Source: a virus. Taken from it: a stretch of 40,509 bases of DNA. The stretch is taken from positions 1-40,509 of IMG/VR virus record IMGVR_UViG_3300032322_000426. One strand, given 5' to 3'. Position numbers and translations under genes: made by a program. Position 1 is the stretch's first letter; each line of letters opens with the position of its first letter. Under the pieces are notes generated by a model. That model was not told where the DNA came from, did no database searches, and saw only the letters and a program-made list of their open reading frames with translations. Below are positions 1-40,509 of this stretch, one piece after another.

Positions 1-92
1 AGCATCATACAAATAAAAATATCATTCACATTTTATCAAAATTGAATATAACGATTTTATAACGGTGTGATGTGCTTTGTGCAGAAACGTAT
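1..92. other. AT-rich left-edge segment, no gene seen
   Basis: This stretch lies downstream of the minus-strand HNH gene and runs off the left edge. It is very AT-rich. No open reading frame with a ribosome binding site was found on either strand. Its right end contains the outer arm of the hairpin described at 71-114. Confidence 0.4.
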
Positions 93-114
93 CTATTTGA
101 TACGTTTAAGCACA
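71..114 (-). terminator. Hairpin at the end of the thyX-HNH operon
   Basis: A perfect 9-bp inverted repeat (AAACGTATC at 85-93 and GATACGTTT at 99-107, 5-nt loop) overlaps the HNH stop codon. It is flanked by a second perfect 7-bp pair (TGTGCTT at 71-77 and AAGCACA at 108-114), giving a long stem with one 7-nt bulge. The position, at the 3' end of the minus-strand operon, suggests a transcription terminator or mRNA-stabilising hairpin. There is no good run of T after it on the minus strand, so intrinsic termination is uncertain. Confidence 0.45.
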
Positions 115-458
115 GAAACTGTTGCACTAAATAAAGATCCACGTTTTTCAGGAACGCCTATGCTGGGAGGAAGTGGTGGGGCGTAATAGTCAATAGGAAA
201 AGTTTTCTCTGCATGACAATTGGCGCAGAGAACATCGCATTTTGAAATCTCATTCCATACGGTTTCAGGACCATATCGGGGGCGGAGGCGACCTTTGATC
301 ATATCTGATGGCTCTACAACCTTACCATTTCTATCACGATACTTGGTATTAGGATCTCTGTGTGAGAATTGCAACACATGAGGATTTTTTTTATATCCAC
401 AAATTTGACATCCTTTGTCAAGTTTGTATCTCATAACTTGAATTTTAAGATTGTTCAT
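93..458 (-). CDS. HNH endonuclease-like protein
   Basis: This is a small HNH-type nuclease candidate of 121 residues. It has a zinc-knuckle pair CQIC (residues 17-20), a central FSHRDP segment with the likely catalytic His33, and a second knuckle CANCH (78-82) followed by AEKT. This arrangement is usual in small phage HNH proteins, which nick or cut DNA as homing enzymes or help DNA packaging. The start is placed at 458 because AGAGG lies about 6 nt upstream; an in-frame ATG at 464 is the alternative. It overlaps the preceding small gene by 14 bp and is the last gene of the thyX operon. No terminase was recognised nearby, so a packaging role cannot be argued from context. Confidence 0.75.
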   Translation of the reverse strand: MNNLKIQVMRYKLDKGCQICGYKKNPHVLQFSHRDPNTKYRDRNGKVVEPSDMIKGRLRPRYGPETVWNEISKCDVLCANCHAEKTFPIDYYAPPLPPSIGVPEKRGSLFSATVSVLKRIK

Positions 459-660
459 CCTCATCCTCTGTATCTACTGCTAAACTGGGCGGTGGCGACA
501 TCAATTCTCCTGATCGGTGGAGTTCAATCAGGCGTAGGGCTTCTTCGCCTTTACCTACTCCATCTGCGATCAAAGCAAGCATATCATAGACTCTGGCTAA
601 CATGATGAATGTAACCATACCTAGATGCTCATTGATATCTTCTACGCCTGATTCATCCAC
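445..660 (-). CDS. Small conserved-type phage protein, function unknown
   Basis: This is a 71-residue protein starting with GTG at 660. The start lies within the end of thyX (8-bp overlap), so translation is probably coupled. The first 50 residues look helical and hydrophobic-amphipathic (MVTFIMLARVYDMLALIAD). The C-terminus is a proline-containing acidic tail (PPPSLAVDTEDEDE). There is no recognisable catalytic motif. Its place between thyX and the HNH gene, in the same transcription unit, is the main support that it is real. It may be a small regulatory or structural accessory protein; no function is assigned. Confidence 0.7.
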   Translation of the reverse strand: MDESGVEDINEHLGMVTFIMLARVYDMLALIADGVGKGEEALRLIELHRSGELMSPPPSLAVDTEDEDEQS

Positions 661-1342
661 GATGCTGCCGCCAGAATTTTGTAGAAAATGGATATAGATC
701 TTTCAAGATAGTCATAACCGCATCCCCGTACTCTTGTATCTCTGATTGAGCATCTTCTGCCTGACGCAGATAACAGAAATGCAAAGCCGCATTGAGGCTC
801 GTTGTCCAGCGCCAGCGGACATACATGCCATATGCAGGAAGAAAGAGACGTGCCTGCTCCGTTGCCACGCCGAATTGGAGCAATTGGTTGTACAAATTGA
901 CGGATTCGTCTACATGGTACTTTAAACGCTCGTAGAGGCGTTGAGACATTTCTGGAGCAATGTTGGGACCACTTCCTTGTTTCGAATTTTCTGGAGCCGT
1001 TCTCCACTCTTGAGGGATGTAGAATACAGGTTCTTCTGTGACGTACCTGCGCGACGATTCATTCCATCCACTTTGATCGTCAAGATGGGTACTTGCTACC
1101 GCGTGCTTGTACCACTGCCGCGCGATCATCAGCGGAGCGTAAATTTCAAACGAGATTGTACAGTGTCTAAGTGTGGAGTCATGTTTTTCTCTAATTAGAA
1201 ATTCAAGGAGTTTTTCATCTCTCTCAGAGAAGGAGTCAACACATTTATCATAAGATACTCTAGCAGCATTTACAACTTCAAGGTCAGAGCCGAAGTTACC
1301 AACTAATCTAACATACCCATGATCTAGTACATCTATCTTCAT
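653..1342 (-). CDS. thyX: Flavin-dependent thymidylate synthase ThyX
   Basis: ThyX makes dTMP from dUMP using FAD, NADPH and methylenetetrahydrofolate. The 229-residue length is normal for the family. An N-terminal segment with HDSTLRH (54-60) matches the conserved H-x-S-x-x-x-H region. The signature region contains RQWYKH (75-80) and, after a spacer, NESSRRY (94-100). In the canonical motif RHRxxSxNExSxRY the two parts are closer, so this protein has about eight extra residues and lacks the second Arg of RHR. The C-terminal part (RQAEDAQSEI) fits the conserved R-x-A-x-x-x-Q-x-E helix. The start ATG at 1342 has GGAG about 10 nt upstream. It is the first gene of the minus-strand operon and works in the same pathway as the RNR at 4345-6270. 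Confidence 0.93.
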   Translation of the reverse strand: MKIDVLDHGYVRLVGNFGSDLEVVNAARVSYDKCVDSFSERDEKLLEFLIREKHDSTLRHCTISFEIYAPLMIARQWYKHAVASTHLDDQSGWNESSRRYVTEEPVFYIPQEWRTAPENSKQGSGPNIAPEMSQRLYERLKYHVDESVNLYNQLLQFGVATEQARLFLPAYGMYVRWRWTTSLNAALHFCYLRQAEDAQSEIQEYGDAVMTILKDLYPFSTKFWRQHRG

Positions 1343-1499
1343 TCTAGAAATCTCCGCTCGTATGTTCTTAATAAAAGAAAGAGTATACTTTTATCTAGAA
1401 TTTTATATATATTCTAATATCTAATATATCTCTTATATTTATATATGTAGAAAATTGTAATGCATATGAATTATAAGAGTCAAGAAAAGGAGAAAAAAA
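1343..1499. promoter_or_regulatory. Divergent AT-rich promoter region between thyX and holin
   Basis: This 157-bp region separates the two oppositely transcribed operons and carries no gene. It is almost entirely A and T. On the minus strand a TATACT hexamer (RC of 1383-1388) lies about 40 nt before the thyX start and is a reasonable -10. On the plus strand several TATA-rich hexamers occur, including TATAAG near 1472, upstream of the holin ribosome site AAGGAG. No clear TTGACA-like -35 was seen for either direction, so exact promoters are not assigned. Confidence 0.45.
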
Positions 1500-1739
1500 A
1501 TGAGTTGGTTGAATGAATCAGCAGTTGGAAGAGCAGTGCAATCATACCTCAAGGTTTTCGTTGCCGTTGTTCTTGGTCTTTTCCTTGCCGATGGTGCAGA
1601 TGTGTTTTCTGTTTCCATTGGTGAACTAAAGACTTGGGTTGCAGCAGGCGTGGCCTCCGTGCTACCATTGATCATTACTGCTCTTAATCCAGCAGATAAG
1701 AGATTCTCGTTTCCCGGGAAAGGCTCTAAGAATGCTTAA
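1500..1739 (+). CDS. Holin-like membrane protein
   Basis: This is a 79-residue protein with two hydrophobic segments, about residues 17-36 and 47-66, separated by a short polar turn (GADVFSVSIGE). The C-terminus is basic (KRFSFPGKGSK). Size, two-helix topology and charge, together with a position two genes upstream of the endolysin, fit a holin that opens the cytoplasmic membrane to release or activate the endolysin at lysis. A strong AAGGAG site lies 8-10 nt before the ATG. It starts the plus-strand late block. Holins are recognised mainly by topology and context, so the specific family is not claimed. Confidence 0.75.
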   Translation: MSWLNESAVGRAVQSYLKVFVAVVLGLFLADGADVFSVSIGELKTWVAAGVASVLPLIITALNPADKRFSFPGKGSKNA

Positions 1740-1878
1740 TAATCTTAAAAGATGGCTGGACCGTAACCAGGGGCTACATGATGCCTCTGATACTCCAGAC
1801 GTAGAAATGATACCACCAGCGGGCTGGCAGCCCGTTCAGGTTTATGATGCAACAGAATACATTGAGGAGGATCAGTGA
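1732..1878 (+). CDS. Small ORF between holin and endolysin
   Basis: A 48-codon ORF starts with ATG at 1732, inside the holin stop region (8-bp overlap). Its TGA (1876-1878) overlaps the endolysin ATG in the arrangement TGATG. AAAGG lies about 8 nt before its ATG. The product begins basic (MLNNLKRWLDRNQG) and ends acidic (EYIEEDQ), with a PPAGWQPV turn in the middle and no membrane segment. The tight stop/start overlaps on both sides argue for translational coupling and a real gene. It could be a small lysis regulator, but the sequence itself gives no function. Confidence 0.6.
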   Translation: MLNNLKRWLDRNQGLHDASDTPDVEMIPPAGWQPVQVYDATEYIEEDQ

Positions 1879-2780
1879 TGGCAAATACTAATCCGACCCC
1901 ACAACAAGTTCTAGAGGCAATTCGTGATCATGGTGTTCCCGTTCGTCTTGCAGAAGGATGGGACAAGCGTGGTCGTGCATGGAACTATGATGGTGGTGGA
2001 CTTTATGGTGTCGTAAATCACCACACTGCAACTCAAAGTGCAACGGGCAGCGAAGGCGCACCCTCGCTTTGGTGGCTTCTCAACGCCTATGATCGTCCAG
2101 CAGCAAACATGCTCATCGGTCGTGGAGACAAAGACGTATGGCTAGCATCTGGTGGATCTTGTTGGCATAGTGGCAATGGTGGCCCTTGGCCAGCCATTGG
2201 CATCAATCAAGCAGCCAATGTTGGTCATTTCCGTCTGTTCGGGATTGAGATCGATGATCCAGGTCTTGGCCTAACGCTAACAGATTCACAAATCGAATAT
2301 ACGGCTAGAGTCAATGCAGCACTCATGGATCTTTGTGGGTGGGGAGCAGAAAGAATTGTTACACACCAGGCATGGACAGACGGTTCTTACGGAGTAAATC
2401 CAAATGGACCATCTCCCTATCTTGGACGTAAGGGTGATACAATTCACAAGGCTTGGAGAGAATACCCTGGATCAACCAAGGCAGAAAACTACAATCCAAT
2501 CTTCTGGCGTCAAGAGGCTAAGAAGTATGTCAAGCAGAATGGAACATGGGATGGCATCATTCCTTCTCGCGCCGCCGTGCGTGACGGAGACAAACAGGAC
2601 ATCTATCGCCTACAGTGTAGGTTGTTTGACCTTGGATTTAGAACAATCAAGCCAAGTAAAACAAGAGCAACCATTCCAACTCCAGCAATCAAAAAGTTCC
2701 AGATAAAGCAAGGTTGGGAGCCAACTGGTCTATTCACTAAGCGCACACAACAAAGAATGTTCGGTGGGGTGAAGCCATAA
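1878..2780 (+). CDS. Endolysin: N-acetylmuramoyl-L-alanine amidase with C-terminal binding domain
   Basis: This enzyme should cut the bond between muramic acid and the peptide stem of peptidoglycan, lysing the host at the end of infection. The first 200 residues match the Amidase_2/PGRP fold. VVNHHTATQ carries the first zinc histidine (H48 or H49), VTHQAW carries H163, and the following GRKGD segment fits the usual third ligand and catalytic Lys region. After a linker near residue 220, residues 230-300 look like a peptidoglycan-binding domain of PG_binding type (RDGDKQDIYRLQCRLFDLGF, then FQIKQGWEPTGLFTKRTQ). The ATG at 1878 has GGAGG just upstream; a GTG at 1875 is also in frame. Arginine is often CGT here, unlike most tail genes. 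Confidence 0.92.
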   Translation: MANTNPTPQQVLEAIRDHGVPVRLAEGWDKRGRAWNYDGGGLYGVVNHHTATQSATGSEGAPSLWWLLNAYDRPAANMLIGRGDKDVWLASGGSCWHSGNGGPWPAIGINQAANVGHFRLFGIEIDDPGLGLTLTDSQIEYTARVNAALMDLCGWGAERIVTHQAWTDGSYGVNPNGPSPYLGRKGDTIHKAWREYPGSTKAENYNPIFWRQEAKKYVKQNGTWDGIIPSRAAVRDGDKQDIYRLQCRLFDLGFRTIKPSKTRATIPTPAIKKFQIKQGWEPTGLFTKRTQQRMFGGVKP

Positions 2781-2789
2781 TTGTGAGAT

Positions 2790-2798
2790 TGGTATAAT
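2790..2798 (+). promoter_or_regulatory. Putative extended -10 promoter (TGGTATAAT)
   Basis: A perfect extended -10 element, TGGTATAAT, lies 10 nt after the endolysin stop and about 33 nt before the ATG at 2832. No -35 consensus is seen 17 nt upstream, as expected for extended -10 promoters. It could start a separate transcript for the membrane/coiled-coil gene and the genes after it. Confidence 0.45.
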
Positions 2799-2831
2799 GT
2801 ACTTCTAAATACAATTTCATAGGTGGTCATT

Positions 2832-3239
2832 ATGGGAACATTGGGTATTGTAGAAACTTTAATAGTGGTAGCCAGCGTTATTACTGCTGTAACCGTTATT
2901 GCAGTGTTCAGTAACAAAATATTCAAGGTTCTAAGAAAGTTTGTAAGATTTCTGGATGACTTTAATGGAGTAGAAGAGAGACCTGGGCAAGACCACCGCC
3001 CAGGTTTTCCAGAAAGAATAAAAGATCTTGAAGAATGTATGAGAGAGGTGGGACAAAAAGTAAACTCTCTCAATGACACATCAGAGTCTATTAAGAAGAT
3101 TGAAAATAAAGTGGTCCTCATAGAAAAAGAATTGCATCCCAACCACGGCACTAGTATGAGAGATGCCGTTGATAAGATTCAATTAAGACTGCAACTAGTT
3201 GAAGAAAAGTTGGAATCACATGTCCGATCCGCAGATTGA
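2832..3239 (+). CDS. Membrane-anchored coiled-coil protein near lysis genes
   Basis: This is a 135-residue protein. Residues 3-27 form one hydrophobic segment (TLIVVASVITAVTVIAVF), followed by basic residues (SNKIFKVLRKFVR). From about residue 65 to the end the sequence is charged and heptad-like (EECMREVGQKVNSLNDT, later LQLRLQLVEEKLE), consistent with a coiled coil outside the membrane. The start at 2832 follows AGGTGG by about 5 nt; an in-frame GTG at 2823 lies inside that ribosome site. Its position right after the endolysin suggests a second holin, antiholin or spanin-like helper. A structural role is also possible. The topology is well supported; the function is not. Confidence 0.65.
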   Translation: MGTLGIVETLIVVASVITAVTVIAVFSNKIFKVLRKFVRFLDDFNGVEERPGQDHRPGFPERIKDLEECMREVGQKVNSLNDTSESIKKIENKVVLIEKELHPNHGTSMRDAVDKIQLRLQLVEEKLESHVRSAD

Positions 3240-3714
3240 TGTCGAAGTTGATTCTGGCATAGACCAGATTGCAATTAACTACGACTCTCCGATTGACATA
3301 ATCTCCATAGATTCAGTAGATGGAATAGATCAGATAACACTAGATCTTCAATCAGAAATAGACTCTATAGATGTTAATTTTTCCCAGGACATAGATATAA
3401 TAACAGTCGAAGAGGCTGTTCCAAATATCCAAGTTATAGAGATTGGTACAGTCTTTTCTGCTGTAGGTTCTGTGAACTCTCTTTCAGGGGATGTCGTATT
3501 AACATACATTGTTACGTTAACATATGTCTCACCAGTAAGTGGGGTTTATACATACACAGTAACACACAACCTGGGCTACGAAAACCCAATAGTCATGGTG
3601 TATAATACAGATAATGAAACAGTGATTGTGGAGCACGATGCGATAGATTCAAACACTATTGAAATTCGCTCTCAGTCAAACATGAATAACTTTAAGGTAG
3701 TGGTGCAAAGATGA
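3220..3714 (+). CDS. Putative tail-fibre-type structural protein with acidic Ile-Asp repeats
   Basis: This is a 164-residue protein starting at ATG 3220 (20-bp overlap with the previous gene); an in-frame TTG at 3199 is less likely. The first 70 residues are an irregular repeat alternating Ile with Asp/Ser (for example IDQIAINYDSPIDIISIDS), strongly acidic and predicted to be beta-rich. A SVNSLSGDVVLT segment follows near residue 87. The C-terminal 60 residues (VTHNLGYENPIVMVYN, then NNFKVVV) resemble the small beta-sandwich end domain of many phage fibre and decoration proteins. A surface or tail-fibre role is inferred from this pattern. No enzyme motif is visible. Confidence 0.6.
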   Translation: MSDPQIDVEVDSGIDQIAINYDSPIDIISIDSVDGIDQITLDLQSEIDSIDVNFSQDIDIITVEEAVPNIQVIEIGTVFSAVGSVNSLSGDVVLTYIVTLTYVSPVSGVYTYTVTHNLGYENPIVMVYNTDNETVIVEHDAIDSNTIEIRSQSNMNNFKVVVQR

Positions 3715-4049
3715 GCAATCCAGCATTTTCTTCATTCAAGTTGTGGAAGGGCGATACCCTCCGTTTTAATATGGCTTTGAAGGCTTCTGGAAGCGCCTAT
3801 GCAATTCCTGCTGGCACAACTTTTAGTGCTGCTGTTAAGGAGAAAAATACTCCAAGTGCGTATGACATGACAACAGATATTCTATCTGCCAGCGCGGGGT
3901 CAGTAAGAGTAACCCTCTCAGCATCAACGTCTGCTCTACTTTCTGCAAAAAAGAATTGGATATATGATGTTCAGATGAGAGACTCTGCATCAGTAGTCAC
4001 TACTCTTCTTTATGGAAATATTTTCGTTAACGATGAAGTAGCGACTTAA
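3711..4049 (+). CDS. Small beta-rich structural protein, BppU-N-like
   Basis: This is a 112-residue protein whose ATG overlaps the previous stop as ATGA. It begins with FKLWKGDTLRFNMALKASG and continues through an IPAGTTFSAAVKEK segment to a C-terminal ILYGNIFV-like strand (LLYGNIFVNDEVAT). The K-G-D-T opening, followed by alternating strands with a turn before an F-x-A-x-V-x-x-K strand, resembles the N-terminal Ig-like domain of baseplate upper proteins and related virion proteins. It probably pairs with the upstream gene in one virion substructure. The similarity is by pattern only. Confidence 0.6.
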   Translation: MSNPAFSSFKLWKGDTLRFNMALKASGSAYAIPAGTTFSAAVKEKNTPSAYDMTTDILSASAGSVRVTLSASTSALLSAKKNWIYDVQMRDSASVVTTLLYGNIFVNDEVAT

Positions 4050-4239
4050 TCTTTTCTATCTGATTAATTCCCAAATATGATTTTGTGTCACACGATAAAC
4101 ACCAGAAACATGCGTTACCATCTTGATCTACCCAAGGAACCATATTGCCATCGTTTTCATCAATTGGGCAGGGTAGAGGAGGAGCAACACCGATCTCTGA
4201 AAGTTTGTGATACTTGTGTAACTCTTGAATAGTTATCAT
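4027..4239 (-). CDS. Small zinc-ribbon-like protein on the opposite strand
   Basis: This is a 70-residue protein read against the surrounding late genes. It has one early cysteine in PLPCPIDE, a WVDQDGNAC strand-turn, and a CFWCLSC cluster; together these make a plausible four-cysteine zinc site. The N-terminus is helical (MITIQELHKYHKLSE). The ATG lies inside a perfect 11-bp inverted repeat (4229-4251). No ribosome binding site precedes it, but TATAGT (RC of 4247-4252) ends about 7 nt before the start codon, so a leaderless transcript is possible. It converges on, and overlaps, the end of the gene at 3711-4049 by 23 bp. It may be a small regulator; its function is unknown. Confidence 0.65.
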   Translation of the reverse strand: MITIQELHKYHKLSEIGVAPPLPCPIDENDGNMVPWVDQDGNACFWCLSCDTKSYLGINQIEKIKSLLHR

Positions 4240-4251
4240 GATGATAACTAT
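4229..4251. promoter_or_regulatory. Perfect palindrome over a start codon, possible operator
   Basis: Two 11-nt arms, ATAGTTATCAT (4229-4239) and ATGATAACTAT (4241-4251), are exact reverse complements separated by a single G. The left arm contains the start codon of the minus-strand zinc-ribbon gene. The repeat lies about 15 bp upstream of a candidate plus-strand promoter for the RNR gene. Its symmetry and size fit a dimeric repressor site acting on either or both genes; a DNA or RNA hairpin is the alternative. Confidence 0.5.
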
Positions 4252-4266
4252 ATCACAGCATATTTT

Positions 4267-4296
4267 TTGAACTTTGAAAGCCGTTTACGCTACAAT
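4267..4296 (+). promoter_or_regulatory. Putative promoter of the RNR gene
   Basis: TTGAAC (4267-4272) and TACAAT (4291-4296) are separated by 18 nt, the best -35/-10 pair seen in the window. Transcription would start near 4303, at the foot of the hairpin at 4303-4319, and give a leader of about 42 nt before the RNR ATG. Confidence 0.45.
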
Positions 4297-4302
4297 AAAT
4301 CT

Positions 4303-4319
4303 TACCGCATTTTGCGGTA
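4303..4319 (+). terminator. Hairpin with T-rich tail in the RNR leader
   Basis: TACCGCA (4303-4309) and TGCGGTA (4313-4319) form a perfect 7-bp stem with a TTT loop, followed by TTTTATTTAT. This is the layout of a short intrinsic terminator. It sits between the candidate promoter and the RNR ribosome site. It may stop read-through from upstream genes, act as an attenuator, or protect the 5' end of the RNR mRNA. Confidence 0.5.
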
Positions 4320-4344
4320 TTTTATTTATGATGGAGAGATCAAT

Positions 4345-6270
4345 ATGACAGTTTCCTTGCCTACAGCGTACCAGCAGGTTATTCACAAGACAAGATATGC
4401 AAGATGGATTGAAGAAGAAAACCGCAGGGAGGACTGGCATGAAACTGTTGGACGATATATAAACTATATTTATGACAGCCTAGAAAAATATAACAATTTC
4501 ACAATCTCTCCAGAAGTTTTTCAAGATATCCATAGCGCAATTCTAAGAACAGAAGTTATGCCATCAATGCGCGGTCTTATGACTGCTGGCCCTGCGCTAG
4601 AAAGAGATAATACCTGTATCTACAACTGTTCCTACCTCCCAGTCGATTCACTTAGGTCATTCGATGAAGCGATGTACATTCTTATGTGTGGAACAGGAGT
4701 TGGATATTCAGTAGAATCAAAATATGTTAATCAACTTCCCGTTATTAACGAGCACTTTGAAATTTCACCAACAACCATAGTTGTCGATGATTCAAAGGCT
4801 GGTTGGGCAAAGGCCCTTAGAGAGTTGATTGCGCTTCTTTATCAGGGACAGGTTCCTAGTTGGGACCTGTCTGCTGTTAGACCAGCAGGCGCAAGACTTA
4901 AGACTTTCGGTGGCAGGGCATCTGGCCCTGACCCCCTTGATAGACTATTCAGGTTTACGGTTGAAACTATAAGATCTGCGTCTGGACGTAAGTTAACGCC
5001 ATTAGAGGCACACGACATTATGTGCAAGATCGCAGAGGTTGTAGTTGTTGGTGGAGTGCGTAGATCAGCAATGATCTCCCTGTCTGACCTAGAAGACCGT
5101 AACATGGCTGCGGCGAAGGCAGGTTCTTGGTGGGAATATAATTCTCAAAGAGCACTCGCCAATAACTCAGCCGTATATGAAAAAAGACCAAGTATGGAAG
5201 TTTTCATGGCAGAGTGGAAGTCTTTGTACGATTCTAAGAGTGGTGAGCGCGGAATATTCTCTAGAGCAGCCGCACAGAAGGTGGCATCAAAGAATGGCCG
5301 TCGTGAACCAGGACATGAGTTTGGAACTAACCCATGTAGTGAAATTATTCTTCGTCCATACCAGTTCTGTAATCTGACAGAGGTTGTAGTTAGAGAAGGC
5401 GACACACTAGAAGACCTACTCAACAAGGTTCGCATAGCCACAATTCTTGGAACTCTACAGTCAACATTTACTAGATTTAAGTATCTTCGTAAGATATGGC
5501 AGAAGAACTCAGAAGAAGAAAGACTACTTGGCGTATCCCTCACTGGACAACTTGGGCATCCAGTTCTTAATGGCTCACAAGGATTAGATAAACTTGAGGA
5601 ATGGCTAACAGCAATGCGACTACAGGCCGTTGAAACAAATAAGGAATATGCATCAGCATTAGGAATTAATCAGTCAACAGCAATTACATGTGTTAAGCCA
5701 TCTGGCACGGTATCTCAACTAGTCAACTGCTCTAGCGGAATGCACACATGGCATAGTGAATTTTATGCTAGAACTATCCGTGCAGACAATAAAGATCCAG
5801 TTACAACATTTCTAAAAGAGGCTGGTGTTATTGGAGAGCCAGACGTAATGAAGCCAAATGACACTACCGTATTTACATTTCCAATTAAAGCGCCTAGCAA
5901 TGCCTTAACTAGAAAAGATGTCGGAGCCATTCAGCATCTAGAACTATGGCTGGCATATCAAAGACATTGGACGGAGCACAAGCCATCTATTACCGTGTCT
6001 GTAAAAGAAGATGAATGGATGGACGTTGGTGCTTGGGTGTACACACATATAGATGAACTTTCAGGAATCTCATTCCTCCCCTATTCTGATCACACATACC
6101 AGCAAGCCCCATATCAGGAAATCTCTGAAATGGAGTATAATGAGATATTAGACAAGACTCCAAAAACACTTGACTGGAACTGGTTAACGTATTATGAAAC
6201 ATCTGATGGCACAACCGGAAGCCAGGAACTCGCATGTGTATCAGGGGCTTGTGACATAACTCAAGTATAA
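4345..6270 (+). CDS. nrdJ: Class II (adenosylcobalamin-dependent) ribonucleoside-triphosphate reductase
   Basis: This enzyme reduces ribonucleotides to deoxyribonucleotides using adenosylcobalamin as radical source, supplying DNA precursors. The residues match the monomeric RTPR type known from Lactobacillus leichmannii: NPCSE with the thiyl-radical Cys331 and Glu333, the disulfide partner C342 exactly 11 residues later (as in C408/C419), its mate C95 in YNCSYLPVDS, and a C-terminal redox pair C631/C636 in CVSGAC. VRPAGARLKTFGGRASG and GGVRRSAMISL are also typical. At 641 residues it is about 100 shorter than the Lactobacillus enzyme, with roughly 50 missing between the first Cys and the radical Cys. 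The start is ATG 4345 after GGAGAG; an upstream in-frame TTG at 4225 is rejected because it would read through the leader hairpin. Confidence 0.95.
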   Translation: MTVSLPTAYQQVIHKTRYARWIEEENRREDWHETVGRYINYIYDSLEKYNNFTISPEVFQDIHSAILRTEVMPSMRGLMTAGPALERDNTCIYNCSYLPVDSLRSFDEAMYILMCGTGVGYSVESKYVNQLPVINEHFEISPTTIVVDDSKAGWAKALRELIALLYQGQVPSWDLSAVRPAGARLKTFGGRASGPDPLDRLFRFTVETIRSASGRKLTPLEAHDIMCKIAEVVVVGGVRRSAMISLSDLEDRNMAAAKAGSWWEYNSQRALANNSAVYEKRPSMEVFMAEWKSLYDSKSGERGIFSRAAAQKVASKNGRREPGHEFGTNPCSEIILRPYQFCNLTEVVVREGDTLEDLLNKVRIATILGTLQSTFTRFKYLRKIWQKNSEEERLLGVSLTGQLGHPVLNGSQGLDKLEEWLTAMRLQAVETNKEYASALGINQSTAITCVKPSGTVSQLVNCSSGMHTWHSEFYARTIRADNKDPVTTFLKEAGVIGEPDVMKPNDTTVFTFPIKAPSNALTRKDVGAIQHLELWLAYQRHWTEHKPSITVSVKEDEWMDVGAWVYTHIDELSGISFLPYSDHTYQQAPYQEISEMEYNEILDKTPKTLDWNWLTYYETSDGTTGSQELACVSGACDITQV

Positions 6271-6271
6271 T
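6266..6271 (+). promoter_or_regulatory. Candidate -10 hexamer TATAAT at the RNR stop codon
   Basis: A perfect TATAAT spans the last codons and stop of the RNR gene, 12 nt before the GTG start of the LamG-like gene. There is no -35 match. If active, it would give a leader of only a few nucleotides that cuts into the GGAGG ribosome site, so it may be chance. Confidence 0.25.
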
Positions 6272-6282
6272 GCGGAGGCTGT

Positions 6283-9200
6283 GTGTATAGCAGATTAATT
6301 CTTAAAGATAGACCAGATATAGTCTGGCCCTTTGAGAATATGAATGAGTCGTCTTCGATTTCATTGCCTATAAACTTTTATAGCAATTCTGCATCACAGT
6401 ATGCTGCCTCAATTAGTGCAGCCAATACAACACTTCTAGACATACCAATTGTTTTTGGTGGAGGCACGGCACTAAGACTTACTAGTTCGGCTACTCCCAA
6501 TATTAGCATTCCGCTACTAAGTAGATTTTCTGAACTCTACGATAAAAGAGAATCATGTATAGAGTTTTGGCTTAGATGCGACAAGGTTCCTTCTAGAGAA
6601 GTTAGGATAGCAACAAAAAGAAATAATCCGAATATCGGACTTTATCTAAAAGACAACTATCTAATGTTTAGATATGGCACTTCTGCAACATATATAGAGG
6701 CTGCATATGGGATGGCAGAACTTAATGAGCCAACCCACATTGTCATGAATCAGAATAGATCTGGAATAGAACTAATAGTCAATGGAATATCAACAATAAC
6801 AAACAACTTTGCGAACATATCTTTACCAATAGATTCAAATCATTCTACAAACGACTATATGGATTTTTATGGAAGTTCAGACTATGCAGTGGTAGTAGAT
6901 TCAATTGCCCTATATGCATTTAATATTAGATCGAATACAGCAAAAACTCATTATGTTTATGGGCTTGGTAAAAGCGTTAACGAAAATATATTTATCAGTC
7001 TTGGTGGAGACTTTTATAATTTCTCAACACAGGCAAGTAGGAAATCTTTTTATGCTCTATGGGATCAGCCCCAGGAATGGTCGCTAACTCAGTATGACAA
7101 CCTAATTCATTCTTCGGACGGAATTAGGCCCATACCATATGACGTTCCAACTATAGTTTCGTTTGACAATAAAATGAATACATCAAATAACGTCGTTGCC
7201 TTTACATCATCTGTCGGTGACACATACGGAACGTACTTTGAAGTAGAAAATCTACAGTCTCTTCTAGGTCAGGGAGGTAATCCATTTTTTGTTGAGGTTA
7301 CACTAAATGGTACTTTGCCACAAGAAGGTCTTCCACAGACAATAATGTCTTATGGTGAGGCACCGTTCGGCAGTGTCATTGATTTCAATTTTGCCAACTT
7401 CTCTGGATCATACTATCTGGTTGCGAGGAGTAACGTATCAACATCGTCTGCAAGATTCTGGATACCTAACATAACTTCTAGCCCAACAATAGTTGCTGGA
7501 ATGAATTTTGAAAACCAAAGCGTTGTGTATTTCGGCCTCTCAGGATCAGCACTCCAAACTGCATCACTTGTATCATTCTCTGGTAGCGTTTTTGATGCTG
7601 ATCCAATATCTAGTTACTTCCCGCCAACAGACAATACTGTAATAAGAATAGGTAGCGGGCTGACATATGACGACTCTTCTGTAATATCTAGCGTTAATAA
7701 TGTTGCTCAGTTTAATGGAACATTCCTATCTTTCATAATCACCAAAGATAATTTTTCTGGATCTACTTTTTCATCAGTTGATCAATACGAGCAGCCAGTA
7801 TATTCTTTAATATATGACTCAACAAAGGGGTCGTTTAGAAATAGATCTTTTGGAAATGCTAACTTTATTCTTCATGGGGCGGCGTTAGGAGAATACCTAG
7901 ACTCTGGGAGTGCCATAATATCTGCAAACAGATTTGAGTTTGGATATCCAGATGTTATTTCAGCATCTCAGGTAAAGATCTATGCATCTTTATATAATTA
8001 CTCATCTAGCGTGGCGATAAGATCGCGTGTTCAGTTACAGAAAGTAAATAGTTTAGAGTGGCTTAATCTTATAGATCTATCGGACAAATATGTACAATTT
8101 GATATAGATATTTTGGCAGACGATGTAACAAACTATGCACCAATAATAAAATACTTTAAAATAGAAACCTATCCGTTCAGTGGATCGTATGTTGAGATAC
8201 TAGATAATTCTGGAGACAGAATAAGAATAAATAGCGCATCTGCCGCCTCTGCACAAATTTATGTACCAGAACTAGATCTAACCCCTAGCATCTATCTTAC
8301 TGATGGATCTGGGGTACGCATATATAGGAACACCGCTGATGTTGAATTCAGTCCAGCATCAAAGTCTCTAGACCCAACACTATTTTCCAACTTGTTGCTA
8401 TGGTATGATTCTAGATTTCCAAATGGTCTTGGACAAGATCCACATCCAGATGGATCAGCGTCAACTAGACTATGGACAAGTTTGTCTGGTAGTGCAATAA
8501 CTGCTTCTGTATTGGCGACATCCAATAATCCAGAGTATAGACTTCAATCCTTGAATATCCTGACAGTAAATCAGGCCAATGGGTCTGAGAGTGGTAGCGT
8601 AACAGACTTTTTGACAAGCAATGCCTCTGCACAATCGTCTATAGAGTCTGCATCTGGTGGCGCACGATCTATAAAGATTGTTTCTTCTGGCACCTCAACA
8701 GATTCCTTTATTGAGTATTTTTATGACCTAACTTCGTCTAGTGCGAAAAGATTTATTTTTCCAGGTCAACAGTACACTGTGGTTGGAAATATAACTTTGC
8801 TTAAACCGCAGTCTGTTGAGGAATCCAGAGCAAGAAAAATTAAGTTCTATAGCGCAAGCACATCTCCCTTTGGCGTATTATCAGCACCAGAATCTGCTTC
8901 GGTCCCCAACTCACCTGGAACATATTTTGCCTCTGTAACGTCAACGGTTCCGCTCGGAACCAACTGGCTCTCTGTTAGATTCTATAATGGATCTTCAGTA
9001 TCCGGTGATCCAGTGTATTGGGACAATATGGCAATATATTCTGGATCAACTGTGTCTGGATCGCCTATTGCTTGGTACGAGCCGCTTGAACTATTTGACG
9101 ATAGGCCAGTATATAAGTTTAATGGATTAAATCATTATTTTACTTCTAATGTAAGTGTTAATCAGCCAATGACAGTATATGTTGTTGCTAGAGTCTTTGG

Positions 9201-9570
9201 TGATAATAGTACGATTATTGGACACTCTGCTTCGGCACCAGCGATATATACTGAAAATAATACATTTAGAATGGCAGCAGGCCAGGTTCTTGTAGGGGCG
9301 TCAATTAATAATAATTTTAATATTCTGGTTGGTGTTTTTAACAACAACTCAAGTTCATTTTTTGTGAACTCATCTGTAGTTTCAGGAAATGCTGGGACCG
9401 GAAGTTACTCTTCAGCAATGAGAATTGGATACAGACAAGATCCATCTGGAACCAGCAGATTCTTAAACGGAGATATTACGGGAGTCCTGACCTTTAATAC
9501 TGCTCATACTAAGACTGAAATAGATAGAATAACAGACTGGATGAAAGATGCTTATAATATTACTTGGTAG
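6283..9570 (+). CDS. Large LamG/concanavalin-like virion surface protein
   Basis: This is a 1095-residue protein rich in Ser, Asn, Gly and aromatic strands. An N-terminal jelly-roll of LamG type spans about residues 45-230 (ESCIEFWLRCDKV, then LNEPTHIVMNQNRSGIELIV). Residues 770-920 look like a galactose-binding-type sandwich. A second LamG-type domain closes the protein, about 940-1095 (YKFNGLNHYFTSN, then MRIGYRQDPSGTSRFLNGDI). Such domains bind glycans or proteins, so a receptor-binding or capsid/tail decoration role is likely. The start is GTG 6283 after GCGGAGG. It is followed by a smaller LamG-like gene and lies between the RNR and the portal, outside the main tail module. No enzymatic residues were recognised. 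Confidence 0.75.
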   Translation: MYSRLILKDRPDIVWPFENMNESSSISLPINFYSNSASQYAASISAANTTLLDIPIVFGGGTALRLTSSATPNISIPLLSRFSELYDKRESCIEFWLRCDKVPSREVRIATKRNNPNIGLYLKDNYLMFRYGTSATYIEAAYGMAELNEPTHIVMNQNRSGIELIVNGISTITNNFANISLPIDSNHSTNDYMDFYGSSDYAVVVDSIALYAFNIRSNTAKTHYVYGLGKSVNENIFISLGGDFYNFSTQASRKSFYALWDQPQEWSLTQYDNLIHSSDGIRPIPYDVPTIVSFDNKMNTSNNVVAFTSSVGDTYGTYFEVENLQSLLGQGGNPFFVEVTLNGTLPQEGLPQTIMSYGEAPFGSVIDFNFANFSGSYYLVARSNVSTSSARFWIPNITSSPTIVAGMNFENQSVVYFGLSGSALQTASLVSFSGSVFDADPISSYFPPTDNTVIRIGSGLTYDDSSVISSVNNVAQFNGTFLSFIITKDNFSGSTFSSVDQYEQPVYSLIYDSTKGSFRNRSFGNANFILHGAALGEYLDSGSAIISANRFEFGYPDVISASQVKIYASLYNYSSSVAIRSRVQLQKVNSLEWLNLIDLSDKYVQFDIDILADDVTNYAPIIKYFKIETYPFSGSYVEILDNSGDRIRINSASAASAQIYVPELDLTPSIYLTDGSGVRIYRNTADVEFSPASKSLDPTLFSNLLLWYDSRFPNGLGQDPHPDGSASTRLWTSLSGSAITASVLATSNNPEYRLQSLNILTVNQANGSESGSVTDFLTSNASAQSSIESASGGARSIKIVSSGTSTDSFIEYFYDLTSSSAKRFIFPGQQYTVVGNITLLKPQSVEESRARKIKFYSASTSPFGVLSAPESASVPNSPGTYFASVTSTVPLGTNWLSVRFYNGSSVSGDPVYWDNMAIYSGSTVSGSPIAWYEPLELFDDRPVYKFNGLNHYFTSNVSVNQPMTVYVVARVFGDNSTIIGHSASAPAIYTENNTFRMAAGQVLVGASINNNFNILVGVFNNNSSSFFVNSSVVSGNAGTGSYSSAMRIGYRQDPSGTSRFLNGDITGVLTFNTAHTKTEIDRITDWMKDAYNITW

Positions 9571-9581
9571 GTGCGAGATAA

Positions 9582-10418
9582 ATGATTAAACAACTTGGCA
9601 CTATAGGATTTTTTATTAAGGTCAATGATCAAAATTCTACAAGAACAAAGATTCTTGAAGTATTTTCTTCCTCTGCCTTGTCATCAAGCCTTTTTTCGGC
9701 CAGCCTAAATTCTTCAAACCGAATTGCGACATCCAACTCATCATCTATATTTCTAAATGGTATTGCTCAGGGAACGTCTTCGGTAATAATGAATCAATGG
9801 CAGCACATCGCATTCACATTTGATCCAAAACTTGAAACTGATTCATCTAACAACTTTTTAGTAAGGTTTGGCAATACTGGATCATGCGACTTTAATATAC
9901 AAAATCTTTATATGCTAGATACAAGTCTAGGCGCACAAGATATAAGAAATATCCACATAACTTTTACTGGCGCGTCCGCTGCAATATCTACTGGAGAATC
10001 AGCATCTGGCTCAATCAGGTTGTCCGATAAAGATGAATCTAGGCATACATCCTCTGTTACTAATACAATATATCAGCCGTACTCAGACCAACTACGATTT
10101 CTATCTGACGTTCGTCTGGTCACCGAAGATTCTCTATCTTCATACATAGGAAATCCCGCTGTCAAGTTAACAGGAGACTTAAAGTATTTTGATGGTGTCG
10201 AAAGCGTTGTGCCAGACAGAGTTTTGAGTATTTCTGATAATGCTGTCTATCAACTTAATGTTAATGGCGGTGTCACTCTTATAACAACGTCTAACGGAGA
10301 CTATATAAATGTAATAGATGGTCTTGAGTATATTGATACTGTGTGGCTAAAAACTAGTGGATCGTTTACTAAGGTGCCAACATTAGAAAAAATTGTCTAC
10401 TTCTTGGACCAATCTTAG
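9582..10418 (+). CDS. Second LamG-like virion protein
   Basis: This is a 278-residue protein. The N-terminal 135 residues resemble one LamG jelly-roll (TIGFFIKVNDQNS near the start, QWQHIAFTFDP at about 72-82, FNIQNLYMLDT further on). The rest is a different beta-rich region containing YFDGVESVVPDRV and ending IDTVWLKTSG, then EKIVYFLDQS. It follows the larger LamG-like gene after 11 nt and starts at ATG 9582 with TAGGTG upstream. The two probably form one surface structure, for example a fibre and its tip. The function is inferred from fold pattern and neighbourhood only. Confidence 0.65.
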   Translation: MIKQLGTIGFFIKVNDQNSTRTKILEVFSSSALSSSLFSASLNSSNRIATSNSSSIFLNGIAQGTSSVIMNQWQHIAFTFDPKLETDSSNNFLVRFGNTGSCDFNIQNLYMLDTSLGAQDIRNIHITFTGASAAISTGESASGSIRLSDKDESRHTSSVTNTIYQPYSDQLRFLSDVRLVTEDSLSSYIGNPAVKLTGDLKYFDGVESVVPDRVLSISDNAVYQLNVNGGVTLITTSNGDYINVIDGLEYIDTVWLKTSGSFTKVPTLEKIVYFLDQS

Positions 10419-10451
10419 CCAAAAATAATCATAATATGCTAACATTGTGGT

Positions 10452-10784
10452 ATGAATAAGCCAAAATTATCTGTAGTAGAGGACAAATCAAGATACGGAA
10501 TATACGTTTGGAGACTTCCAGACGGCTCTATCTTTGCTGATGAGGACAGAAATGTTCTTAACATACCAGCCGAACGCGGAGATATTACCAAAATGGTAGA
10601 AATAAAAAAGGCCGCATCTCATTATGGACAACCAGATGGTGAAGCAGTCTTTATTGCAGGCGTCGGTAGAGTGACTGAAGAAGAATATCAGGAAGATCTA
10701 GAGAGAATGAATAGTGGACTGCTTACATTTGGAGATACAGGAGCGTGGAAAGATGCAGCAAGAGCGAGAAGAAGCCTTAGTTGA
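10452..10784 (+). CDS. Small protein preceding the portal, unknown function
   Basis: This is a 110-residue soluble protein. The N-terminal half has a strand pattern (RYGIYVWRLPDGSIFADEDRN) and an NIPAERGDITKMVEIKKAA helix. The C-terminal half contains GRVTEEEYQEDLERMNSGLL and a basic tail. It sits directly upstream of the portal gene, overlapping it by 32 bp, which suggests a head-related role. The ATG at 10452 has no clear ribosome binding site; a CATAAT hexamer (10430-10435) lies 16 nt upstream, so the mRNA leader may be very short. No enzymatic motif is seen. Confidence 0.7.
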   Translation: MNKPKLSVVEDKSRYGIYVWRLPDGSIFADEDRNVLNIPAERGDITKMVEIKKAASHYGQPDGEAVFIAGVGRVTEEEYQEDLERMNSGLLTFGDTGAWKDAARARRSLS

Positions 10785-12354
10785 TGGAGTAAGGCTACCA
10801 GGCTTAACCAAGTCGGAGCCAGTTGTTCTAGAGCAGGACGACTTTAAAAAGTCATCCGATGATCTGCTAGAACTTTCTGGACTGTCTCAAAATTTCAAGC
10901 GCAATGCTAAGAGAAAGATTGCGAAGGCTCTCGTAACTGTTAGTGGCCAAATTGTTGAGGCAGATGATAACCAATATTCTGGCGATGAGGCAACCTCAAA
11001 ACAAATTATTCCAGACAAGTTTGGATATGGAATATTTGACGTAGTTGAGCCACAATACAATCAATATGCTCTTGCTAAGATCTATGAACTTTCCGCCCCC
11101 AATTATGCTGCCATTAATGCAAAGGTTGCCAATATTGTTGGTCTTGGATATGACCTACTACCATCTCCAGAAACCATGCAGCGAATGGAAGACGCAGAGA
11201 ATCCAGATGATTTGGCAAGGCTAAGAAGAAATATTGCGCGTGCGCGTACCAGGGTAATAGACTGGCTAGAGAGCAGAAATGACGATGATACTCTTACGGC
11301 CACGCTGATGAAGGTATATACCGATGCCGAAGCAACTGGAAACGGATATATAGAAATTGGTAGAAAGTCTAATGGAGAGATTGGCTATATAGGTCACATA
11401 CCATCTCCAACAATGAGAGTTCGTAGAACAAGAGACGGATATGTTCAAATAGTTTCTGGCAAGGCGGTGTATTTTAGAAACTTCCAAGACACAACAACGA
11501 AGAATCCAATTACTACAGATCCTCGTCCAAATGAAATTATTCATATAAAGAACTACACTCCAACTAATACTTATTACGGTGTTCCAGCAATTGTTGCTGC
11601 TAAAAATGCTATGGCTGGCAATGAATTCTCGTCCAAGTTCAACCTTGAGTACTTTGAGAATAAGGCTGTTCCAAGATATGTATTCTGGCTCAAAGGTGCT
11701 AAGATGTCCCGCGAGGCAGAAGAAAGATTGTTTGAGTTCTTCCAAGGTAATCTAAGAGGCCAAAACCATAGAACGGTTGTCATACCGATTCCTTCAGATA
11801 CACCAGATGGCAAGGTTGAAATGAAGATGGAAGCCATTGAGAATGGCGTTCAAGAATCTTCTTTCGCTAATTATAGAAAAGGCAACGTATCAGAAATACT
11901 TATGGTTCATAGAACACCAGCATCTAAAGTTGGAGCGGCAGAGGGAATTGGTCTAGCAGCAGCAAGAGAGGCAGATAGAACCTTTAAAGAGCAGGTTTGT
12001 CGCCCAGCACAAGATTCTCTTGAAAAGAAAATAAACAAGATTATTGGCGAGAAAACAGATATCTTTAGATTTGAATTCAATGAACTTACACTAACTGACG
12101 AAGAAACACAGTCTAAGATAGATGAAAGATATCTTAGAATGAAGACTGTTCTTCCAAATGAAGTTAGAGCGCGCCTCAAACTTCCAAGCATACCAGATGG
12201 CGACGCGCCAGTAGTTTTAACTGCACAACAAGCAGCAGAACAAACCGCACAAGCAACTGGCAACAGAAGAAGAGACCAAGATCGCGCTGCAAATGCACCA
12301 GACTCAGATGAAACTGGTCGTGCAACACAGGGCGATGGTAGGCAACAGAATTAA
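10753..12354 (+). CDS. Portal protein
   Basis: The portal forms the dodecameric ring at one capsid vertex through which DNA enters and leaves. The 533-residue product shows the PBSX/HK97-type pattern: an early ELSAPNYAAINAKVANIVGL helix, a TGNGYIEIGRKSNGEIGYI strand pair, then IHIKNYTPTNTYYGVPAIVAA, followed by KFNLEYFENKAVPRYVFW and a later KGNVSEILMVHRTPASKVG. The C-terminal 50 residues are Gln/Ala/Arg-rich and probably disordered. The start is chosen at ATG 10753 after GGAG; an earlier in-frame start at 10714 lies deep in the previous gene. It lies directly before the protease-scaffold gene, the standard order. Confidence 0.93.
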   Translation: MQQEREEALVDGVRLPGLTKSEPVVLEQDDFKKSSDDLLELSGLSQNFKRNAKRKIAKALVTVSGQIVEADDNQYSGDEATSKQIIPDKFGYGIFDVVEPQYNQYALAKIYELSAPNYAAINAKVANIVGLGYDLLPSPETMQRMEDAENPDDLARLRRNIARARTRVIDWLESRNDDDTLTATLMKVYTDAEATGNGYIEIGRKSNGEIGYIGHIPSPTMRVRRTRDGYVQIVSGKAVYFRNFQDTTTKNPITTDPRPNEIIHIKNYTPTNTYYGVPAIVAAKNAMAGNEFSSKFNLEYFENKAVPRYVFWLKGAKMSREAEERLFEFFQGNLRGQNHRTVVIPIPSDTPDGKVEMKMEAIENGVQESSFANYRKGNVSEILMVHRTPASKVGAAEGIGLAAAREADRTFKEQVCRPAQDSLEKKINKIIGEKTDIFRFEFNELTLTDEETQSKIDERYLRMKTVLPNEVRARLKLPSIPDGDAPVVLTAQQAAEQTAQATGNRRRDQDRAANAPDSDETGRATQGDGRQQN

Positions 12355-12369
12355 TAAACCAAAAGATTA

Positions 12370-12375
12370 TATAAT
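12370..12375 (+). promoter_or_regulatory. Candidate promoter just upstream of the protease gene
   Basis: A perfect TATAAT lies 10 nt before the ATG at 12386, in a gap of 31 nt with no ribosome binding site. A transcript from it would begin within a few nucleotides of the start codon, that is, be leaderless or nearly so. No convincing -35 is present. Confidence 0.4.
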
Positions 12376-12385
12376 AATAACTACT

Positions 12386-14569
12386 ATGAAAGAAATTTTT
12401 AAGGCACACTTCGAAAGCGATGATAACAGTTTGCGCTTCACTATGCCGATTGCCAAAGTCGATGCAGAGAGAAGAGTAGTTAGTGGATTCGCCACCCTTG
12501 ACAATATAGATCGTCAAGGAGATAAATTGCTTTCTGAGGCTTCAAGAGAAGCCTTTGATAATTTCCGTGGCAATGTGCGTCTGATGCACCAGCCAATTCC
12601 AGCGGGTAAAGTTATTTCTTTTAAAGAAAACAATTTCTATGATCCAAAGACTGCCAAGACATACAGTGGAGTCTTTGTTGACGCATACATATCCAAGGGC
12701 GCAGAAAATGTCTGGCAGATGGTTCTAGATGGGACACTAACAGGATTTTCAATTGGCGGAAGAATCCTTGAGTCCGAGCCATCTATGGACGATGAGACCG
12801 ATCAACCAATAAGACTTGTAAAGAAATATGAACTTATGGAATTGTCACTAGTTGATAGCCCAGCAAATCAGTTTGCCAATATTCTATCAATCCAAAAGGT
12901 CAATGACGAAGTTGTTACTAGTGGAATTGCCACCTCCTTCTCAGTTGAAAATATTTTCTGGTGTGCCGAAGATGAGATCGCAATACCTGATTCTGCTGAA
13001 TCTATGGAATGCTCTATCTGCCACAAATCTATGGAAAATGTAGGCTGGGTAGAGTCTAATGATCCATCTAAAGATGAAGAGATTGCAAAATGTGTTGATT
13101 CAGTAATGATTAAATCAATGCACGAAGATGAGGAAATGAAGAAGCAAAAGAGAGTTGTTGAGAATCATCCAATGTGTAATTCAGGATTTGCTATTGTTGA
13201 TGAAGATGGAGAACTTGAAGGATGCTTTGAGTCTAGAGAAGTGGCTGAGGCTGCACTAAGAGCAGACATGATGGATGACATGGACGATGACATGGATATG
13301 TCTGATAAACAAGTTATCTCAACAGAGACTGGCGTTCCAACTAGAAATGCACAACAGGGTCTTCCAGGCGGCGTCTCAAGATCTATGAGAAGAAGAAAGA
13401 AGAAGGTTATCTATAAGGCAGAAAGAGGAAGTGTTTCGACAGGAGACTTTGTTGCATATGCAGTTCCTAAGCCACCAGCAGCAACACAATATGCAAAAGG
13501 CAAGGTAGAGTCCATAAAAACTTCTGGATCTGTCAAGGTGCGTGGAACTAATGAGTCCGTTATGGCAACAGAAGAAAATCCCGTTGCTATAGTTAGAGTT
13601 TATCGTCAAACATCTGGAAACAAATACGTTCCTACAGATAGAAGAGTAGCGAAAAACATCTCAAACCTGAGAAAATTGAAGCCGCTGCAAACAAAAATGC
13701 ATATGGAAAAGGCAGAACCAAGTTCTGTTCAATCAAGACTTAACGAATTAGTAACGCAACATAACCAAAAATATGGTAGTGTTGCTTCTAAGAGAGTAAC
13801 TGTGTCTATGCTTAGACAAGTTTACAATCGTGGAATAGGTGCCTATCGTACAAACCCTGGCTCTGTTCGACCAAACGTGGCGTCGGCAGAGCAGTGGGCA
13901 TACGCTAGGGTAAACGGTTTTCTACAAGCAGTGAGAACTGGTAGATTCAAGAGAAAGCCGTTTGACACAGATTTGTTGCCTTCGGGTCATCCCTTGTCAA
14001 CAAAAGCAAATAAGGACTCACGAATGAAAAAATTTCGTGATGTTAATGAAGAAGGAGGTGTTGAAGTGGCTGATAACGTAGAGGCCCAAGAACTTGACAC
14101 CGCTGAAGTTGAAGAGGTCGAATTTGAGGTCGAAGAGTCAGTCGAAGAAGTAGATGAGGCTGACGAAGAACTTGCCAAGGCTGTGGATGCAGAGGATCTG
14201 GCCGTTGACACTTCCGAACAAATTGATCTTGAGAAGGCTTTTGGCGAAGTCAAGAGTTTTATAAATGATGCGCTAGCAAAGTCCGCTGAGGCTAGCAAGG
14301 AAGGCTTTACTGTAATTTCTGAGTCAATCTCAGAACTACTCAAGTCTTTCGATGAGAAAGTTGGACAACTTAGTGGTAAGTACGAGGAACTTGCCAAGAG
14401 TATCGCTGATATCTCTAAGGGAGCAGAAGAACTCGCTGCAAGAGTTGAGTCTGTAGAAGAAGATACAGCAATGAAGAAGTCTGGTGAACTGGAAAACAGT
14501 ACTCCAGAGCAACCCGTAATGAAGAAGTCATTATGGGGCGGACGTTTCCTCAATTCCGCAGATCTATAA
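12386..14569 (+). CDS. Prohead protease-scaffold polyprotein with inserted domains
   Basis: This is a 727-residue protein. Residues 1-175 are an HK97/S78-type prohead maturation protease: VVSGFATLDNIDRQGDKL, catalytic His68 in RLMHQ, Ser122 in GFSIGGR, then ELSLVDSPANQ. Residues 185-310 are cysteine-bearing (a CSIC pair at 209-212 and HPMCNSGF) and acidic. Residues 345-430 form a small barrel-like domain (TGDFVAYAVPKPP, EENPVAIVRVYR, YVPTDRRV). Residues 450-535 contain RGIGAYRTNPGSVRPN, EQWAYARVNGF and DTDLLPSGHP. From about 560 the sequence is acidic and then coiled-coil, as in scaffolding proteins, ending with WGGRFLNSADL. The start is ATG 12386; no ribosome site precedes it. The extra domains make it far longer than a simple prohead protease (about 200 residues). 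Confidence 0.85.
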   Translation: MKEIFKAHFESDDNSLRFTMPIAKVDAERRVVSGFATLDNIDRQGDKLLSEASREAFDNFRGNVRLMHQPIPAGKVISFKENNFYDPKTAKTYSGVFVDAYISKGAENVWQMVLDGTLTGFSIGGRILESEPSMDDETDQPIRLVKKYELMELSLVDSPANQFANILSIQKVNDEVVTSGIATSFSVENIFWCAEDEIAIPDSAESMECSICHKSMENVGWVESNDPSKDEEIAKCVDSVMIKSMHEDEEMKKQKRVVENHPMCNSGFAIVDEDGELEGCFESREVAEAALRADMMDDMDDDMDMSDKQVISTETGVPTRNAQQGLPGGVSRSMRRRKKKVIYKAERGSVSTGDFVAYAVPKPPAATQYAKGKVESIKTSGSVKVRGTNESVMATEENPVAIVRVYRQTSGNKYVPTDRRVAKNISNLRKLKPLQTKMHMEKAEPSSVQSRLNELVTQHNQKYGSVASKRVTVSMLRQVYNRGIGAYRTNPGSVRPNVASAEQWAYARVNGFLQAVRTGRFKRKPFDTDLLPSGHPLSTKANKDSRMKKFRDVNEEGGVEVADNVEAQELDTAEVEEVEFEVEESVEEVDEADEELAKAVDAEDLAVDTSEQIDLEKAFGEVKSFINDALAKSAEASKEGFTVISESISELLKSFDEKVGQLSGKYEELAKSIADISKGAEELAARVESVEEDTAMKKSGELENSTPEQPVMKKSLWGGRFLNSADL
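14053..14060 (+). promoter_or_regulatory. Strong internal ribosome binding site AGGAGGTG
   Basis: AAGGAGGTG (14052-14060) is an exact match to the 16S rRNA anti-Shine-Dalgarno tail. It lies 5 nt before an in-frame GTG at 14066, inside the protease-scaffold gene, exactly where the scaffold-like part begins. It is one of the strongest ribosome sites in the window. Confidence 0.65.
14066..14569 (+). CDS. Scaffolding protein from an internal in-frame start
   Basis: This is a proposed separate product of 167 residues, sharing frame and C-terminus with the polyprotein. It begins MADNVEAQELDTAEVEEVEF and has a very acidic first 50 residues. A predicted coiled coil follows (about residues 60-135: LEKAFGEVKSFINDALAK, then VGQLSGKYEELAKSIADIS), and the C-terminal basic-hydrophobic tail VMKKSLWGGRFLNSADL is a typical scaffold-to-capsid contact. 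The excellent ribosome site 5 nt upstream is the main evidence. The layout matches phages such as lambda, where the scaffold Nu3 is translated from inside protease gene C. Excess scaffold over protease would be the purpose. Expression is not proven. Confidence 0.65.
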   Translation: MADNVEAQELDTAEVEEVEFEVEESVEEVDEADEELAKAVDAEDLAVDTSEQIDLEKAFGEVKSFINDALAKSAEASKEGFTVISESISELLKSFDEKVGQLSGKYEELAKSIADISKGAEELAARVESVEEDTAMKKSGELENSTPEQPVMKKSLWGGRFLNSADL

Positions 14570-14596
14570 CAAATTATGAAAGAGAGGTGTAAATAA

Positions 14597-15712
14597 ATGA
14601 GCGATATTATCAATAAGGCTGCTGCCGCTGTTAACGTTGGAACAGGTGCAATCATCTCCGATGTTGCAAACGTCAACATGGAGAACCTAACAACAAACCC
14701 AGCAACACAGGCAGGTGGCACGCTACTTCCAGAACAATCTCGTCAGTTCCTTGACTATGTTTTCGATCAGATGGTCCTCGGTAATGATGGCCGTAGACAA
14801 ATCATGAGAGCAAACACAGCAGAATTCGACAAGGTTCAGGTTGGAACAAGACTGATCCGTAAGGCTTCACAGGCATCAGAGAACGTTTTTGATGCAGGAT
14901 CAGGAGAAGGTGCTTACGTCAACCGTGGTGCTCAGTTCACCAAGGTTGAAATCGTAACAACCAAGTTCCGTCTTGATTACGAACTCTCAACTGAGGGTCT
15001 TGAGGACAACATTGAAGGGTCAGCCCTTGAAGATCACATTGTACGCCTGATGGCAACACAATTCGGTAACGATCTTGAGGACATTGCCATCAATGGTCTC
15101 GCTGCTCAGGGCACGGCTTCCTACGCTGGTACAACATATCCATACACAATTGATGGATTTGTTAAGTTGGCTGACGGTGCCGCTGGTGGCACTCACTTTG
15201 GAACAGCAGCAACAGTAAGCACAGCATCAAACTACTTCACTGCTGCAACAACTGCTGGTCAGTTGAAGACTGGTTCTGCAATCGTGTTCTTCGAAGCACT
15301 TTACAATGCACTTGGACGTAAGTACAAGGCCCGTAGAGGTGAACTTAAGTTCTACGCTTCAACAAAGAACGTGCAGACACTCCTAACCGATCTCCGTCAA
15401 ATCGGATCAGGTGGGGTTCCAGAGGACATTGCCTCAGGAGTTCTCCGTGGCACACCAGCCCGCGTTGGTGGTCCAGCAGGAATGACAACATCCATCTTCG
15501 GTATCCCCGTAATGGAAGTTCCACTGTACCCAGATCACTTCGTCGATCTCACATTCCCACAGAATAGAATCTGGGGATTCCAGAGAGACGTAACTGTTCA
15601 CCGCGAGTTCAAGCCAAAGAAGGACACAATCGAATACACGGTTTATGTTCGCATGGGTCTTAACATTGAAGAACTATCTGCAATGGCAAAGGCAAACGCA
15701 GTAACAGGCTGA
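14597..15712 (+). CDS. Major capsid protein (HK97 fold)
   Basis: This is a 371-residue main shell protein, with GAGAGGTG before its ATG. Recognisable parts are an N-terminal arm ending near LLPEQSRQFLDYVFDQM, the QVGTRLIRKASQASENVFD strand region, an E-loop-like KVEIVTTKFRLDYELS segment, a long spine helix (LEDHIVRLMATQFGNDLEDI), and a C-terminal RIWGFQRDVTVHREFKPKKD followed by YTVYVRMGLNIEE, typical of HK97-fold capsid proteins. It follows the scaffold directly, as expected. Codon use differs from the tail genes: 13 of 19 arginines are CGT or CGC and many codons end in C, consistent with selection for high expression. A strong hairpin follows the stop codon. Confidence 0.93.
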   Translation: MSDIINKAAAAVNVGTGAIISDVANVNMENLTTNPATQAGGTLLPEQSRQFLDYVFDQMVLGNDGRRQIMRANTAEFDKVQVGTRLIRKASQASENVFDAGSGEGAYVNRGAQFTKVEIVTTKFRLDYELSTEGLEDNIEGSALEDHIVRLMATQFGNDLEDIAINGLAAQGTASYAGTTYPYTIDGFVKLADGAAGGTHFGTAATVSTASNYFTAATTAGQLKTGSAIVFFEALYNALGRKYKARRGELKFYASTKNVQTLLTDLRQIGSGGVPEDIASGVLRGTPARVGGPAGMTTSIFGIPVMEVPLYPDHFVDLTFPQNRIWGFQRDVTVHREFKPKKDTIEYTVYVRMGLNIEELSAMAKANAVTG

Positions 15713-15724
15713 TAAACCTAGTAA

Positions 15725-15760
15725 GAGAAAGGGGTCGGTCACTAGATCGGCCCCTTTCTC
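15725..15760 (+). terminator. Strong hairpin terminator after the major capsid gene
   Basis: A 16-bp stem (15725-15740 paired with 15745-15760, two G-T wobbles) closes on the loop ACTA. The outer part pairs GAGAAAGGGG with CCCCTTTCTC. ATTTAT follows, a weak U-run. It lies 12 nt after the capsid stop codon and is probably a partial terminator or a stabiliser of the capsid mRNA 3' end. Confidence 0.8.
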
Positions 15761-15782
15761 ATTTATCAAATATGTAGTAAAA

Positions 15783-15788
15783 TATAAT
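15783..15788 (+). promoter_or_regulatory. Candidate -10 TATAAT after the capsid terminator
   Basis: TATAAT lies 22 nt after the terminator stem and 14 nt before the TTG start of the connector gene. The ribosome site AGGTGA (15791-15796) follows at once. It could restart transcription of the connector genes, although a start 7 nt downstream would trim the ribosome site. There is no -35 consensus. Confidence 0.35.
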
Positions 15789-15802
15789 TGAGGTGACATT
15801 CA

Positions 15803-16717
15803 TTGAACGAATATCTGCGTACCGATTATGACGATCTTACAATTTCTTTTACTGCTGCTAGCGGCATAACTAGTGTTATTTTTGAAGTGTATGATCTTGA
15901 TACCGATGAATTTATTCAGTCTGGTACAACATCATCTGCTGCCTCATCAATATTCAATGCAACCCTTACACAAGACTCAGTTCAGTACGACAGAAATGTA
16001 AAAATAGACTGGACTAGCAGCACCGCTTCTGGGGCAAGTTCTACAGTAGAAATTGCTTCAATCATTAGGCCATTTGCGACGGCAAGCAGAATTAGATCAA
16101 TAGCAGACATTGATTCATCAGAAACCGACTCAGCCATCAAAAAGCAAGAAAGAAAAGCCAGGATGTACATTCAAATACAGACTGGAACAGAGTTCACTAA
16201 GAAATATAAGAGTGTTGTAGTTTATGGAAACAACACAGACGTTCTGACCCTATTAGAACCAATAATTAGACTAGATAAAGTATATAAGGACGATATTCTA
16301 ATATATGATTCTTTGTCCAGTCCAAGTGTTAATAGTTTAGACTATGCCATAGAGCCTTCAATATCAAAATACAGAATAAAGGCAATCATTGAAGACAATG
16401 AATATGAAAGAGGTCTTCTTGAAAGCCCAGATTTCTCTGTGCTTCCATATGATGGAATATTCGAAAAGGATGTTCAGTATAGAATAGTTGGAATCTTTGG
16501 ATATGCGTATATTCCACCAGACATAGAACAGGCTACAGCCCTTCTTGTAGAAGATTATCTGTGTGCCGACGCATCGGTTAGAAATAAGAATATATCTAAA
16601 CTGTCTAACGATTCTTACGATATAACTTATGCTAGCAATGCCGCCCAGGGTTCTGGCAATCTCATTGTTGACGCTATTTTGGCAAGGTATCGTCAGCCAC
16701 GATTTATGGTGATATAA
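15803..16717 (+). CDS. Head-tail connector (gp6-like adaptor) with N-terminal Ig-like domain
   Basis: This is a 304-residue protein starting with TTG, with AGGTGA 6 nt upstream. The first 90 residues are beta-rich and look like an extra Ig-like domain (LTISFTAASGITSVIFEVYD). The rest matches gp6-type adaptors that bind under the portal: a helix (SSETDSAIKKQERKARMYI), a central strand region (YKDDILIYDSL), then FGYAYIPPDIEQATALLVED and the late RNKNISKLSNDSYDITYAS. It is longer than a plain gp6 adaptor (about 110-200 residues) because of the N-terminal domain. Position and C-terminal pattern make the connector role likely. Confidence 0.8.
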   Translation: MNEYLRTDYDDLTISFTAASGITSVIFEVYDLDTDEFIQSGTTSSAASSIFNATLTQDSVQYDRNVKIDWTSSTASGASSTVEIASIIRPFATASRIRSIADIDSSETDSAIKKQERKARMYIQIQTGTEFTKKYKSVVVYGNNTDVLTLLEPIIRLDKVYKDDILIYDSLSSPSVNSLDYAIEPSISKYRIKAIIEDNEYERGLLESPDFSVLPYDGIFEKDVQYRIVGIFGYAYIPPDIEQATALLVEDYLCADASVRNKNISKLSNDSYDITYASNAAQGSGNLIVDAILARYRQPRFMVI

Positions 16718-17155
16718 GTGTCATGCATCGCAAAAAGCGCATATACGATGAAGGCCGATATCTATCAGCCTACGGTAAGTCAGGACTCTACTGGTGCAGT
16801 TGTAAAGACATGGACATTTGAAAAGACAATAGACTGTGTTGCTAGAGGCATCCTTAGAAAAGGTGTAGGCGAGAATTCTACAGCCGTCGAAATTAATAAC
16901 TATATAAATACTCTCACTGCTCTTGTAAAAATTAGATCATCTGCCGTCATCGCGTCCGACAGGCGTGTGGTGCTAATTAGAAATAATGATGAGGTTATCT
17001 ATAAAGAGAATCAAGATCCGTCAACCGAGGGCGGCTTTCAGAACTCAACAATCTTTGAGCCAAGAGGTAGCACTCCAATAACCAACTTCGACGGAAGAGT
17101 TATAGAATATGAAACTGTTCTTATGAGACAAGAAATTCAAAGGCTGGTTACATAA
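16718..17155 (+). CDS. Head-closure (stopper) protein
   Basis: This is a 145-residue protein starting with GTG directly after the connector stop. It contains ADIYQPTVSQDSTGAVVKTW, then TIDCVARGILRK and, near the end, RVIEYETVLMRQEIQRLV. A small barrel built of such strands, with D-x-x-G-x-V-x-x-W early, is typical of SPP1 gp16/HK97 gp7-type stopper proteins that sit between adaptor and tail terminator and retain DNA. Gene order (adaptor, stopper, gp10-like, terminator, tube) supports this. No other function is suggested. Confidence 0.7.
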   Translation: MSCIAKSAYTMKADIYQPTVSQDSTGAVVKTWTFEKTIDCVARGILRKGVGENSTAVEINNYINTLTALVKIRSSAVIASDRRVVLIRNNDEVIYKENQDPSTEGGFQNSTIFEPRGSTPITNFDGRVIEYETVLMRQEIQRLVT

Positions 17156-17871
17156 TGGTAACTTTTAGAAAATCAAGAAGAGTTGATACGGGAGGAATGC
17201 CAGAAAAGATTATTGCCCTCACTCAGTATGATATGGCCATATTAACAAAACTTCATAAGAGCGATGAGAACAAAATAGCAATTGAGCGTGGCGCGGCAAA
17301 TTTAGTTGCAAACTATTTCGAAAAGTTCTTGGATGCCAGAGCAAGAGCCAACCGAGAAAGATTCCATCACGTTTATGAATGGGACAGAACTGGAGATAAG
17401 GATGCAAGACTTTTTAAAAGAAATATCGCTACGACTGCTCAAGGTAGCACAATAACTTTTAAATTTACTAAGAGTAAAGAGCCAAACAGGAATGGTTATA
17501 TTTTTTATAACAAGGCTAGTGTTATGGAGGCTGGCCAGACGGTAATAATTAGACCAAGGAATAAAAAGTTTTTGGTCTACACAATCAATAGTCAAATGAT
17601 CGTTACGACCAAACCTTCTGTTGTTTCTAATCCAGGTGGCATCGCTGTAAAAGGGGCGTTTGCTGAAGAATGGAAATCATTTAGTGCCTACCAAGCAAGA
17701 TCGGTACTAAAGCAATTCAGGTACTTTGAGTTGATAAATCAGGCAATCAAAACAAAAAGAAAGGTTGTCGTTCCCAAAATAAATAGGGGGATGATAACTG
17801 GTATGATTGCCCAAGCGGAGGCTGACGCATCAAGTATTGCATCTAAGGCGGTGACACTAACAAATGGCTGA
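17155..17871 (+). CDS. HK97 gp10-like neck/tail-completion protein
   Basis: This is a 238-residue protein whose ATG overlaps the previous stop (TAATG). It has an N-terminal helical part (ERGAANLVANYFEKFLDARA), a middle beta region (GSTITFKFTKSKEPNRNGYI, then VIIRPRNKKFLVYTI), and a C-terminal helix rich in Ala (IAQAEADASSIASKAV). Its place between stopper and tail terminator is that of gp10-type proteins in HK97-like phages, although it is longer than the usual 120-150 residues. It probably helps head-tail joining. Confidence 0.65.
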   Translation: MVTFRKSRRVDTGGMPEKIIALTQYDMAILTKLHKSDENKIAIERGAANLVANYFEKFLDARARANRERFHHVYEWDRTGDKDARLFKRNIATTAQGSTITFKFTKSKEPNRNGYIFYNKASVMEAGQTVIIRPRNKKFLVYTINSQMIVTTKPSVVSNPGGIAVKGAFAEEWKSFSAYQARSVLKQFRYFELINQAIKTKRKVVVPKINRGMITGMIAQAEADASSIASKAVTLTNG

Positions 17872-18352
17872 TTATACCAAACTTCCAATAGTTTTAATTA
17901 ATAATTACTTATGGGATCTAGCCAGTGGGTCGGTTTCTGGATATGCAACAATTTCTAGTGCTGTTTGGAACATTCAGTCATATCAATATAGACCATTTTA
18001 TCCAGTTAATGAAAACCTGGCCCCAGAATCCTCTACCATGCCATACGTTCTTTATGACTACCTATATGATGAGCCAGATGATTCATTCTGGCCCATGCAC
18101 AAGGAAAAGGCAATATACAGCATAGTCGGAGATATTCCACAGATATTTTATGTAAAAAACTTCATCTTTGACACCCTAAAAAAGTATGATAAAAGTGCCC
18201 AAGAGGTAAACGACTATATAAAAGATCCTACAATAAATTTCAAATGCATTCATGTGCATCAAAGCAACTTTATTACAGACGAGAAAAGAATAGATAGTTT
18301 TAAGCCAAAATATATCACCACTCTAACGCTAACTTACGATTATACAAAATAA
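17864..18352 (+). CDS. Tail terminator protein
   Basis: This is a 162-residue protein with an 8-bp overlap with the gene before. The N-terminal helix (YTKLPIVLINNYLWDLASG), the MPYVLYDYLYDEPDD strand, the KAIYSIVGDIPQIFYVKNFI pattern and the terminal ITTLTLTYDYTK strand fit the alpha-beta fold of tail terminators such as lambda gpU/SPP1 gp17, which cap the tube and dock it to the head. Its location immediately before the tail-tube gene is standard. The assignment rests on order plus strand pattern. Confidence 0.7.
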   Translation: MADYTKLPIVLINNYLWDLASGSVSGYATISSAVWNIQSYQYRPFYPVNENLAPESSTMPYVLYDYLYDEPDDSFWPMHKEKAIYSIVGDIPQIFYVKNFIFDTLKKYDKSAQEVNDYIKDPTINFKCIHVHQSNFITDEKRIDSFKPKYITTLTLTYDYTK

Positions 18353-18417
18353 CCCGTGGCATGATAACATAATTAATGAGGAAACGTCATTTTTCAAAAT
18401 CTTAGGAGGTGAAATAA
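18353..18417 (+). promoter_or_regulatory. Leader of the tail-tube gene
   Basis: This 65-bp gap holds a CATAAT hexamer (about 18365-18370), a weak 5-bp hairpin (AATGA with TCATT) followed by TTTC, and a strong ribosome site GGAGGTGA 8 nt before the ATG. A separate promoter for the abundant tube protein is plausible, but no -35 is evident. Confidence 0.35.
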
Positions 18418-19155
18418 ATGGCAAGAGACTTTAACGCAAAAAATATTATTGTTGGTGGATCAACATTTTATGTTGGACCATCTGGCGTAGAACTTAGCAA
18501 AGTCGGTGCTAGCACACAAACAGATACCCTTCAAGATCCAACAAAGATGACTTCTGCATCTTGGTATCACCTGGGCTACACACAGAACGGCGTTACAATG
18601 AACATTGAGCCAACATACGGTGAGGTGGTTGTTGATCAACTCCTTGACGTAGCAAGACTCTTCAAGTCTTCACAGAGAGTAATGGTCGCTACATCACTAA
18701 CAGAAACAACGCTTGAGAATCTTTACGTTGCAATTGGTGGAAAGACAGGAGCAACTGGAGATTTTGCGGCCAGTGCAACTGCTTCAGCACTCGTTGCTTC
18801 AGCAGACTCCGCCCCATCAACTGGATCAAGACTAACAGCATCAACCTATGTTGATGCAGGCAATGCTGCTTCTGCAAACGCAATTGCATCTGTTCTTGAT
18901 ATCAACGGTGGCGCACTCGGATATGCCCCAATTGAAAGATCAGTTTGTTTCGTTGGACCAGCACCAGCAAGCCTCGGAAGAGCAGAAAGAATTTACATTG
19001 GATATAGAGCAGTTTCTATGGACGCTGTAGGCGTAGCAACACAAAGAGACAACGCTACTCTATTCCCAGTAAACTTCCGTCTTCTTCCATCAGAAGAGAA
19101 TGAGGCAGCCGATGGCAACGCAGCATATGGCAGGATCATCGACAGAGTTTACTAA
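18418..19155 (+). CDS. Major tail (tube) protein
   Basis: This is a 245-residue protein with the best-placed ribosome site of the region (AGGAGGTG). The N-terminus (NIIVGGSTFYVGPSGVELS), then SASWYHLGYTQNGVTMNIEP, EVVVDQLLDVARLFKSSQRV and TSLTETTLENLYVAIGG are typical of siphophage tube subunits, which stack as hexamers to form the tail tube. An Ala/Ser-rich stretch (residues 115-165) may be a surface loop or added domain. The C-terminus has TLFPVNFRLLPSEEN. It lies between tail terminator and tail-assembly chaperone, the standard order, and is followed by a strong terminator. Confidence 0.88.
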   Translation: MARDFNAKNIIVGGSTFYVGPSGVELSKVGASTQTDTLQDPTKMTSASWYHLGYTQNGVTMNIEPTYGEVVVDQLLDVARLFKSSQRVMVATSLTETTLENLYVAIGGKTGATGDFAASATASALVASADSAPSTGSRLTASTYVDAGNAASANAIASVLDINGGALGYAPIERSVCFVGPAPASLGRAERIYIGYRAVSMDAVGVATQRDNATLFPVNFRLLPSEENEAADGNAAYGRIIDRVY

Positions 19156-19170
19156 AATAACTTAATATAT

Positions 19171-19208
19171 AAAATAAAAGATGTGGCTTAGGCTGCATCT
19201 TTTATTTT
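19171..19208 (+). terminator. Strong terminator after the tail-tube gene
   Basis: AAAATAAAAGATG (19171-19183) pairs perfectly with CATCTTTTATTTT (19196-19208). Four further inner pairs (two G-T) close on the loop TTAG, giving a 17-bp stem. The right arm is T-rich, making this a good intrinsic terminator, possibly working in both directions. Confidence 0.85.
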
Positions 19209-19217
19209 TGTCTAAGG

Positions 19218-19223
19218 TATAAT
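19218..19223 (+). promoter_or_regulatory. Candidate -10 TATAAT for the chaperone/tape-measure operon
   Basis: TATAAT, preceded by AAGG, lies 9 nt after the terminator stem and 26 nt before the chaperone ATG, leaving room for the AAAGGAAAA ribosome site in the transcript. A clear -35 is missing; the terminator T-run occupies that region. It is the best-spaced of the TATAAT hexamers in the late genes. Confidence 0.45.
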
Positions 19224-19249
19224 ATTTATATACACAGAAAGGAAAATAC

Positions 19250-19576
19250 ATGGCAACTAAGGTTTACGAGTCAATAGAGTTAGAACTTCAGGATGGGACG
19301 GTAGTAACAGTAAAGCCTCTCAATCTTAAGACACTGAGACTAGTTATGAAAGAATGGCAGAACGCACAAAATGTAACAAATGAGGACGAGTTCCTTGGGG
19401 TTCTTATCAAATGCACCTCTATTGCAATGAAGCACCTGGCACCAGAAAAGGCTGACTCAGTAGAAGAAGATCTTGATCTTCAAACCATGTACAAGATCCT
19501 TGAGATCTCCGCAGATATCAGGCTCAACGACCCAAATCTGGTAGCGGCGGCTCAGGGACAACCTGGGAGGAACTAG
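19250..19576 (+). CDS. Tail-assembly chaperone, short form (G)
   Basis: This is a 108-residue product of the zero frame. It begins YESIELELQDGTVVTVKPLN and continues with KTLRLVMKEWQNAQNVTNED, a pattern usual in G-type chaperones that bind the tape measure during tail assembly. It is absent from mature virions in phages studied. The ATG has GGAAAA upstream. The gene ends at TAG 19574-19576, in the middle of an overlapping frame that carries the T extension. Confidence 0.85.
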   Translation: MATKVYESIELELQDGTVVTVKPLNLKTLRLVMKEWQNAQNVTNEDEFLGVLIKCTSIAMKHLAPEKADSVEEDLDLQTMYKILEISADIRLNDPNLVAAAQGQPGRN

Positions 19577-19929
19577 ACTTAGTTCCTATCGTTGCTGAAG
19601 TCTTTCTGCTAGGAAACTGGAAAGACTACGATGAACTTGAGTCGTCGCTTTCCATGCCAGAAATGATGGCTACTCTGAATGCAATTCAGGAGTCAGAAAA
19701 AAGGAGAAATAAGTTCATGGCAGCACTACAAGGAGTTGATCTAGATGAACACAACAGCAATGAAAAAACAACTCAGAGTAGCGGACCAGTGACCTTAGAG
19801 CAAGTGCAAGCAAGAGCAGTAGCAAGACTAACTGGAGACCAAAATCTGGCGGGCGCTATAGAACAGGGCATAACGCCAGAAATGGGGCTAAACTATAACA
19901 TAGTCTCGGAGGGTACTGAGTTTGGATAG
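19250..19929 (+). CDS. Tail-assembly chaperone, frameshifted long form (GT)
   Basis: A -1 ribosomal frameshift at CCCAAAT (19531-19537) would join the first 96 codons to the -1 frame, giving about 226 residues. The -1 frame is open from 19504 to the TAG at 19927. After the shift it reads SGSGGSGTTWEELDLV, then IVAEVFLLGNWKDYDELES and MPEMMATLNAIQESEKRR, the Lys/Glu-rich helical T domain usual in such proteins, ending in a variable acidic tail. No ribosome site or good start exists for the second frame alone. Position between tube and tape measure is exactly where lambda-like G/GT chaperones occur. The frameshift efficiency is not predictable from sequence. Confidence 0.85.
19531..19537 (+). 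other. Programmed -1 frameshift slippery heptamer C CCA AAT
   Basis: In the zero frame the codons are GAC CCA AAT; after slipping one base back they read CCC AAA TCT. The heptamer fits the X-XXY-YYZ rule with X=C, Y=A, Z=T. It lies 13 codons before the zero-frame stop and within the overlap of the two frames. Other heptamers in the overlap (for example around the GGG of CCTGGGAGG) do not fit the rule. Confidence 0.8.
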
Positions 19930-22900
19930 TATCAGAACTACGCTTAGGTATGATGCAGATCTGGGCGCAGCAATGGCTCAGGTCAAGGCTTTAACAGGGC
20001 AGGTAGGTGCTCTTAATCTTGCATTTAATTCTTTAGACAAGAATGCTGTTGGCGTTAGAAATACTCTTGCTAATACCTTTGCAGCGAATCTTTCTAGCAT
20101 GGGCGGATTCAGAACAGAGATGGTCAATCTCACTGGCCAAACAGAAAAATTCGGCAGGGCACTGGCTGCAAATAAATTGTCCATGCGTGAGTACTTTGCT
20201 GAAGCATATAGAGGATACACAAGACAGTCATCTATGATGAGGCAACTTGCCAGGGAACAGGTTAAATTTCAAGAAGCAATTGCCATTCCAATGGGTAGAA
20301 ATGCGGCTGGACAGATGCAAGGTCTTATGGCTGTTCCGACACAGGTAGATTTTAAAAATGCATCAACCAGAATGAAACTGCTTAGTCAAGAATTTAATAT
20401 CTTTAACCAACTAGTACGCAACGGTGCAGATGAATTAATCAATATGGGTAAGAACACACAGTGGACTGGTAGACAGTTGACTGTTGGTTTGACCATGCCA
20501 GTCGTTCTATTTGGTGCGACCTTTGCTAAGGTCTTTATGGACATTGACAAGCAAATGACAAGGTTCGCCAAGGTATATGGCGAAGATGTAATTGGAACAA
20601 GTGCCAGGGCTACCGAAGATATGAAGAAGCAGGTCATGGAACTTGCAGAAACAATTTCTTCTCAGTTTGGTGTCGCGGCATCAGAAACGGTGGGTCTAGC
20701 CGCCGATATTGCTGCAACTGGAAAAGAAGGGCAGGATCTTCTAGATACTGTTGCACAAACTAATAAACTTGCTGTTCTTGGTGAAGTAGATAGACAAGAG
20801 GCAATGAAAGCAACTCTTGCAATCCAATCCGCATTTAAACAAAATACCGATGAACTTGCTGAGTCCATCAACTTCCTGAATGCAGTTGAAAATCAGACAT
20901 CAACTACCCTCAATGATCTTGTTGAGGCCATTCCAAAGGCTGGTCCAGTTGTCAAGGGCCTTGGGGGATCTATTAAGGATCTTTCTGTTCTAATGGTTGC
21001 GATGAAGGAAGGTGGCATTCCAGCAGCCGAAGCAGCAAATGCTATCAAGTCTGGTCTTGCTTCTCTTATTAATCCAACAAAAAAGGCTTCTGAGGTTGCA
21101 AAGCAGTTTGGTGTAGATCTTGTTGGAATAGTAGAGGCTAATAAAGGCCAACTAATGCCAACAATTATGGCTGTTCAAACTGCACTTAATGGCCTAGATG
21201 CATTTTCTAGATCGAAGATAATTGAAGAAATTTTTGGAAAATATCAGTTTGCTCGTATCTCTGCACTATTCAATAACTTGGGCAAGGCGGGGTCGCAGAC
21301 TCAGCAGGCAATGGAATTGGCTGGTGCCTCTACTACCGAACTTGCTGGAATCGCAAACCAAGAACTTAAAGCCTATACAGAATCAACAACTGTTAGATTT
21401 CAAAGAATGGTTGAGACTGTAAAGAATCAACTTGTTCCTATGGGTGCCTCACTACTTGAGATGCTCACTCCAGCACTAGATAAACTATCTGGAATTATTG
21501 AAGTTATTAGAAATGCCGTAGGAAATCTTCCAGACTTCCTTAAAGAGCCACTAAAAATTATTGGAGCGTTTGCGCTATTCGCTGGACCCATTCTAATGCT
21601 TGTTGGCTTGTTTAAAAACTTAATTGGAAATGCCATTAAATTTTCAATGTCTATTGTTGGACTAGGGGCAAAAATTGCTGGACTAGACGTTAGAAAGTTT
21701 GAACTTTTAGACGCGGAAACTGCTGCCGCAACTATGCAAATAGATAACATGTCAACGTCTTTTGTTGAGCAAAAAGTGGCACTATCAAATCTAAATGTAG
21801 AACTTGGAAAATATATCACGCAACTTAGAACTGTTGCTACTCAAAATCCAAATCTATTAGTTCGTGCCCCAGCCTCCCCTCCATTAATTCGTAGATCTGA
21901 TGGTAGCAGGGGGCCAGAGATAGTACCAGGAGGGTATGGTGGTGGAGACAAGATCCCAGCCCTATTAGAACCTGGCGAATTTGTTATGAACAAAGAGGCT
22001 GCTTCTAGATTTGGCTCAATTCTTAATGCTATGAACAGGGGAACCATTCAAAAGTTTCAAGAAGGTGGGCTTGCTAGATCACATGTTGAAGAAGTTCTGG
22101 TGGACGGTAAGAAACAGTTTGGTGGAGTTATTTCCATTGAAAACCAGGATTATAATCAAATACTGAATAGCCATAAAGATCTTTTCCCTGGTAGAAAACA
22201 ACCAGTAACAATGGCAGATTTTTATGCATCTCTAGCAGCCGCGAGAGCATATGCACAAAATAACCAAGTTACGCCATCATTTGCGGCTGGGCTGGCTGCT
22301 ATGGAGCACGATGCAAGAATTATAAACAATGATGAAAATACATTTAGAAGAATGCTGGCTGAGAGAATGGCTCTTGGAACGCTTTCTGTCTTGCCTTCAT
22401 CAGTTGTTACGAGAACAGGGCTAACGGTAGATCAAATATTTAATGCCGAACGAGATAGATTCTTAGGCATTTTAACCTCAAATACAGACGCAACTTCTAT
22501 TAGAGCAGCCCTGGTTGAATCTTCTTCAGGAACATTAAGAGCGAATGGCGTTACATATGCAGGAGAAGGAAGGGAAAGATCACTTTCAAATATTAGAGGT
22601 GGGGGTAGAAGAGGAGAGGGAGAAACAAGATATAGTTTGGGTCTAAGTGGGAGACTAATGCCGCTATATCAAAAAGATGAAAATCGTAGAAATGTACCTT
22701 CTTTATCAACGGTAACTCGTCTTGCAAATAGTGCCTTTGCTCCTTTTGCCCCAGAATATTTCCGTGGCCCAGGACAAGGACAGCCAGTTCCACCATCTAT
22801 GGCCCGTCCAGTTGGTCCTGGGCGAAGGCCACTAGTTGGAGTTATGCCAGGAGAACTATTAGTTCCTCCAAGAATGTTTGCCGACAATGGAGCCATCGTT

Positions 22901-25900
22901 GATGAAAACGGAAGGGTTCGTCCACTTCCACCAGCACATCCAGAATCTCCACTAATGCAAAGATTGGCAGCCAGGGCTGGAAGAACAACTAGTTCAATAT
23001 CAGCACCAGGAACCAGTCAGGCAAGTCAGGCACAGCCCGACGTAGAGCGCAGCAGGGGATCGCTGATGGGCGGTGGAATGGTCGGCGGAATGTTTGGGCT
23101 TTCAATGGCAGGATCAACCATGAGCATGTTTATGGACTCTACTTCCGAAGCAACACAAGCATTGTCTAAATTCAGTATGGGGCTTATGGCTGTTTCAAGT
23201 ATTATGATGATGATGCCAAGCAGAATGCCATCAAATATGCTAGGACTTGGAACGCTAGGTGGAAGAATGAGTGCAGCAGGAGCATCAAGGGCTGCTGCTG
23301 GGGCCACTGGATTGGGAACTTCTGCTCTGCTAAGAGGAGGGGCCGCACTTTCAATGCTTGGTGGACCAGTTGGAATTGCTGCTGGCATTGGAGTGACTGC
23401 TGCTATTGCTGGATTTGTTATGTATAAGAAAGCAGCAGAAGAGGCAAGGCAGAGAGCAATATCTGCTTTCTCAGATCCAGTAAAGACTGCGGAATATTTT
23501 GGGAAAAGAGTAGAAGACGTAACCGATAAAATAAAGCAAAATACACTAGAACTTCAGGCTGGTGCAGATAGTGTTTCTCAAATTGATGAGTCCTTAAGGG
23601 AGGCTATTAGACAAGACTATAGTTCCCTAATAGAAAGGCTAAAGTATTCAGCGGCAGAGGCTGGCGCAAAGCAGTTGGCTATAGCATTTAATAAAATGGT
23701 GTCGTCTGGACTATCAGCAGATGAAGCAAGGTCTGCAATACAGGCCATAGCAGAAGAATCTGGCACTGCTGGGGGTCAGGCATTCGGAATTGCTATGCGA
23801 CAAAGTATGCTTAGAGAAATGACTGCCCCAGAACTTATTGCCTCAACCAGATCGCTTTTTGATCCATCTCAACAAACTGCCCTTGCCGATAGCATGAGAG
23901 AACAACAACAGCAGATGAGAACAGAGGCAGGGGCCTTAATGCTTGCAGTGGCTAAGGAGCAGGCCACATTTCGTGCTGGACTAGAAGATCCAGTCTCAGC
24001 AATTGTTAATATGGCTGCAAGGACTGGAAATGTACCGTCTTGGGCAGAGTGGTTAATGAGTCCAAATCAGCAGGCCCTAAATGAAAAAAGTAAAGCACTA
24101 GAGCAGTTAGCATCCGATCTTGAACAACTATCCGACATTGACTCATCACAACTTATAGGAATTACAGAACAATTATTTAGTAATTTTGAAAAGGCCCCAA
24201 GAGAGGCAATAAAGGCATTCGATGATCTAGCCGTTGCCGCAAGAGAAAGCGGTGGAATAGCGTTTGATCCAGGCCCAGTCGCAGAGTATTTAAAGGAACT
24301 TGACGACATTAGTGGACCAATGTTGGCAAGATTTATCCAAAACAATGAAGAAAGAGCGCAGGCCGTTATGCGAGCAATAACAGCGGGATTAACTCCACAA
24401 GAAATCCAAAAGGCCCTTGCAGAAGGTGGCCTAGATGAATTAAATATACGGATAGGTATCCAAATTGATATTCAAGAGGCAAAAAATAGAGTAGAAGAAG
24501 CGGCACAAGCGGTTAAAGATTTAGCATCAGAAACTGGAACTATGACAGAGGCTTTAACTAAGGGCCAGCAAAGACTCAGTAACTTAATTCAACAAAGAAC
24601 AAAGGCAGTTGATCGATTTGAAGCCGACGCCGAAACAATGGCAGAGGCATTTAAAATACAACAGCAGGCAGCAGAGGATGAGATTAATGCACTAGAGAAA
24701 GAACAGAATCAAATAGAGAAAAGCGCAGATTCATACATTAAATCTATAGAAAATAGGCGGCAGGCCGACAAGTTCTATGCCGATCAAAGAAGATCCAGCC
24801 TAGATGCTTTAAGCGCCCTTGCCGAAGGAGATGTATTTGGATTCCTGACTGCAAGGAATGAGATGCAGGCTAATGCAGCAGATTATGCCTATGAGCAAGA
24901 AATTAATAGAATTGAGGAAAGAAAGAATCTAGAAAACGAGGTGCTTCAGGCCCGCATAGATAAAAGACAAGAAGAAATGGATCTTGCATCAAGAGCACAT
25001 GATGCTGCAATGCAAGCAATGGAAGATGAAAAACAAGCATTCTTTACATCTCAAGACGAAAAGATTGCCAAGCAAAAAACTGCTAATGAAGAAATGTCTA
25101 AAATGATTGATGGCATAAAAAATGGAGAAATAGAGGCAATAGATGCTGTTAAAACATACTTTAGTAAAGCGGCTGCTGCAAAGTATGAAGAAGCCGTAAA
25201 GTATCAAATGAAAGAAACATACGCTCTGCTTCAGCAACAAATTCTTAAAGGAGATATTACTAAAGAACAGGCAGGAATTCAACTTCAGCAAATGATGCAG
25301 GCCCTTTTCCCAAGAGTTCAATCTGGAGCATTTAATGTTTCACAAACCATAGAAGAAACCTTAAAATATCTTCAACTAACACCATTTCAATCACAGATCC
25401 AACGTAGTATAGAAAGTAATATTGGCGATGCCGCTGCTACCGCAGCCGGAGACCCACCAGTTTTCCGTGCCGCTGGAGGATATATAAGTGGCCCTGGCAC
25501 ATCAACATCAGATTCAATTCCAGCCCTACTTTCCGATGGCGAATATGTTATCCGCGCCTCAAGCGTAGAAAAGTATGGGCCAGAATTTTTTGACCAACTT
25601 AATGCTGCAAAGTTTGCTCTTGGCGGAATGGTAGAGGGATATGGCGAACAACAGAGCAGAAGAGCATCTGCAAGATTTGTCGGCAGGACTCCTCTCGGTG
25701 GCAGAAGAGGTGGCACTGGAAGAGGCACGGGCACCGATCAAACATCTATGGCTGGCCAAGGAACAGATGGATTCCTAGCAGTTGAGTTTGCTAAGCAACA
25801 ACTTGGAGAAGCATATTCTCTATCTCCCAACAATATAAATTCATGGGGATGCTCAAGCCTGACGGCAACATCTTGGAATCAAGGGGTTCCAAACGGTAGC

Positions 25901-26431
25901 AAAAAATATGGAATGGTTTCTTATTCTGCAACTCAAATTGCAAATAGCCGACAAACCGCAGTTCGATCTTCTGGGGAGCCAGGAGATGGCAGCGCGCCAC
26001 CAATACCATATTCAACTATGCGTATAGGAGATATTGTATATTTTAAAAACACGGGACTTGCTCCATCTGGACAACATGTGGGACTATATGCAGGCGCTGG
26101 CAGAATGATTCATGCAGGAAATCCAGTTGGGTATTCAGATCTTTCATCAGACTGGAACAGAAGATATTTTTCATCTGCTGGAACTCCTATTGCTAAATTT
26201 GCTAAAGGTGGAATGGTTGGAAGAGCCTTCGGAGCGGGCGGTCTTGCAAAACGCAATATGGGCTATAATCTTGGTGGCATGGTCGATGCAAGAACAGTAA
26301 ATTCCAGCAACCCAATGTATAATATTACTATAAATGCTGATGGCATCAAAGACCCTGCAATTGTTGCAGAAATGGTGGTTAGAAAGATTAACACAGAAAA
26401 TTCTAGAAGAAGTCATGGTAGGGTTATATAA
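19922..26431 (+). CDS. Tape measure protein with C-terminal NlpC/P60-like domain
   Basis: This is a 2169-residue protein starting with TTG after CGGAGGG, with an 8-bp overlap with the chaperone. Residues about 175-450 are the TP901-type tape-measure core (WTGRQLTVGLTMPVVLFG, then KQMTRFAKVYGED). Hydrophobic segments occur near 545-580 and 1050-1180. A long helical, Glu/Gln-rich region spans about 1490-1770. A motif of type IPALL-x-x-GE-x-V occurs at about 677-688 (KIPALLEPGEFVMNKEA) and again at about 1860-1873 (SIPALLSDGEYVIRASS). Residues 1955-2080 resemble an NlpC/P60 peptidase, with Cys1977 in GCSSL, His2052 in GQHVGLY and His2064 in MIHAGNP. It sets tail length and probably cuts cell wall during DNA entry. 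Confidence 0.92.
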   Translation: MDSIRTTLRYDADLGAAMAQVKALTGQVGALNLAFNSLDKNAVGVRNTLANTFAANLSSMGGFRTEMVNLTGQTEKFGRALAANKLSMREYFAEAYRGYTRQSSMMRQLAREQVKFQEAIAIPMGRNAAGQMQGLMAVPTQVDFKNASTRMKLLSQEFNIFNQLVRNGADELINMGKNTQWTGRQLTVGLTMPVVLFGATFAKVFMDIDKQMTRFAKVYGEDVIGTSARATEDMKKQVMELAETISSQFGVAASETVGLAADIAATGKEGQDLLDTVAQTNKLAVLGEVDRQEAMKATLAIQSAFKQNTDELAESINFLNAVENQTSTTLNDLVEAIPKAGPVVKGLGGSIKDLSVLMVAMKEGGIPAAEAANAIKSGLASLINPTKKASEVAKQFGVDLVGIVEANKGQLMPTIMAVQTALNGLDAFSRSKIIEEIFGKYQFARISALFNNLGKAGSQTQQAMELAGASTTELAGIANQELKAYTESTTVRFQRMVETVKNQLVPMGASLLEMLTPALDKLSGIIEVIRNAVGNLPDFLKEPLKIIGAFALFAGPILMLVGLFKNLIGNAIKFSMSIVGLGAKIAGLDVRKFELLDAETAAATMQIDNMSTSFVEQKVALSNLNVELGKYITQLRTVATQNPNLLVRAPASPPLIRRSDGSRGPEIVPGGYGGGDKIPALLEPGEFVMNKEAASRFGSILNAMNRGTIQKFQEGGLARSHVEEVLVDGKKQFGGVISIENQDYNQILNSHKDLFPGRKQPVTMADFYASLAAARAYAQNNQVTPSFAAGLAAMEHDARIINNDENTFRRMLAERMALGTLSVLPSSVVTRTGLTVDQIFNAERDRFLGILTSNTDATSIRAALVESSSGTLRANGVTYAGEGRERSLSNIRGGGRRGEGETRYSLGLSGRLMPLYQKDENRRNVPSLSTVTRLANSAFAPFAPEYFRGPGQGQPVPPSMARPVGPGRRPLVGVMPGELLVPPRMFADNGAIVDENGRVRPLPPAHPESPLMQRLAARAGRTTSSISAPGTSQASQAQPDVERSRGSLMGGGMVGGMFGLSMAGSTMSMFMDSTSEATQALSKFSMGLMAVSSIMMMMPSRMPSNMLGLGTLGGRMSAAGASRAAAGATGLGTSALLRGGAALSMLGGPVGIAAGIGVTAAIAGFVMYKKAAEEARQRAISAFSDPVKTAEYFGKRVEDVTDKIKQNTLELQAGADSVSQIDESLREAIRQDYSSLIERLKYSAAEAGAKQLAIAFNKMVSSGLSADEARSAIQAIAEESGTAGGQAFGIAMRQSMLREMTAPELIASTRSLFDPSQQTALADSMREQQQQMRTEAGALMLAVAKEQATFRAGLEDPVSAIVNMAARTGNVPSWAEWLMSPNQQALNEKSKALEQLASDLEQLSDIDSSQLIGITEQLFSNFEKAPREAIKAFDDLAVAARESGGIAFDPGPVAEYLKELDDISGPMLARFIQNNEERAQAVMRAITAGLTPQEIQKALAEGGLDELNIRIGIQIDIQEAKNRVEEAAQAVKDLASETGTMTEALTKGQQRLSNLIQQRTKAVDRFEADAETMAEAFKIQQQAAEDEINALEKEQNQIEKSADSYIKSIENRRQADKFYADQRRSSLDALSALAEGDVFGFLTARNEMQANAADYAYEQEINRIEERKNLENEVLQARIDKRQEEMDLASRAHDAAMQAMEDEKQAFFTSQDEKIAKQKTANEEMSKMIDGIKNGEIEAIDAVKTYFSKAAAAKYEEAVKYQMKETYALLQQQILKGDITKEQAGIQLQQMMQALFPRVQSGAFNVSQTIEETLKYLQLTPFQSQIQRSIESNIGDAAATAAGDPPVFRAAGGYISGPGTSTSDSIPALLSDGEYVIRASSVEKYGPEFFDQLNAAKFALGGMVEGYGEQQSRRASARFVGRTPLGGRRGGTGRGTGTDQTSMAGQGTDGFLAVEFAKQQLGEAYSLSPNNINSWGCSSLTATSWNQGVPNGSKKYGMVSYSATQIANSRQTAVRSSGEPGDGSAPPIPYSTMRIGDIVYFKNTGLAPSGQHVGLYAGAGRMIHAGNPVGYSDLSSDWNRRYFSSAGTPIAKFAKGGMVGRAFGAGGLAKRNMGYNLGGMVDARTVNSSNPMYNITINADGIKDPAIVAEMVVRKINTENSRRSHGRVI

Positions 26432-26982
26432 TGGCCAATGTTACGATTTCCAATAAGTGGACCCGCCCAGCATTAATCATATTCACCCATAACGAGCCTT
26501 CTGCTTCTGTGGCATCTGTTGGGGCCTGGGACATTTCTGGAACTGCTGGTAGCACAGATGGCTACATTTATCTATCAGATGATAATAGATCAGATCTCCA
26601 AGTCTCCCTTGAAAGAATTGAGTATAAGAGAAGAATGATCGACGGAACAATGCGCTCATATCACGTTGCAGATAAAAGATCTTACTCTCTTTCATGGTCA
26701 GAATTTCCCTCTTCTAATGCGTATGTAACAGAAAACATTAAGGCGTACTCTGCTGCATGGGCGGCAGGACAAGAAATTCTTAATTGGTACAACGCACATA
26801 CAGAAAGTTTTTGGATGCTGCTTGTTTATGATACACCAAATAGAGAAGGATCTGGAAACATACCACTAAGATATGAAATAGAAAAAAGGCATGTATTCTT
26901 CGAAAGTTTTTCATACAATGTGACTAGGCGCGGCACCCTTCACGATCACTGGGATATCTCTATGTCCCTAGTGGAGGTATAA
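26431..26982 (+). CDS. Tail-tip protein following the tape measure (distal-tail candidate)
   Basis: This is a 183-residue protein whose ATG shares a base with the tape-measure stop. Features are an RPALIIFTH strand, YIYLSDDNRSDLQVSLERI, RRMIDGTMRSYHVADKRSYS and a C-terminal HVFFESFSYNVTRRGTLHDH. The R-M-x-D-G-T-x-R pattern followed by strands is usual in small tail-tip proteins placed right after the tape measure in actinophage-like siphoviruses. It probably forms the ring at the tube end that links to the following large tip protein. Function is by position; the family was not firmly recognised. Confidence 0.7.
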   Translation: MANVTISNKWTRPALIIFTHNEPSASVASVGAWDISGTAGSTDGYIYLSDDNRSDLQVSLERIEYKRRMIDGTMRSYHVADKRSYSLSWSEFPSSNAYVTENIKAYSAAWAAGQEILNWYNAHTESFWMLLVYDTPNREGSGNIPLRYEIEKRHVFFESFSYNVTRRGTLHDHWDISMSLVEV

Positions 26983-29900
26983 ATGATATTTAATGATACG
27001 ATCAGAGATATCATCAAATCATCACAAACAGTCGATAGCACACACCTAGTTGTTGCTGAATGGAATATGAATAGATATCAAAAGATCAGTCAGTATGGAA
27101 TATACAAGGGTGCCGCCGCGAATCTCAACACATCATATTCGTCATCCGACAACAAGATAGTTGATGGAAAAACTTTCTATATATATGATGATGACAGCAT
27201 TGCCGATGGTGCAAATCAAGAATACTATTCAAGCCTAGCGTCTGTATTCCAAGCAGATAGGCCAGAGCCTGGCATAATTCTTATGCAAAATTATTCTGGC
27301 ACTCTGATTGTCGATAAGGCACGGGATTTAAGAGCCTCCAGAATTTCTGTTGACCAGCCAAGATTTTATCCCTTTACCAAGAATAGGCCATACGACTACT
27401 TCAATAGTGGAAAACTTATTGACACATCAATAGCAAGTAAAAATGATAAGGACCGCTACTCTGGAACATCGACAATTAGCGGTGCCATCAACAATGCCAA
27501 TCCATTTGTTGTTTATGAAAACTCTTTTCCATGTAACAAAATTCTTATCAGCGTTCAAGAATATAGATCTGTTCCAAAGACCTTTGCTATAGATATTTTA
27601 GATGGTAACACTTGGCAAGAAATATATACAGTCAACTCATCGTCAGTATGGGACGATGGCATCCTAGAAATCTATTATAATTCTGGAACGTGGAGCAAGA
27701 CCGTTTCTAGAGTAACGAATATATATGAAATAGGAACTCCATCGACTCAAACAGTAGCCATCAAGGGAGTTAGACTAAGAGTAATCGCTATGACCGACGT
27801 TCGAACGGTCTTAAACACAAGGGTCAGAGCGTTCAAGGCTTCTTTAGAACTAATTGAAATATCTCCAAGAATAGAAATGGATGTTTCTGGGATAACAGAG
27901 CAGTTCTCATTTGACTCATCCCTGGGAGATAGTGAATTTGGCCTGCCAGTCGGTAAACTAGTGTCGTCTACTGGAAATGTAACTTTGTCAAATGAAAGTA
28001 AGCAGTTTCTATGGACCAGCAGTGCCGCAAACTTTAATATGATGTCTCCAGATGTAGAGTTTAGATTTTTTCAAACTGTGCAAGATCCAGTAAGCCTTTC
28101 ATCATCAAATGTTCCACTTAAAGTTTTATATGCAGATAGTTGGGATGTCGGACAGGACTTTAGCGTACAAATTTCTATGTCTGATAAAATGAGAATATTC
28201 CAAGAGACCAACGTAACTGACATGGCCTTGATTACAAAAAGCGGTGTTCCATTCTCAGCGATTGTACTAATGCTTTTAGATAATCTAGGAATCACAGGTT
28301 ATGAGTTTAAGAAATCTAACAGGGCGAACTCAGACAACGAAGATATCAAAATTACCAATTTTTTCTGTAATAGAGAGCAGACTCTTGCCGACGTTTTGGA
28401 TAAATTGGCGGTGGCAACGCAATCCTCTATGTACTTTGATGCAGTAGGAAAACTTAATGTTTTAACAAAAGAAAGAATTACATCCTATGAGGCAATAGCA
28501 GAATCAACAAGCACAACCAGTGGAAGCACTGACTTCTGGTTTATTTATGATCAAAACTATTCTTCGTCGCCAACTGAATTAACATACATCTCTGACTATA
28601 AGGCAAATATAATTAGTGCTGAAGAGTCAAAAATAGATCCAGTCACAGAAGGAACTGTGACATATCATACTTATGGAATCAGAAAGAAGCCAGGGCAGTC
28701 TCTACTAGAAGATGCTGTTCCTAAAAATATCCTAGAGGACATGCCAGCAAATTCAATTGTTGGAACTGGTTTTCAGTACACACCTAAAATAGTCTGGTCG
28801 CCAGGATCAGACAACAATGCAGTTTTGGGTGCGGCGAATCTTCTAAAAGAAGTCTCCGCGAGTAGACTAAAAGATCTTTTTACAAGCAATATCAATGCTG
28901 TAAATGAAGATGGTGCGGTAAGACAAATGGTATCAGATTCCCTTAGCAGCGCACGGGCATCAGATCTGGAGAAAAGAAAAGCACTCCTCATATATCTTGA
29001 TAGAAATGAGTTATATACTTTCCCAGAAAAGTCTGGGTATGTCATGATAGACGATGAAATTATCGCGTACAACGGAGTTGTGTATCTGGCAAATGGTCAG
29101 ATTAAAGTGGTGTTTACAGATGAGGAACTAAACGAACTTATCAATAGTTCTAATTTAAGAACTTCAACCATAATTCCAATAGCCTTGGTGGTAGATGTAA
29201 AGTTTTTTTGGGTGAGCGCACTCTCAGACGGAACATCAAATTACAGAGTTAACGGTGATGGACGAGCACAGTTTAATACAGGAGTTGCTAGGCACCAGCA
29301 GTTTAATGAGTTTAATACTGGACTAGAGGGATCAGATAGATTTAGTATGGTAATTGGAGGTAGGCCCAATGCCACCGCCCCAGGAGAGCGACCAAAGGTT
29401 ACAGTCAACTATGACTTTAGCAAGGCTGGGGCTACCAACAGACTGAAGAAACTTCTCAGACTTCCAGATGAAAATTACAAAACATATCTCGGCTACCTAA
29501 AGATAGCGGGAAATAGATCGCCGCTGGCAGATCGTCGTGCCCTAAATGCATCTACAGATTCAGAAGTCCTACAACAACAAAATAAGATTAACAAGCAGGT
29601 TGACAAACTTGTTCCAGGCAAAAAGTTTGATCCTTATGTTTACACTCTTGGTGAAAGATTTATTTATGGACAAAAGATTGATCTTGGCTTTGCCCCCAAT
29701 CTAGTTTCCACTAGAATGCGTCTATATTCTCCAAGAAAAGTCAAGAAGGACAAGAAGGACATAATGGCCACAAACTCATCCATTGCTGGTATTGGCATCG
29801 GGCTGAAAATGCGTAGAGAGAATGGCAAAAACATCATTACCTCTGGCTACTTCCTTGAGGTAGAAACTATAGGCTCTGGCAAGGATTTTGCCGCCAAGGA

Positions 29901-31017
29901 ATCATTTAAGAACAATTTGAGATTCTATAAACTGGAATCAAAAAATGGACTCATGACGCCAGAACTTTTGGCGGTAGGTCAGGTCAATGCTTTCACCGTA
30001 TCCAATCTTGATGCGATGGTTATAGCAGATGAAAGTGTTAGTGGAGATCCAGTTTTCGACCTAGAGATAAGAATTATGCCCAGTGACAAGGGCACTGAAT
30101 TCAAGATATATTATTCTGGTCAGGATATAAGCCCAAGAGAAAAGATTAGAGATGCAAATGTAAAACAAAACTATTGGACAAATAACAAAAATCTATTCAT
30201 GTTTGTTAGAAATGACTCGGAAGCAATTTATGAGCATGTTCTGGCTGTTGCCAAAAGAGCAGGCGCTCCATCAATTGAAAATGTGTTTAACACAAAGGTA
30301 GAGTTTGATCAAAAGATTCCTCGCGGCAGCATTCCACAAACTATTTATGATGCATTTAGAAAAAACGATTACAGAGTTTATTTCAATGATTTTGCTAAGA
30401 TTGCTAGACAGGTAAAGAAATATACTCCAAGATACAACTCACCAGTTTTAAAGTCCACTCTAATAGATATTTCCAGGGTAAACCCACAATATATGGTTAA
30501 GAGTGCTGAGTTTACCGCATTCGGAGCGGAGGTGGTGGTTGCTAATACATCTAATACCGCCATCGCCTTATCTGAAGACCTTAATCTTCCTTTATATATT
30601 TATGCACCACAGTTGGAAGAACTATCGACTGGAAACGTGGGGCTGACAGAAATATTTGAAAAGATAGATGACGATGGTAAAAAGATTACAGATTTGCAAT
30701 TCAATAAGTCAGTTTATGGAATAAAAGGATTCAATATAGATAGCATGTATATTCAGAATCCAAGTCAGGCTCGTTCCTTAGTTCGGTGGATAATTAGAAA
30801 TTGTAGTCGCCAGAGATTTAAAATATCTGCTGAGGTATTCGCCAACCCACTATTAGAACTAGGAGACAAGGTAAGAGTATTCTCTCTTGATAGAGGATAT
30901 AGAATTGAAAATGCGAAGTTTGGCAACAAAACATTTGTTGTTTCAGAAATCAATAGATCGGTAACACAAGAAGGTCCGTCCATGAAAGTAACTCTTGTAG
31001 AGGTTGGTGAGAACTAA
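26983..31017 (+). CDS. Large tail-tip/baseplate protein
   Basis: This is a 1344-residue protein with GGAGG before the ATG. The first 300 residues are beta-rich (DSTHLVVAEWNMNRY, and a discoidin-like region KTFAIDILDGNTWQEIY to KGVRLRVIAMTDVRT). The segment around 330-560 (LPVGKLVSSTGNVTLSNES, SVQISMSDKMRIFQ, REQTLADVLDKLAVATQSSM) has the pattern of the baseplate-hub fold found in tail-associated proteins such as gp27/Tal N-termini. Residues about 780-1150 look like an inserted lectin-like sandwich (GLKMRRENGKN, FDLEIRIMPSDKG). The C-terminus (WIIRNCSRQRFKISAEV, LGDKVRVFSLDRGY) returns to the hub pattern. It probably forms the tail tip. No peptidase or glycosidase motif is obvious. Confidence 0.78.
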   Translation: MIFNDTIRDIIKSSQTVDSTHLVVAEWNMNRYQKISQYGIYKGAAANLNTSYSSSDNKIVDGKTFYIYDDDSIADGANQEYYSSLASVFQADRPEPGIILMQNYSGTLIVDKARDLRASRISVDQPRFYPFTKNRPYDYFNSGKLIDTSIASKNDKDRYSGTSTISGAINNANPFVVYENSFPCNKILISVQEYRSVPKTFAIDILDGNTWQEIYTVNSSSVWDDGILEIYYNSGTWSKTVSRVTNIYEIGTPSTQTVAIKGVRLRVIAMTDVRTVLNTRVRAFKASLELIEISPRIEMDVSGITEQFSFDSSLGDSEFGLPVGKLVSSTGNVTLSNESKQFLWTSSAANFNMMSPDVEFRFFQTVQDPVSLSSSNVPLKVLYADSWDVGQDFSVQISMSDKMRIFQETNVTDMALITKSGVPFSAIVLMLLDNLGITGYEFKKSNRANSDNEDIKITNFFCNREQTLADVLDKLAVATQSSMYFDAVGKLNVLTKERITSYEAIAESTSTTSGSTDFWFIYDQNYSSSPTELTYISDYKANIISAEESKIDPVTEGTVTYHTYGIRKKPGQSLLEDAVPKNILEDMPANSIVGTGFQYTPKIVWSPGSDNNAVLGAANLLKEVSASRLKDLFTSNINAVNEDGAVRQMVSDSLSSARASDLEKRKALLIYLDRNELYTFPEKSGYVMIDDEIIAYNGVVYLANGQIKVVFTDEELNELINSSNLRTSTIIPIALVVDVKFFWVSALSDGTSNYRVNGDGRAQFNTGVARHQQFNEFNTGLEGSDRFSMVIGGRPNATAPGERPKVTVNYDFSKAGATNRLKKLLRLPDENYKTYLGYLKIAGNRSPLADRRALNASTDSEVLQQQNKINKQVDKLVPGKKFDPYVYTLGERFIYGQKIDLGFAPNLVSTRMRLYSPRKVKKDKKDIMATNSSIAGIGIGLKMRRENGKNIITSGYFLEVETIGSGKDFAAKESFKNNLRFYKLESKNGLMTPELLAVGQVNAFTVSNLDAMVIADESVSGDPVFDLEIRIMPSDKGTEFKIYYSGQDISPREKIRDANVKQNYWTNNKNLFMFVRNDSEAIYEHVLAVAKRAGAPSIENVFNTKVEFDQKIPRGSIPQTIYDAFRKNDYRVYFNDFAKIARQVKKYTPRYNSPVLKSTLIDISRVNPQYMVKSAEFTAFGAEVVVANTSNTAIALSEDLNLPLYIYAPQLEELSTGNVGLTEIFEKIDDDGKKITDLQFNKSVYGIKGFNIDSMYIQNPSQARSLVRWIIRNCSRQRFKISAEVFANPLLELGDKVRVFSLDRGYRIENAKFGNKTFVVSEINRSVTQEGPSMKVTLVEVGEN

Positions 31018-31496
31018 TGGCTTCGGAAGATACAACAAAAGACGGTGCCAGAAAACCAAAATCTGGAAATGATAGTGCAAGCAATCTATCGCAGCCCGAA
31101 GAGTCTAATGACAGAATTGGCACGCCGAATGTTGATATTCTAGTAAAAGAGGAAATAGAAAGACTAACCAAAGAACTAATTGAGGATATTAGAGATATCG
31201 TTCTTATGGATGTGTCCTACGACACAATTGACTTCATCCCAGAAGAAGAAATAGAAATAGAAAGGCCCGTGGACTACTCCAGAGATCAGTTTAACAATAT
31301 AATTCAGGATGTCCAGGCTTCCTTGCTCAGGGGCAATGCCCAGTCCACATTCTTTGATTATGCTGAATATCTCAAGATGTTCACAGTGCGATATAATAGT
31401 ACCAATGGAAGACCAGAAATTACACTTACTATAAAACTAGATGGCGCTGGTGTCGATGATGCCACTATAAGAAAGATAAAAATAACTAGGAGATAA
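31017..31496 (+). CDS. Tail-region protein of unknown function
   Basis: This is a 159-residue protein whose ATG overlaps the previous stop (TAATG). The first 40 residues are polar and probably disordered (Lys, Ser, Asn, Glu). A helix follows (ILVKEEIERLTKELIEDIRD). The C-terminal third is beta-like (YLKMFTVRYNSTNGRPEITL). It lies in the tail-tip operon between the large hub protein and a fibre/collar-like gene, so a small baseplate or linker role is likely. No known family is recognised. Confidence 0.6.
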   Translation: MASEDTTKDGARKPKSGNDSASNLSQPEESNDRIGTPNVDILVKEEIERLTKELIEDIRDIVLMDVSYDTIDFIPEEEIEIERPVDYSRDQFNNIIQDVQASLLRGNAQSTFFDYAEYLKMFTVRYNSTNGRPEITLTIKLDGAGVDDATIRKIKITRR

Positions 31497-31499
31497 ATA

Positions 31500-32477
31500 A
31501 TGAATCTAGAAAATATATCTTCTATCGAAGGGATATATAGATTTTATCAAGACGGCGAATTAATAGGCGAAGGCAAAAATGCCCTCACCGCCGCTGGCAG
31601 ATCAATCATTGTTAAGTCTCTACTTGGAATTATTCCGAACTTTGTTGACGTTATTGGATATGGAATAGACTCTAGTGCCAATACCCTAAACTCCGCCTCC
31701 ACGCTAATCACAAACAATGTTTTAGGATTTGAAATTGGAAGAACTCCTGCGACGGGTGGCACATTTCAACTTTCTGGAACAAATGACGCCCTTGTATTCT
31801 ATGGAGAAATAAATGATCCATTCCAATATGAAATACGAGAAGTTGGAGTTTTCCCAGCAAATAATGTTAACTCAACAATAAGCGTGGATGGCTCAACACT
31901 TTTCGACTTCGATCAAATTGATAACTTCACAAAATATGGAACTTCATCTGCGGCCTCTCTTACCATTTCAGCAAGTGCCAGAATTGGAATCAATGTTCTG
32001 TCTATGCCAGGATCTGGGAATCCCACATCAAACTATTTGGAAAATGTTGTTGATGACAACTCTCTATCATTTCTGGGAACATATTCTTCTCAAGATCTAT
32101 TTAAGTTGGCAGTCTTTAAAACACATACAACCTCTGCCACATTTAGAGTTAGATTTGAAACAGACGCATCCAATCACTACACAGTAGGATTTGATGTTCC
32201 GTCCGCTGCTGGATATTATATTGTTAATTCACTCAAGGGATCGGCAAGCATTAGTGGCAGCCCCACATGGGATAATATTACTTCTGCTAAGTTCTGGAAT
32301 CCTAGCGCCTCAACAATATTCCTAGATGCAGTAAGAGCAGACGTTGGAACATATCTTACAGACACTACGTTTGGCATGATCTCCAGGGCGGCGCTCCCAT
32401 CACCTATCGTTAAGCAGGCATCCGTCCCACTGACTATTGAATATTCTCTTCTTATCAATTTCAGTGGAGGGATTTGA
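31500..32477 (+). CDS. Baseplate/tail appendage protein
   Basis: This is a 325-residue protein with GGAGATAAATA before its ATG. The first 120 residues (SSIEGIYRFYQDGELIGEGK, ALTAAGRSIIVKSLLG, VIGYGIDSSANTL, YEIREVGVFP) resemble the N-terminal attachment domain of tail-fibre or collar proteins in which a G-R-x-x-I-x-x-x-L-x-G segment precedes Y-E-I-R-E-V/I-G. The rest is a beta sandwich of carbohydrate-binding type (SYLENVVDDN-like and FRVRFETDASNHYTVGFDV regions). It may connect a side fibre to the tip. Confidence 0.6.
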   Translation: MNLENISSIEGIYRFYQDGELIGEGKNALTAAGRSIIVKSLLGIIPNFVDVIGYGIDSSANTLNSASTLITNNVLGFEIGRTPATGGTFQLSGTNDALVFYGEINDPFQYEIREVGVFPANNVNSTISVDGSTLFDFDQIDNFTKYGTSSAASLTISASARIGINVLSMPGSGNPTSNYLENVVDDNSLSFLGTYSSQDLFKLAVFKTHTTSATFRVRFETDASNHYTVGFDVPSAAGYYIVNSLKGSASISGSPTWDNITSAKFWNPSASTIFLDAVRADVGTYLTDTTFGMISRAALPSPIVKQASVPLTIEYSLLINFSGGI

Positions 32478-32478
32478 T

Positions 32479-33348
32479 TTGCCTAATATATCAGTAAGTG
32501 GAGACGGCAAAGATACTTTCAGCCCCAATGACAAGGTAGAGTTTGTTTTACAGTCTAATATCTTAGGGGAAATGAGATCTCCATTTATAAGATTTAGAGT
32601 GCCTAAATTCCCAAGAAGAATTGATTTTATTAATGTTCAATGTAAAGCAACACCAGACACACAAGAAAGATACGATACTACCGCTTACAATATAAAATCA
32701 TATAAATGTGAACTTGATTTTTCAAACAACACTAGACATATTTTGCAATTAAATTTTACTACTTTACCAACAACCATAGCGGTCAAAGATAAAATAAAAA
32801 TTACCTCAACAAGTGGCGCTCTTTCAGCACTTAACAATCTTGAGAGGAACGTATTTATAAAAGACAAAAGATATATAAAGATATTTGTCCCAACAACATT
32901 TCCTCTCGGAACTGGAACTGCCAATCCAGCAAATAATTATATAAATGAACAAATCCAGATTGTTGATGGAAAAAGATATAGGGTCAATGTCCCAAACGAT
33001 TATGTAAAAACCTTTACATATAATGATGTAGTTCGGGATATATTAATATTTACTTTTAGACAAAGTTCCACCGCGCTAACTCCAGGTATCGTTAAAAAAT
33101 CAATGCACAATAGCGAAGATATTAATGAAAGCACCCCGCCGACTTATACAACTGCCTTAAGAGATGCATATGCTAAAAAACAAGCCTACTCAAGATTTCT
33201 AGCGAATAGAAATGGCGGATTTGTAGATTTTTATGTGGCAGTGGCAAGGTATACTTATAATTACAATACGAGTTCATGGGAGGGTGAGTGGCTACACAAG
33301 CGCCCAGACGGTAAAACGTACTGGTCTATTGCGGCAAGGCCAACATAA
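32479..33348 (+). CDS. Tail-region protein of unknown function, beta-rich
   Basis: This is a 289-residue protein. The start is placed at TTG 32479, directly after the previous stop, because GGAGGG lies 5-10 nt upstream; the ATG at 32437 lies inside the previous gene. The N-terminal third shows an even strand pattern (ISVSGDGKDTFSPNDKVEFV, PFIRFRVPKFPRRIDF), the middle a second sandwich (TIAVKDKIKITSTSG), and the end an aromatic YWSIAARPT tail after RFLANRNGGFVDFYVA. It is probably a virion appendage protein, since it sits between two appendage genes. No family was recognised. Confidence 0.6.
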   Translation: MPNISVSGDGKDTFSPNDKVEFVLQSNILGEMRSPFIRFRVPKFPRRIDFINVQCKATPDTQERYDTTAYNIKSYKCELDFSNNTRHILQLNFTTLPTTIAVKDKIKITSTSGALSALNNLERNVFIKDKRYIKIFVPTTFPLGTGTANPANNYINEQIQIVDGKRYRVNVPNDYVKTFTYNDVVRDILIFTFRQSSTALTPGIVKKSMHNSEDINESTPPTYTTALRDAYAKKQAYSRFLANRNGGFVDFYVAVARYTYNYNTSSWEGEWLHKRPDGKTYWSIAARPT

Positions 33349-33353
33349 GATAA

Positions 33354-36300
33354 ATGTCTGATAACTATGGCATACCAGAGCAAGTTATTAATAACATTCC
33401 CATCCTGGGCTATGTTGATGACTCAGGTATTACCAGATTATCAAACAATTCTATATCATCAAATAATTTTGATGGATTTATAAATAAAACTGGTGCAAGC
33501 GTAGCAGTTTCTGACGTTACTGCTGGTAATGCAATAGGAATTGTTGAATCTGGAAGTATTTCATTTTATCCAATTATTAGTGTATTTAGAGAAGATCCAG
33601 ACTTAGAGACGGGATCTTACACGGGCTATCACGAAATACAATATTTGGTTAATGATGAATTGTTAACTGCATCATACTCTGCCTCCAACACAGTTGTTCA
33701 GGTGCTACAAGAAGATTGGGATAATAAATATTTAGGAACTAGTGGCTGGGTTATTACCCAAGAAGGAAATGCAATATTTTCTAATATTGCCGCCCGTGGA
33801 AGAATTGAAGCAACTTCTGGATATATTGGAGATGTATATTCTGGATGGGAAATCGGGGCAAACCTTCTTAGTAATGCAAGTGTTGGATTTTATGCACCAT
33901 CTGCATTCTCTGGAACGGATATTGCAATATTTTCTGGTTCTCCGTTTGCCAATAGAGCCACCGCTCCCTTTAGAATAAATTATGCTGGGCAGATGTTTGC
34001 TACTGGAGCGTCAATCTCCGGCGCGCTGACTGCCACCACCCTAGATGTAGGTGGTGCTAATGGAATTATCTACAATGGTAGTGCTGTAACCATTGGAGCC
34101 TCTGTTACAATCAATGCCCCAGTTACAGTTAATTCTCTTCAGGTTGGGGCCAGCCCAACATTACTCCGCATAGCGGACGATGTTCAGGGAACAAATGATG
34201 GAATCTATATAAATGCCAACAATTACTGGTATTCAGATGGGCAGTTTAGCGTCGGAGGTAGTGCCAATAACGCAGTTTGGTCTGGCTCCGCCCTGACAGT
34301 TACAGGTGATATTAATGCAACAACAATTACATCTTCCGTTGGCAATATTGCAGGATTCATTTTGTCAGATAATCAATTGGGCACCGCATCTGTTATAGTT
34401 TCATCATCTGGCGGCCTGCGCCTGGGAAATCCAGTTGTATTCTCTGTTGATCAATTTGGAAACTTGGTGGCAACTTCTGCCTCTATAACAGGCAACATTA
34501 CAGCAAATTCTGGTACATTTACTGGATCTATTACTGCTCAACACATTACTGCATCAATTGGAGAGATTGCTGGATTTACTTTATCTAAAAGCCAATTGTC
34601 AACAGCATCTGTAATTGTTTCTTCATCTGGAGGATTTAGATTAGGAAATCCAACAGTATTTAGTGTAGACCAATTTGGCAATCTGGTTGCCACATCTGCA
34701 TCAATAACCGGAGATATAAACGCAACATCTGGATCTTTTAGTGGCAAGATAACCGCAACTACTGGCACCATAGGTGGATGGGAACTAGGGAGCACCACAC
34801 TAACCGGAACCAGCGCCTCGCTTGATTCTGCTGGTAAGGTGGTGGTGGGGTCCAATCAAAATGTAGCAGCAATGTCTGGAACAGATACAAACAGAATTTG
34901 GGCTGGTAGTGCAGTGTCTACCAATGCTCCTTTTAGGGTTTCAGCAATTGGTGGTTTGGTGGCAACGTCAGCATCTATAATTGGCGATGTTACAGCACAA
35001 TCTGGTAAATTCACTGGTGGCGTAACCATTGAGACTGGAGGATCGCTGACGGCTGGAACGGGTGCCCAGAATGTTTCAATTGATAGTACTGGTTTATATG
35101 GATATAATCCACAAGGACTTCTAGCGTTTAAAATTCCAACAGATGGAACAGACCCGCTAATTGCACAATTTAAAATTCTTGAAACTGGTTTGGTTTCTAA
35201 TACCAGCGAAACCGGAGCAAATCTTATTGTTGGCGACGTTTCTGGAACGGGATCAGCAGCATCAGTTCAAAGCGGTATTGTTATTCGTGGATATAGGTCG
35301 CTAAACGCATCTGTTGCTATTTATACAGTTCAGGGCGGTTCTGCAACTACATATACACAAAATAACGGAATATATCTAGATGAGACCGGAAAATTTAAAA
35401 TCAAAGGAGCAACTGGTTCAATAGCCTTTGACGGAGATGATCTTTACATTAGTGGCAATGTTAATGCTAGATCTGGTAATTTTAGTGGATCTATTCAGGC
35501 ACAACACATAACTGCATCTGTTGGAAGCATTGCTGGATTCACTTTATCAAATAATCAGATGTCTACAGCATCAGTTGTTGTTTCTTCTTCTGGTGGCTTC
35601 AGACTAGGAAATCCGACAATATTCTCCGTCGATCAATTTGGAAATCTAAGGGCCACATCTGCATCTATAACGGGAAATATTACAGCAAATTCTGGACAAT
35701 TCACAGGATCTGTGGTAGCGCAACACATTACAGCATCTATAGGAAACATCGGGGGCTGGAACTTGGCAGCCAGCGCATTGACAGGAAATAGCGCGTCACT
35801 AGATGCCAAAGGCTCTCTTACGCTTGGTTCTGGACAAACAGTAGTTGCTCTTTCTTCTACAGATACTAATAGAATTTGGGCAGGAAGCGCAGTGTCAACA
35901 ACCGCCCCATTCAGAGTGTCTGGCACAGGATTTTTAACTGCAACTGGTGCCTCTATAACTGGAAATATCACCGCACAATCTGGCCAATTTACAGGATCGG
36001 TCTCTGCACAACATATCACTGCATCTACTGGAACTGTTGGAGGATTTACACTTTCTAGAGATTCAATATCTGCAACAAATTTATTGATTAGTACTGCCTC
36101 TGGTGGTGTTTTCACGGCATCTGGTGCGTCTTCAACATTATCCATTTATACATCTAGCGGCATAGGCATAATTGATTTTAACACTAAAAATAATAATTAT
36201 TTATCAGATCCAATAATTTACGCTGGAAAACTTGTCGATACATATCCGTTTATTATTATTACTGGATTTGGAACGTCCTTCTCAGATAATAAGATACCTG

Positions 36301-37229
36301 ATATTCCTACCACATCTCCGTACATAGCAATGACAAGTGACGGAGGATGGACTGGAGGCCCTAATTCTGCATCAACATCCTACGTTTTGATCGGAGCACC
36401 TCGGCCCACATCTGAGGGGTTAGATCCAGAAATAAAAATTGGTGGAGAGTTTGTACAGATTTATGCAGATGATGTAAGAATTGGACCACCTCCTGGAGTA
36501 GGCACACTCAAAATTGACACTAACGTAGAGGTTATATCTGGTAACTTTGCAGTTGACACTAACACCTTGTTCGTAGACGCAACAAATAATGAAGTGGGAA
36601 TAGGAACTATTACGCCAGCCTCTGCCCTACATGTCGCTGGCGGGCTGTTGGTCAACAACAACGCTTCAGTTGGTGGCATATTTAGCACAGCATCAATCAA
36701 TATAGGAGGTTCTGGTTCAACATTATATGTCGCTGGAAATGCATTCATATCTAATAATCTTAATGTGGATAGCGGTGCCCTATATGTAGATGGATCTAAT
36801 GGCAATGTTGGTATTGGACTTACCAACCCAAATACAAAATTCACAGTTTTGGGTGCTGCTAGTGTTACTGGAAACTTAAATGTTGGTGGTACAATTACTG
36901 GAACATCAACAACACAGTCATCTGGAAACGATACTACTTCTCTTGCCACAACAGCATTTGTTTCCAGAATGGTTAAGTATAATGGAGCACCAAGCCCCAA
37001 CACATCTTCTGTTGCAGGATTCTTTGTTTTAGCAGTAAACCCAGGAACCTCTATAAATGGATTTGTTGTTACGCCAAGAGGAACTGCTTCAAGAGTTATA
37101 GTCGCGGCACTAGATGTTGGAATTAATGGGGCAGCGTCCGCTGGATATGTTCGCGGCTATGTTGAAACCAATGCTGGTGTTGCTGTGGCTGTAGGAAACT
37201 CTGTTCCACTTTCATATATTGCATGGTAG
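33354..37229 (+). CDS. Repeat-built tail fibre protein
   Basis: This is a 1291-residue fibre. The N-terminal 130 residues should attach it to the tail. A long shaft follows, made of beta repeats with T-x-A-S-I-T-G-x-I-x-A-x-S-G-x-F-T-G at their joints. Two repeat families are clear: type A (62 residues, three copies, LGNPTVFSVDQFGNL core) and type B (74 residues, two copies, TDTNRIWAGSAVST core). Towards the end, VGIGTITPASALHVAGG and VGIGLTNPNTKFTVLG are the V-G-I-G-x-x-x-P motifs common in trimeric fibre tips. The last 60 residues (ATTAFVSRMVKYNG and after) form a distinct end domain. Its role would be host recognition. The ribosome site is weak. Confidence 0.85.
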   Translation: MSDNYGIPEQVINNIPILGYVDDSGITRLSNNSISSNNFDGFINKTGASVAVSDVTAGNAIGIVESGSISFYPIISVFREDPDLETGSYTGYHEIQYLVNDELLTASYSASNTVVQVLQEDWDNKYLGTSGWVITQEGNAIFSNIAARGRIEATSGYIGDVYSGWEIGANLLSNASVGFYAPSAFSGTDIAIFSGSPFANRATAPFRINYAGQMFATGASISGALTATTLDVGGANGIIYNGSAVTIGASVTINAPVTVNSLQVGASPTLLRIADDVQGTNDGIYINANNYWYSDGQFSVGGSANNAVWSGSALTVTGDINATTITSSVGNIAGFILSDNQLGTASVIVSSSGGLRLGNPVVFSVDQFGNLVATSASITGNITANSGTFTGSITAQHITASIGEIAGFTLSKSQLSTASVIVSSSGGFRLGNPTVFSVDQFGNLVATSASITGDINATSGSFSGKITATTGTIGGWELGSTTLTGTSASLDSAGKVVVGSNQNVAAMSGTDTNRIWAGSAVSTNAPFRVSAIGGLVATSASIIGDVTAQSGKFTGGVTIETGGSLTAGTGAQNVSIDSTGLYGYNPQGLLAFKIPTDGTDPLIAQFKILETGLVSNTSETGANLIVGDVSGTGSAASVQSGIVIRGYRSLNASVAIYTVQGGSATTYTQNNGIYLDETGKFKIKGATGSIAFDGDDLYISGNVNARSGNFSGSIQAQHITASVGSIAGFTLSNNQMSTASVVVSSSGGFRLGNPTIFSVDQFGNLRATSASITGNITANSGQFTGSVVAQHITASIGNIGGWNLAASALTGNSASLDAKGSLTLGSGQTVVALSSTDTNRIWAGSAVSTTAPFRVSGTGFLTATGASITGNITAQSGQFTGSVSAQHITASTGTVGGFTLSRDSISATNLLISTASGGVFTASGASSTLSIYTSSGIGIIDFNTKNNNYLSDPIIYAGKLVDTYPFIIITGFGTSFSDNKIPDIPTTSPYIAMTSDGGWTGGPNSASTSYVLIGAPRPTSEGLDPEIKIGGEFVQIYADDVRIGPPPGVGTLKIDTNVEVISGNFAVDTNTLFVDATNNEVGIGTITPASALHVAGGLLVNNNASVGGIFSTASINIGGSGSTLYVAGNAFISNNLNVDSGALYVDGSNGNVGIGLTNPNTKFTVLGAASVTGNLNVGGTITGTSTTQSSGNDTTSLATTAFVSRMVKYNGAPSPNTSSVAGFFVLAVNPGTSINGFVVTPRGTASRVIVAALDVGINGAASAGYVRGYVETNAGVAVAVGNSVPLSYIAW
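34347..34532 (+). repeat. Fibre repeat A, copy 1
   Basis: Residues 332-393 of the fibre: IAGFILSDNQLGTASVIVSS, then GGLRLGNPVVFSVDQFGNL and SITGNITANSGTFTG. Its two relatives begin at 34566 and 35529. The protein repeat is well kept while synonymous positions differ. Confidence 0.85.
34566..34751 (+). repeat. Fibre repeat A, copy 2
   Basis: Residues 405-466 of the fibre, the same 62-residue length as copy 1 and followed closely by repeat B copy 1. The core GGFRLGNPTVFSVDQFGNL differs from copy 1 at two positions. Confidence 0.85.
34770..34991 (+). repeat. Fibre repeat B, copy 1
   Basis: Residues 473-546 of the fibre, beginning IGGWELGSTTLTGTSASLD and containing TDTNRIWAGSAVSTNAPFRV. Copy 2 at 35748 has exactly the same length of 74 residues. 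A distant third relative (GWEIGANLLSNASVGF to APFRINYAGQMFATGAS) lies near 33840-34025. Confidence 0.85.
35529..35714 (+). repeat. Fibre repeat A, copy 3
   Basis: Residues 726-787 of the fibre: IAGFTLSNNQMSTASVVVSS, then GGFRLGNPTIFSVDQFGNL. It is separated from copy 2 by repeat B copy 1 and about 180 non-repeated residues, and it precedes repeat B copy 2, so the A-B pair as a unit occurs twice. Confidence 0.85.
35748..35969 (+). repeat. Fibre repeat B, copy 2
   Basis: Residues 799-872 of the fibre, beginning IGGWNLAASALTGNSASLD, with TDTNRIWAGSAVSTTAPFRV at the same internal position as in copy 1. Confidence 0.85.
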
Positions 37230-37232
37230 AAT
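37224..37232 (+). promoter_or_regulatory. Possible extended -10 TGGTAGAAT at the fibre stop
   Basis: TGGTAGAAT, one base from the TGGTATAAT seen at 2790, overlaps the fibre stop codon and lies 21 nt before the next ATG, leaving the AAGGAGAG ribosome site intact. There is no -35 consensus. It may drive the small genes after the fibre. Confidence 0.35.
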
Positions 37233-37252
37233 ATAGAAATCAAGGAGAGATA

Positions 37253-37576
37253 ATGAATATAGAATTTGTTGTGCATACAGATTGTGATATACCATGCATT
37301 CATATGGTTGTGTCTAAGGACGGCCAGGTGGTTTCTGATCATGAGGCCCCAATAGAAGATTACATTAATCTAATCTCTCAGGACAAACTAGTAGAATATT
37401 CAGCCGCGCTCGCGGCAGGATTTCGAAAAATCGTTGATTTTATAGCAGAAAACAACTACAATATAAATAGTTTTAACTCAAAAATACAGGATATGATAGC
37501 AATATCTAAGAAAAAGACTGAGGTTGATGCTATACTATATCCGCCACAACAAGAATCGGAGAATAATAATGTCTAA
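37253..37576 (+). CDS. Small protein after the tail fibre, possible assembly chaperone
   Basis: This is a 107-residue protein with AAGGAGAG 6 nt before the ATG. It begins with a short strand region (NIEFVVHTDCDIPCIHMVV) and then is mostly helical (IEDYINLISQDKLVEYSAAL, FRKIVDFIAENNYNIN), ending with a polar Glu/Asn tail. Placement right after a long fibre gene resembles the small fibre-assembly proteins of other phages, but no family match was recognised. Confidence 0.65.
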   Translation: MNIEFVVHTDCDIPCIHMVVSKDGQVVSDHEAPIEDYINLISQDKLVEYSAALAAGFRKIVDFIAENNYNINSFNSKIQDMIAISKKKTEVDAILYPPQQESENNNV

Positions 37577-37733
37577 CACACTAGAACTCGTTGTACAGGA
37601 ACTACAGAATCGTATTGGTCAGATGACTAGCGACTATGAGACAAAGTTGGCGGTGCTGAAGGCTCAGGCTACTGAACAAATTCAGGCCCGCGACAAGAGA
37701 ATCATTGAACTAGAGGCACAGGTGGATGAGTAA
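37569..37733 (+). CDS. Small coiled-coil protein
   Basis: This is a 54-residue protein starting at ATG 37569 with GGAG about 8 nt upstream, overlapping the previous gene by 8 bp. It is one continuous predicted coiled coil (LELVVQELQNRIGQMTSDYE, then RDKRIIELEAQVDE). It could serve as an oligomerisation or assembly factor for the neighbouring appendage proteins. An earlier in-frame start at 37524 lies inside the previous gene and lacks a ribosome site. Confidence 0.65.
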   Translation: MSNTLELVVQELQNRIGQMTSDYETKLAVLKAQATEQIQARDKRIIELEAQVDE

Positions 37734-38178
37734 TCTTAGTATAAGCGATGGCGAGCCAATAACATATGACTTTTTACAACAACTTGTAAAGGTCGTAAAC
37801 GACCTTGACTCAAAAATCAATGGCAATAGGAGAGCCAACTCACAAAAAATTTCAGTGGTTGGATCTGGCCTTACCAATCTACAAACAATTACAGTTGTTT
37901 GTGATAGTCAAATAATTAATATTGGTGAGAAGCAAACATATAAGGATAACATAAAGTTTCCTGCCGCCACATTTGGGCAGGTTCCACATATTGTTGCTAG
38001 CATCGCGGATCTTGATGCATCAGGACAAGACATTCTTAATGCTCCTTATGCTACAGTATCTATTGGCAAGGTGTCCAAAGGACAGTTTGAGTGTAGAGTA
38101 GATGTCCTAAAGGCAAGTGCCAAGAACACACAAATAAAAGTGAATTATATTGCCATCGGAAAAGGTTCGACAACGTAG
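37726..38178 (+). CDS. Appendage protein with H-type-lectin-like C-terminus
   Basis: This is a 150-residue protein with an 8-bp overlap with the previous gene. An N-terminal helix (TYDFLQQLVKVVNDLDSKI) would trimerise. From residue 75 the pattern FPAATFGQVPHIVASIADLD, then GQFECRVDVLKAS and KVNYIAIGKG fits the six-stranded H-type lectin sandwich used at the tips of several phage fibres for glycan binding. It probably forms a small receptor-binding spike in complex with the fibre. The lectin link is by strand pattern only. Confidence 0.6.
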   Translation: MSNLSISDGEPITYDFLQQLVKVVNDLDSKINGNRRANSQKISVVGSGLTNLQTITVVCDSQIINIGEKQTYKDNIKFPAATFGQVPHIVASIADLDASGQDILNAPYATVSIGKVSKGQFECRVDVLKASAKNTQIKVNYIAIGKGSTT

Positions 38179-38629
38179 CGTTAAGTATGTTATGGTGGAG
38201 TCCGACCACCCGAAATCTATCGACGGCAAATACTATGAACACATCCTTGTTGCAGAAAAACATTTGAATAGAATGCTTTTTGATAGGGAAACAGTTCATC
38301 ATATAAATGAAATAAGATCCGACAACAGAATAGAAAATCTTTTCGTGTGTAGCAGAACGCAGCACGATAAAGCACATGGAATGAAGACGGTATCACGATA
38401 CCGTCTTTTTCCACATTGGTTATCAAAGAAATGTAAGAAGTGTCATGTGGTATTCTATGCACCACCACATGTTATAAAGAATAGATCACGGTGTAGTGTA
38501 AACTGCAAGCCAGTAAGAGTTGACAAACAGTGTCATGGTTGTGGTAACATCTTTACTGTGCCGATTTATACCCAAGCACAACGAACATTCTGCTCTAGAA
38601 GGTGCAGAAGAAAGGTTGATCGTGAATAA
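38150..38629 (+). CDS. HNH homing-type endonuclease with C-terminal zinc knuckles
   Basis: This is a 159-residue protein from TTG 38150; ATG 38192 is the main alternative, and neither has a good ribosome site. Residues 15-77 are an HNH_3-type domain: DHPKSIDGKYYEHILVAEKH, then ETVHHINEIRSDNRIENLFV with the His-His-Asn catalytic core, and RTQHDKAHG. After residue 90 come two cysteine knuckle pairs (CKKC with CSVNC, and CHGC with FCSRRC) that should bind zinc and DNA. Genes of this kind are often mobile. It lies between the tail module and the phosphoesterase, overlapping both (29 bp and 8 bp). A perfect terminator-like hairpin lies inside the gene between the two domains. Confidence 0.85.
   Translation: MPSEKVRQRSVKYVMVESDHPKSIDGKYYEHILVAEKHLNRMLFDRETVHHINEIRSDNRIENLFVCSRTQHDKAHGMKTVSRYRLFPHWLSKKCKKCHVVFYAPPHVIKNRSRCSVNCKPVRVDKQCHGCGNIFTVPIYTQAQRTFCSRRCRRKVDRE
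38385..38410 (+). terminator. Terminator-like hairpin inside the HNH gene
   Basis: AGACGGTAT (38385-38393) pairs perfectly with ATACCGTCT (38398-38406) around the loop CACG, followed by a run of T to 38410. This is a classical intrinsic terminator in form. It lies in the coding sequence for MKTVSRYRLFP, between nuclease and zinc-knuckle parts. Confidence 0.6.
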
Positions 38630-39377
38630 CGACATAAAGTGGATGATGTGCTCAGATGTGCATTTTCCAAGACATGACCCAAGAAAAGTCGAACTATTTC
38701 TAAAAGTTATGAAATGGTTCAAGCCACACGCAGTTGATCTGCTTGGCGATATTGATGACGCCGACTCAACAAGTAGGTGGGCGGCAGACAAGCCACTAGA
38801 AATGTCTGTGTCCCTTGAGGATGGCGGGGTTCGTGAGACCCGTCAGTTTCTCAAGGATATTAGAAAGATAGTGCCGAACGCAGACTGCCATTTTCATGAC
38901 GGCAATCATGGATGGACAAGGCATGGCGACTATCTTGCAAAGAAGGCTCCACAGATTCTTGACTATGTAACCCCTCAGTCTCTATATGACTATGAGGGCG
39001 CTGGATTCCAGTGGCATCTATATCAAGATCCACCAGTAAAAAGGTTCGGTGATATGTATGGTCATCACGGAGAATCAATTTCCAAGCATTCTGGAGAGTC
39101 GGTTCGTAATGATGTAAACAATTGGGGCGTATCTCTGGTTCGCGGCCATTCACACAGAATGGGTGCGTACTTTATGACCTATAATCTAACTGGACAAGAG
39201 TTGCGCGGATATGAGATTGGGCATCTGTGTGACGAGTCGCAAATGGACTACAGTATTCAGAAGAACTGGCAGGCAGGATTCGCCATCGCCCACGTTGTTG
39301 ATGATTACCCACATATGCAATTAATTCAAATTCATGACTACACATGTGTAGTTGATGGTAAGGTTTTCCAGGCATAA
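38622..39377 (+). CDS. Calcineurin-like metallophosphoesterase
   Basis: This is a 251-residue enzyme with all the usual metal-binding motifs: D-x-H (Asp12, His14 in SDVHFP), GD-x-x-D (Asp43 in LLGDIDDAD), GNH (Asn95, His96 in DGNHGW), YGHHGE and GH-x-H (His176, His178 in RGHSHRMG). Such enzymes hydrolyse phosphomono- or diesters; the substrate here (nucleotide, nucleic acid or other) cannot be told. The start is GTG 38622, 8 bp inside the HNH gene with AAAGG just upstream; the ATG codons at 38643 would cut into the first strand. It is the first gene of the non-structural group at the right end of the window. Confidence 0.88.
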   Translation: MNNDIKWMMCSDVHFPRHDPRKVELFLKVMKWFKPHAVDLLGDIDDADSTSRWAADKPLEMSVSLEDGGVRETRQFLKDIRKIVPNADCHFHDGNHGWTRHGDYLAKKAPQILDYVTPQSLYDYEGAGFQWHLYQDPPVKRFGDMYGHHGESISKHSGESVRNDVNNWGVSLVRGHSHRMGAYFMTYNLTGQELRGYEIGHLCDESQMDYSIQKNWQAGFAIAHVVDDYPHMQLIQIHDYTCVVDGKVFQA

Positions 39378-39568
39378 TGTATTGCAAGAAGTGCGACGGT
39401 AGAGTCCTCATTGATAGATCGCTAGGAAGCGAAGTACATGTTGAACTCTACTGCTTGTGCTGTGGCAAAAGATGGGTCTTTAGACATCCACAAAATCATG
39501 GAGCATTTGGAGTATGGATACAGAAGGTAGAAAAGAAGTTTCTTCACCTAAGCAGTATGGGGCACTGA
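39377..39568 (+). CDS. Small zinc-ribbon protein
   Basis: This is a 63-residue protein starting at ATG 39377, which overlaps the phosphoesterase stop (TAATG). Two cysteine pairs, CKKC (residues 3-6) and CLCC (26-29), bracket a short hairpin, giving a rubredoxin-like zinc ribbon; GKRWVF follows the second pair. The C-terminal 25 residues overlap the start of the next gene in another frame. Ribbons of this size are common in phages and often bind DNA, RNA or proteins. No specific partner is visible. Confidence 0.75.
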   Translation: MYCKKCDGRVLIDRSLGSEVHVELYCLCCGKRWVFRHPQNHGAFGVWIQKVEKKFLHLSSMGH

Positions 39569-40047
39569 AGAAAAAGAAGCATTCTAGAAAAGTTTTCATC
39601 AATGGTGAATTGCATGAAAAGATTCATATCAATTTGCCAGCAGATGTCATAACTACATTTAACTATATTCAAGACAAAATAGTTAAGTATCCATATAAGT
39701 CTATCAAGCCTTATATGCAAAGAGCCTATACTATTGGAGAGGCTGCAAAAATTATTAGAAGGCACCCAGATAGAATTAGATCGTATGTAAGTTCTGGTGA
39801 ACTTCCTCGTCCACAACAGGCAGGCAATTTAGGAAACTGGTATTTCTGTGATGATGACATATTAAATTTACAAGACTTTTTTGCCAATGTTCATTTTGGT
39901 AGACCAAGAAATGACGGAGCAATCACACCTAAACGAGATTCCGTGACAAAAGAAGAAGTAGATGCTAGGCTAGGTCGCAGAGAAGTTTTGTATGTACAAA
40001 ACGATGATGGCGAATTCATACCAGTTTGGAGGACAATAGAATTTTGA
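39514..40047 (+). CDS. MerR-type helix-turn-helix DNA-binding protein
   Basis: This is a 177-residue protein; the ATG at 39514 has GGAG 10 nt upstream and overlaps the zinc-ribbon gene by 55 bp. The first 60 residues are basic. Residues 68-115 are a winged-helix of MerR/excisionase type (YTIGEAAKIIRRHPDRIRSY, then GELPRPQQAGNLGNWYFCD and DDILNLQDFF). The C-terminal 60 residues are charged and end EFIPVWRTIEF. It may be a transcription regulator or a DNA-recognition subunit, possibly even a packaging protein given the absence of a recognised small terminase. The DNA-binding fold is the firm part. Confidence 0.7.
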   Translation: MDTEGRKEVSSPKQYGALKKKKHSRKVFINGELHEKIHINLPADVITTFNYIQDKIVKYPYKSIKPYMQRAYTIGEAAKIIRRHPDRIRSYVSSGELPRPQQAGNLGNWYFCDDDILNLQDFFANVHFGRPRNDGAITPKRDSVTKEEVDARLGRREVLYVQNDDGEFIPVWRTIEF

Positions 40048-40355
40048 TTTTCAAAAAGAAGAAAAGTAGACAAGAAAGACTGGTTGACTTTATTGGTGAT
40101 GAAACAATTAGTGGCGACAGCACTCTTATTGCCACTGTGCTTTGTCTAATGGAGAGTTCAGAACTAGCAATCAAAAACAAAGATATAGATGCCTTGTTAA
40201 GAACTGCAAGGGCCTGGTATGATGTGTCCAAAGATTTACTTGGTATTGCAGCGGTAGAAGAAAATAAAGCACCATTTGGTTTTGGAGTTATGGAACTAGC
40301 AGAGGTTGGTGAAGAAGATGGAGTTGAATCCGACAAGAGTTCGCGTCGGTCTTAA
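40044..40355 (+). CDS. Small phage protein of unknown function
   Basis: This is a 103-residue protein. The start is placed at TTG 40044, overlapping the previous stop as TTGA, because GGAGG lies 11 nt upstream; a TTG at 40026 is in frame but precedes that site. It begins basic (FKKKKSRQERLVDFIGDE), then is helical (TLIATVLCLMESSELAIKN, IDALLRTARAWYDVSKDLLG) and ends acidic and Gly-rich. There is no recognised family. It is in one run of overlapping genes with the DNA-binding protein, so it probably shares its transcript. Confidence 0.65.
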   Translation: MIFKKKKSRQERLVDFIGDETISGDSTLIATVLCLMESSELAIKNKDIDALLRTARAWYDVSKDLLGIAAVEENKAPFGFGVMELAEVGEEDGVESDKSSRRS

Positions 40356-40509
40356 GTTTGTCAAGAACCTTGGAAACTATGAAAGTATCCATGTTGATGT
40401 TGGCATAGAAGACTTTGTTCGTGACAAGGAAAGTGTAGATGACGCATTTGAGCGAGTCTACGCATATGTAGAAAAGAAGTTGGTTGAAAAGGTACAGGAC
40501 ATAGAGGAA
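40318..40509 (+). CDS. Phage protein of unknown function, cut by the window edge
   Basis: The first 64 codons of a gene continue past the right edge. The product starts MELNPTRVRVGLKFVKNLGN and continues YESIHVDVGIEDFVRDKESV, then a helix (DDAFERVYAYVEKKLVEKVQ). The N-L-G-N-Y-E-S-I-x-V-x-V-G pattern followed by a helix occurs in a family of small phage proteins of no known function. It overlaps the previous gene by 38 bp. The start codon is uncertain because no strong ribosome site is near; the frame is supported by being open to the edge. Confidence 0.6.
   Translation, partial: MELNPTRVRVGLKFVKNLGNYESIHVDVGIEDFVRDKESVDDAFERVYAYVEKKLVEKVQDIEE

Follow-up and report, generated by a model that had tools for sequence, protein, structure and literature searches.

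Is a perfect palindrome that covers the start codon of a small viral gene the switch of that gene, and how is such a gene started when it faces away from a ribonucleotide reductase (RNR) gene? These questions are raised by a virus record that constitutes the window, that is, the whole 40.5 kb stretch of DNA analysed here (40,509 nucleotides), in which an ORF of 70 codons with an ATG start lies on the minus strand (Table 1). The original prediction described this ORF as a gene for a zinc protein that starts without a leader inside an 11+1+11 inverted repeat, and took the arrangement for a possibly self-regulated switch that could control nucleotide synthesis. The layout is borne out: the repeat is perfect and lies just upstream of the RNR promoter candidate (4267-4296), and the ORF overlaps the 3' end of its convergent neighbour by 23 nt. 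The ORF is not the single gene on the opposite strand, as had been claimed, since an HNH-type ORF, a 71-aa ORF and thyX (93-1342) are also encoded by the minus strand of the window.

Table 1 Features of the zinc gene–RNR region in the window
Feature	Position	Strand	Remarks
Convergent 112-aa neighbour ORF	3711..4049	+	phrog_1084, E=1.1e-14, unknown function
Gene of zinc-ribbon-like protein, 70 aa, predicted leaderless	4027..4239	-	Stop codon 4027-4029; ORF list, dN/dS, conserved Cys, AlphaFold2
Perfect 11+1+11 palindrome across -10, spacer and start codon	4229..4251	.	Single copy, lineage-specific
Extended -10 element TGA-TATAGT of zinc gene	4247..4255	-	7 nt before ATG
-35 TTGAAC of RNR promoter	4267..4272	+	Consensus
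-10 TACAAT of RNR promoter	4291..4296	+	Consensus
Stem-loop TACCGCA-TTT-TGCGGTA, predicted 5' end of RNR mRNA	4303..4319	+	
Class II (B12-type) ribonucleotide reductase	4345..6270	+	SD GGAG 4333-4336

The RNR gene is identified by PHROGs (phrog_367, E=1.2e-187) and by the Pfam families PF02867, PF17975 and PF21995. A start of RNR at TTG 4225, from which a 681-aa ORF would run through the palindrome, is rejected because in the related locus L004 the RNR ORF (645 aa) has no start before an ATG that lies beyond the intergenic region and because the ATG at 4345 in the window has an SD sequence. Streptomyces phages of the Stanwilliamsviridae appear to be distant kin of the window, judging by short matches in the vicinity of the capsid gene and by the RNR protein, with an identity of about 64%; the host is presumably an actinobacterium.

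The 70-codon ORF is a genuine gene with homologues in Streptomyces Stanwilliamsviridae phages, where annotation often omits it. When the window protein was used as query, four loci were matched, with identities of 97 and 74%. When the best 80 of at least 599 loci from an RNR scan were taken, a homologue was present in 60 at E<0.05, in every case on the strand opposite RNR. The range L015-L038 has a homologue in 22 of its 24 loci, and each of the two misses, L020 and L031, has less than 100 bases upstream of its RNR match. A scan with the protein alignment A4, in which RNR was not used, yielded 45 viral loci; it required the start motif M[IL]TIQE[LAI]H and sampled only the window's own clade. 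No relative was found when genome_contigs were scanned by the start motif. The dN/dS ratio is 0.16-0.40 in six of seven pairs of relatives, those with unsaturated dS, synonymous sites being saturated in the pair of the window and L003, and the ORF is thus under purifying selection. In a phage collection, the protein has matches in 59 records at E<=1; with the threshold loosened to E<=10 there are 107, of which 102 are Streptomyces phages. It is highly improbable that the ORF is no gene, being an antisense stretch or having a start led from further upstream, given the homologues in the 45 viral loci, the 60 RNR loci and the 59 phage records, the dN/dS values, a confident structure model and the annotation of the ORF in some phage records, even though no product is named and a CDS is absent at the match in six annotated Streptomyces phage records examined.

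Among the 60 rows listed of matches at E<=10, 37 have no annotated feature beneath the match. In the Streptomyces phages, a leaderless homologue occupies an unannotated gap at 6504-6701 of L010 and at the equivalent places of L012, L013, L108, L109 and L111, and this gap is flanked by two annotated ORFs of the same strand. In Streptomyces phage Gilson (L110, 386-598), a zinc-ribbon-like homologue is annotated as 'VbhA-like antitoxin', a name for which no support was found in searches with the family. At L015 (3356-3568), the zinc protein is 61% identical to that of the window and the promoter region 92-93% identical, a contrast that may reflect either rapid divergence of the protein or recombination with a junction close to the start codon.

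The AlphaFold2 model of the 70-aa protein consists of a helix, a beta hairpin and a helix, with strands 34-37 and 43-46 set between the helices (mean pLDDT 92.7). Cysteine columns C24, C47 and C50 are invariant across 49 aligned sequences, the second knuckle is longer in L070, and the fourth metal ligand varies among homologues; the equivalent of C50, the last Cys of the second knuckle, is missing in 4 of 13 Streptomyces-phage homologues. Because of the conserved Cys residues and the confident zinc-ribbon-like model, the product is likely to be a zinc protein, in agreement with the original prediction. Pfam gives no domain for it at E up to 1 and weak scattered matches for the 49 homologues, of which at most five match any one family, the DnaG zinc ribbon; matches in PHROGs are weak only. 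Foldseek finds no match in the PDB at E<=0.001 and three in BFVD at the same threshold, all uncharacterised phage proteins. The top structural match is the N-terminal zinc ribbon of Rpb9/C11 (Z 3.7, rmsd 2.5, 43 residues), where a Z under 8 may mean merely a common arrangement, and a profile match to Rpb9 is also weak (E=0.16). The distant resemblance is to zinc ribbons, that of Rpb9 among them, and is far too weak for a claim of kinship.

The zinc gene has the geometry of a leaderless gene. As predicted, its ATG is preceded by a TATAGT box (4252-4247 on the minus strand) and by no SD-like 4-mer. According to PMC3160421, leaderless genes, which are common in Actinobacteria, bear as their signature a TANNNT box some 12 bp ahead of the start codon; the zinc gene resembles these genes in having TANNNT 6-7 nt before ATG and no SD sequence, and differs in being a phage gene whose promoter overlaps a divergent RNR promoter. 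TANNNT precedes ATG in all 45 clade loci, by 6 nt in 37 and by 7 nt in 8. In a set of 17 loci that includes the window, it is found at 6 or 7 nt in 17/17, no other distance between 0 and 39 has it in more than 3/17, and an SD-like 4-mer is seen in 0/17; both sets contain near-identical loci. At 26 other gene starts of the window, TANNNT occurs at 5-8 nt in three and an SD-like 4-mer is absent in ten, so the window by itself gives no proof and the comparison across relatives carries the leaderless claim. With TANNNT at 6 or 7 nt in 45/45 loci and RNR placed head-to-head, a leaderless start of the zinc gene is strongly supported in this clade by sequence comparison.

The leaderless pattern extends in part to the Streptomyces phages. 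TGATA(G/C)ACT-N6-ATG is present in 7 of 13 loci, six of which have no annotated CDS at the match, the seventh record being wholly unannotated; a leaderless -10 is missing in the other six. Among these six are the phages BillNye (L011, 4986-4989) and Circinus, in which the start of the homologue lies two nucleotides past a tRNA-Thr gene; in BillNye, tRNA processing could yield a near-leaderless mRNA. Some distant homologues, for example L065, L087 and L090, have SD-like leaders, and leaderlessness is thus not universal in the family. The leaderless start suggests why annotation misses the zinc gene in many Streptomyces phages. A second possible leaderless start, TGC-TAACAT-N6-ATG, is seen at 10452 on the plus strand of the window.

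RNR stands head-to-head with the zinc gene in 45/45 loci, with a gap of 96-126 bp. Among 32 distinct intergenic sequences, 14 have TTGACC-N17-TACAAT on the RNR side, where the assignment of a sigma70-type promoter follows the consensus. The automatic choice for L019, L021 and L022 was poor at first and gave way to a TA[CG]AAT rule. A stem-loop starts 6-11 bases past the -10. A start-proximal stem-loop is significant at P<=0.05 in 29 of the 32 sequences by mononucleotide shuffles and a custom scoring rule, the exceptions being L119, L120 and L152, and its stem sequence varies between lineages. No other place in the window combines a promoter with a start-proximal hairpin nearly as strongly as the RNR leader, the one weaker candidate being at 19170; Rfam, with gathering thresholds applied, gave 0 matches in the window. 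The stem-loop may stabilise the mRNA or attenuate transcription. A plain intrinsic terminator is rejected because the hairpin sits at the predicted transcript start, which leaves room for attenuation.

The distance from the zinc ATG to the RNR -10 is 41-44 bp in 9 of the 32 sequences, 50-52 bp in 22 and 62 bp in one, with none between. These classes are about one helical turn apart, and five changes of class are reconstructed on the RNR tree by Fitch parsimony; they suggest helical phasing, in a post hoc reading of few events. It is a doubtful further step to regard the pair as a phase-locked two-way valve of a family of tailed actinobacterial phages, with a leaderless zinc-ribbon regulator to the left and RNR to the right, spacing that changes by whole turns only, and, in the window lineage, feedback through a palindromic operator at the regulator's own start codon. 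Of 18 loci, 15 have an automatic promoter call that is credible, and in these the predicted start sites lie 54-75 bp from each other. Taken with the size of the RNA polymerase footprint, on which the idea of competition is based, these distances indicate divergent promoters with overlapping polymerase sites, so competition between them would be expected. Adjacency to RNR is not general: Streptomyces phage Yaboi keeps the zinc gene, and about 3.7 kb and other genes separate it from RNR.

These features can be combined in one mechanism. Leftward transcription would start from a promoter that has an extended -10 and lacks a recognisable -35, at the ATG or within about one base of it, and would produce the leaderless mRNA of the small zinc-ribbon-like gene. 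Rightward transcription from the sigma70-type promoter would produce a class II RNR mRNA that carries a 5' stem-loop followed by an SD sequence. Because the predicted start sites are only ~54-75 bp apart, two RNA polymerases would be unable to sit at once, and occupation of one promoter would suppress the other. In the window lineage, the palindrome could serve in addition as an operator for some dimeric DNA-binding protein, which when bound would block the zinc-gene promoter and so free the RNR promoter; the zinc protein itself, another phage protein and a host factor are candidates for this role. We consider it probable that overlapping divergent promoters link both genes through polymerase competition, with the lineage-specific palindrome as a possible operator, although competition, the operator role and the function of the zinc protein are parts that we infer. 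As for the predicted control of nucleotide synthesis, it is the geometry that stands, namely the divergent RNR in 45/45 loci and the overlapping promoters.

The palindrome, ATAGTTATCAT-G-ATGATAACTAT, is one of two perfect repeats in the window with arms >=11 and loops 0-8, where a mean of 0.05 is expected per window from 40 first-order Markov simulations. The other, AAGACGGTATCACGATACCGTCTT at 38384-38407, lies in what appears by eye to be an HNH endonuclease coding region. When the 30 noncoding bases before the start are shuffled in 31 loci, an arm >=11 is expected in 0.0025 loci. Pure chance is thus an unlikely source of the palindrome, although it must be borne in mind that coding sequence makes up one arm and that the -10 box lies in the other. 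Recurrence of the arm elsewhere, which the original prediction had proposed to look for, is only marginally more frequent than expected: the window contains 31 arms with <=2 mismatches as compared with 21.7 expected, a number reached by 5 of 100 shuffles. The full site is not repeated anywhere in the window, even with 3 mismatches allowed. At the same tolerance the site occurs once per record in five records, one of them 96 kb long, and is absent from two others. The exact site in viral_contigs is confined to the four contigs of the window-protein scan. A role of the palindrome as a hairpin in the zinc-gene mRNA is rejected because a leaderless transcript would contain one arm only.

Across the 45 loci, the palindrome is perfect in four (L113-L116, with two distinct sequences), decayed in three and absent in 38, in which no arm exceeds 6. 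Most relatives with the gene thus lack the palindrome, and a self-regulated switch is not supported as a general rule of this gene. In the strong form of that idea, a dimer of the zinc protein would occupy the palindrome as its own operator, repress its leaderless promoter and switch RNR on. The palindrome is suitably placed, being a perfect, single-copy repeat that overlaps the -10, the spacer and the ATG and adjoins the RNR promoter, and a zinc ribbon could bind nucleic acid. However, such self-repression is unlikely in view of the 38 loci, of the broken pairs in the decayed palindromes (one in L117/L118, the same contigs as L015/L016; two in L119, which leave a 7-bp core), of the lack of any Pfam family for the window protein and of more than weak scattered matches among its 49 homologues, and of the single site in the 96-kb record. 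No compensatory change is found in L117/L118 or L119, and the symmetry may therefore not be under selection.

The palindrome could also be incidental, the coding start (MITI) and the -10 box with its 6-nt spacer having chanced to match and then been inherited in a small clade. The independent decay of the arms in L117 and L119, and a coding half and -10 that are constrained for other reasons in 45/45 loci, agree with such an origin, while the chance expectation of 0.0025 in 31 loci weighs against it. So does L017, on the contig of L003: 14 of 15 promoter-side bases of the window are kept there, the unpaired centre being the sole change, despite diverged neighbouring sequence, with RNR third positions only 56% identical. 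This retention favours a function of the palindrome in the small clade, and the palindrome is also kept in L003/L004; an incidental palindrome is a real possibility, though not the reading that we prefer. The palindrome, perfect in the nearest lineages only, is a lineage-specific addition, which under the preferred reading of competing promoters is possibly an operator.

The element conserved in the clade is the leaderless zinc-ribbon-like gene head-to-head with RNR; the module kept beside RNR is the promoter pair, not the eye-catching palindrome. The locus makes a conserved phage gene with a predicted leaderless start accessible to testing, and cultured Stanwilliamsviridae phages carry the zinc gene, so that this start can be examined in the laboratory.

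No account of the zinc gene or of the promoter pair was found in the titles and abstract openings of literature on actinophages, leaderless genes and divergent promoters, a search that left subscription literature mostly uncovered. Comparison with known systems is nevertheless instructive. NrdR is a zinc-ribbon repressor of RNR genes, and here too a zinc-ribbon-like protein is linked to RNR. In NrdR, an ATP-cone follows the zinc ribbon, and paired NrdR-box palindromes precede the RNR promoter. The zinc protein has only 70 aa, Pfam yields nothing for it at E up to 1, hence no ATP-cone, and its structural match to NrdR is weak (Z 2.3, 40 residues, rmsd 3.9). The cI gene of phage lambda is transcribed without a leader from PRM beside PR. 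The zinc gene is likewise a phage gene, predicted to be leaderless, beside a divergent promoter; operators lie between the lambda promoters, whereas no repressor-type protein or operator array is recognised in the window. PMC4207663 describes overlapping divergent promoters, Pr and Pc, with the regulator RcoLS20 in plasmid pLS20. The two systems have in common that divergent promoters overlap, one serving a single gene and the opposite one the main operon. They differ in that no second operator was found here, that the small protein is at most a candidate regulator and that any looping would be hypothetical.
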